Positions 1 to 40,902 of a DNA stretch of 40,902 bases are shown piece after piece; positions within the stretch are counted from its first letter, which is position 1; each line of letters begins with the position of its first letter. Below the pieces are notes generated by a model. That model saw only the letters and a program-made list of their open reading frames with translations. It was not told the origin of the DNA and searched no databases. Origin of the DNA: Aphanocapsa sp. GSE-SYN-MK-11-07L (GTDB lineage Bacteria; Cyanobacteriota; Cyanobacteriia; Thermosynechococcales; Thermosynechococcaceae); NCBI GenBank assembly GCA_019359715.1, contig JAHHGS010000108.1:1-40902 (forward strand), given 5' to 3'. The position numbers and the translations under genes were made by a program.

Positions 1-50
1 TAGTTCATCCGAGAGCGCCTGGATTTAACCCCCCATTTCCTGTCGATTTT

Positions 51-74
51 CTCCCCTGCCAGGGGTTGCTTTTA
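51..74 (+). terminator. Possible rho-independent terminator of an upstream gene
   Basis: A short GC-rich hairpin (CCCCT, loop GCC, AGGGG at 53-65) is followed by a T-rich stretch (TTGCTTTT, 66-73). It would end a plus-strand transcript entering from before the window. The stem is only 5 bp, so the call is tentative. Confidence 0.4.
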
Positions 75-79
75 AGAGG

Positions 80-114
80 GTGCCGAAGTTCTGACTCAAG
101 GTGCCGAAGTTCTG
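80..114. repeat. 14-bp direct repeat with 21-nt period at a gene start
   Basis: GTGCCGAAGTTCTG occurs at 80-93 and again at 101-114. The period of 21 nt keeps the reading frame, but the first copy runs into TGA at 92-94. The second copy supplies the GTG start proposed for the next gene. It looks like a small tandem duplication over the translation start. Confidence 0.7.
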
Positions 115-451
115 TCTTTCAGCACTAGCCAGCATTGCCACCCGGCTCGAAAAACAGCAGGCAGTCGCCCAGCAGTTTACTGACCAATTGGTCAAAGCAG
201 ACGAGCTTTACCAAAAGGTGCAGGGCGTTGAGCAAACTCAAGCAGCCTTAAAAAACTTCTTATCGAAAATCAATATGCTGATTTATGTCCTCAAGCAATC
301 GGCCAATCCTGATGCCCAAGACTCAGCCCTGGCACTTTTAGAGTCGGAATGCCATCTAGAAATTGGCTTGCTCAACCAAGTGCCCCAACTGCAATCCATG
401 CTGGCACCCGAAAACGTTGAGTTTTTGCGTCAACTGAGTCTGCTCAAATAA
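101..451 (+). CDS. Small helical (coiled-coil) protein of unknown function
   Basis: I do not recognise this 116-residue protein. It is mostly charged and Gln-rich helix: residues 13-75 have heptad-like hydrophobic spacing (for example LVKADELYQKVQGVEQ), followed by a second helical stretch to the end. It has no signal peptide, membrane segment or metal motif. The start is uncertain. GTG at 101 lies inside a duplicated 14-bp sequence, no clear ribosome binding site precedes it, and the true start could be further in, near residues 8-10. It ends 18 nt before the diheme cytochrome gene on the same strand, so the two may be co-transcribed. Its function cannot be inferred. Confidence 0.5.
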   Translation: MPKFCLSALASIATRLEKQQAVAQQFTDQLVKADELYQKVQGVEQTQAALKNFLSKINMLIYVLKQSANPDAQDSALALLESECHLEIGLLNQVPQLQSMLAPENVEFLRQLSLLK

Positions 452-469
452 GCGATCGCTAATTTTTCT

Positions 470-1036
470 ATGGGTTTTCGACCTCGTGATTCTGCCAAAT
501 ATCGCCGCCGCCGAACCTTGGCACTGGTGGCGCTGCTGTTAGTCTGGAGCATCCTGCTCGGTTGGAGTTTGGCAACGCTGGGTCAAGCGGCAGAGCCAAC
601 TGTGACGACCGACCAACCTGCGGTTCAAGCGCTGACAATTGGCACGGTTGATGCAGTTCCTCAAACGCTAGCCCTCGCTCAGCAGAGCTATGCTGCCAAT
701 TGCGGGTCTTGCCACCTGTTAATTCCGCCCCAAGTCTTGCCCTCCGATAGCTGGCGCGAAATTCTGTTAGACCCGAATCACTATGGGGTGCAACTGCGAT
801 CGCTGCCGCAGTCTGACTACAGCTTAATTTGGAAGTATTTGCAGTTCTTTTCTCGCCGCCTAAATCCAGACGAGCAAATGCCATTCCGCGTCGGCAAATC
901 CCGCTATTTTAGAATTCTGCACCCCAAAGTGGAATTTGCTCAACCTGTCACCCTGAGCACCTGTGTGACTTGCCATCCCGGCGCTTCTAAATATGATTTC
1001 CGCAGCCTCACCCCGGAGTGGCAAAACTCCCCTTAG
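470..1036 (+). CDS. Membrane-anchored diheme cytochrome c
   Basis: The 188-residue protein has a positively charged N-terminus (RRRR at 12-15) and one hydrophobic segment at about 17-39, which acts as an anchor or signal. Two heme-binding CXXCH motifs follow, CGSCH at 78-82 and CVTCH at 165-169. The rest should therefore sit on the periplasmic or lumenal face and carry two covalently bound c-type hemes for electron transfer. About 80 residues separate the hemes, with WREILLDPNHYG and WKYLQFF helices between them. This fits the small dihaem cytochrome c family rather than cytochrome c6 or cM. No dedicated redox partner lies next to it. The preceding gene ends 18 nt upstream. Confidence 0.85.
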   Translation: MGFRPRDSAKYRRRRTLALVALLLVWSILLGWSLATLGQAAEPTVTTDQPAVQALTIGTVDAVPQTLALAQQSYAANCGSCHLLIPPQVLPSDSWREILLDPNHYGVQLRSLPQSDYSLIWKYLQFFSRRLNPDEQMPFRVGKSRYFRILHPKVEFAQPVTLSTCVTCHPGASKYDFRSLTPEWQNSP

Positions 1037-1077
1037 ACTTGAAAGATCAGGACTAATGCCCTAGCGAGAAATAGAGC

Positions 1078-2511
1078 ATGTTCACGCAACTGCGATTCCA
1101 GAATTTCAAATCTTGGCAAGACACAGGCGACATCCGCATGGCTCCGCTGACAGGATTCTTTGGCCCCAATAGCTCTGGAAAAACAGCGATTTTACAGTTT
1201 TTGCTGATGCTAAAACAGACCGTTGAATCGAGCGATCGCAATCGCATTTTACATACAGGTGATGCCCACACCTATGTAGATTTGGGTACAACCTATGATT
1301 TAATTCATCAGCACCAATTACCCAACCAAATATCATTCAATTTGAGATGGCAACCTACGCCTACTAATGCCGAGAATTTACCTTTGCTACCTTGTCGCAA
1401 GCAAGACACTGATGAATATTCTGGTGTTCATTTATCACAATATCGATCAGCCCTAGAATTCTCCTGTACTATTTTTCTAGATCTAAATAATATTACAGTC
1501 AACAATCTTTCCTATATCTATACGGATCAAAATCAGCAACAAAATGCGATAGAAATGACACGTCAAAACTCAAATTTCTATAATTTGACTTTGGCTGGAG
1601 AAACAATTGCCTCTTTGAAGCCTTCTTTTATAGAAAGACTGTCCGCTCCTTTTAAGTTTTATAGTTTTCCTGTTAATTTCTTCAAATTTTCTGTCGTCTC
1701 TACTGATGGAACGCTTCGCTTTATTCCAGATGAAAAACCTCGCTTTATTCAAAATGATTTTTTAGATGAGTTAGTTCTGTCACTGGAGAATCAGCTTAAA
1801 GACCTTTACTATCTAGGCCCTTTGCGGGAATATCCCAGGCGAATTTATAACTGGTCAGGTGAGCAGCTAAAAGGTGTTGGTCAATATGGAGAAAGCACAA
1901 TTCAAGCACTTTTAACATCTCGTAAAGATAATTCTGTTGTTCAAGAGAAAGTTGCCTACTGGTTGAAAGAACTGGGATTAATCCATGACTTTCAACTTCA
2001 GCCAATAGCTGCCAATCGCCAGGAATATGAGCTATTAGTACGCCGCACCCCTGGCAGCTCAAAAGTTTCACTTAAAGATGTCGGTTTTGGTGTTTCTCAG
2101 GTTTTACCTGTGTTGGTGCTTTGTTACTATGCTCCGCAAGGTGCAACAATTATCTTTGAACAGCCAGAAATTCATTTGCATCCATCAGTGCAGGCGGGTC
2201 TGGCGGATATTTTTATTGATGTCATTAAAACTCGAAACGTGCAGATTATTATTGAAAGCCATAGTGAACATTTGCTGCGAAGATTGCAGCGGCGAATTGC
2301 TGAAGAAACTCAACACTTTAGCAATCAGGATGCCGCCCTTTATTTCTGCCATGTTGATCAAGAGGGCAAATCAGTTCTAGACTCTTTGCAGCTTGACCCC
2401 TACGGCAACATCAGCAATTGGCCTAATGGCTTCTTTGGCGATGAAATGGGTGATTTAGTGGCCATGACTGAAGCAGCAATGCAGCGTCAACTGCTGGAGC
2501 AAAGGAGTTAA
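1078..2511 (+). CDS. AAA-type (ABC/OLD-like) ATPase with DUF3696 tail
   Basis: This 477-residue protein is an SMC/ABC-like ATPase. The N-terminus MFTQLRFQNFKSW is typical of AAA_15/RecF-like proteins. Walker A is GPNSSGKT (29-36), an ABC-signature-like VGFGVSQ lies at 335-341, Walker B is IIFEQPE (catalytic E364), and the switch histidine is H395 in IIESHSEH. The C-terminus (about 441-460, with NWPNGFFGDEMGDL) matches the DUF3696 domain as I know it. The middle (about 120-230) is unusually AT-rich at DNA level compared with the neighbouring genes. It overlaps the next gene, a PIN-like nuclease, by one base (TAATG), so the two are translationally coupled. ATPase-plus-nuclease pairs of this kind are often anti-phage systems (Septu, Gabija and PARIS are analogous). 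Defence is inferred, not shown. Confidence 0.85.
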   Translation: MFTQLRFQNFKSWQDTGDIRMAPLTGFFGPNSSGKTAILQFLLMLKQTVESSDRNRILHTGDAHTYVDLGTTYDLIHQHQLPNQISFNLRWQPTPTNAENLPLLPCRKQDTDEYSGVHLSQYRSALEFSCTIFLDLNNITVNNLSYIYTDQNQQQNAIEMTRQNSNFYNLTLAGETIASLKPSFIERLSAPFKFYSFPVNFFKFSVVSTDGTLRFIPDEKPRFIQNDFLDELVLSLENQLKDLYYLGPLREYPRRIYNWSGEQLKGVGQYGESTIQALLTSRKDNSVVQEKVAYWLKELGLIHDFQLQPIAANRQEYELLVRRTPGSSKVSLKDVGFGVSQVLPVLVLCYYAPQGATIIFEQPEIHLHPSVQAGLADIFIDVIKTRNVQIIIESHSEHLLRRLQRRIAEETQHFSNQDAALYFCHVDQEGKSVLDSLQLDPYGNISNWPNGFFGDEMGDLVAMTEAAMQRQLLEQRS

Positions 2512-3005
2512 TGTTCGTTGTTGTTGATACTAATGTTTTGATTGTTGCCAATGGTCGCGCTACTCCCCAAGCAAACCCTACTTGCGTTACAAACTGCGTT
2601 CGCCGCCTACAATCCATCCGAAACCAAGAGGTGCTTGTGATTGACGACGGGTGGCATATTCTCAGTGAATATAGGCGTAAAGTTTCTCCGAGTGGACAGC
2701 CTGGAGTCGGGGATGCTTTTCTGAAATGGGTCTTAACAAATCAGAAAAACCCTAACCGTTGTGTGGATGTTTCGATTACCCCCATTCCGGGTGAGGAGAG
2801 TTTTGTTGAATTTCCCTCAGATGTTGAGCTTGCTAATTTCGATCGCAGCGATCGTAAATTTGTGGCAGTTGCGCTTACTCATCCAGCTAAACCGCCAATT
2901 TTGAATGCTGTAGATTCTGATTGGCGAGATTTTTACCAGCCCTTGGCTCGAAATGGGGTTCAAATTGAGTTTCTCTGCCCTGAGATCCTCGCCCCGTGCA
3001 ATTAA
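2511..3005 (+). CDS. PIN-like nuclease, partner of the DUF3696 ATPase
   Basis: This 164-residue protein has the acidic pattern of a PIN-fold RNase: D6 in VVDTNVL at the N-terminus, E53 in SEYRRK, D111/D114 in FDRSDRKFVAVAL, and D135/D137 in NAVDSDW at the end of the domain. These would bind the catalytic metals. The ATG overlaps the stop of the ATPase gene (TAATG) and is preceded by AGGAG, which fixes the start and implies matched expression. It has no VapB-like antitoxin beside it, so a classical VapBC toxin is less likely. The coupled ATPase is the probable controller. Target and trigger are unknown. Confidence 0.8.
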   Translation: MFVVVDTNVLIVANGRATPQANPTCVTNCVRRLQSIRNQEVLVIDDGWHILSEYRRKVSPSGQPGVGDAFLKWVLTNQKNPNRCVDVSITPIPGEESFVEFPSDVELANFDRSDRKFVAVALTHPAKPPILNAVDSDWRDFYQPLARNGVQIEFLCPEILAPCN

Positions 3006-3016
3006 CGATAGATGTT

Positions 3017-4207
3017 ATGAAATTTCTCTCGATACCTAAAAATTGGCAGCGATCGCTGAATTGGTTTTTAGCTGGTTTATTTTTAGTCTCATTTTTAGCT
3101 GTACCGCTGACTCAATCCAAAATCAATGCCCAAACGGCTCGTCCAGAAATTCGCGGTGTTTGGATTACGGTCAACGACACGCCCATGGTTAGGGATCATG
3201 CCAAACTAGTAGCGGCAATTGATCAATTGGCTCAGCTTAACTTCAATACGATTTACCCCGTCGTCTGGAATTCTGGTTATGCCCAGTATCCCAGCCCGGT
3301 TGCTCAACAGGCGGGGGCGCAACCCTTTATCCCCAAAGGTTCACAGGGGCAAGACACCTTGGCGGATTTAATCGATTTAGCCCACCGTCGCGGTCTGCTA
3401 GTAATTCCCTGGTTTGAATTTGGCTTTATGACGCCGCCCACCTCCGAGTTAGCGGTCAATCATCCAGACTGGCTGACCCAGCAGCGCGATGGCGGGCTAA
3501 CTTCAATCACTGCCGCCGGGGAAGTGGTCTGGCTAAATCCCTTTCTTCCCCAAGTGCAGCAGTTTCTAGGTAGCCTCGTGCAGGAAGTGGTCAGCCGCTA
3601 CGATGTCGATGGGATTCAGTTTGATGACCATGCCAGTTTGCCCAACCAGTTTGGCTACGATAACTACACCGTTGGGCTGTACCGCAAAGAAACCAAGAAA
3701 AATCCCCATCCAGACCCCCAAAACCCAGACTGGCTGCGCTGGCGGGCCAACAAAATTACCGCCTTTGTGGACCAACTGAACAAATTAGTTAAAACCCTCA
3801 AACCGAGGGCAATTTTCTCGGTTTCTCCAGCTCCCTACGACTTTGCCTACAAGGCTCAAATGCAGGATTGGCTGGGTTGGGTGCGGTTAAATCTGGTCGA
3901 TGAGCTAGTTGTACAGGTCTATCAGCGAGATTTGGGTAGTTATATCGAAAAAATTAGTCGCCCGGAGATGCAAGAGGCCAATCAAAAAATTCCAACCGGG
4001 ATTGGGATTTTGACCGGATTGAGAACTCAACTGATTCCGATGTCGTTAATTCAAAGTCAAGTCCAAACCGCCCGCGATCGCGGGTTTGGGGTAGCCTTTT
4101 TCTCCTACGAAAGCCTCTGGAACTATGCGCCTGAACCTGCCTCAGAACGGCAATTTGGCTTTCACAATTTGTTTCGTGCCCCCGCTTTGCGCGCTAGGGC
4201 CCAATGA
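3017..4207 (+). CDS. Secreted glycoside-hydrolase-like protein (GHL10/DUF187)
   Basis: From ATG 3017 the product is about 396 residues. An in-frame GTG at 2996 inside the previous gene is less likely, because the ATG gives a cleaner signal peptide (charged start, hydrophobic stretch WFLAGLFLVSFLAVPL, cleavage near AQTA). The mature part opens with RGVWITVND, then NFNTIYPVVWNSGYA and PWFEFGFM, and later DVDGIQFDD. These are the landmarks of the (beta/alpha)8-barrel GHL10 family. The Glu of WFEFG and the Asp of QFDDH are plausible catalytic acids by analogy with related barrels. It probably acts in the periplasm or outside the cell on a polysaccharide or peptidoglycan-derived glycan. The substrate is not known. 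It starts 11 nt after the PIN-like gene, which may be coincidence rather than function. Confidence 0.85.
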   Translation: MKFLSIPKNWQRSLNWFLAGLFLVSFLAVPLTQSKINAQTARPEIRGVWITVNDTPMVRDHAKLVAAIDQLAQLNFNTIYPVVWNSGYAQYPSPVAQQAGAQPFIPKGSQGQDTLADLIDLAHRRGLLVIPWFEFGFMTPPTSELAVNHPDWLTQQRDGGLTSITAAGEVVWLNPFLPQVQQFLGSLVQEVVSRYDVDGIQFDDHASLPNQFGYDNYTVGLYRKETKKNPHPDPQNPDWLRWRANKITAFVDQLNKLVKTLKPRAIFSVSPAPYDFAYKAQMQDWLGWVRLNLVDELVVQVYQRDLGSYIEKISRPEMQEANQKIPTGIGILTGLRTQLIPMSLIQSQVQTARDRGFGVAFFSYESLWNYAPEPASERQFGFHNLFRAPALRARAQ

Positions 4208-4225
4208 TCCAACCTTAAAACTTCT

Positions 4226-4414
4226 ATGACCCCAGTTGAACAAGCAATCGCTTGTGTGAGAGTCTGCCAGATGCTATCAAATGGGTATCAGCCAATTTAC
4301 GTTTTTCGCTATAACGAAAGTACCAGAATTGTCTTTATCCTGGCTGGTGTGACCGAAAGCTTAGAAATTCTGATTTTTCCTGATGGTCAATGGAGGTTTA
4401 ACGATGAAGCCTGA
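4226..4414 (+). CDS. DUF6888 family small protein
   Basis: The 62-residue protein has the pattern I recall for DUF6888: ACVRVCQMLSNGYQPIYVFRY, then RIVFILAG, then LEILIFPDGQWRF. It looks like a small beta-rich domain after one helix, with no signal peptide or catalytic motif. It overlaps the following DUF6887 gene by 11 nt. The fixed order and coupling suggest a two-protein module, as in many toxin-antitoxin pairs, but I know no demonstrated function. The family name comes from memory of the sequence pattern. Confidence 0.75.
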   Translation: MTPVEQAIACVRVCQMLSNGYQPIYVFRYNESTRIVFILAGVTESLEILIFPDGQWRFNDEA

Positions 4415-4610
4415 CTTTAGCAAAATGAACCGTCAAGAACTCAGAGCCTACGTTTTGACTCATCGAGAGGATGATGATGCGAGCGAGGCATTAATTAAAC
4501 GGGGGAGTTCAAATAGCCCCAAATTTCGGTTTCCTCAAACCGATGAAGACTTAAAGGAAATGGAAATGATTCTCCATCAGAAACTAAGGGGTGGCGAGAA
4601 ATCGATTTAG
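4404..4610 (+). CDS. DUF6887 family small protein
   Basis: From ATG 4404 this is a 68-residue charged protein beginning MKPDFSKMNRQELRAYVLTH, the characteristic opening of DUF6887. The C-terminal half contains FRFPQTDEDLKEMEMILHQK, an acidic amphipathic helix. The start at 4404 is preferred over an in-frame upstream codon at 4383, because GGAGG at 4392-4396 sits at the right distance and the family motif begins there. It overlaps the DUF6888 gene by 11 nt. Its size, high charge and coupling would suit an antitoxin-like partner, but this is inference only. Confidence 0.75.
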   Translation: MKPDFSKMNRQELRAYVLTHREDDDASEALIKRGSSNSPKFRFPQTDEDLKEMEMILHQKLRGGEKSI

Positions 4611-4658
4611 ACTTCGACGATAGGCAGTCCTAAATCATGACTTGAACGTTGCCCGACG

Positions 4659-5171
4659 ATGGATGCTAAACGCTGGCTGCTTTTAGGATTAGCTCTCGGT
4701 CTGACAGGTTGCCAAGATTTGCAGAGCTTTGTGGCGCCGCCGCAAATTCTTGGCGGCGGCATCAATAGCCAATTTGCCGATGAGCATCCGACTTTGAGCA
4801 GCAATGGACGCTACTTGGCCTTTGCCTCCGATCGCACCTACAGCCGCAATATTTATCTCTATGACCTGCAAGCAAAGCAATTTATTGATTTACCTAACCT
4901 GAATCGGCTCAACTCTAGCCAAGACCAGCCTGCCCTCAGCGCCGATGGGCGCTACATTGCCTACGTTTCGACCGAGCGGGGACGACCGGATGTGTTTGTC
5001 TATGACCGCACCAGCGGGCGATCGCAGCTATTGACCGCTACGATTAGAGGCAGCGTGCGATCGCCGTCCATTAGCGGCGATGGCAGAACGGTTGCCTACC
5101 AAAGCAGCCGCTTGGGCCAATGGCATATTGAACTCTACGATCGCGGCGCTCAACTGAATCAGACTCGCTAA
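4659..5171 (+). CDS. TolB-like beta-propeller lipoprotein
   Basis: The 170-residue product starts with a lipoprotein signal peptide ending in the lipobox LTGC (Cys18), so it should be lipid-anchored in the envelope. Three PD40/TolB-type blades follow: HPTLSSNGRYLAFASDR, QPALSADGRYIAYVSTE and SPSISGDGRTVAYQSSR, each ending in a YLYDL- or VYDR-like strand. A closed propeller needs about six blades, so this is either a half propeller that dimerises or an open repeat protein. The TolB resemblance lies in the repeats only. No Tol-Pal genes are near. It ends 19 nt before the M61 peptidase on the same strand. Confidence 0.8.
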   Translation: MDAKRWLLLGLALGLTGCQDLQSFVAPPQILGGGINSQFADEHPTLSSNGRYLAFASDRTYSRNIYLYDLQAKQFIDLPNLNRLNSSQDQPALSADGRYIAYVSTERGRPDVFVYDRTSGRSQLLTATIRGSVRSPSISGDGRTVAYQSSRLGQWHIELYDRGAQLNQTR

Positions 5172-5190
5172 CTCTCTTACCTCAATCGCT

Positions 5191-6990
5191 ATGCTGGCAG
5201 ACAAAAAACTTCAACCGACTGTTAGCGGACAGGATAACCCCCAACTGCACTACCAGATTGCCTGCCCGCAGCCTGCGTCGCACCTGTTTGAAGTCAAATT
5301 AACGGTTGAAGATTGGCAGCAGCCGACGCTTGATTTAATGCTGCCGGTCTGGACACCCGGCTCCTACCTGGTGCGAGAGTACGCCAAACATCTGCAAGAT
5401 TTTTCTGCCCAAAGCCTTAGCGGTCAGCCACTAGCCTGGATCAAGCAGAGCAAAAATCATTGGCAAGTGACAACGCCGATCGCTGAGTCAGTCCAGATTA
5501 GCTATCGAGTTTACGCGAATGAGCTTTCAGTCCGGACAAATCACCTCGACCAGACCCACGCCTACTTTAATCCAGCCGCCCTTTGTTTCTATCTGCCGGG
5601 GTTAGAACAGCAGGCGATCGCGATTACCGTCACTCCACCCGATCAAGCATGGCAAGTCACGACCCCATTACCCCACCTAGAGAGTCAGCCCAATACTTTC
5701 TTAGCCCCAGATTTTGACACCCTAGTCGATAGCCCATTTGAAATTGGCGCTCATGCTATTTACGACTTTGTTGTGTTGGGCAAGCCGCATCAACTGGCAA
5801 TTTGGGGCGAGGGCAATCTTGACCCAGCACGAATCATTGCCGATACGCAAAAGCTAATTGAGGTCGAAGCTGACCTGTTTGGCGGCTTGCCCTACGATCG
5901 CTACCTGTTTTTGCTTCACCTGTCCAGCCAAGGCAACGGGGGCTTAGAACACAAAACCTGCTGTTCCCTGAATTATCCTCGGTTTGGCTTTCGCTCCGAG
6001 GAAAAATATAATCGCTTTTTAACCCTGGTTGCTCACGAGTTTTTTCATCTTTGGAACGTGAAGCGGATTCGCCCCCAAGCCTTAGAAGCGTTTGATTATG
6101 GAGCTGAAAACTATACGCCCTCTCTCTGGTTCAGTGAAGGCACCACCAGCTACTACGATCAGCTTTTTCCGCTGCGGGCGCAGCTCTTTGATGCCAAGTG
6201 GTATTTAAAGCTGGTGTCAGAGTCGATTACGCGCCTGCAAACCACACCGGGGCGGCGGGTTCAGCCTGCCAGCGAATCCAGTTTTGATGCCTGGATTAAG
6301 CTGTATCGCCCAGATGCCAACAGCCGCAACGCCCAAATCTCCTATTACCTGAAGGGAGAATTAGTCTCAATGCTGCTGGATTTGCTGATTCGCCACCGCC
6401 ATCCGGGCACGAAATCCCTGGATGATGTAATGCGGCAAATGTGGCAGCAGTTTGGCCAACCCGAAATTGGCTTTAGCCCTGCTCAACTCCAAGCAGTGAT
6501 TGAATCGGTGGCAGGACAAGATTTAGGTGATTTCTTTGCCTGCTACGTTGATGGCACAGCGGAATTGCCCTTTGAGAATTATTTGCATCCGTTCGGGCTA
6601 GAACTCCAGGCTGAGGTCAACCCCGACGACCAGCCCTATCTGGGTATGAGTGTTAAAACCGATCGCGCTACGACGCAAATTCAAGCAATTGATTCTGGTT
6701 CTCCGGCTGAGCAAGCAGGCTTAAATGTGGGCGATGAGGTGTTGGCGATGGCTGGGTTTCGCATCACCGCTGACCAGTGGAGCGAGCGGCTCAAAAACTA
6801 CCAGCCTGGCGATCGACTTGACCTGACGGTGTTTCATCAAGATCAACTGCGAACCTGTACGCTTCAGCTTGCTGAACCCATTCCGACTCGCTATCAAATT
6901 CATCTGCGATCGGAATTAACCAGCCAGCAGCGCACTAACTTAGAAAGCTGGTTAGGGGAAGGGGCAGCATCGCTCCTCGCCAAGTCTTAA
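5191..6990 (+). CDS. M61 family metallopeptidase with C-terminal PDZ domain
   Basis: This 599-residue protein matches the M61 (glycyl aminopeptidase) family. It has a beta-rich N-terminal domain with VWTPGSYLVREYAKHLQDF, then the zinc motif HEFFHLWNVKRIRP (H282, E283, H286), the third ligand E316 in WFSEGTTSYYD, and a PDZ domain at about 482-562 containing DSGSPAEQAGLNVGDEV. All catalytic residues are present and the length is normal for the family. There is no signal peptide, so it is probably cytoplasmic. Family members release N-terminal residues, with preference for Gly or Ala in studied cases. The gene follows the TolB-like lipoprotein closely and may share its transcript. Confidence 0.92.
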   Translation: MLADKKLQPTVSGQDNPQLHYQIACPQPASHLFEVKLTVEDWQQPTLDLMLPVWTPGSYLVREYAKHLQDFSAQSLSGQPLAWIKQSKNHWQVTTPIAESVQISYRVYANELSVRTNHLDQTHAYFNPAALCFYLPGLEQQAIAITVTPPDQAWQVTTPLPHLESQPNTFLAPDFDTLVDSPFEIGAHAIYDFVVLGKPHQLAIWGEGNLDPARIIADTQKLIEVEADLFGGLPYDRYLFLLHLSSQGNGGLEHKTCCSLNYPRFGFRSEEKYNRFLTLVAHEFFHLWNVKRIRPQALEAFDYGAENYTPSLWFSEGTTSYYDQLFPLRAQLFDAKWYLKLVSESITRLQTTPGRRVQPASESSFDAWIKLYRPDANSRNAQISYYLKGELVSMLLDLLIRHRHPGTKSLDDVMRQMWQQFGQPEIGFSPAQLQAVIESVAGQDLGDFFACYVDGTAELPFENYLHPFGLELQAEVNPDDQPYLGMSVKTDRATTQIQAIDSGSPAEQAGLNVGDEVLAMAGFRITADQWSERLKNYQPGDRLDLTVFHQDQLRTCTLQLAEPIPTRYQIHLRSELTSQQRTNLESWLGEGAASLLAKS

Positions 6991-6997
6991 AGTGCCG

Positions 6998-7018
6998 TCA
7001 AATGCGTCTAGCATTTTG
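6998..7018. terminator. Weak hairpin between convergent genes
   Basis: AAATGC (7000-7005), loop GTCTA, GCATTT (7011-7016) lies between the end of the M61 gene (plus) and the end of the small secreted protein gene (minus). Only six pairs form, with short T and A flanks. It may act in both directions but is a weak candidate. Confidence 0.3.
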
Positions 7019-7019
7019 C

Positions 7020-7544
7020 TCAGAATTTGAGCTGACCAGCGTCAATCACCCCGATCGCACCGCAGACATCGGTGTAGTACCAGGAGCCAACAGAGCCATA
7101 GATGTTGATGCTCTGCCGGGTTTTGACTGAGCAGAGAATGTTTCCGTTTGGCGATCGCCTGACATTGGAGGGCGGATCAAAAACGAAGGCTGAGGTTGCC
7201 TGAGTCTCCCGGTAGCTACAAACCACATTCAGCATCCTCTGAGTTGCCGCAGATTGCGGGCGGTTGATCTGCCGTTCTGGAAAAGTTGTCCAAGTCCCAT
7301 TTGGGCAGTTGGCTTGGCTTTGGATTCTTTCAGACCCCAGATAATAAACAAAATCAACGCTGCGATCGCTGGGAATGGAAATTGAGCAGAGGTCAACATT
7401 CACACTTTTGCCGTTGACCGCCGTGCCAGCAAAGTAATTGCACGACTGAGCTGAAGCAACTAACTGCTCTGTTAAACCTAAACCAGCAAAAATAGAGAAA
7501 ATACTCAATGCAAAACAGGGGTGATTGGCGATCGCTCGATTCAC
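7020..7544 (-). CDS. Small secreted cysteine-containing protein, SH3-like C-terminus
   Basis: I do not recognise a named family. The 174-residue product has an N-terminal hydrophobic stretch (FALSIFSIFAGLGL) with probable cleavage after ASAQS. The mature part carries six cysteines (SCNYF, VDLCS, ANCPN, VVCSY, ILCSV, TDVCG), which suggests disulfides in the periplasm or outside. The C-terminal 50 residues (NVRRSPNGNILCSV ... GSWYYTDVCGAIGVIDAGQLKF) resemble a bacterial SH3 fold. The start is GTG at 7544, chosen because GGAG lies about 6 nt upstream on the minus strand. It is a single gene, convergent with the M61 gene. Confidence 0.65.
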   Translation of the reverse strand: MNRAIANHPCFALSIFSIFAGLGLTEQLVASAQSCNYFAGTAVNGKSVNVDLCSISIPSDRSVDFVYYLGSERIQSQANCPNGTWTTFPERQINRPQSAATQRMLNVVCSYRETQATSAFVFDPPSNVRRSPNGNILCSVKTRQSINIYGSVGSWYYTDVCGAIGVIDAGQLKF

Positions 7545-7660
7545 ATCAACTCCAGTGAGTTTTCAAGGTGGCACTTTAAATGATTGCAGTAGTTCTGGGG
7601 GTGGATTGAACTTACCGCTGTTATAGTCATCCCATAGTTTAGAGAGGATCTTGGTGAAGT

Positions 7661-7710
7661 CAAAAAGCCTACCCTCGTTTTCAAACCAGAAAATTTGGAT
7701 AGGCTTTTGA
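7661..7710 (-). terminator. Rho-independent terminator of the acpP-fabF-tkt operon
   Basis: A long hairpin has arms at 7661-7674 and 7697-7710 (core AAAAGCCTA / TAGGCTTTT plus neighbouring pairs). Read on the minus strand it starts 20 nt after the transketolase stop and ends in a T run (CTTTTTG). The plus-strand side is also T-rich, so it could work both ways. Confidence 0.75.
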
Positions 7711-7730
7711 TTTTATTTCAACTGGATTAA

Positions 7731-9737
7731 CTATCCAAGTAGAGCGTGGGCGTGGGCGAGGACGTTATCAGCGCTGAAGCCAAATTTCTCCATGCAAACG
7801 CCGCCGGGGGCTGAAGCGCCAAACCGATCGAGGGTAACGGTGTCGCCTTCAGTGCCAATGTATTTATGCCAGCCAAAGCTAGCCGCTGCTTCCACAGCCA
7901 ACCGCTTGGTAACAGCTTTCGGGAAGACTGATTCTTTGTAAGCGGCATCTTGGGCTTCAAACAGCTCAAAGGAAGGCATCGAAACCACCCGCACCTTCTT
8001 GCCGGCCAATTTCTCAGCAGCACTAACGCACAGGTTCACTTCAGAACCCGTCCCAATCAGGATAATGTCGGGGGTGCCTTGGCAATCGACGATCGTGTAG
8101 GCTCCCTTGGCGACGCCATCAATTGATGTGCCGGGCAAATTGGGCAGATTTTGGCGCGAGAAGGCCAGCAGGGTCGGGCTGTGCTGTTGGGCGTTAGTGA
8201 TTGCCACTTTATAGGCACCAGAGCATTCGTTGCCGTCCGCCGGGCGAATCACCGTCAGGTTAGGAATTGCCCGCAGAGAAGCTAAAGTTTCAATTGGCTG
8301 GTGGGTGGGCCCGTCTTCGCCCTGCCCGATCGAGTCGTGGGTCATCACCCAAACGACACCGGCCTGAGACAGAGCCGAAAGGCGAATCGCTGCCCGCATG
8401 TAGTCAGTAAAGATCAAGAAGGTGGCACCGTAGGGAATTAGCCCAGAGCCATGCAGAGCAATCCCGTTGCAGATCGCTCCCATGCCGTGTTCCCGGACGC
8501 CAAAGTGGATGTTGCGGTTTTGATACTGCCCTTTTTGGAAATCGCCAGAGATTTTTAGCTCAGTCAAATTAGAGTGGGTCAGGTCAGCCGAACCGCCAAT
8601 CAGCCCTGGCAAGACCGGAGCCAGCTTGTTGAGGCAGGTTTCAGAATGCTTACGGGTGGGTAGCCCTTTATCTTCTGGGGTATAGGTGGGCAAAACGCTA
8701 TCCCAACCGGCGGGCAGTTGGCGAGAAATCAGCGCTTCAAACTCAGCCGCTTCCTGGGAATACTTGGTTTTGTACTGGGCCCAAGTTGAATCCCACTCGG
8801 CTTCGTCGCTGGCTCCCCGCTCGATCGCCTTTCGCATGTGGGAGACGGCATCGGCGGGTAGTTCAAACGGTTCATAGTTCCAGCCCAGGTTTTCGCGGGT
8901 CAGCTTTACTTCATCACCGCCCAAGGCAGCCCCGTGAATCCCGGCCGTGTTGCACTTGTTGGGAGAACCGAAGCCAATCGTGGTTGTCACCTTAATCATG
9001 GTCGGCTTGTCGGTGACTTTTTTGGCTTCGGCGATCGCGGCCGCAATCCCAGCTAAATCTGTGTTGCCGTCTTCGACGTGCAAAACGTGCCAGCCGTAGG
9101 CTTCAAATCGCTTCGAGACATCTTCCGTAAAGGCAATATCGGTCGAACCATCAATCGAAATGTGGTTGTCATCGTAGAGAGCAATCAGCTTGCCTAGCCC
9201 CCAATGACCGGCGATCGAGCAGGCTTCCCCAGATACCCCTTCCATGTTGCAGCCATCACCCAGAATCACATAGGTGTAATGATCAACCAGGGTGCAGTCA
9301 GGCTTGTTGAACTTGGCCGCCAAGTGGGCTTCGGCTAGGGCTAGACCGACCCCGTTGGCAATCCCTTGCCCCAAGGGGCCAGTGGTGACTTCAATCCCTT
9401 TGGTTTCAAAGTTTTCTGGATGCCCAGGCGTGTGGGACTCCCACTGCCGAAATTGCTTGATATCTTCAATGCTGACGCTGTCGTAGCCGGTTAGATGCAG
9501 CAGCGCATAGTGCAACATGCAGCCGTGCCCGGCCGAGAGCACAAACCGATCGCGGTTAAACCAGCCGGGGTTCTTAGGGTTATAGCGCATGAACTGATCC
9601 CAGAGCACAAAGGCCATTGGGGCTGCGCCCATCGGCAATCCGGGGTGGCCAGACTTGGCTTTCTCGATCGCATCTACGGCCAGGAAGCGGACAGAATTAA
9701 TACACAAGTCCTGAACGGATTGGGTAGCAACAACCAT
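7731..9737 (-). CDS. tkt: Transketolase
   Basis: This is a full-length 668-residue transketolase. It moves two-carbon ketol units between sugar phosphates in the Calvin cycle and the pentose phosphate pathway, in the cytosol, using thiamine diphosphate and a divalent metal. Visible landmarks are [18 protein letters not shown] (29-46), GPLGQG (120-125), the thiamine-diphosphate motif GDGCNMEG (160-167) ending near N191, and the activating glutamate region [13 protein letters not shown]. It is the last gene of a minus-strand run, 23 nt after fabF, and a strong hairpin lies just beyond its stop. Co-transcription with acpP and fabF would link carbon fixation capacity to fatty-acid elongation. Confidence 0.98.
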
Positions 9738-9760
9738 GGTTTCTTCTCTTTAGGGGTTAA

Positions 9761-11011
9761 TCAATGGTACTTTCGGAACGCTAAGGTGACGTTATGGCCA
9801 CCAAAGCCAAAGGAATTGGAGAGGGCAACCTCGACGGTTTGGGCCCGGCTGGTATGGGGAACGTAGTCTAGGTCGCATTCAGGGTCAGGGTTGTCTAGGT
9901 TAATTGTAGGAGGAACGCGATCGTTAGCCACTGCCATCGCCGTTGCGACTGCTTCAATGCCGCCCGATCCACCCAGCAAATGCCCTGTCATTGACTTGGT
10001 TGAACTCACCGCTACCTGATAAGCATTATTACCTAAAGCTTTCTTGATTGCCGCCGTCTCCGTCGGATCATTTGCCCCAGTGCTGGTGCCGTGGGCATTA
10101 ATGTAGCTGACCTGATCAGGCGTTAAACCGGCATCTTTGAGGCAGAGTTCAATTGCCCGCGCCGCCCCGGCTCCACCCGGCACCGGCGCCGTCATGTGGT
10201 AAGCATCGCAGGTTAAACCATAGCCAACGATTTCGGCATAAATCCTGGCACGCCGGGCTTGAGCCTGTTCAAGTTCCTCTAGAATTAGGACGCCCACCCC
10301 TTCACCCAGGACAAAACCGTCCCGATCGCGGTCAAAGGGTCGGCTGGCATGGGCTGGGTCATCGTTGCGGCTGGTCAGGGCCCGGCAGGCGGCAAATCCA
10401 GCCACCGATAGAGGAGTGACGGCAGCTTCGGTGCCACCGCAAATCATTGCCTTGGCATAACCCCGCTGCACCAGCCGGAATGCATCACCGATCGCATTTG
10501 AGCCAGCCGCGCAGGCCGTGACGGTGCAAGAATTTGGCCCCTTAGCGCCGGTATGAATTGCCGTCAAGCCAGCGGCCATGTTGGCAATCATCATTGGAAT
10601 CATAAACGGGCTACAGCGATCGGGCCCACGGGTGAGGTAGATCTCCTGTTGGTCTTCCAAAACTTTCAATCCACCAATGCCAGTCCCAATGATCACGCCG
10701 ATATCCGGCGCATTCAGGTCGTTGATCACCAGCCCAGAGTCGGCGATCGCCTGCTGGCTGGCGGACACCGCAAACTGGGCGAACCGATCCATCCGCTTGG
10801 CATCTTTACGATCCATAAAGGCTTCTGGGTTAAACCCCTTCACCTCACCGGCAATCCGGCAATCGTGGTGAGAGGCGTCAAACAGAGTAATTGTGCCAAT
10901 CCCGTTTTGGCCAGACATCAACCCTTGCCAATATTCCGCCAGCGTATTGCCAATCGGAGTAATTGCCGCTAGTCCGGTTACTACAACGCGCTTAGAGTCC
11001 AGAGTTGTCAT
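9761..11011 (-). CDS. fabF: 3-oxoacyl-[acyl-carrier-protein] synthase II
   Basis: The 416-residue condensing enzyme elongates acyl-ACP with malonyl-ACP in type II fatty-acid synthesis. The Cys-His-His triad is clear: C167 in TVTACAAGSN, H307 in NAHGTSTGANDPTE and H344 in STKSMTGHLLGG, with K339 also present. These features and the length identify KAS II rather than the Cys-His-Asn FabH type. It begins 10 nt after acpP, which encodes its substrate carrier, and is followed 23 nt later by tkt. The acpP-fabF pairing is very common in bacteria. The transketolase extension is, as far as I recall, typical of cyanobacteria. Confidence 0.97.
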   Translation of the reverse strand: MTTLDSKRVVVTGLAAITPIGNTLAEYWQGLMSGQNGIGTITLFDASHHDCRIAGEVKGFNPEAFMDRKDAKRMDRFAQFAVSASQQAIADSGLVINDLNAPDIGVIIGTGIGGLKVLEDQQEIYLTRGPDRCSPFMIPMMIANMAAGLTAIHTGAKGPNSCTVTACAAGSNAIGDAFRLVQRGYAKAMICGGTEAAVTPLSVAGFAACRALTSRNDDPAHASRPFDRDRDGFVLGEGVGVLILEELEQAQARRARIYAEIVGYGLTCDAYHMTAPVPGGAGAARAIELCLKDAGLTPDQVSYINAHGTSTGANDPTETAAIKKALGNNAYQVAVSSTKSMTGHLLGGSGGIEAVATAMAVANDRVPPTINLDNPDPECDLDYVPHTSRAQTVEVALSNSFGFGGHNVTLAFRKYH

Positions 11012-11021
11012 GGTCTATGGG

Positions 11022-11267
11022 TTAGGCAGCAACTTTGCCGCCGATGAAATCAACTGCATCTTGAACAGTTTTGATCTCTTCTGCCGCTTCGTCGGGAATT
11101 TCAATGTCAAATTCTTCTTCCAGGGCCATAACTAGCTCAACCACATCCAGGGAGTCAGCGCTGAGGTCATTGGCAAAGTTGGCTTCTGGCTTAACGTCGC
11201 CAGCATCCACACTCAGCTGATCAGCCACAATTGTCTTGACCTTCGCAAAGATTTCTTCTTGAGTCAT
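11022..11267 (-). CDS. acpP: Acyl carrier protein
   Basis: This 81-residue acidic protein carries the growing acyl chain on a phosphopantetheine arm attached to S39 in the motif [17 protein letters not shown]. Helix II around the site is the expected recognition helix. It is the first gene of the minus-strand run acpP-fabF-tkt, with fabF 10 nt downstream. Upstream is a 560-nt region shared with the divergent RNB-family gene, which contains a 13-nt palindrome (TCCTGATTCAGGA, 11370-11382) about 105 nt before the start. Confidence 0.98.
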
Positions 11268-11510
11268 ATCTGTGTTACTCGTTACAAGCAGAACCGGACT
11301 AGCTGACCCGACAGGGGATAATCTTCAGCCAGTTTCCAATCTAGTCCTTTTCGGGCCCAGAATCAATCGTCCTGATTCAGGAAGTCAACGTTTTGACACT
11401 GGCTGCAACCTGACTGGCGATCGCCATTATTGATACTTTGTTAGTTCGCGCATTGGCGCGGCTAGTGCATCCCTCTCCTGAAGGATTTATAGATTGGGAT
11501 CATCCTTAAA

Positions 11511-11538
11511 TTGACTCAGACTTGGCTTACTATATAAG
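11511..11538 (+). promoter_or_regulatory. Candidate promoter of the RNB gene
   Basis: TTGACT (11511-11516) and TATAAG (11533-11538) are separated by 16 nt, close to the housekeeping sigma consensus. A start near 11545 would give a leader of about 280 nt that contains the tandem repeat. No experimental support can be seen. Confidence 0.4.
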
Positions 11539-11765
11539 ACTAGCGAGTGCTTAAAATTCGACAGGCTGTAACCACACGCATACGTCACTGAACATTTGGT
11601 GATTGAGGTTGCAGTGCTGGCAGGTCGATATTTGTCAAGTGCTATTACCCAGACCGTCTGTGCCATTTTTTCTGCCCATTGCCGACATGAGTAACCCTCT
11701 GGTTGGATGCTGGGGTATCTCTCTACTCAATCAGGAGCGGGGGGAGGGGAGGACTAAATGGCTCT

Positions 11766-11797
11766 GTCGTTTTAGCCAATAGTCGTTTTAGCCAATA
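11766..11797. repeat. Perfect 16-bp tandem repeat in the RNB gene leader
   Basis: GTCGTTTTAGCCAATA occurs twice without a gap (11766-11781 and 11782-11797), ending 30 nt before the start codon. It lies in the probable 5' untranslated leader, so it could bind RNA or protein, or could be replication slippage. Confidence 0.9.
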
Positions 11798-11827
11798 CTG
11801 GTAGTACCCAGAGGAATTTGTTATTGC

Positions 11828-14077
11828 ATGGAACTTTCAATTCATAGTTTGCTGGCCAACTTTGCTGAAGATAAGTTGGTTGCCCCCAAAGCCTTAGAAA
11901 AAAAACTGGGCTGTGAAGATTCAGCCAGCATTCATCGCTTGCAGATTGCCCTGGATGCCCTGGAGAAAATTGGCATTTTGGCCAAAGAGCGCGGCAAGTA
12001 TCGGCGGGTAGCAGAGTCAGAACTGGTGGAAGGAAAGCTCCGCTGTTCCAGTAAAGGGTTTTGTTTTGCAATTCAAGATCAAGAAGGCAGCGAAGATATT
12101 TATATTCGCGAAAGCCAGTTGAGCAACGCCTGGAATGGCGATCGCGTCTTGGTGAAAGTGACCAAAGAAGGACGGCGGCGGCGCAGTCCAGAGGGCGAAG
12201 TCCGCTTAATTTTAGAGCGCAGCAACCCTTCGGTGATTGCGAAGGTGAAGCAAACAGAGCAAGGAATTCGCGGCGTCCCCCTCGACGATCGGCTGCTGTT
12301 TGAATTGGATTTGCAGCCCAATCAAACCGTGTCTGACCCAGCAACGGCGGTGGATCAACTGGCCCATGTCCAAGTGGTGCGCTATCCGCTTGGCCAGTAC
12401 CCACCTCTGGGCACGATTACCCAAATCTTAGGCGACGACGCTCAATCGGCGGCGGATACAGAGCTGGTCTGCTGCAAGTATGGCTTCCCGCGCCAGTTCT
12501 CGGAGGCGGCTCTAGGGCAAGCCCTACCAGGCAAGCTGAAAAAAGCTGATTTGAAAAACCGCTTGGATCAGCGATCGCACCTCACCGTTACGCTGGGGGC
12601 AACAGCTCTTGCTGATACAGCAATTTCCCTCGAATCGGCTGGATCAGACAATTGGCTATTAGGGGTTCACATTGCAGACGTTTCCCATTGCATCAGCCCA
12701 GACACTCCCCTCGATCAAGAAGCCTACAAGCGGGGGTTGGCTGTTTACCTGGGTGAGATTGCCCTGCCGCTGCTGCCGGAAACATTAGTCGCTGCCAGTT
12801 TTGTGCCCGGAGAGGAACGGTTTGCGATTTCCCTGCTGCTAACAATTAATCCTGAGGGGGAGGTGCTGGAGTACGAAATTCAACCCTCTGTGATTCAGGT
12901 GGATCATGCCCTCACGGCTGAACAGGTGGCAGCCGACCTGCCAGCCAAGTCAGCTTTAGGCAGTTGGCTACAGCAAGCCCAAACTCTCAGCCAAGCCCTC
13001 CGGCAGCAGCGCCACCAGCGGGGCAGTTTTGATCTTAATCTGGCGCAGAATTCTCTCACCTGCTACAGCGATGAGGGGCTGTCTAAGGCGATCGCCATTG
13101 ATTCAGCCAATCCTACCCGCTCAATGCTGAGTGAGTTTGCCCTGTTGGCCAACCAAACCCTGTTGTCTCACCTGCAAGCACTGAACGTGCAAGCCATCTA
13201 CCGAGTCCAATCTCCGCCAGATGCCTTGGATGTCCAGGAATTGATCAAGTTAGCTACTAATCTGGGCATTGCCCTCAGCTTGGCCAACGAAGATGCGGTT
13301 CAGCCGCAGGACTATCAAAACTTTGCGGCTCAGTTGCTGGAGTCTGACCTGGCGCCTGTCTTAACTGAGCTGTTGCTGGATACATTGCGCCCCGCCACCT
13401 ATAGCGCTGTGGCTGGCCCACACTTTAGCTTGGCAGCCGTGATGGGCTACGGGTCAATCGTGTCTCCGCTCAGCCGCTATGCTGACCTGCTGAATCAGCG
13501 GGTTTTGCAGGCAATTTTTGCCGATGGGCGCGATCGCCGCACTTCCCGGGCCAAAGAAAAGGTGAATCTGCGCCATAGCTCTTGCCTGGGGCAGGTGAGT
13601 TGGAATGTGTTGCCCCCCGATAGTCAGCGCGACTTAGAAGCGGCGATCGCGGCCGCGATTCCCCACCTAAACGAAAAAGAGCGGATCGCTCAACAGGCGA
13701 TCAAAGACCTAGAGGGGCTACAAAAAGTCAAGCAGATGCAGCAGCGAACAGGCGAAGTGTTTGCTGGCTTGATCACCGGCATTCAGTCCTATGGCTTTTT
13801 CGTTGAAATTGCCGAGCTAATTGTCGAGGGGCTGGTGCATGTGAGTTCGCTTAAGGACGACTGGTATGAGTACCGATCGCGGCAACAAACCCTGATTGGC
13901 CGCAAAAATCGCCGCCAGTATCGGCTCGGCGATCGGGTGGAAGTCCAGGTCAAAAGCGTCGATTACTATCGACAGCAAATTGACCTGCTGGTGGTGGGCG
14001 GCGGCAGCGAAGCTTCTGAAGAGGATTTAGTGGAAGGAACAGATGCCAATCCTGAATCTGCTGACCCTGAGATTTGA
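11828..14077 (+). CDS. RNase II/R (RNB) family protein with degenerate active site, Zam-like
   Basis: The 749-residue protein has the layout of RNase R: a winged-helix N-terminus (1-65), a cold-shock-like OB segment (about 70-150), an RNB region (about 240-600) and a C-terminal S1 domain (about 640-725, with GLITGIQSYGFFVEI and EGLVHVSSL). Active enzymes have a cluster of four Asp in a motif of the form T-x-D-P-x-x-A-x-D-x-D-D-A. Here the matching stretch is TLGATALADTAIS (255-267), with G257, A265 and I266 in place of Asp and only D263 kept. Other RNB motifs remain (LGVHIADVSH, RGSFDLN, SRYADLLNQR). I infer an RNA-binding protein with weak or no nuclease activity, like the cyanobacterial acetazolamide-resistance protein Zam. 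That identification rests on memory. Confidence 0.85.
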   Translation: MELSIHSLLANFAEDKLVAPKALEKKLGCEDSASIHRLQIALDALEKIGILAKERGKYRRVAESELVEGKLRCSSKGFCFAIQDQEGSEDIYIRESQLSNAWNGDRVLVKVTKEGRRRRSPEGEVRLILERSNPSVIAKVKQTEQGIRGVPLDDRLLFELDLQPNQTVSDPATAVDQLAHVQVVRYPLGQYPPLGTITQILGDDAQSAADTELVCCKYGFPRQFSEAALGQALPGKLKKADLKNRLDQRSHLTVTLGATALADTAISLESAGSDNWLLGVHIADVSHCISPDTPLDQEAYKRGLAVYLGEIALPLLPETLVAASFVPGEERFAISLLLTINPEGEVLEYEIQPSVIQVDHALTAEQVAADLPAKSALGSWLQQAQTLSQALRQQRHQRGSFDLNLAQNSLTCYSDEGLSKAIAIDSANPTRSMLSEFALLANQTLLSHLQALNVQAIYRVQSPPDALDVQELIKLATNLGIALSLANEDAVQPQDYQNFAAQLLESDLAPVLTELLLDTLRPATYSAVAGPHFSLAAVMGYGSIVSPLSRYADLLNQRVLQAIFADGRDRRTSRAKEKVNLRHSSCLGQVSWNVLPPDSQRDLEAAIAAAIPHLNEKERIAQQAIKDLEGLQKVKQMQQRTGEVFAGLITGIQSYGFFVEIAELIVEGLVHVSSLKDDWYEYRSRQQTLIGRKNRRQYRLGDRVEVQVKSVDYYRQQIDLLVVGGGSEASEEDLVEGTDANPESADPEI

Positions 14078-14915
14078 ACCGTGGCGGCTGAGCTGTCGGC
14101 GGTGGCTTGGGTGGGGGATGCTTTTAGCGTTGCTGCTTGTAATCAGTAGTCCTGATGCACTGGCTCAGACCAATCCAGAGCCGAGAGAGCGGATGCAAGT
14201 CTCTTTCTCAGTTTTGGGGGTTGACCCGTTGCGGGGAGAACTGGAAGCTCGACTAGAATTTGATCCCTTGCACAAGGGGCGTTTGCAGCAGGATGGCTTG
14301 CCTAATCAAGACTTAATTCTGTACGTCAACAGCGTTGATAAGCAGGGATCAGAGATCAGGTTTTTGGCTGGGCGGTCAATGGATGCGATCGCGGCTCGAT
14401 TTAACTTGTTTGCAGGACACCCCAACTACTACCCGTTTGATCGCTATCTGGCGGAAATTTCCCTGGATTTGACCATGAGCAATCCAAGCAAGCAAGAGGT
14501 GCCGATTGATTTTATCTACGGTGGCCAGTTTCCTGGCTTCGAGCTGGAGTTTGAGCCTGAAACAGGCGGGGATGACAGCATTGGGATTGACTATGAGGTC
14601 AGGATTCGGCGATCGCTGCCTGTGCTGATGTTTGCCTGCTTCATCATGCTGATGATGTGGTTTGTCTCAGTCCTAGCAATTCTGATTGCGCTCATGTATT
14701 GGCGAACAGGGCGTATTCCTGAACCAACCACATTGGGGTTGATGGCAACCCTGCTGTTTGCGTTTCCGGCTATTCGCAATGCTCAGCCAGGGGTGCCACC
14801 CGTCGGAACACTCGGAGATTTTCTCTCCTTTTTTTGGGCCGAATCTCTCGTCATTATTGCCTTGGCAATCACTTGGGTTTGCTTCTTGCGGCGCTTCAGC
14901 AAATCTAAACCCTAA
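14043..14915 (+). CDS. DUF4436 family membrane protein
   Basis: The 290-residue product starts inside the end of the RNB gene (35-nt overlap). It has an N-terminal signal-like segment (LGWGMLLALLLVISSPDALA). An extracytoplasmic beta-rich domain follows, containing GHPNYYPFDRYLAEISLDL, and then about three membrane helices: FACFIMLMMWFVSVLAILIA, TTLGLMATLLFAFPAI and ESLVIIALAITWVCFL. The YPFDxY motif and this order match DUF4436, a family without known function. An internal ATG near the hydrophobic stretch is another possible start, but the upstream one gives a complete signal peptide with a positive N-region. It may be expressed with the RNB protein. A strong hairpin follows the stop. Confidence 0.8.
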   Translation: MPILNLLTLRFEPWRLSCRRWLGWGMLLALLLVISSPDALAQTNPEPRERMQVSFSVLGVDPLRGELEARLEFDPLHKGRLQQDGLPNQDLILYVNSVDKQGSEIRFLAGRSMDAIAARFNLFAGHPNYYPFDRYLAEISLDLTMSNPSKQEVPIDFIYGGQFPGFELEFEPETGGDDSIGIDYEVRIRRSLPVLMFACFIMLMMWFVSVLAILIALMYWRTGRIPEPTTLGLMATLLFAFPAIRNAQPGVPPVGTLGDFLSFFWAESLVIIALAITWVCFLRRFSKSKP

Positions 14916-14928
14916 CGGCGGTGCAGGA

Positions 14929-14966
14929 ATTTTCGCGGGGTTCGGCTCCGCTCACCCCGCGAAAAT
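14929..14966. terminator. Bidirectional terminator hairpin
   Basis: A perfect 13-bp stem (ATTTTCGCGGGGT at 14929-14941, ACCCCGCGAAAAT at 14954-14966) encloses a 12-nt loop. T and A runs in the arms let it act for both the DUF4436 gene (plus) and rfbB (minus), which converge here. Confidence 0.85.
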
Positions 14967-14976
14967 GTGCTTGTCT

Positions 14977-16080
14977 TTAAGCGGTGATTGGTTCTGGTAA
15001 TTGATTTCTCGTGAGCAGGGGTTGCCACCAGTCAGGATGGGTGACGTACCATTCCACGGTGCGGCGGAGGCCTTCTGGCAGCGTTACAGCAGGACTCCAA
15101 CCCAGATCGGCTTGGATTTTACGGGCATCGATCGCATAGCGGCGATCGTGCCCCGGCCGATCTTTAACAAAGGTGATCAGTTGCCGAGCCGGGCGAGTTG
15201 GTAAATCGGGTGCGATTTCGTCCATTAAGTCACAGAGCAAATCGACCAAATCTAGGTTGCTAACCTCGTTGTTGCCGCCGATATTGTAGGTTTCGCCCGG
15301 TTGAGCCTGCTGGATCACGCAGTCGAGGGCAGAGCAATGGTCTTCGACAAACAGCCAGTCGCGAATATTTTGCCCATCTCCGTAAATTGGCAGCGGTTTA
15401 CCCAGCAAAATATTAATGCAGAGCAGCGGTATTAACTTTTCGGGGAAATGGTAGGGGCCGTAGTTATTGGAGCAGTTGGTAATCAGCGTCGGCATCCCAT
15501 AGGTGTGAAAGTACGAGCGAACCAGGTGATCGCTGCCCGCCTTGGAGGCTGAGTAGGGGCTGTTGGGAGCATAGGGTGTGGTTTCACTAAAGGCCGGATC
15601 AGTGGGGGAGAGGCTGCCGTAGACTTCATCGGTAGAAACGTGCAAAAAGCGCCAGTCTGTCGGCTGCCCCCGGCTCTGCCAGCGCTGGCGAAACGCTTCT
15701 AGCAGCGTAAAGGTGCCCACCAGATTTGTCTGTACAAACGCCTCTGGGCCGAGAATCGAGCGATCGACGTGGGATTCAGCCGCCAGATGAGCCACGGTAT
15801 TGATTTCTTCTGAACGCAGTAAATCATCAACCAAGGAGCGATCGCAGATATCTGCCCGGACAAATCGAAACTCAGGATGGGATTCTAAGTCTGCTAAATT
15901 CGCCAAATTACCAGCGTAGGTGAGGGCATCTAGCACCACCACCCGGTCTTGGGGGTAGCGATCGCACCAGTAGCGAACAAAATTAGAGCCAATAAAGCCC
16001 GCCCCACCTGTAATTAAAATTCGGCCGGGTTGCCGCTCAGCCACCGTTCCGGTTACTTGCTTACTCGTGTTTGTTTGCAT
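14977..16080 (-). CDS. rfbB: dTDP-glucose 4,6-dehydratase
   Basis: This enzyme converts dTDP-glucose to dTDP-4-keto-6-deoxyglucose, the second step of dTDP-L-rhamnose synthesis. It is an extended SDR protein: the NAD-binding motif [16 protein letters not shown] is near the N-terminus, and [10 protein letters not shown], the active-site [15 protein letters not shown] and [17 protein letters not shown] follow. From ATG 16080 it is 367 residues. A TTG at 16110 lies in frame 30 nt upstream but would only add a non-conserved tail. It is the last gene of the rhamnose operon, behind the lyase-like gene, and is followed by a strong bidirectional hairpin. Confidence 0.97.
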
Positions 16081-16114
16081 ATTTGGGGGTTGTGGATTGC
16101 TAGTTGCCAAATTT

Positions 16115-18205
16115 TTAGTCCATCGGTAGGTTAATTGTTCGATCGCGATCGCGAATGGTGATTTGGTTTTGCTTGGCCGTTACCTGAATGCCAGCTTCTG
16201 ATCCCTCTACGCCTAGCACGACTGCAAAGATCGCCTGGGTGCGATCAGTCGCTGTTAAACTAGCCACCCGTCGCTCCTGGTTATCCCAAGTCGGAATTTT
16301 TTCGGCTGCTACAGAACGGCTTGAGGGCTGGGGAGAAAAATCATTGATCCGGGCTGGCAACTGAGTGCGACCGATCGTCATTTGAAATCCATTCTCTTGG
16401 ACTGCCATTGACTGAGCTGAGGTGAGTAAGCGAAAAGTAAACGTGCGGGGAACCGGGGTCTGGACACGGTCTACCACCACCACCGCCCCCTTGGGCAAAT
16501 AGGTGATCCGACGATGATAGTTCGGATAGAACTGTTGCTTGGGCACCCGTTCATCTTGCAGCCAGTAAAGTCCTGACAGGTCGCAGAGGTAGCTTGTGTA
16601 GCCAGAATTTTGATCAACCTTTAGTACAGTGGCCTGGCGCTGGAGCCGATTTAACCGAGAGCCAAACCAAGCCCCGCCACCGCCCACCTGACCGACCAGT
16701 TTGCCTGCCTGTTCAGCCCGGCCTTCAAACACCACTAGGTTGTGATTTGAGGGCAGCTTTTTGCGAGCGTAGCCTGCACCAGGAATGACGGCATCTGACC
16801 CCCAGTTAAAGCTAAAGTTGCCCTGATCGGGCTGAATGTGACCATTGGGGAGATGAATGCCCCAAGTTTCCGTCACGGTCTTGCCCATAACCGGCCCACA
16901 CTTAAAACTGAACAGATTAGCGTTCGGCTTTGTCCACGAGTTTCTAATCGCGTAGAGTCCTAAATCTGGCCAGTGATAGCTTAAGGGCTGCTGCTCTAGC
17001 TTGGCCTGGGGAACGCTGGGGTCAAACCAAAATAGGCCGTGCCAATCAAAGGTAACTTCTTTAATTTTGTAGCGTTGGCCGGCATCCTCCATGATTTGCG
17101 CTAAAAGCTGCGCTTCGCGATCGCGAAAGCGAGCTGCATAGTAGCGAAAAATGTAGGCACCGCTAAACACCCGCGGTCGAGAATCGGCGTAGGTCAGAAA
17201 GCCTGTATTATTCGGCAACAGCGCATAGAGGCGAGTGCTGCGGTTTTTGAGCGCCTCAATCTCTAAAAATGAACTGGCAGGGCGGGTCAGTTGTTCTGCC
17301 AGGGTGGCAAATTCAAGGTAGGGGCGATCGCCATAGGACTGATAAAGAAAGCCTTCCACGGAAGACCCATCAGCGGGTAGCGTGGTGCGGACGACCCAAA
17401 AATTTTGCATTGCTTCGTCTAGCCAAACTTTCGGTTCTCCAGCGGTGAGGGGGCTGTCCTGCTCGCCCCACAATACAGCAGCACTGATTGCCAAGGCCGC
17501 ATAGTTCCACCAGTTATGATTAGCCGTGAACTGAGCTTCTCGCCACTGGGCGGCTCCCTTGTTTTCTGGCGATCGCATGAAGCGAGTCATCTCAATCAGA
17601 TATTGGCGAGCGCTTTGGCGGGTTTGCTTGGGCAAGTCATCATACAGCCAGTCGTAAGCTGTCGCTACCCCAAAAATAAAGGTCGAGAGGGCCAAATCCT
17701 GGCGGGGCAGACCCCAGGTTGTCATCGCATTCAGCCAGCGCACCGTGCCTTGGAGGTAGAGCTGCTTGCTGGCGGGGGCATCTTCACACAGGTAAGCTAG
17801 AGCCATCCAGGCCAACTGATTGCCGTAGCCCCGCAGCGGGTCTTCCGCGTCTAGATTGACTGCCTCTGGCGGTGGGGTCTGGGCAAACTTGGTCGCTTTC
17901 TCGACCACGCTCTGCCAATAGGCGGCGTAGCGAGCATCTTTGGCATGTTGCTTAACTTGACTGAGGGGCGTACCCGGAAACAAATAGCGGGGATGCGGCC
18001 CACTTAAGGCCGGCTTGGGCTGATAGATTTGGCTAGCAGCGGGTAATCCTAGCCGGGTTTTATAGTCAAATTTAGCAGGTTTGCTTTGAGCGATCGCCCC
18101 AATGTTTGAGGTGAGCTGACTTAAATTAGCCTGATGCTGTCCCAGCCAAATCACGCCCACCAGCATGGCAACAAACAGCATCCCTAGCGTGACAAATTTA
18201 CGCAT
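16115..18205 (-). CDS. Heparinase II/III-like (DUF4962-type) polysaccharide lyase-like protein
   Basis: The 696-residue protein has one N-terminal hydrophobic segment ([16 protein letters not shown]), which acts as signal or anchor. A large helical half follows ([49 protein letters not shown]). The C-terminal beta-sandwich half begins after [10 protein letters not shown] and includes [19 protein letters not shown] and [19 protein letters not shown]. This alpha/alpha toroid plus beta-sandwich plan fits heparinase II/III-type lyases. NHNWWNY and the His of [12 protein letters not shown] are plausible active-site parts. It sits between rfbA and rfbB, 20 and 34 nt away, so it is clearly part of the rhamnose operon. 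Trimming or length control of the exported rhamnose polymer is inferred. An activity without cleavage is also possible. Confidence 0.8.
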
Positions 18206-18225
18206 CGGTTGAGAGATTCCCTTGA

Positions 18226-19305
18226 CTAGGCGAGTTCAATTTGGCAGTCATCGCCGATCATAAACCGGAGCGCTTTCGGGCGCTGGGGGGCGGCTTTCAA
18301 GCTGGCCCGCTGCCCAATCACACTATCGACAATCCGTTGGTGAATCCCAATCATTTTGGCTGCCTGTAAAACAACGCTGTGCTCTAGGTCAACATCCACC
18401 AGCGTTACATCGTTGGCAATGCTGCTGTAGGGGCCAATAAAACAGTTCTCCAAATGACACCCACTGCCAATGCTGACCGGCCCCCGAATCGTACAGTTAA
18501 TAATCTGAGTGGTGGCACCAATCGACACTCGTCCGCTAATTTGGCTGGCAGCGTCAACAATCCCAGCATTACTCACACTCAGGCAGCTATCTAGAATCAG
18601 TTGATTCGCTTCGAGCAAATCATCTTTTTTACCTGTATCTAGCCACCAACCCTTCAGTTGACAGGAATCGACTGGCTTTTGCTGGTCGAGCAGCCATTGC
18701 AGGGCATCGGTGATTTCTAGTTCGCCGCGCTGGGAAGGCTTGATCGCCGCGATCGCCTGGTGAATGACCGGAGATAAAAAATAAATTCCCACCAGTGCCA
18801 GATCAGAGGGCGGGACAGGCGGTTTTTCAATTAACTTTAGGACTCGCCCCTGTTCGTCAATTTGGGCCACCCCAAATGCGCTCGGATTGGGAACTGATTT
18901 GAGCAGAATCAGCGCTGCTAGAGCTTTTTGTTCAAAAACCTTCAGTAAGCCACCCAGTTCACCTTGAATTAGGTTGTCGCCTAAATACAGCACAAACGGG
19001 TCGTCTCCCAAAAAGGGCTGGGCAATTTTGACCGCATGGGCTAACCCTAAAGGCTGGTCTTGCAGAATGTAGGTAATTTTGGCTTCAAATTGATCGCCAG
19101 CGCCGGTTTTGGCTTTGACTTCTGCCCCGGTTTCCGGACCGATAATAATCCCAATCTCAGTGATGCCAGCGGCAACGATCGCTTCGATTCCATACCAGAG
19201 GATGGGTTTGTTGGCGACTGGCACCAGTTGTTTGGCTCCGGTGTAGGTGAGAGGACGCAGGCGAGTGCCTTTACCGCCGGAGAGAATCAGGGCTTTCATG
19301 GGCAT
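18226..19305 (-). CDS. rfbA: Glucose-1-phosphate thymidylyltransferase, long form
   Basis: The enzyme makes dTDP-glucose from dTTP and glucose-1-phosphate, the first step of dTDP-L-rhamnose synthesis. The nucleotidyltransferase motif LSGGKGTRLRPLTYTGAK is at the N-terminus, followed by GTR-type sugar-binding parts (LYLGDNLIQGELGG, VGIYFLSP, WWLDTGKKDDLLEAN). At 359 residues it is the long form, and its C-terminal third has hexapeptide-like repeats (SGRVSIGATTQIINCTIRG). It overlaps rfbD by 35 nt. A second ATG at 19299 (MKALILSGG) is an equally good start. Confidence 0.95.
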   Translation of the reverse strand: MPMKALILSGGKGTRLRPLTYTGAKQLVPVANKPILWYGIEAIVAAGITEIGIIIGPETGAEVKAKTGAGDQFEAKITYILQDQPLGLAHAVKIAQPFLGDDPFVLYLGDNLIQGELGGLLKVFEQKALAALILLKSVPNPSAFGVAQIDEQGRVLKLIEKPPVPPSDLALVGIYFLSPVIHQAIAAIKPSQRGELEITDALQWLLDQQKPVDSCQLKGWWLDTGKKDDLLEANQLILDSCLSVSNAGIVDAASQISGRVSIGATTQIINCTIRGPVSIGSGCHLENCFIGPYSSIANDVTLVDVDLEHSVVLQAAKMIGIHQRIVDSVIGQRASLKAAPQRPKALRFMIGDDCQIELA

Positions 19306-20185
19306 AAGTGAGTTGATAAAGGTCTTGAAGCATCTGGTTGAGGGATTGTTGCCAGTGGGGTGGGGGGCTACCCAGCCGCGCAGTAATCTTGTGAGTGTTC
19401 AGCACCGAATAGGCTGGGCGTTGGGCTGGAAGCGGGTAGTCGGCAGTTGTAATTGGCACGACTCGCTCAACCTGGAGCGGATAGCCTAAGCGCTTGGCTT
19501 CCGTAAAAATGGCGATCGCCAAGTCATACCAGCTTGCCACACCGCTGTTGGTGTAGTGGTAGGTGCCAAGTAAGCCAGCATCAAGTTTAGGGATCAAATC
19601 TGCGATCGCCTGGGCCAAGTCTCTTGCCCAGGTGGGAGTGCCAACTTGGTCAGCTACCACCCGCAACTCAGTCCGCTCAGCCCCCAAACGCAGCATTGTT
19701 TTGACAAAGTTGCCCTTGCCGTAGGCACCATAGACCCAAGCCGTTCTAATAATCAGATGGCGATCGCAGAGTTGGCGAATGTTCTCTTCTCCTTGTAGTT
19801 TAGATTGCCCATAAACTGAAAGCGGTCGGGTTGAGTCTGACTCCAAATAAGGACTGCTGTTTTCGCCATCGAAAACATAGTCCGTCGAGAGATGAACCAG
19901 GGCTGCGCCCAAACTTTGGGCCGCCTGGGCTAGCAGGGCTGGAGCGATCGCGTTCACTTGATCGGCTAAATCAGGTTCCTGCTCAGCCCGATCGACGGCG
20001 GTATAGGCAGCCGCATTCACAATTACCGTTGGATGGGCAGCCGCCAAGTAATTTTGAATTTGATCTTGATCGGACAAATCGAGATCTCGTCGGCTGAGCG
20101 CCGTCAGATGGCCAACCAAAGCGAGCGCCTGCTGTAACTCTTTGCCAACCTGCCCCTCCGCCCCCAACAAAACAATCTGGCTCAT
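19271..20185 (-). CDS. rfbD: dTDP-4-dehydrorhamnose reductase
   Basis: This enzyme performs the last step to dTDP-L-rhamnose, reducing the 4-keto group with NAD(P)H. The 304-residue SDR protein has a Rossmann motif (LLGAEGQVGKELQQAL), INAAAYTAVDRAEQEPDLA-like sequence (V here in place of the first I), STDYVFDGENSSPY and the active-site YGQSKLQGEENI. Its start overlaps the rfbC stop by 4 nt (ATGA), and its end overlaps rfbA by 35 nt. This strong translational coupling shows one polycistronic unit. Confidence 0.96.
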   Translation of the reverse strand: MSQIVLLGAEGQVGKELQQALALVGHLTALSRRDLDLSDQDQIQNYLAAAHPTVIVNAAAYTAVDRAEQEPDLADQVNAIAPALLAQAAQSLGAALVHLSTDYVFDGENSSPYLESDSTRPLSVYGQSKLQGEENIRQLCDRHLIIRTAWVYGAYGKGNFVKTMLRLGAERTELRVVADQVGTPTWARDLAQAIADLIPKLDAGLLGTYHYTNSGVASWYDLAIAIFTEAKRLGYPLQVERVVPITTADYPLPAQRPAYSVLNTHKITARLGSPPPHWQQSLNQMLQDLYQLTYAHESPDSLRR

Positions 20186-20730
20186 GCAAAAGTCTCAGCG
20201 CTTGCCAAGGGCTGTCCAGCTTGATCTTTAACGGACAGGATCGGCTCAATTCCGGCTAAGGGCCAAGCAATCTGCAACGTCGGGTCATTCCAAATTAAGC
20301 AGCGTTCGTGGGCGGGGGCGTAATAGTCAGTCGTCTTGTACTGCACCTCAGCTCCAGCCGAAAGCACCAAGAAACCGTGGGCAAATCCTGGCGGAATCCA
20401 AAGCTGTTGGCGATTTTCAGCGTTCAGCGTCACGCCTACCCATTGCCTGAAGGTGGGGGAGCTGCGGCGTAAATCCACTGCAACGTCAAACACGCTCCCA
20501 GCCACAACCCGAACTAGCTTGCCTTGGGGCTGCTGAATTTGGTAGTGCAGCCCTCGCAGCACATGCTGACCAGAGGAGGAATGATTATCTTGAACGAAGG
20601 AAAACGAAAGGCCTGTTTTTTCGGCAAAGGTCTGCTGGTTATGGCTTTCATAGAACCAACCCCGGCTATCCGCATAGAGCTGCGGCTCCAAAACTAAAAC
20701 ATCGGGGATATCGGTAAGCAGGACTTTCAT
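20182..20730 (-). CDS. rfbC: dTDP-4-dehydrorhamnose 3,5-epimerase
   Basis: The 182-residue cupin enzyme epimerises dTDP-4-keto-6-deoxyglucose at C3 and C5, the third step to dTDP-L-rhamnose. Family signatures are DSRGWFYESHN, FVQDNHSSSGQHVLRGLHYQ (with the active-site His), VRVVAGSVFDVAVDLRRSSPTF and WIPPGFAHGFLVLS. It is the first gene of the operon rfbC-rfbD-rfbA-lyase-rfbB. The presence of all four rfb genes means the pathway is complete here. Confidence 0.97.
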   Translation of the reverse strand: MKVLLTDIPDVLVLEPQLYADSRGWFYESHNQQTFAEKTGLSFSFVQDNHSSSGQHVLRGLHYQIQQPQGKLVRVVAGSVFDVAVDLRRSSPTFRQWVGVTLNAENRQQLWIPPGFAHGFLVLSAGAEVQYKTTDYYAPAHERCLIWNDPTLQIAWPLAGIEPILSVKDQAGQPLASAETFA

Positions 20731-20754
20731 GGTAGCGGGGGCTAGATGACTCTA

Positions 20755-20783
20755 ATCATAAGTTGATTGCTGCCTGGAATCAC
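20755..20783 (-). promoter_or_regulatory. Candidate promoter of the rhamnose operon
   Basis: On the minus strand TATGAT (20760-20755) resembles a -10 box (5 of 6), 24 nt before the rfbC start codon. With a 17-nt spacer the -35 position reads GTGATT, a poor match. A near-leaderless or activator-dependent promoter is possible. Confidence 0.3.
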
Positions 20784-21017
20784 TACAACCGATTTAATTC
20801 AGTTGCTTTCAACAGCCCAAAAACTGCAATTATAAACATTAACACTGACACTTTGTTGTCGATTTTTATTAAGTCTAAAAATTACAAAATAAGAGTGACT
20901 TCGAGCCTTTTGTAAATTAGCTTCAGTAGATATATTTAGCGCATGTTTATGCTCCAATTATTATGCTAATTAAGCCCCAGAAAAATTCCTGAAAATCCCT
21001 TTTTATGAGTTGTTTAG

Positions 21018-21047
21018 TTTTCACAAATCAGATTGGATTGCTATACA
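21018..21047 (+). promoter_or_regulatory. Candidate extended -10 promoter of the SGNH gene
   Basis: TGCTATACA at 21039-21047 is an extended -10 box (TGN before TATACA). TTTTCA at 21018-21023 lies 18 nt upstream as a weak -35. A start near 21054 would leave a leader of about 50 nt to the ATG at 21105. Confidence 0.4.
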
Positions 21048-21104
21048 ATGATTGAAAGTGAAACAATGAAATTTTGAACCAAAATATCAGCGGCTTTTCA
21101 AAAT

Positions 21105-21875
21105 ATGACCTGGAACAAATATTATATTTTCCTAAATGTTCTGGCATTAGTCATACTTGGAGGTTCAATTGCTTTAAATCTTCTGCTTTACGATCGAGTT
21201 AAACGATCTTACCTTGAGTTCAATCAAATGCGTTTAGATCCGATTGGGTTGAGTCGCTATCCGGTCAATCTTAAGCAATTTGCGACTCCGGGTCAAACTC
21301 GCGTAGTTTTTCTGGGTGACTCCAGAGCAGCCGCCTGGACATCGCCTGATTTGGGTGGATATGAATTTGTTAACCGGGGAATCAACGGTCAAACCTCAGC
21401 CCAGACCCTGCTCAGATTTACCGATCATGTTCGTTCCTTACAGCCTGATGTCGTCGTGATTCAGATCGGTGTTAATGATCTGAAAACAATTGCATTGTTC
21501 CCAGAACGAAGGGAGTCAATCATTGCCAATTGCCAAGCCAACATTAGGCAAATTGTAGAAGACGCTAAAAACCTGGGCGCAGTTGTGATTGTGACAACTA
21601 TTTTCCCGGTCGGAGAAGTGCCGTTGGCGCGCAGACTTTTTTGGTCAGACCAGATCAGCCAAGCGGTTGAAGCAGTCAATGCCTACATCGATACCTTAGC
21701 GGGCAGGCAGGTGATTGTGTTTAATACGGCTGCTGTGCTTGGCGATCGCCAGGGCAGGGTCTTGCAGCAGTATCAAGCAGACGAACTGCACTTAAACAAC
21801 CAGGGGTACGCAGCTCTCAACCAGGAATTAGAGCAACTCCTCAAGCCAGTCAAAGGAAAAAAGGTGGAGAATTAG
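21105..21875 (+). CDS. Membrane-anchored SGNH/GDSL hydrolase
   Basis: The 256-residue protein has an N-terminal membrane anchor (about 7-28) and then a complete SGNH esterase set: S73 in FLGDSRAAAW, G93/N94 in NRGINGQTSAQTL, N124 in IQIGVNDLK, and D226/H229 in DELHLNNQGY. The active site should face the periplasm. Enzymes of this type often remove or transfer acetyl groups on exported glycans. A hexapeptide acetyltransferase gene converges on it from the polysaccharide cluster, so editing of polymer acetylation is a reasonable inference. The substrate is not shown. Confidence 0.9.
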   Translation: MTWNKYYIFLNVLALVILGGSIALNLLLYDRVKRSYLEFNQMRLDPIGLSRYPVNLKQFATPGQTRVVFLGDSRAAAWTSPDLGGYEFVNRGINGQTSAQTLLRFTDHVRSLQPDVVVIQIGVNDLKTIALFPERRESIIANCQANIRQIVEDAKNLGAVVIVTTIFPVGEVPLARRLFWSDQISQAVEAVNAYIDTLAGRQVIVFNTAAVLGDRQGRVLQQYQADELHLNNQGYAALNQELEQLLKPVKGKKVEN

Positions 21876-21943
21876 GCAATACGTAAGAGTTTAGGTTCAA
21901 AGAAATCTCTGCATTAGCTTGATGAGTAGTCCCAAATCATGAC

Positions 21944-22435
21944 TTAAAGACCACTTGTTGATGTTTTTTCTAAAGCGGGCTGTGGCTCCTGTTTTGGTGG
22001 CACAGGCCGTCTACCCCATTTATCAGTTTCAATCCCGGTTCTGACAATTCGCCCAGGATTGCCGACAACAACTGAATTATCCGGGACATCCTCCCTGACG
22101 AGCGTGCCCGCTCCGACGATGCAATGATTACCGATCGTCACTCCCGGCATAATAATCGAGCGACAGCCAATGAAGCAATGGCTACCAATTTGCACGTTTA
22201 AATGGCGGCGGTTGATAAAATCATGGCTCAAAATTACAACATCGAAGGTGACAATCGTGTACTCGCCAATGGTGATCCCCTTTGGGTTAGTCTTGTCCAG
22301 CTTTGCGCTGAGCGAAATCTGGCAGCCTTCACCAATATTCATTCCCCAGGCTCGGTTGTAGTATTGACGTAGGGCCTCAACGACGAACCGATCCTTGAGC
22401 CAAGTTCTAGTTCTTGCCAACCAGGGAAGTGCCAT
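21944..22435 (-). CDS. Hexapeptide-repeat acyltransferase (WcaF/NodL type)
   Basis: The 163-residue protein shows left-handed beta-helix repeats: KGITIGEYTIVTFDVVILSHD, NVQIGSHCFIGCRSIIMPG and VTIGNHCIVGAGTLVREDV, ending NSVVVGNPGRIVRTG. The His in LSHDF matches the usual catalytic histidine of this family. It most likely transfers acetyl from acetyl-CoA to a sugar hydroxyl of the repeat unit in the cytosol. It is the last gene of the minus-strand polysaccharide run and is separated from the flippase gene by 313 nt, so it may have its own promoter. Confidence 0.9.
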   Translation of the reverse strand: MALPWLARTRTWLKDRFVVEALRQYYNRAWGMNIGEGCQISLSAKLDKTNPKGITIGEYTIVTFDVVILSHDFINRRHLNVQIGSHCFIGCRSIIMPGVTIGNHCIVGAGTLVREDVPDNSVVVGNPGRIVRTGIETDKWGRRPVPPKQEPQPALEKTSTSGL

Positions 22436-22748
22436 TTATATTGCTCCAGGTTTCAGTTTCGATTAGTGTTCCAGTCAGGAGGGAAACCCACAGACTAATA
22501 TTGAGATTCTAATTCTTTTATCACTTCTATTCAATTGTTTTTTCTGGCAAATAAGAAGTTTGTTTTTGAAGCTTAGACGATGTAGAAATTCTAAGTGAGT
22601 TGTGGCAGGCAAATCCTTTTGGGGTAACTCTCACAACGCACCTCAATTTCACCCAGGACTGATTTGGAATAGCTATCGTTTGATCAGCAAATTGGTATAG
22701 CAGATGCAAGGGCAAAAATCGATGAGTGAGTTATCTAATAACACAACT
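22436..22748. other. Intergenic region between acetyltransferase and flippase
   Basis: This 313-nt stretch is AT-rich. It contains a short inverted repeat (CTTAGA ... TCTAAG near 22570-22595) but no terminator-like hairpin and no gene I can support. It may hold a separate promoter for the acetyltransferase. Confidence 0.4.
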
Positions 22749-24272
22749 TCAAACATCAGTATGTCCTTCACTTTTAGGCAAATCTAGGGGGGCTTTTTCC
22801 CGCTCTAATGTCCGCTTGATCAGTTTAAGCAGGCTACGGGGAATCTCACCTTTAGAAAGCACCGACAGGGAAATGCCATATAGGCTGATCAGTAAGAGTG
22901 GCTGCAAAAGGATGGGCAACGGGAGGGGAATCACCTGGAGCAGCAATAAACTACCAACAGCAATTGAGGTTGGCAGCAAAATTGGCTGAATAAGGGTAGA
23001 CAGTTGCCAGCCCGCCACCCGACAAACTGACAGCCAGAACCAGGCCGTTGCAACAACTCCCATTACAAGCGCGACGGCGATCGCCACCCCAATTGCCCCA
23101 CCCAATTTTGCGCCGACAAAATAAGCTGGGACTGAAAGTGGCACCAGCATCCAGTTGATGAATGCATTTTTACCGGGATAGCCCAAAGCGTTGAGAGACG
23201 TGCCGAGAATGTGCATGAAACCACGGGCATAGGCAAACACCAAAACAATTTGAAAAATTGGCACTGCCGCCAGCCATTTCTGACCATAGAGCAATGGAAT
23301 TAACCAAGGTGCAGCGACAAAGGCCAGCCCAAACAGCAGCGCCGCCACTAAGGCGTAAAGCTCTAAGCAGCGGCAAACATAATTTCTTTGCCGATCGCCG
23401 GTTTGCTGAGAGATCACAGCCAAGTTGACCCGGTTAATTGTCGAGACAATAAAAACGGGAAACATGGCAAGCTGATAGGCTAGATTGTAGTTACCTAAAG
23501 CTTTTACACCTAACAGCCTGCCAATAATCAGGTTGTCGGAACTCGTGTTGGTGTAGACCGCCAAGCTGACTCCAATCATGCCGCGAATGTAACCAATCAC
23601 CTCTGATAGAACTGCTGGGTCGGGACGCAATTGGTAGCGAAAGTGAGCGCCACTCAGTGAGCGCTTTAAACTAGACTCGACAAAGGCATTTGACAGCTCT
23701 CCGATCGCAAAAGACCAAATTCCAGCCCCCAAATGGACGGCGACCAACGCTCCTCCCAAGCGAGCTAAACCAGCCGACAGCTCACAAATCGCCAATTCCC
23801 GAAATTTCATCTGCCGACTCATCACAGCGCCGTGAGTCCCGGCTCCAGCGCCAATTAGAAACACTAGAGCGGTTACAGCAGTGAGCGGAATCAGAATTGA
23901 AATCTGAACCGGGAAACCCAAAATCTGAGCCGATAGCAGCGGAATCTGATCAGTGATAAATAGAGAGAGCAGCCAGCCAACACCGACTTGGAGCGCAAAG
24001 ACGCAGATTGAGACATTGATCCCAAGACTGTAGACGGCATTGACCAGTTTTTTGTCTTCAATGCCCCGTTGAATTAGCACCTGGGCGATCGCTGATTCCC
24101 GAAATAGGTTAGCAAGAACAACAACGAGATAGACTAATGACCAAATGCCCAGATCAGCCTCGGTTAGCTTCCGGGCTAGCACAATTTGCGAAATCATGTA
24201 AGCAGCTCTGGCAATGGCAAAGCTTGCCGATATCCACAGACTGCTGCGCGCTATTTTACCTACTTCAGCCAT
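22749..24272 (-). CDS. Wzx-type oligosaccharide flippase
   Basis: The 507-residue protein is hydrophobic along its whole length, with about twelve to fourteen membrane helices. It starts MAEVGKIARSSLWISASFAI, followed by ARKLTEADLGIWSLV, typical of MATE-like polysaccharide transporters. It should move the lipid-linked repeat unit across the inner membrane. The neighbouring polymerase, co-polymerase and glycosyltransferase genes support this. Specificity cannot be read from sequence. Confidence 0.92.
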   Translation of the reverse strand: MAEVGKIARSSLWISASFAIARAAYMISQIVLARKLTEADLGIWSLVYLVVVLANLFRESAIAQVLIQRGIEDKKLVNAVYSLGINVSICVFALQVGVGWLLSLFITDQIPLLSAQILGFPVQISILIPLTAVTALVFLIGAGAGTHGAVMSRQMKFRELAICELSAGLARLGGALVAVHLGAGIWSFAIGELSNAFVESSLKRSLSGAHFRYQLRPDPAVLSEVIGYIRGMIGVSLAVYTNTSSDNLIIGRLLGVKALGNYNLAYQLAMFPVFIVSTINRVNLAVISQQTGDRQRNYVCRCLELYALVAALLFGLAFVAAPWLIPLLYGQKWLAAVPIFQIVLVFAYARGFMHILGTSLNALGYPGKNAFINWMLVPLSVPAYFVGAKLGGAIGVAIAVALVMGVVATAWFWLSVCRVAGWQLSTLIQPILLPTSIAVGSLLLLQVIPLPLPILLQPLLLISLYGISLSVLSKGEIPRSLLKLIKRTLEREKAPLDLPKSEGHTDV

Positions 24273-24358
24273 GATTTCTCACTCTACACATTGGCTAAAC
24301 CTATTTTGATTTAGTTGTTCCATTACAATCACAATTGAAATATCGTCACCTTGCTTCT

Positions 24359-25516
24359 TTAAGACGACAGCTCAAGTAACTGATTAATATTGGTTTTCAG
24401 TTCAGAAGCATCTTCTACAAATCGACCATAGGGAATGCCAGATGTCCAGGTTTCATAGAAGGCTTTATTTTTGTGATAGGAATTAGGCAAAAATATGTGG
24501 GGAATTCCTAAAAGCACACAAAAAATATGACCATGCAAGCGGCTTGTAATTACCACCCGATGCTGCTGAAGCTGATATAACCCAGTATGAACAAAGCTGA
24601 GAGCGCGTTCATGCATCCAAGGTTTATCCATCGTTTTAAACTCAGATTTATAGGAGTAAGCTTGCTCCCAAGTTTGGCGGGCCAACCATTCTTGCGGAGT
24701 TGATAAACCTCGCTGCCAACCTTCCCGAAAAAGTTGTGTTGTGGCTCTAACCATCAGGGCAGGCACGCCATCAACTTGACGCTGGAGTTTGCGCTCTAAG
24801 GCGGACAACTTGCCCTGGCCAATTTTCCATTTGCGATCGTAGGACACCCAATCGCCAACGCTAAATTTCTGGTCTAAATTATTAATTCCAGCATCTAAAT
24901 CTTGATCTAGCTCTATATCCCAGCGGCGGAGATAAAAAATTAAACCGTTAGGATTTGCTTGCCCTGTAAAGCCAGGTAATGCTGCCGCGTGAAATGCCAT
25001 GTCGGGCGAGAGATAATTTCGACAATTAGGAAAATGTTGCTGAGCAATACTAAAGCTAATATGATCGCGAGAAAATAAAGTCAAATTAGGATGAGCATTA
25101 AAGACCTTAGCGGTACGCGCCAGTGCTGCTTGACTTTTGAAGTAAATTGTTTGCGGCAGAATGACTATGGGGCGATCGTGATATTGCTCAATGATCGACT
25201 CAGTAAATTCTTGCGTGATATACAAATCACCCAGGTTTCCGCCCCCCTGGATTAAGATTGCTCCTTGACCAATTTTCTGCTGCATCTCAACCGCAGAAAA
25301 ATCTGCATTAGTCGTGACGTATTTAAGCTGAGTCTGCGGCTGCTCTGAAAAATAGAGCGCAGTTCCTAACCAGATAAACATATCTCCCAAATTGCCAGAA
25401 TTTGGGTATCCCAATAAAGCACATTCTCCCAGTGAACCCAGATGAGCCAAGGCTTCATGCAAATGCTGCTTTACCTGTTCAGGTGTAGTGATTTCCGTGC
25501 TTAAAGGGGGAATCAT
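24359..25516 (-). CDS. Polysaccharide pyruvyl transferase family protein
   Basis: The 385-residue protein carries the marks of family PF04230: GYPNSGNLGDMFIWLGTALYF near the N-terminus, ILIQGGGNLGDLY, and the C-terminal SRLHGHIFCVLLGIPHIFLP followed by NSYHKNKAFYETW. These enzymes add a ketal-linked pyruvate from phosphoenolpyruvate to a sugar, which makes the polymer acidic. It lies 86 nt upstream of the flippase in the transcript, and 188 nt of non-coding sequence separates it from the preceding glycosyltransferase. The acceptor sugar is unknown. Confidence 0.9.
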   Translation of the reverse strand: MIPPLSTEITTPEQVKQHLHEALAHLGSLGECALLGYPNSGNLGDMFIWLGTALYFSEQPQTQLKYVTTNADFSAVEMQQKIGQGAILIQGGGNLGDLYITQEFTESIIEQYHDRPIVILPQTIYFKSQAALARTAKVFNAHPNLTLFSRDHISFSIAQQHFPNCRNYLSPDMAFHAAALPGFTGQANPNGLIFYLRRWDIELDQDLDAGINNLDQKFSVGDWVSYDRKWKIGQGKLSALERKLQRQVDGVPALMVRATTQLFREGWQRGLSTPQEWLARQTWEQAYSYKSEFKTMDKPWMHERALSFVHTGLYQLQQHRVVITSRLHGHIFCVLLGIPHIFLPNSYHKNKAFYETWTSGIPYGRFVEDASELKTNINQLLELSS

Positions 25517-25704
25517 TTCAAAAACTCCATCGTGTCTGAGGTTAAGGCTTTAAGATGGCTATCCAACCTTGCGAGTACTGCTATTTTTGCTCGGACTATG
25601 ATCATAGTTGGCTTTCAAAACAGCATGTACTCTTGAATGTTCTCTCTGAATTTTCTGCAATTCCAATTGATCAGTATGGGAACGATTGCTGACCCAAGCT
25701 ACTG

Positions 25705-26853
25705 TTAGATTGCTCTCAATATAAGTTGGTTTACCTTTTGGGCCGACACACTCCAATTGAGGCGAGCTTGATACTCAGCAAAAGCAGACTCGGCTAGTTC
25801 TAAATAGCGGGAATAATCGTCAAACATGGGTAGAACGTAATCACAATACTCTTTGACGCTCGCATCAGCAGCGAACAGCTTGCCATTGACTCCGTCCTTA
25901 ACCACGCTTGGAATGCCACCGACATGAGTCGAGAGGGAGGGTAAGCCAAACGAGTTACCTTCTGCTAAAACCATGGGAGCACAGTCTGCTTGAGAAGGCA
26001 GAATTAAAAAATGGGATTCTTGAAACAGCCGATCGATTTGATCTCGCCCAGCCTGGGTAGACTTGCTGATAAATCCAAGCGATCGGACAAATTCTGGCAG
26101 TGGTTGATCTGCGGGTGGCTGACAGCCTGCTAGAGTCAGCTCCGTTTTCAAGCCAGCTTGATTTAAGGCAGTAGCAACGGCAACGGCGATTTCTCCTCCC
26201 TTGCGCTGCCAGTTCACCCCCATAAACAGCAATTGACAGCAATTAGATGGACGAGATTGAGCAGTTCTTTGGATATCTGCCAGCCTGCGCTGGCAGTCAA
26301 TATTAGCGCCATAGGAAACAACGTGAACTTTGGCTGGCTCAATCCGATAGTTTCTAAGCGCACTATTGGCAGCCCAGTCGGAAGAAAAGATCGCCAGCTT
26401 GCATTTATCAAACACAGCTTGCTCCATGGCCAAGCCATTGCGAATACTCTCCTTACAGAGATTTGTATGAAACGGGTAGTAGTCAATTAATTCAGCAAAG
26501 GTTGCGTCGGCCCAACAAACCAGTGGCTGTTTAGATTTCAAATAGGTCAACGTGTAGCTGGTAGGGCTGATCACAATATCTGAATCCGATTGACTCAAGC
26601 AGCGGTCAATTTGGCGGGCAAACTGTTTGAGCGTTGGCAGGTCAGCGTCTCGAAGGTAGCGTTTCCTGGCCAACAGCTTGTAAAACACTTGTTTAGCCCG
26701 AAAAATTAGCCGGGAGGGGAGTGGAACCTTGAGGGAGCCAATATACTCCACGTCACCCATCGTTTGGGCGAGAGAGCGAGACATGTGATAGGGAGTGCCT
26801 GACCAACTCCTAACATCTTGAGCATCATAGGCGCTAACGTAGCTAATTTTCAT
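25705..26853 (-). CDS. Glycosyltransferase, GT4 type
   Basis: The 382-residue protein opens MKISYVSAYDAQDVRSWSGT. It has a GT-B fold pattern, with LLFMGVNWQRKGGEIAVAVA starting the C-terminal domain and the donor-binding loop DCAPMVLAEGNSFGLPSLST near the end, followed by HVGGIPSVVKDGVNGKLF. The first Glu of the usual E-x7-E pair is not in its normal place (DCAPMVLAEG). It should add one sugar to the lipid-linked repeat unit at the inner membrane. Donor and linkage cannot be told. Confidence 0.88.
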   Translation of the reverse strand: MKISYVSAYDAQDVRSWSGTPYHMSRSLAQTMGDVEYIGSLKVPLPSRLIFRAKQVFYKLLARKRYLRDADLPTLKQFARQIDRCLSQSDSDIVISPTSYTLTYLKSKQPLVCWADATFAELIDYYPFHTNLCKESIRNGLAMEQAVFDKCKLAIFSSDWAANSALRNYRIEPAKVHVVSYGANIDCQRRLADIQRTAQSRPSNCCQLLFMGVNWQRKGGEIAVAVATALNQAGLKTELTLAGCQPPADQPLPEFVRSLGFISKSTQAGRDQIDRLFQESHFLILPSQADCAPMVLAEGNSFGLPSLSTHVGGIPSVVKDGVNGKLFAADASVKEYCDYVLPMFDDYSRYLELAESAFAEYQARLNWSVSAQKVNQLILRAI

Positions 26854-26893
26854 GATTAGAATTGGCTAGGATGAGGGGTGGCCCAAGGAACAC

Positions 26894-28060
26894 TTATTGG
26901 TAGAGCAAGCGGTGGGGGGTTGAGCGGTGGGCTAAGGCTTGCCCCTGGTGACCGAGCCGATCGCGCAGCCCTGAATCACGACACAACCGCTCTAGGGCGG
27001 TGTAGACTTCTAAATCAGAACTTGGGTCAACTAAAATGCCCGTTTCTCCATCCTGGACAGCATCTTCGACCCCGCCTACCTGGGCAGCGAGGACAGGCTT
27101 GCCAAAGTAGCCAGCTTCTAGATAAACAATCCCAAACCCCTCGATGCTTTGCGAATCAGCGTCAAAGAAGGTCAGCATCGCGAAGATATCACTGGCGGCG
27201 TAAAACTCTGCCAACTGGCGATCGGGCACATAACCAGCAAAGATGACGCGATCAGCCACCTTTAGATCTGCGGACAGCTGTCGGAGTTCTGCTTCCAGCT
27301 TTCCGCGTCCAGCCACCAGGTAGTAAACGTCTAGCCCTGCTGCTGTCAGCGCCGGTAATTGCTTAATTACTCTGTCAAAGCCTTTGCGCCGCACCAATCT
27401 GCCGACGGTTAGGATGACCACCGCCTTAGCTGGAATATTGTAGCTCTGTCTAACTTTCGCCCTCAGCCGGGAAGCTTGCTCCAGGAGGGTAGACTCTCCA
27501 AATTTTTCTGGTCTGACCGTGGGATGAATGACGTAGCTGGGGGTAGGAACCGCAAACTTCTGATTTAGATGATTTTGCGTAAACCGACTGTTACAGGCAG
27601 TCGCTTTAGCCCGATTCAGCGTCCATTGAAACACTTTCTGGAACAGCGGATTTTTAGCAGGACACAGTAAGTCATCTCCATGCAGATAAAGAAAAAACTG
27701 AATCGGCAGCAGATAGCTCAAGAGCAAAATAGCCGGAAAGTCGTAGCCATGTCCCCACTCGATGTAGCGAAAGCGATAGCGACGGAATAACTTTAGAGAG
27801 AGAAATACAGCCGATACCATGTACAGGACTTGCTTTAAGAGGCTACCGATCGGCCCGAAAGCGCGGCAGAAGCGAAAATCTGGCCAACGATAGATGGGGA
27901 AGGGTTGCAGTGCGTCAAAGCTCTGAGCGCCAGGACAGCCCGCAGTCAGGACAATCACGCGATCGCAATCCTGGAGGCAGCGATTGTAAACATATTCCTG
28001 AATTCCACCGGGATCGGGTAAAAATGTTCGAGAGACAACCAGAATATCTGGCGCGGCCAT
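26894..28060 (-). CDS. Glycosyltransferase, GT4 type
   Basis: From ATG 28060 the product is 388 residues and begins MAAPDILVVSRTFLPDPGGI, the normal GT4 opening. This start leaves 4 nt after the previous gene's stop. An in-frame ATG at 28102 would overlap that gene by 38 nt and add 14 unlike residues. C-terminal marks are ILTVGRLVRRKGFDRVIKQL and the E-x7-E loop EGFGIVYLEAGYFGKPVL. It is a GT-B retaining enzyme adding a sugar to the repeat unit, with specificity unknown. Confidence 0.9.
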   Translation of the reverse strand: MAAPDILVVSRTFLPDPGGIQEYVYNRCLQDCDRVIVLTAGCPGAQSFDALQPFPIYRWPDFRFCRAFGPIGSLLKQVLYMVSAVFLSLKLFRRYRFRYIEWGHGYDFPAILLLSYLLPIQFFLYLHGDDLLCPAKNPLFQKVFQWTLNRAKATACNSRFTQNHLNQKFAVPTPSYVIHPTVRPEKFGESTLLEQASRLRAKVRQSYNIPAKAVVILTVGRLVRRKGFDRVIKQLPALTAAGLDVYYLVAGRGKLEAELRQLSADLKVADRVIFAGYVPDRQLAEFYAASDIFAMLTFFDADSQSIEGFGIVYLEAGYFGKPVLAAQVGGVEDAVQDGETGILVDPSSDLEVYTALERLCRDSGLRDRLGHQGQALAHRSTPHRLLYQ

Positions 28061-28064
28061 TGAA

Positions 28065-29267
28065 TTAGCCCTTGGAAGAGAGGTGGGGGACAGTTCTTGC
28101 ATCTTCTATCAACTTGGGAGCATGGGTTTTAGTAATTTCCAGCAGGGCGTGGGCATATTTATCGACCCCACAGTGTTCTGCTACCCAAGCCTGAGCCTGT
28201 GCGATCGTCTGGGGGGTTTCTGGCTCAGTCGCCAAGTGGTGAATTTTGGTGGCTACGGCAACCGGATCTGCTGGATCAACCCTCCAGTCGGGAGCGCACT
28301 GACTGAGAACTTCACCAATTCCGCCTGTACAGCTTCCGACCACGGGCGCACCGCAGGCGATCGCCTCAACGACTACCCGCCCAAACGGCTCTCTGGGGGC
28401 CAGGGTGACCATCACATCTGCAAATCGATAGTAATCCTGGATTGCAAAGCTGGCAGGTAGAATTGTAAACCGATCTGCCACCCCCGCCTGTTCCGCAAGA
28501 TTTAACAGCTCTTGGCTATTTGACTGATCGGGTGAGCGATCCTCTCCAACCACAACCCCGTGATAAAACAATCCCCTCGATTTTAGTTCTGCCAAAACTG
28601 GAATTAAGCCGCGTAAATTTTTGTCATTGACTATCCCGGCAGTATTAATTCGTGAAGGCGTCAATAATAGCTTCGCGCCACTTTGCAGGATCGGCAGCAG
28701 CGCAGTTGGCGGTTGCACCGGGAAATCGGGATTAAACTTTTCGCTGTCTACAGGCTGATAGAGGATGCCATAGACGTTTGGTGTCAAAGCGCGAATATGA
28801 CTGGCCGTGAAATAGGAATTGCAAATTGAGCGCGGAGCCAGCAAACTAAAAATCAGCTTGCGGCTCAGGTAGCCGATCAAATTGTAAGACCGCGCCAAAT
28901 CATGAAAAAAGTGATACACGGGTCGCCCGCTCAGACGTAAGGGAAGAGCAAACTGAAGCATGACCGATATCACAGAGCGATCGACGCAGTTGTCCAGCAA
29001 GAGGGGAATCTCTGAGGGTTGCTGACTCACCCAAACGAGGGCCTGCCGCAAGAATTCTTGGTTCGTTGAACCAGGGATCATCTGCAAGCAGTCTGCATGT
29101 CCTAGCTGCCGCAAATAGGTTTCCATGGCTGAGCCAGACCGAACCAGTACCCGCAGTTTGGTTTGACTGCCCCGCGCACCTTTAATCAGGAGGGCAAGCG
29201 TGACTAAGGTTCCACCAAGAACATTGCAGACCGCTGGTAAAACGATCAGCTCGTTAGGTTCAGACAT
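28065..29267 (-). CDS. Glycosyltransferase, GT4 type
   Basis: From ATG 29267 the product is 400 residues. This start is chosen because it overlaps the polymerase stop by 8 nt (ATGTCTGA). The longer form would need a GTG at 29306 and a non-conserved tail. The C-terminal domain contains LLLTPSRINTAGIVNDKNLR and the donor loop EPFGRVVVEAIACGAPVVGS, followed by CTGGIGEVL. It is a GT-B enzyme for repeat-unit assembly. It is coupled to the polymerase upstream, and the next glycosyltransferase starts 4 nt after its stop. Confidence 0.9.
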   Translation of the reverse strand: MSEPNELIVLPAVCNVLGGTLVTLALLIKGARGSQTKLRVLVRSGSAMETYLRQLGHADCLQMIPGSTNQEFLRQALVWVSQQPSEIPLLLDNCVDRSVISVMLQFALPLRLSGRPVYHFFHDLARSYNLIGYLSRKLIFSLLAPRSICNSYFTASHIRALTPNVYGILYQPVDSEKFNPDFPVQPPTALLPILQSGAKLLLTPSRINTAGIVNDKNLRGLIPVLAELKSRGLFYHGVVVGEDRSPDQSNSQELLNLAEQAGVADRFTILPASFAIQDYYRFADVMVTLAPREPFGRVVVEAIACGAPVVGSCTGGIGEVLSQCAPDWRVDPADPVAVATKIHHLATEPETPQTIAQAQAWVAEHCGVDKYAHALLEITKTHAPKLIEDARTVPHLSSKG

Positions 29268-30624
29268 AGGATTTATTGAGGAGTTTTGGCTGTTTTGGCT
29301 CAACACGTTTGGATAAAAAGAAGGTGAGGAGTAACAGCATGTAGTTAGCAGTCGAGATCTCCATCACCAAAAACGTCAAACTCATATAAATCGGGATTAA
29401 TAGGCATAAAATAGGCCGATTTGAGCGGGTTCGATACAAGGTTTGAATCAGCGCCACCCAAAACCACAAGAACAGGGCTGTCCCAATTAATCCGCTCCGA
29501 TAAATTAGCGTTCCTAAAATAAAGCTATGGGAGCCAATGGTTGCAGGCTCATAGCCAGGCAATACGGTTGGGCCAGTCACACCCCGCCCTAGCAGCAATT
29601 TGTCTGGCTCGGTGACAACCGCTTCAAAGGTGCGTTGATAAATTCGATTGCGGACATCCGTGGAGTCACGGCGAAAATTGCCAGTTGCCTCAGTTGTCTG
29701 ATTGACGGTGTTAACAATTTGCTCTGTAATCGGAGGCATTGCAAGACTAATGAAGCTGACGATCGAAATGAGGGCAAAGATGAGCGCCGGCCCGCCTGCC
29801 TTGCCAGCAACGATTAGAAACCGCAGCACCAGAATTATCGGTAATACAAGCCAGTTAGAGCGGGTTCCACTCACGAATAGCAAAAAAACGCCAGCTCCAA
29901 ACAAAGCATAGCTTCTAACGCTTTTTTTTAACTCCAGAGCCAGCAAGCAAATAAAACCAGACACCAAAGCCAAATCTTCGTATATTGCAAAGAAAAAGCT
30001 AAATCGGGCTATTCCACCCGGCAACTTTTCGTCTGCCCAGTAGGGGATCAGATAGTTAGAGTTGCCAGCCCCCGGTACAAAGCGTTCTCCTTTGTCTAAA
30101 ATTTGACTCATCAGTGATCTGGGGGGGCTAAATCGGCGAGCACCCAGAATCAACTGGGCGCCAACCCAAAACGCCAGCATATACAGCACCAAAATCGATA
30201 TCGCCCAAGCTAAAACCGCTGGACGAACCTTGATGTTGCGATTTTCAGCGTACCAGAGGATAAAAACGAAGCTCAAGCCATTTGCAATCCCAGTCAAGCT
30301 GCTCATCGCAAATTGATTGCTGTTTAAGATCGTTGAGGCACTGCGATAGAGTTGGAAGGCAGCCGCAGAGATCGGCAACATACTTGGGCGTTGCAGTCGG
30401 AGTCCATCGCCAAATGAAAATTCGTAGGCAATAATTCCGGTGGCGAACAGGGTCATGATGTATCCCCAACCGATCACCCACCACACTGGGGTGGCAATAA
30501 TCAAGCCGCAGATCAGCCGTTCTACAGGAGTTACGGCTGACCAGCGTAACATCAAGCCATTAAACAGCGAATCTTGATCGTCCTTGAACGATTTTGCTGG
30601 CAAGCGATAAGCAGGCTGGCTCAT
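29260..30624 (-). CDS. Wzy-type O-antigen/EPS polymerase
   Basis: The 454-residue integral membrane protein has about ten to twelve hydrophobic segments and a long extracytoplasmic loop, including RDSTDVRNRIYQRTFEAVV and LLGRGVTGPTVLPG. This resembles the Wzy_C/O-antigen ligase fold. It should join repeat units on the periplasmic face. It overlaps the Wzc gene by 4 nt (ATGA) and the next glycosyltransferase by 8 nt, so it is tightly coupled within the export operon. Ligase and polymerase cannot be separated by sequence alone. The neighbouring Wzx and Wzc genes favour polymerase. Confidence 0.88.
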   Translation of the reverse strand: MSQPAYRLPAKSFKDDQDSLFNGLMLRWSAVTPVERLICGLIIATPVWWVIGWGYIMTLFATGIIAYEFSFGDGLRLQRPSMLPISAAAFQLYRSASTILNSNQFAMSSLTGIANGLSFVFILWYAENRNIKVRPAVLAWAISILVLYMLAFWVGAQLILGARRFSPPRSLMSQILDKGERFVPGAGNSNYLIPYWADEKLPGGIARFSFFFAIYEDLALVSGFICLLALELKKSVRSYALFGAGVFLLFVSGTRSNWLVLPIILVLRFLIVAGKAGGPALIFALISIVSFISLAMPPITEQIVNTVNQTTEATGNFRRDSTDVRNRIYQRTFEAVVTEPDKLLLGRGVTGPTVLPGYEPATIGSHSFILGTLIYRSGLIGTALFLWFWVALIQTLYRTRSNRPILCLLIPIYMSLTFLVMEISTANYMLLLLTFFLSKRVEPKQPKLLNKSYV

Positions 30625-32675
30625 AAAGACACCTGGCTGTTGTTGCGGCGGTAGTAGGTGTAAGGATTGGAGCTTGCTTCAACCCCATTCAGCGTCAGAC
30701 CAATAATTTGAGCTTGGTGACGGCTAAAGTGAGCCAGGGTTTCGTGAACCTTTTGGCGATCGGTAATTCCCATGCGCACCACCAATAAAACATTGGCCGC
30801 AGCCGTTGCCATCAGAGCAGTTTCACTGGTTAAGCCCGCCGGAGCGCTGTCAATGAGAACATAGTCATAGTGATTAGCGTCCTGAAGTTTCGTCAGAGTG
30901 CGGTCAAAATGCCCTTGGGCAATCCATTCTACGATCGCCCGACTATCTGACCTCGGCAAAGTAGGGAGCAACTCTAAGCGTTGATGCACGGTGACGGGAA
31001 CCGTCCATTTATCGGTACCGGCCGGAGCTTGCGTGTAGTCCAAGCGTTCACTTAGACTAGCGCGCCGAAAATCTCCATCTACCAGCAAGACCCGAAAGCC
31101 CAAGTCTGTCAAAGCGAGGGCAAGCCCCAAGGTAATGCTGGTTTTACCCTCACTCAAACTAGAGCTACTAACCAGCAGCCGATGATTTGCTAAGGGCATC
31201 AGGCTGATTGCTGAAGCTAGGCGCTGAAACTCGACTTCGATTTGCTCGGTCATGGTTCTCTCTGGAGCCAGCACTTCTAATTGAGGAATTTGACCCAGGA
31301 TCGGCAGTTCGATTTCCTCCAAATCTTTTGGCTTGAGTAGCGGGTTGCGAGACTCCAGGAACAGAATCAGGGCCAAACTACCGCAAATTGAAGCGAGCAA
31401 TCCACCCAAGGCAATCAACGAGCCTCTGGGGCTGTCAGGCTTAGGATTGACATCAGGCTGATCTAGCACCTGCACATTTGGATAGAAGTCAAACGCACTC
31501 ACCTTGGCCTTTTGCATTTGGGCAACAATCCCTTTATAGGTTCCCTCAGCAATGTCATAATTCCGCTGAAGTTCCAAGAGTTTGGATTGCTGAGTTGAGT
31601 ACGCCCGCAAACGCTGAGTCAACTGATTAATTTTGCTCTGGAGCTGATTGCTTTGTTGGGCTAGTCCTTGCCCATCGGCTTCAGCTTGAGCAAGCTGCAC
31701 AATTAGCTCCGCCTGACTATCTTTAACATTGTTGCCACCAAAGTTCTGATCAACTTTCCTGGTTCCGACTACTGACACGAGTTGCTGGTTGCGGGCCTTC
31801 TCTAATTCTTGCCGCCGCGTCAGCAAGTTCTGAATTTGGGGGCTGTTATCAAGATAGGTGCCTCTGGCATCAGCCAATTCAGTGTCCACCTCAGACAGCT
31901 TAGTTCTAATGTTCTGATATTCTTTGTTTTCGCTCAACCGCAGCGAATCGATCGCGGTTTGGGGCGACATGCTCAACTGGCGACCCAAAAGTTGCATCCT
32001 CGCCATGGCGGCTTTTGCCTCGGCGCTGGTCTCAGCTTGAGTCGAAGTTAGGGTATTAATTGTGCTGACGAGAGACTTTGTTTGCTCCTCCGGATTCAGC
32101 AATCCAGTTGCCTTTTGATACTGGGCTAAGCTTGTTTGCGCCTTTAGCAAGTCGGCTTCAGCTCCCTTCAACTGGGTTTGCACAAACGCATCTCGGTTGG
32201 CATCTGCATTTCGGCGGAGTTCATTCAGCCGCTGCTGATAAATCTTAATAAAGTTTGTTGCTCTGGCTTTCGCGATCTCTGGACTAGAGCCATTTACGTC
32301 AACGGTAATGTTGGTAGACTGATCCTCTGGCTTCACCTTAAATAGTTTTTGATAAGTGTCCAGATTATCAAACCGAGCTTTCTCTGGATCAACCGCTAGC
32401 ACCCGTTGCAGGACATTCTGGCTGGTCAAAATGGAAGTCTGAATTTTGAGCGGGTTAAGCTCCGTCGAAAAAGCAACGCCAGTACTGGTCAGGGTGCCGA
32501 GGGTACCCAAATTAGTATCTAGGCTAGAACCGCCATTCGGCATAATCAGCTGTGAGTTTGCCACCCAGACGCGAGGTGCAAAAACATAATTGGCGATCGC
32601 CACTGCCACCAAAAATCCATTTAGACCCAGGAGTGGCTTCCAGTAGCGTTTTAGGAGGACTAAGGTATTGTTCAT
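30621..32675 (-). CDS. Wzc-type polysaccharide co-polymerase with BY-kinase domain
   Basis: In the 684-residue protein a Wzz-like part has membrane helices at about 15-33 and 418-440, with coiled-coil periplasmic segments between (about 160-380). A proline-rich motif (PDVNPKPDSPRG, 407-418) precedes the second helix. The cytosolic domain has Walker A SLSEGKTS (506-513), Walker A' LLVDGDFRR (530-538) and Walker B VLIDSAP (606-612). Walker A lacks the usual first Gly/Pro. The tail ends with only three closely placed tyrosines (Y672, Y674, Y675), a short version of the autophosphorylated cluster. It should control chain length and export with Wzy. No Wza gene is in the window. Confidence 0.93.
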   Translation of the reverse strand: MNNTLVLLKRYWKPLLGLNGFLVAVAIANYVFAPRVWVANSQLIMPNGGSSLDTNLGTLGTLTSTGVAFSTELNPLKIQTSILTSQNVLQRVLAVDPEKARFDNLDTYQKLFKVKPEDQSTNITVDVNGSSPEIAKARATNFIKIYQQRLNELRRNADANRDAFVQTQLKGAEADLLKAQTSLAQYQKATGLLNPEEQTKSLVSTINTLTSTQAETSAEAKAAMARMQLLGRQLSMSPQTAIDSLRLSENKEYQNIRTKLSEVDTELADARGTYLDNSPQIQNLLTRRQELEKARNQQLVSVVGTRKVDQNFGGNNVKDSQAELIVQLAQAEADGQGLAQQSNQLQSKINQLTQRLRAYSTQQSKLLELQRNYDIAEGTYKGIVAQMQKAKVSAFDFYPNVQVLDQPDVNPKPDSPRGSLIALGGLLASICGSLALILFLESRNPLLKPKDLEEIELPILGQIPQLEVLAPERTMTEQIEVEFQRLASAISLMPLANHRLLVSSSSLSEGKTSITLGLALALTDLGFRVLLVDGDFRRASLSERLDYTQAPAGTDKWTVPVTVHQRLELLPTLPRSDSRAIVEWIAQGHFDRTLTKLQDANHYDYVLIDSAPAGLTSETALMATAAANVLLVVRMGITDRQKVHETLAHFSRHQAQIIGLTLNGVEASSNPYTYYRRNNSQVSL

Positions 32676-32728
32676 AAGGGCAAAAACTCAAGATTCTAAA
32701 GAGAACAAAGGCAGCTCCAAAAAACTGT

Positions 32729-33211
32729 TCAAACCGGATACTTTTGCAGTAGGTGATCAGCTAACTTTGGTCCGTCAAATAGTTTGTGAGGAAACGGCGG
32801 CGGTGGATTCTGGATCAGTTGCTCCAGTTCAGCCAACGAAATACAGTAAGGCACGCCCAAAGCGTCAATGCCTTGACTAAACCACAACTGATGGTCATCA
32901 ATATGTTCGCCGTAGCGCTGTAGTCGCGGCAACAATATAAATCGGGCTGAGCGAGCTGCTAGCATCCGAGTCGTGCCTTGCCCAGCGTGGGCAATAATCA
33001 ACCGAGACGAATCGACATGCTCTAAAAACTGCTGTAATTCAAGTAAAGGCGTTGCCGTCACCTGTGGATGTCGCAGCAGGGTCGATACGTTAGTAACTCC
33101 ATGTTGAAGCAACATCGGTTCTTGGATAACTTTCTGAACTAGCAAACTATCCAACCAGGCGATCGCCCGATCAAACCTAAATGGGATGGTTCCCAAGGTG
33201 ACAAAAATCAT
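32729..33211 (-). CDS. Alg13/PssE-like glycosyltransferase subunit
   Basis: From ATG 33211 it is 160 residues, beginning MIFVTLGTIPFRFDRAI. The donor-binding half of a GT28 enzyme is visible in LIIAHAGQGTTRMLAARSAR and ILLPRLQRYGEHIDDHQ. The start overlaps the stop of the Alg14-like gene by 4 nt (ATGA), and this fixes it against a longer in-frame form. In known bacterial pairs (PssD/PssE, EpsE/EpsF) this catalytic subunit works only with its membrane-bound partner. It most likely adds the second sugar to the lipid-linked first sugar. Confidence 0.9.
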   Translation of the reverse strand: MIFVTLGTIPFRFDRAIAWLDSLLVQKVIQEPMLLQHGVTNVSTLLRHPQVTATPLLELQQFLEHVDSSRLIIAHAGQGTTRMLAARSARFILLPRLQRYGEHIDDHQLWFSQGIDALGVPYCISLAELEQLIQNPPPPFPHKLFDGPKLADHLLQKYPV

Positions 33212-33657
33212 GTGGCATACCCCTTGAATATCGCCTTGGGGTAACGTTTGCACAATTCTGGCCACTGCACATAAAATTCATCGCAAATCCGATAAACGAG
33301 GCGGCCAGACAAACTGAGATTTTGAGCGCGTGAAATGCTTTCAACATAGGTAAACTTGAGTCCTAGCAGCTTGGCCGCCAGACAAAAGTTAACCGCCAGA
33401 CTAGCCCCAGTTGACACAACCAGGTCGGGGCGCTCTTGACGCAAAATTCTCAGTGTTGCTGGCAGGTTTGTCACCATTGCCAACAAATTGCGAGGAGCTT
33501 GATAAGGGAGCCAATGAACTCGCTCAGAATCAGTCAAAACCATAGTATCGGCTTTGCGATCGCAAACCCAAGTCCGTTCATGATGCGACCAAAATGGCTC
33601 TAGACTCCTCATCGTGGCAAAATGACCACCTGAGGTACAGACCAGAAGCAATTTCAT
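33208..33657 (-). CDS. Alg14/PssD-like glycosyltransferase subunit
   Basis: From ATG 33657 (GGAG about 9 nt upstream on the minus strand) it is 149 residues, MKLLLVCTSGGHFATMRSLE, with VVSTGASLAVNFCLAAKLLG and FTYVESISRAQNLSLSGRLV. This is the membrane-associated, acceptor-side half of a split GT28 enzyme. The Alg13-like gene overlaps it by 4 nt. It is the first gene of the long minus-strand polysaccharide run and faces the 930-nt regulatory region. A longer start at 33672 adds only five residues. Confidence 0.9.
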   Translation of the reverse strand: MKLLLVCTSGGHFATMRSLEPFWSHHERTWVCDRKADTMVLTDSERVHWLPYQAPRNLLAMVTNLPATLRILRQERPDLVVSTGASLAVNFCLAAKLLGLKFTYVESISRAQNLSLSGRLVYRICDEFYVQWPELCKRYPKAIFKGYAT

Positions 33658-34029
33658 CACCGATAACTCCATCTAAGGGTGCAGAGTCAAGCTGCTTGCT
33701 AACAGATCAAAGCAACTTGAAGATATAAAAGTAGATCGAAAATTCAGAGCAGCTTGAAGGCCAAGCTAGGAACAGGCTCAAATTTGCAGAAGCATTTTGA
33801 CTGTGACGCAACTAGCTCGACGTTTGTTTCTAAGCCATCGTTCAGTAGCGAGCGATACAAATCTTGGCGAACCTAAGGGCTGACACAGGAAAACTTGGGA
33901 AGAAAAACATGATTGAAAGACTCCATTGCCCATTATTGGGGCACGAACAGGGAAACAGAACGAAACAATACATTACAGTGAGTAGCCTAACAAGGCACTA
34001 AGTCGTTAGACGGAAATGTGAATGCTGCT

Positions 34030-34035
34030 ATTATA
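34030..34035 (-). promoter_or_regulatory. Consensus -10 box for the export operon
   Basis: On the minus strand the sequence is TATAAT, a perfect -10. No -35 box stands at 16-18 nt. Instead the first CRP-like palindrome occupies that position. This points to a regulator-controlled promoter with its start near 34023. Confidence 0.45.
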
Positions 34036-34039
34036 ACCT

Positions 34040-34131
34040 TGTGATCCACGTCATCATCATGCGTGAGCTAGATCACATACAATAATTAAGTTAAGTGGTC
34101 TAGCTCACATGTGTTGCTGATATGAGTCACA
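34040..34131. promoter_or_regulatory. Mirror-symmetric array of four CRP-like sites
   Basis: Four matches to TGTGA-N6-TCACA lie at 34040-34055 (TGTGA..TCATC), 34062-34077 (CGTGA..TCACA), 34094-34109 (AGTGG..TCACA) and 34116-34131 (GCTGA..TCACA). They match 8, 9, 8 and 8 of 10 consensus bases. Their centres are 22, 32 and 22 bp apart, symmetric about 34085.5 and close to whole helical turns. Sites 2 and 3 are near-exact inverted copies (TGAGCTAGATCAC against GTGGTCTAGCTCA). A cAMP receptor protein such as SyCRP1 is the natural candidate, but another regulator with this recognition sequence is possible. Confidence 0.6.
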
Positions 34132-34360
34132 CCTAGTCAGTCAGTTTGATCGCTAAACTCATTTCGATAGCGAGCAGCTTCAGGGTTGATCTAGCGATTA
34201 AGGTTTGGAAAGTCTATATTGGGTTGAGCATTGCTCTAAACTTAATTTTTGATTACTTATTAATTTGGTGAATTTTGTTACCTACGACACTTGCATTGAC
34301 TGCGATTCAAGTGTTTGATAGTCTGGATCCATCTTTTTGCGTCGTAATCGGCATAATATT

Positions 34361-34400
34361 GTAACATTTGTTACAAATATACGTGGTTCTGGGTTAGCTT
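34361..34400 (+). promoter_or_regulatory. NtcA-activated promoter of the WcaJ-like gene
   Basis: GTAACATTTGTTAC (34361-34374) is a perfect GTA-N8-TAC NtcA box within the longer palindrome TTGTAAC-N4-GTTACAA. Exactly 20 nt later comes TAGCTT (34395-34400), a TAN3T -10 box. This is the classical layout of NtcA-activated cyanobacterial promoters. It points toward the sugar transferase gene at 34588. Confidence 0.7.
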
Positions 34401-34470
34401 TCAGCCCAGCTTTAGGAGTTGAGAGCTTTTAATGCTATTAATTACTGTTTCTTAAGCGGTTTTCTCTTCA

Positions 34471-34490
34471 ATGCTATGTTTGTCTAGCAT
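34471..34490. repeat. Inverted repeat in the WcaJ leader
   Basis: ATGCTA, 8-nt spacer, TAGCAT. It lies in the predicted leader of the sugar transferase and could be an operator or a small RNA hairpin. Six pairs alone are weak evidence. Confidence 0.35.
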
Positions 34491-34587
34491 GCCCACATGG
34501 AGATCAAATCTTGCCAGAGCAGTCAAACCTTCTTCTAGAAAATTGTTCTTAATTTCGTCCAACTGAGCTTGTATTCAAGGTTCACCA

Positions 34588-36114
34588 ATGTATACCAACA
34601 CTCAAGTTAGGAGCAGTACGAAAGACGGCGTCCCCTCAGATGAAGTCTGGCAGAGCATTCTTAATCGGACAGTTGCAATTGGTTTAATCAGCTTGGTTTT
34701 GGTGCTGGGTTTGGGTCTAGTCCTAGGTAAAATTTCCCACATTGGGGTGTATGAAAAGCTGTTGATCATATCGCTTTTTATGTCTTGCGGTCTGCCTTTG
34801 TTCTGGAGGCTGACTACCGATACCCGTGAGTCAGAACAGACGCCACAGTTCTCTCCGCCTGCACCTAACTTTTTGCTCAACTGGGGAAGGATTCTCCTGA
34901 TCTGGGGAATATTGCTGGCGATTTTCTCACTTTTGATCAAATTTACGGAAAGCAGTGTTGAGAGTTACACCGAGAAGGGGATTACCCTCCACCTATCTAC
35001 TAATCTTTTGCTCTGCTGGGTGTTTATAGTGCCGCTTGTGGTCTATATAATGCATCCGACCCTTGTGTTTGCCTTGACTAGCTTGCAATCTGCACGCCAA
35101 GTCAGTAAGAAAACCGTGATTGCTGGAGCCAATCCGCTGTCTGAACATTTGGAAAGCCAAATCAAAAAGCTGGGGAATCTGCATTTGCAGTTTCAGGGCT
35201 ACTTTGATGATTGGGATGACGAGCGGAGCGCAGAGGACACAGCTGCTTCTGAAAAATCTCTACTTGGCTCTCTAGAACAATTGCCCACCTACGTAAAAGA
35301 CAACCAGGTGCAAGTTGTTTATATTGCTTTACCTAGTCGTCAGGAAGCTAAAATTAAGTGGCTCTTAGAACGACTGCAAGACACCACTGCTTGCGTTTAC
35401 CTAATCCCAAATCTGCCAACTCTGGCTACTCTAGGTTTGCCTTCGCTGGATTTACGGCAAACAAAAATCTACGGGATCAATGGTGTGCCAGCTTTGGCGC
35501 TGTGGGAAATTCCTTTCTCTAGCCTTCAGTCTGCACTTAAGCGATCGCTGGATGTTTGCTTATCTGGCTTGGCTTTGTTTGTCTTGTCTCCGGTGATGCT
35601 GCTGATTGCTCTCGGCGTTAGGTTGACTTCCCCTGGGCCAGCTTTATTTAAACAGCGGCGGCATGGCTTTAACGGACAGGAAATCCTCATCTATAAGTTT
35701 CGCAGCATGCGAGTAATGGAGAATGGCGATGCGGTTGTTCAAGCCAAGCGTAACGACTCCAGAGTTACGACTTTAGGAGCGTTTCTGCGCAGAACATCTT
35801 TAGATGAGTTGCCACAGTTTATCAATGTCCTGCAAGGGCGAATGAGTGTTGTTGGGCCACGCCCCCATGCCATTGCTCATAATGAGCAGTATCGGAAGCT
35901 AATTGGTGGCTACATGCTTAGGCACAAGGTGAAGCCAGGCATTACGGGTTGGGCTCAGGTGAATGGACTCCGTGGTGAGACAGATACTCTAGACAAGATG
36001 AAGCAGCGGGTGGACTACGACCTCTACTATTTGAAGAACTGGTCACTAGGACTAGACTTGCAGATTATTTTGAGAACAGCTCTCGTGTTTTTTCAGACCA
36101 AGAGCGTTTACTGA
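34588..36114 (+). CDS. WcaJ-like polyprenyl-phosphate sugar-1-phosphate transferase
   Basis: This 508-residue protein starts polysaccharide assembly by moving a sugar-1-phosphate (often glucose) from its nucleotide to undecaprenyl phosphate. It has four to five N-terminal membrane helices, a central Rossmann-like domain (about 165-300, [13 protein letters not shown]) and the catalytic bacterial sugar transferase domain from residue 318: [61 protein letters not shown] and GPRPHA, then [19 protein letters not shown]. All conserved parts are present. It is divergent from the export operon and lies downstream of an NtcA-type promoter. Confidence 0.95.
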
Positions 36115-36169
36115 GTGCATAGTGGTTTTGATTAAGGATCACGAGCAAACTGCTAAAGTTGACGCTGCC

Positions 36170-37210
36170 TTAATTCCTGCCAGTAAAAAGCTGCTTCATT
36201 TCTAGAGCCAGAAATCGATCGACGGCTTGATACATCCAATACATTGACAGCTTCGGGTCTGGGCTGGTTTTTTGGAAACCCAGCTTTAGCCCTAGCTCTT
36301 CGTAATTGGGGTGAATCACTAAAGTGTACATGTCACATAAATTCGGAAAGTCCTGGCTGATTTGAGTCAGAATTTGCTGGGAATCTTCTAAAAAAGAGAC
36401 TTGAGCGATTGTTTGGTAAGGGGCTTCAATCATCCAACTGCGGACAAAAACGGCTCGGCATTGGGCATCACCAGGTAGGGCGATCGCAAACGGGTCAACT
36501 TCACCGACCGCGCTCAGGTGCAAGCCCTTGCTCGGTGGGCTAAAGAATTTAATCTCCGACTCGCGCTGGACAGGATAGAGGGCATAGAATCCAACCGGAT
36601 TCTGGTTGTCGCAGCGGCGCAGCACCCGCATCCCCGTCGCATATTGGCTGGCCCAATCCCGCAGAATGTTGGCAATCCGGTAAGGCAGAGCATCGGTATT
36701 TCGGTTTAACCAGTTGTAGTTGCTGGCCAAAAGATTGGCGATCGGGATCGCATCAGAGCGGGGATCAAAGGGCTGAGGCTGCACTTGGGCGATCGCAATT
36801 TCATCATTGATCCTGCCTAAAAGCTCCGGTATGGGCTGAATTTCGATCTGGGTGCAGTTGCCATCAAACTGCTTTTTAATCAGTCCCAGCGCCGCCAGCT
36901 TATCGAGCATCATCCCAGAGGCCCGATCGCTGCCGTGATCGCGATCGGCGTAAAACAGTTCGGCCGCTTCTCGACAGCTACAGGCAACCGAGCCTAGCGG
37001 CAAGGTTAACTCGGTCAAGGGTGGGATTAAAGCTAATTTTTGGCTCTGATTTTGTTTCAGCAGCAAATAGAGCCAGAGTCTAACGAAGCATTCCGCCCGC
37101 CGTCGCGTCATACCCACCCGTTTCAGGAGCAGCGAAACGTACTGCTGCTGCTGCGCTTGAGCAAACCATTGTTCGAGGTAGTCGGGTTGGATCATTTTGA
37201 TGGGGTTCAA
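36170..37210 (-). CDS. Unrecognised protein, winged-helix-like N-terminus and GNAT-like C-terminus
   Basis: I do not recognise this 346-residue protein. Residues 30-130 look like a helical, winged-helix-type region (MTRRRAECFVRLWLYLLLKQ, then SDRASGMMLDKLAALGLIKK and a beta wing QFDGNCTQIEIQP). The C-terminal 130 residues end in a pattern reminiscent of N-acetyltransferases (TLVIHPNYEELGLKLGFQKT). There are no membrane helices or signal peptide. It stands alone on the minus strand between the sugar transferase and the lipid operon. A regulator that senses or modifies a small molecule is one possibility, but this is inference from the fold pattern only. Confidence 0.6.
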   Translation of the reverse strand: MNPIKMIQPDYLEQWFAQAQQQQYVSLLLKRVGMTRRRAECFVRLWLYLLLKQNQSQKLALIPPLTELTLPLGSVACSCREAAELFYADRDHGSDRASGMMLDKLAALGLIKKQFDGNCTQIEIQPIPELLGRINDEIAIAQVQPQPFDPRSDAIPIANLLASNYNWLNRNTDALPYRIANILRDWASQYATGMRVLRRCDNQNPVGFYALYPVQRESEIKFFSPPSKGLHLSAVGEVDPFAIALPGDAQCRAVFVRSWMIEAPYQTIAQVSFLEDSQQILTQISQDFPNLCDMYTLVIHPNYEELGLKLGFQKTSPDPKLSMYWMYQAVDRFLALEMKQLFTGRN

Positions 37211-37425
37211 ACCAAGCTCACTCAGATGAACTGAAAAGTTATCTATAGCCAGTATTCCCTGGCTAGGGCTGACTATAGCAGGTTTAGTTCAAAAACTTCG
37301 CTCTACTTCGATTGCCTTCGATCAACTTCTTGCTGCCTCGATCTGCTTTGGTCTAGCCGGGGCGGCTCATTTTCATTGCATAAACTCGGCTGGCAGGATA
37401 GCACTATCAATTCTGCGAGGTGTTT

Positions 37426-38040
37426 ATGCCCAGCCTGTATCAGTGCAAACCCGCATTTCAAACTTGCCTCCGGCCGGTTGTCAATCAACTGGCTGCCTGG
37501 AAAATCATCCCCAATCAAGTCACCCTCACCGCCGTGCTGCTCTCGGCGGCAGGCGGTCTAGCGATCGCCTGCTTCCCCCAAGCCCAGTGGCCGCTGGTTT
37601 GTTTACCCAGCATCTTGCTGGCCAGAATGGGGCTGAACGCCATCGACGGTATGCTCGCCCGTGAGCACAACCTAAAGAGCAATCTGGGCTGCGTGCTGAA
37701 CGAACTAGGAGATGTCGTTTCTGATGCCGCCCTTTATCTGCCGTTTAGTTTGCTGCCCGGCATCACCGCCGACTGGGTCGTGCTGGTAGTTGTGCTGGCG
37801 ATAATCACCGAAATGATGGGGGTTCTGGGGTTGGCGATCGCTCAACAAAGAGCCTACGACGGGCCAATTGGTAAAAGCGATCGAGCGCTAGTGTTTGGGG
37901 CGATTGCTTTAGTTTTAGGGCTAGGAGTCAACCCGGCTGGCTGGCTAAATCCAGTTTGGGCGATCGTAGTCGTGCTGCAAGTTTGGACAATCCTGAATCG
38001 GGTGCGAGTCAGCTTGCAGGAGGTGCAACCATGCAAATAG
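37426..38040 (+). CDS. CDP-alcohol phosphatidyltransferase family protein, YnbA-like
   Basis: From ATG 37426 (GAGG 5 nt upstream; an in-frame GTG at 37420 is less likely) it is 204 residues with about six membrane helices. The family motif is present in altered form: N71-AI-DG-ML-AR-x8-G88-CVL-N92-ELG-D96-VVSD100. The canonical D-x2-DG-x2-AR-x8-G-x3-D-x3-D has Asp where N71 and N92 stand. It should transfer a phosphoalcohol or phosphatidyl group from a CDP-lipid. The next gene, a CDP-lipid synthase, overlaps it by 10 nt. As I recall, E. coli YnbA has the same context and a similar motif. The product lipid is unknown. Confidence 0.85.
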   Translation: MPSLYQCKPAFQTCLRPVVNQLAAWKIIPNQVTLTAVLLSAAGGLAIACFPQAQWPLVCLPSILLARMGLNAIDGMLAREHNLKSNLGCVLNELGDVVSDAALYLPFSLLPGITADWVVLVVVLAIITEMMGVLGLAIAQQRAYDGPIGKSDRALVFGAIALVLGLGVNPAGWLNPVWAIVVVLQVWTILNRVRVSLQEVQPCK

Positions 38041-38987
38041 TCTTACCTCCCATCCCTGTGATGATTGCCCTGAGCGGAATTTATGGACTGTTGCTGATTG
38101 GGACTGGGATGATCTGCGGTCTGGTCTACACAAAGCCAGAGACAGACTACACCGAACTCAAAGACCGGATCAAATCCTGGTGGGTGATCGTGACGGTGTT
38201 CACCCTGACGCTAATTTTAAATTGCACCGCTGCCATTGTCCTATTTGGTTTGCTAAGTTTTTTAGCCCTCAAAGAATATCTTTCCCTGATTCCAACTCGT
38301 CAGGCCGATCGGCGAGTCCTGCTCTGGGCTTACCTGGCGATCGCCCTCCAGTATGCCTGGATTTTGATTGGCTGGTACGGCATGTTTCTAATTTTCATCC
38401 CAATTTATGTCTTCCTGTTCTTGCCAATGCGAATGGTGCTGATTGGCGAAACTCAGGGCTTTTTGCGGGCGATCGGCACCCTGCACTGGGGGCTAATGCT
38501 GACGGTGTACAACCTGAGTCATTTGCCCTATCTGCTAATGCTGCCGTTGGCGGGAAACCCGATTGCCGGTGGATCCGGCTTACTGGTCTACCTGGTCTTT
38601 CTAACCGAAATCAACGATATTGCCCAGTACATGACCGGCAAACTGCTGGGGCGACACAAGGTTGTCCCTACGATTAGCCCTGGCAAAACCCTAGAAGGTT
38701 TAGGTGGTGGGATTGTGGTCACAACCCTGCTAGCGATCGCCCTTGCCCCTTGGTTGACTCCGTTTAGTCTGATCCACTCAATTTGTCTGGGTTTACTGTT
38801 GAGTTTGACCGGGTTTATCGGCGATGTGACCATTTCAGCCCTAAAGCGAGACTTGGGCATCAAAGACAGTGGCAATCTAATTCCCGGTCACGGCGGCATT
38901 CTGGATCGAATTGATAGCTTGACCTACACGGCCCCACTGTTTTTCCACTTCACGGTTTACTTCTACTACCAGGGGCAATTGCTGTGA
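38031..38987 (+). CDS. CdsA-like phosphatidate cytidylyltransferase, YnbB-like
   Basis: From ATG 38031 (AGGAGGT at 38018-38024) the product is 318 residues with about eight membrane helices. The CDP-diacylglycerol synthase signature is intact at the C-terminus (SALKRDLGIKDSGNLIPGHG then GILDRIDS). It would make CDP-diacylglycerol or a similar activated lipid from CTP and phosphatidate at the inner membrane. It overlaps the CDP-alcohol transferase by 10 nt and the acyltransferase by 4 nt. The dedicated pairing suggests it supplies this pathway rather than acting as the main cdsA of the cell. Confidence 0.92.
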   Translation: MQIVLPPIPVMIALSGIYGLLLIGTGMICGLVYTKPETDYTELKDRIKSWWVIVTVFTLTLILNCTAAIVLFGLLSFLALKEYLSLIPTRQADRRVLLWAYLAIALQYAWILIGWYGMFLIFIPIYVFLFLPMRMVLIGETQGFLRAIGTLHWGLMLTVYNLSHLPYLLMLPLAGNPIAGGSGLLVYLVFLTEINDIAQYMTGKLLGRHKVVPTISPGKTLEGLGGGIVVTTLLAIALAPWLTPFSLIHSICLGLLLSLTGFIGDVTISALKRDLGIKDSGNLIPGHGGILDRIDSLTYTAPLFFHFTVYFYYQGQLL

Positions 38988-39628
38988 AAAATCTGCTGCA
39001 ATGGCTGTTCTTTGGGCTGATTGTGCGGGTGGTGGTGCTGTTGGTGATTGGCTTGCGAATTCAGGGCAAGCAGCGTTTGCCAAAATCCGGGCCGGTGATG
39101 ATTGTCGCCAACCACAACAGCCATCTGGATACCTTGGTGCTGATGTCGCTGTTTCCGCTGCGGATGCTGAATCAGCTTCGCCCCGTAGCAGCAGAAGATT
39201 ATTTTCTAAATCAAAATCCCTGGCTAGCTTGGTTCGCCCTAGACATGATGAATATTATTCCGATCGCCCGTGAGGCAGGCTGCGATCGTCAGTTTCTCAA
39301 ACGCTGCGGTGCCGCCTTGCAAAATAACCAAATCCTCATCCTCTATCCAGAAGGCTCCAGAGGTGAACCAGAATGTCTGACCGAGTTCAAAACTGGGATT
39401 GCCCATTTAGCCAAGCATCACCCGCAAGTCCCAATCGTGCCGATTTTTCTACAGGGTCTAGGCAAAGCCTTACCCAAAGGTGAAGCCTTACTCGTTCCTT
39501 TCTTTTGCGATGTTCTAATCGGTGAACCGCTGTACTGGACGGGCAGTAAATCGGGGTTAATGCATTTGCTGACGGAGCGCTTCCAAGCTCTGGCCGCCAG
39601 CGGCAATTTCCCGATTTGGGAAGCGTGA
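38984..39628 (+). CDS. PlsC-like 1-acylglycerol-3-phosphate acyltransferase
   Basis: The 214-residue protein has an N-terminal membrane helix and the acyltransferase motifs NHNSHLD (HX4D, H44-D49) and YPEGSRGEPE (EGSRG 123-127). It starts with GTG at 38984, overlapping the previous stop by 4 nt (GTGA). It should put an acyl chain onto a lysophosphatidic-acid-like acceptor or onto the novel lipid product. With the cytidylyltransferase it could form a local route from lysophosphatidate to CDP-lipid. Acceptor and acyl donor are not shown. Confidence 0.9.
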   Translation: MKNLLQWLFFGLIVRVVVLLVIGLRIQGKQRLPKSGPVMIVANHNSHLDTLVLMSLFPLRMLNQLRPVAAEDYFLNQNPWLAWFALDMMNIIPIAREAGCDRQFLKRCGAALQNNQILILYPEGSRGEPECLTEFKTGIAHLAKHHPQVPIVPIFLQGLGKALPKGEALLVPFFCDVLIGEPLYWTGSKSGLMHLLTERFQALAASGNFPIWEA

Positions 39629-39667
39629 AAGAACTGATTTTGTTTGAACCGACCTGAAAACTTTTTA

Positions 39668-40537
39668 ATGATGGAAATTAACATGCTGCAAAAAACCTTG
39701 CCTACCTACGAAACCCTCATGCGTCCGCTGCCTCGTTTCAGTTTTAAAGCCTGGTATTACGGCTTAATGAACCTCTCGCTGCGCAGTCTGGGGCGACTCT
39801 CGCAAGGGGTGAAAATTGGCTACAAATATGGGTTTGATTCTGGGGTAATGCTGGAATATGTCTACCGCAATCAACCCAGTGGCATCACGCCGATCGGTAA
39901 ACTGATTGATTGGTTTTACCTCAATTCTCAAGGCTGGTGTGGAATTCGTAACCGAGCTGAGCTATTAAAAACAACCTTGCGGCAAACGCTGCAAACCCAC
40001 CAACAGCAAGGCATCACCTGCGTTTTACTGGACGTTGCCTGCGGCGGTGGGCGCTATGACCTGGAAGTATTAAAGCAATTTCCGGCTGAGTCTTTTCGGG
40101 CTACCCTCAGAGATTACAAACCAGAAAATGTTGCTAAAGCTCAGCAATTGAGCGATCGCCTGGGCGTGTTTGCCAACATTGAACAAGCCGATGCTTTTAG
40201 CGATGCCGATTTAGACCGAGTTCAACCTCGTCCCACCATTGTTTTGGTTTCGGGATTACATGAGATTTTGCCGAATGATGACTTAATTCGCCATCATTTT
40301 CAGCAGCTTTATCGGATCATGCCATCCCCAAGTACCCTGATTTTCACGATTCAGCCCTACCACCCCCAGCTAGAGCTAATTGCCCGCGTCTTGCCTTCCC
40401 ATACCGGGCAACCTTGGGTGATGCGCCTGCGCTCTTGGCCACTCATTCAGCAGTGGGCCACAGCCGCTGGGTTCAAAAACCTACGAGTGCAAATGGAACC
40501 CAACGGCATTTTTGGCGTGGTGACTGCTCAAAAATAG
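39668..40537 (+). CDS. SAM-dependent methyltransferase, YnbC C-terminal-like
   Basis: From ATG 39668 it is 289 residues. ATGs at 39671 and 39683 are alternatives, and a TTG at 39644 is less likely. The SAM-binding motif VLLDVACGGGRYD is at about 119-131. Before it is a conserved block, GYKYGFDSGVMLEYVYRNQP with GKLIDWFYLNSQGWCGIRNR. I associate this block with PF12147-type methyltransferases and with the C-terminal half of E. coli YnbC. It lies 39 nt after the acyltransferase as the last gene of the lipid operon. Methylation of the lipid head group is a reasonable inference. A hairpin follows the stop. Confidence 0.85.
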   Translation: MMEINMLQKTLPTYETLMRPLPRFSFKAWYYGLMNLSLRSLGRLSQGVKIGYKYGFDSGVMLEYVYRNQPSGITPIGKLIDWFYLNSQGWCGIRNRAELLKTTLRQTLQTHQQQGITCVLLDVACGGGRYDLEVLKQFPAESFRATLRDYKPENVAKAQQLSDRLGVFANIEQADAFSDADLDRVQPRPTIVLVSGLHEILPNDDLIRHHFQQLYRIMPSPSTLIFTIQPYHPQLELIARVLPSHTGQPWVMRLRSWPLIQQWATAAGFKNLRVQMEPNGIFGVVTAQK

Positions 40538-40902
40538 CAGCGGTGTAAATTTCTGTCTTCCAGCGTGAATCGGGTTTCACGCTGGAAGTTCAGGTTATAC
40601 AGAAAAATCGCGATCGCCCATTGAAGATGACTAAAAATAATTTATTGATTTTCAAAATCAGAACAGCCAAGAGCTTCAGTTTGCGTGTAACGTCCCGATA
40701 ACTCATTAATTTGCAATCAAGGTTTCTAGCCAAATCGAGCTTGCGGTATCTGAAAGCTGCAAATTAGCAGGCAACAGGGTTGTGTTGCAAAAAGAATGAA
40801 TTGGAATCAACTTGCATGAAGGAAGTCGGGATCAAACAGCAACTCCGAAGATTTGATGGATGAAAGAGATCTGTCCCAAGACATCCCCTTTTTCCACCCC
40901 TT
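40538..40902. other. Non-coding end of window
   Basis: Apart from the terminator hairpin at 40557-40588, I see no gene, repeat or known site in these 365 nt. A promoter for a gene beyond the window could lie here. Confidence 0.5.
40557..40588 (+). terminator. Terminator hairpin of the lipid operon
   Basis: A perfect 13-bp stem (CTTCCAGCGTGAA / TTCACGCTGGAAG) with a 6-nt loop lies 20 nt after the methyltransferase stop. No strong T run follows, so termination may be partial or the hairpin may protect the 3' end. Confidence 0.7.

Follow-up and report, generated by a model that had tools for sequence, protein, structure and literature searches.

A ynbA-ynbB-plsC-type operon with a tailoring methyltransferase in a cyanobacterium, a candidate pathway for a minor phospholipid

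Introduction

CDP-alcohol phosphotransferases carry the signature D1xxD2GxxAR...GxxxD3xxxD4, with four Asp residues and two bound metals (PMC6506517, PMC10156783). D1 and D3 are two of the four di-metal-site ligands in Mycobacterium tuberculosis PgsA1 (PMC6506517), and Ala at D3 abolishes the activity of CEPT1 (PMC10156783). A member of this family, YnbA, is encoded in the chromosomal ynbA-ynbB-ynbC-ynbD operon of Escherichia coli (b1408-b1411), which is present at ≥80% length coverage in 4242 of 5426 complete E. coli genomes. Literature searches on the ynb operon, on PF12147 and on genome mining for CDP-alcohol enzymes found no product, in agreement with the original prediction for the locus described here, which regarded the ynb product as undefined. 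E. coli YnbB fails to replace CdsA even when overproduced; its overproduction increases MPIase, and MPIase shows no significant change in a ynbB knockout (PMC6362211). Furthermore, ynbB is reported not to be necessary for ECA-PG (PMC8609368). In cyanobacteria, which had been credited with few phospholipids, phosphatidylglycerol (PG) is described as the only one (PMC5701814).

Results and discussion

Operon layout and genomic setting

The window analyzed here is the entire contig C108 (40,902 nucleotides) of Aphanocapsa sp. GSE-SYN-MK-11-07L, whose 5.1-Mb genome comprises 159 contigs and is 99.5% complete. The operon consists of four plus-strand genes. Gene 1 (37426..38040, with a possible alternative GTG start at 37420) encodes a YnbA-type CDP-alcohol phosphotransferase homologue (PF01066, CDP-OH_P_transf; 35.5 bits, E = 1.6e-8), and gene 2 (38031..38987) a YnbB-type CDP-diacylglycerol synthase paralogue (PF01148, CTP_transf_1; 222 bits, E = 1.6e-65). 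They are followed by a PlsC-type 1-acylglycerol-phosphate acyltransferase with a GTG start (gene 3, 38984..39628; PF01553, Acyltransferase; 79 bits, E = 2.7e-22) and a class I SAM methyltransferase (gene 4, 39668..40537; PF12147, Methyltransf_20; 272 bits, E = 7.3e-81). As originally described, genes 1 and 2 overlap by 10 nt, genes 2 and 3 overlap by 4 nt, and 39 nt separate genes 3 and 4. Both overlaps are found again in other cyanobacterial copies and thus do not reflect chance. The hairpin that had been placed at the end of the operon is also real, with a perfect 13-bp stem (about 40556..40588, plus strand) and a folding energy of -30.3 kcal/mol (z = -7.0) over region 40530-40610. It is not a classic intrinsic terminator, as there is no T-tract and no terminator call. 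The contig stops 365 bp 3' of the operon, so genes downstream are out of view.

A polysaccharide/exopolysaccharide cluster (14977-36114) lies directly upstream and contains dTDP-rhamnose genes, glycosyltransferases, a flippase, Wzc-like and Alg14-like genes and a sugar transferase. The divergent gene at 36170..37210 (minus strand) encodes a 346-aa protein with no Pfam match that is a frequent neighbor of the cassette in cyanobacteria, with the same divergent placement at Pseudanabaena and Oscillatoria loci. A role as a dedicated cassette regulator is unsupported, since most of the genomes that carry this protein (30 of 386 in the phylum) do not have the cassette.

A separate CdsA and a canonical PgsA are encoded elsewhere in the genome (contigs C98/C123), as are five more acyltransferase-family matches, and ordinary PG synthesis should therefore be independent of the operon. 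The housekeeping CdsA and PgsA belong to the same superfamilies as the cassette proteins, but fall in separate clades and have other active-site residues.

Relation to the E. coli ynb operons

Gene 1 shares 44% identity with YnbA of E. coli, and the gene-2 proteins of related cyanobacterial cassettes are 44-51% identical to YnbB. Gene 4 is the counterpart of the C-terminal half of YnbC, the N-terminal half of which is an alpha/beta hydrolase. The adjacent YnbA and YnbB orthologues and the PF12147 methyltransferase of ynbABC(D)-type operons are thus all present. The chromosomal E. coli operon also shares the A-B-...-C order and the same Asn substitutions (see below), but is without plsC. Conversely, the cyanobacterial cassette is without the hydrolase domain of YnbC and the PAP2/dual-specificity phosphatase YnbD. 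No YnbC-type hydrolase domain occurs in gene 4 and the best one elsewhere in the genome is 26% identical, whereas the sole match to YnbD in the genome is partial (22.6 bits), as far as the truncated contig allows.

The closest architecture is found on an E. coli IncK2/Z plasmid (NZ_CP027341), which carries ynbA-ynbB-plsC-ynbC with order and domains identical to the cassette, except that its methyltransferase is fused to the hydrolase. Given that this order matches the window, the operon on the E. coli chromosome would seem to be a plsC-less form. The likeness to ynbABC proposed in the original prediction therefore reflects true homology, and the link appears firmer than could be known from the window alone, although the best counterpart is ynbA-ynbB-plsC-ynbC and not the chromosomal ynbABC.

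Distribution and conservation

The identical four-gene order is found at at least 11 further cyanobacterial loci. The full cassette is present in several Pseudanabaena, an Acaryochloris MAG, Oscillatoria CS-180 and genomes G193, G237 and G286, and recurs in non-photosynthetic relatives of cyanobacteria. The three core genes ynbA, ynbB and plsC (A-B-P) occur with no adjacent methyltransferase in genome G318, Vibrio campbellii and Bacteroides finegoldii, and this minimal core is thus present in other cyanobacteria, Vibrio and Bacteroides; genomes G180 and G120 arrange the three as B-P-A. A-B-P or rearranged forms extend to Acidobacteria, Shinella, Burkholderia, Bacteroides, Vibrio, Fusobacterium and the non-photosynthetic relatives, with A, C, D, plsC and B in differing orders in the first three. 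This breadth beyond cyanobacteria is drawn from plasmid-collection records, E. coli records and one genome-contig scan. The spread is patchy, with strong YnbA matches in about 16 of the 386 genomes of the phylum. All four genes are under strong purifying selection (dN/dS of 0.06-0.16 for each among Pseudanabaena copies).

The survey across bacteria that the original prediction had called for supports conservation of the set as a unit. By these comparisons, the four linked genes appear to be a widespread conserved membrane-lipid module that is present in E. coli too. Because A-B-P occurs without the methyltransferase, PlsC, YnbB and YnbA represent the core, to which we infer that the methyltransferase is a tailoring addition.

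Several loci have unusual contexts. In Pseudanabaena, one cassette (L113) resides on plasmid ABRG53d, directly adjoining a nif cluster. In loci L078, L079, L080 and L084, YnbB and PlsC are accompanied by a tandem pair of Asn-type CDP-alcohol transferase homologues (a single one in L084), next to a protein of about 1170 residues, whose kind in L041 is an MFS/PlsC/AMP-ligase fusion. A diverged cluster in genome G308 (L039, 7104-13545) includes a CdsA-like protein, a Rieske oxygenase, PlsC and a CDP-alcohol transferase, together with a class V aminotransferase, PF12147, a hydrolase and an SDR.

An altered metal site in YnbA

Gene 1 has N71/D74/N92/D96 at the signature positions, compared with D/D/D/D in canonical enzymes. 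Among the 36 cassette-linked homologues examined, Asn occupies D3 without exception and D1 in 35 cases, the remaining protein having Ser at D1. All four Asp residues are kept in 14 of 14 canonical relatives, which comprise 12 other CDP-alcohol transferases of the phylum, the PgsA of this genome and E. coli PgsA. D2, D4, the DGxxA segment, G88 and the phosphate-site arginines are invariant or nearly so among the homologues. In the diverged L039 protein, D1 is Ser and D4 is Gly. YnbA-type transferases with a C-terminal flavodoxin fusion occur in non-photosynthetic relatives (L040, 7121-8206; L041, 9223-10311), as do more degenerate CDP-alcohol transferase-like proteins from which the entire signature is gone (L109, L111).

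The AlphaFold model of gene 1 (pLDDT 78) is closest to phosphatidylinositol-phosphate (PIP) synthases, with TM scores up to 0.69. Renibacterium PIPS (5d92) and M. tuberculosis PgsA1 (6h53) share its fold (TM 0.64-0.69) and phosphate-site arginines; the sulphate/phosphate site R152/R155/R195 of PgsA1 maps to K150/R153/R192 and is kept. Unlike these actinobacterial enzymes, gene 1 has Asn at D1 and D3 and is missing the inositol-phosphate residues R94, K135 and R137, which correspond to V97, G132 and L134. The R94 position is Val or Ile across the YnbA proper group, and changing R94 to Gln nearly abolishes PgsA1 activity. With the pocket residues lost and no inositol-1-phosphate synthase (PF01658) in the genome, phosphatidylinositol is rejected as a likely product.

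Gene 1 therefore belongs with CDP-alcohol phosphotransferases by PF01066 and by fold, but does not match the four-Asp signature (N71 and N92 at D1 and D3), and the lipid transfer assigned to it by the original prediction cannot be read from the family name. We regard it as a genuine relative with a conserved yet altered active site, for which the modeled fold makes a transferase function likely. It falls below the relevant NCBIfam cut-offs, with 24.4 bits against pgsA (TIGR00560, cut-off 109.1), 43.7 bits against PIP synthase (cut-off 170) and 67.8 bits against archaetidylinositol-phosphate synthase (cut-off 180).

These comparisons bear on the idea that the operon is a duplicate PlsC-CdsA-PgsA line that supplies auxiliary PG or a PG derivative under stress, with an incidental methyltransferase. 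PG is the known cyanobacterial phospholipid, and the family names of genes 1-3 correspond to the three reactions on the way from lyso-PA to PGP. This reading is nevertheless improbable, as gene 1 falls far below the pgsA cut-off and is nearer PIP and archaetidylinositol-phosphate synthases, D1 and D3 are lost here and kept in the cyanobacterium's own and E. coli PgsA, and CdsA is not complemented by YnbB (PMC6362211). A simple duplicate of the PG pathway is accordingly disfavored on the pgsA score and the D1/D3 loss, and ordinary PG, the outcome that would have contradicted the original prediction, is an unlikely product.

Alternatively, without two of its metal-binding carboxylates, gene 1 might have no transferase activity, as with Ala at D3 of CEPT1 (PMC10156783). 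YnbA would then be a partner of YnbB with a non-catalytic or repurposed fold, serving in lipid binding, as a scaffold, as a CDP-lipid hydrolase or as a flippase, and the operon would remodel or sense lipids. Both Asn residues replace PgsA1 di-metal ligands (PMC6506517), D4 is also missing from the L039 homologue, and the flavodoxin fusions are compatible with such a role. However, the near-invariance of the remaining signature and phosphate-site residues resembles that of an active site, and Asn is fixed, not drifting, under strong purifying selection. We consider a non-transferase YnbA rather unlikely.

YnbB and PlsC

The C-terminal CDS signature of gene 2 (S-x2-KR-x4-KD...PGHGG-x2-DR-x-D) is complete. 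Its clade is separate from the CdsA of this genome and that of E. coli, which group together at 0.976 support, and its active site has 'ND..Q' in place of 'AD.GA', while the Glu of GDxxES is replaced by a hydrophobic residue. Gene 3 has intact NHx4D and PEGSR motifs, as expected for PlsC, and matches Thermotoga PlsC (5kym).

The effect of YnbB overproduction on MPIase (PMC6362211) raises the possibility of a pyrophosphate-linked or glycosylated MPIase-type lipid, in which a sugar phosphate would be the acceptor and the methyltransferase would cap the sugar. The retained phosphate-binding residues of YnbA and the large polysaccharide cluster adjoining the operon would fit such a product. It is very unlikely all the same, given the ynbB knockout phenotype (PMC6362211), the dispensability of ynbB for ECA-PG (PMC8609368) and the location of the other cassette copies, mostly away from polysaccharide genes.

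The methyltransferase

The PF12147 match spans the full length of gene 4 (residues 25-309 of 309) and includes the SAM motif DVACGGGRY. Its model (pLDDT 88.5) has generic small-molecule O-/C-methyltransferases as fold neighbors, and for this reason we rejected naming a substrate by sequence or fold. Phospholipid N-methyltransferases (Pmt) and PC synthase (Pcs) would likewise yield methylated phospholipids, but gene 4 belongs to PF12147, and neither Pfam nor NCBIfam gives it a Pmt match.

PF12147 is fused to the alpha/beta hydrolase in YnbC, adjoins a hydrolase and an SDR in genome G308 (L039) and a patatin and an SDR in Moraxella, and lies beside ACP, KAS (ketosynthase), MaoC, FabG and hydrolase genes on a Kosakonia plasmid (L122, 1019-6744). 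This loose linkage, repeatedly with hydrolases and SDRs, suggests a possible role in a side branch. Its target could thus be an acyl product (a free or lipid-bound carboxylate or an acyl chain) rather than a head group, with A-B-P working independently; both the fatty-acid-type neighbors and the O-/C-methyltransferase fold are consistent with this. In the cyanobacterial cassette, however, the methyltransferase directly follows plsC and adjoins no hydrolase, and we hold acyl methylation to be possible but doubtful. As this alternative touches the last step only, the confidences placed in it and in the other readings need not sum to one. The lipid methylation foreseen by the original prediction would depend on an enzyme that is a variable add-on, missing from many A-B-P modules.

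A candidate phospholipid pathway

On balance, we lean slightly towards a dedicated pathway of the ynbA-ynbB-plsC type, with a tailoring methyltransferase, for a minor phospholipid that is not PG. All steps of the following scheme are inferred, including the order of the reactions, the acceptor and what is methylated. PlsC would acylate a lysophosphatidate-like lipid, the YnbB paralogue would activate the resulting phosphatidate-like lipid with CTP, and YnbA would swap CMP for a head group through its altered, Asn-substituted metal site. Methylation by the PF12147 enzyme may follow, either on the head group or elsewhere in the lipid, leaving a minor phospholipid other than PG as the end product. 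The lipid-pathway reading of the original prediction is retained for its lipid enzymes, ynbABC homology and conservation as a unit, and is revised as to the closest architecture, transfer by gene 1 and the role of the methyltransferase.

Loss of two supposedly essential metal-binding residues from the head-group enzyme probably points to a phospholipid not yet identified. More tentatively, YnbA proteins may be mechanistically distinct phosphatidyl transferases with an Asn metal site, which together with a co-specialized CDP-lipid synthase would make an undescribed phospholipid, methylated where PF12147 is present. Since cyanobacteria have one known phospholipid, any additional lipid should be conspicuous in mass spectra. 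Among the new leads, the unforeseen Asp-to-Asn pair is the most informative, and its conservation poses a sharp biochemical question about a motif regarded as superfamily-defining. The operon is present in most complete E. coli genomes, yet the literature searched names no product for it; if the tentative reading is true, an undescribed phospholipid would be common to E. coli, Vibrio, Bacteroides, Acidobacteria and cyanobacteria.
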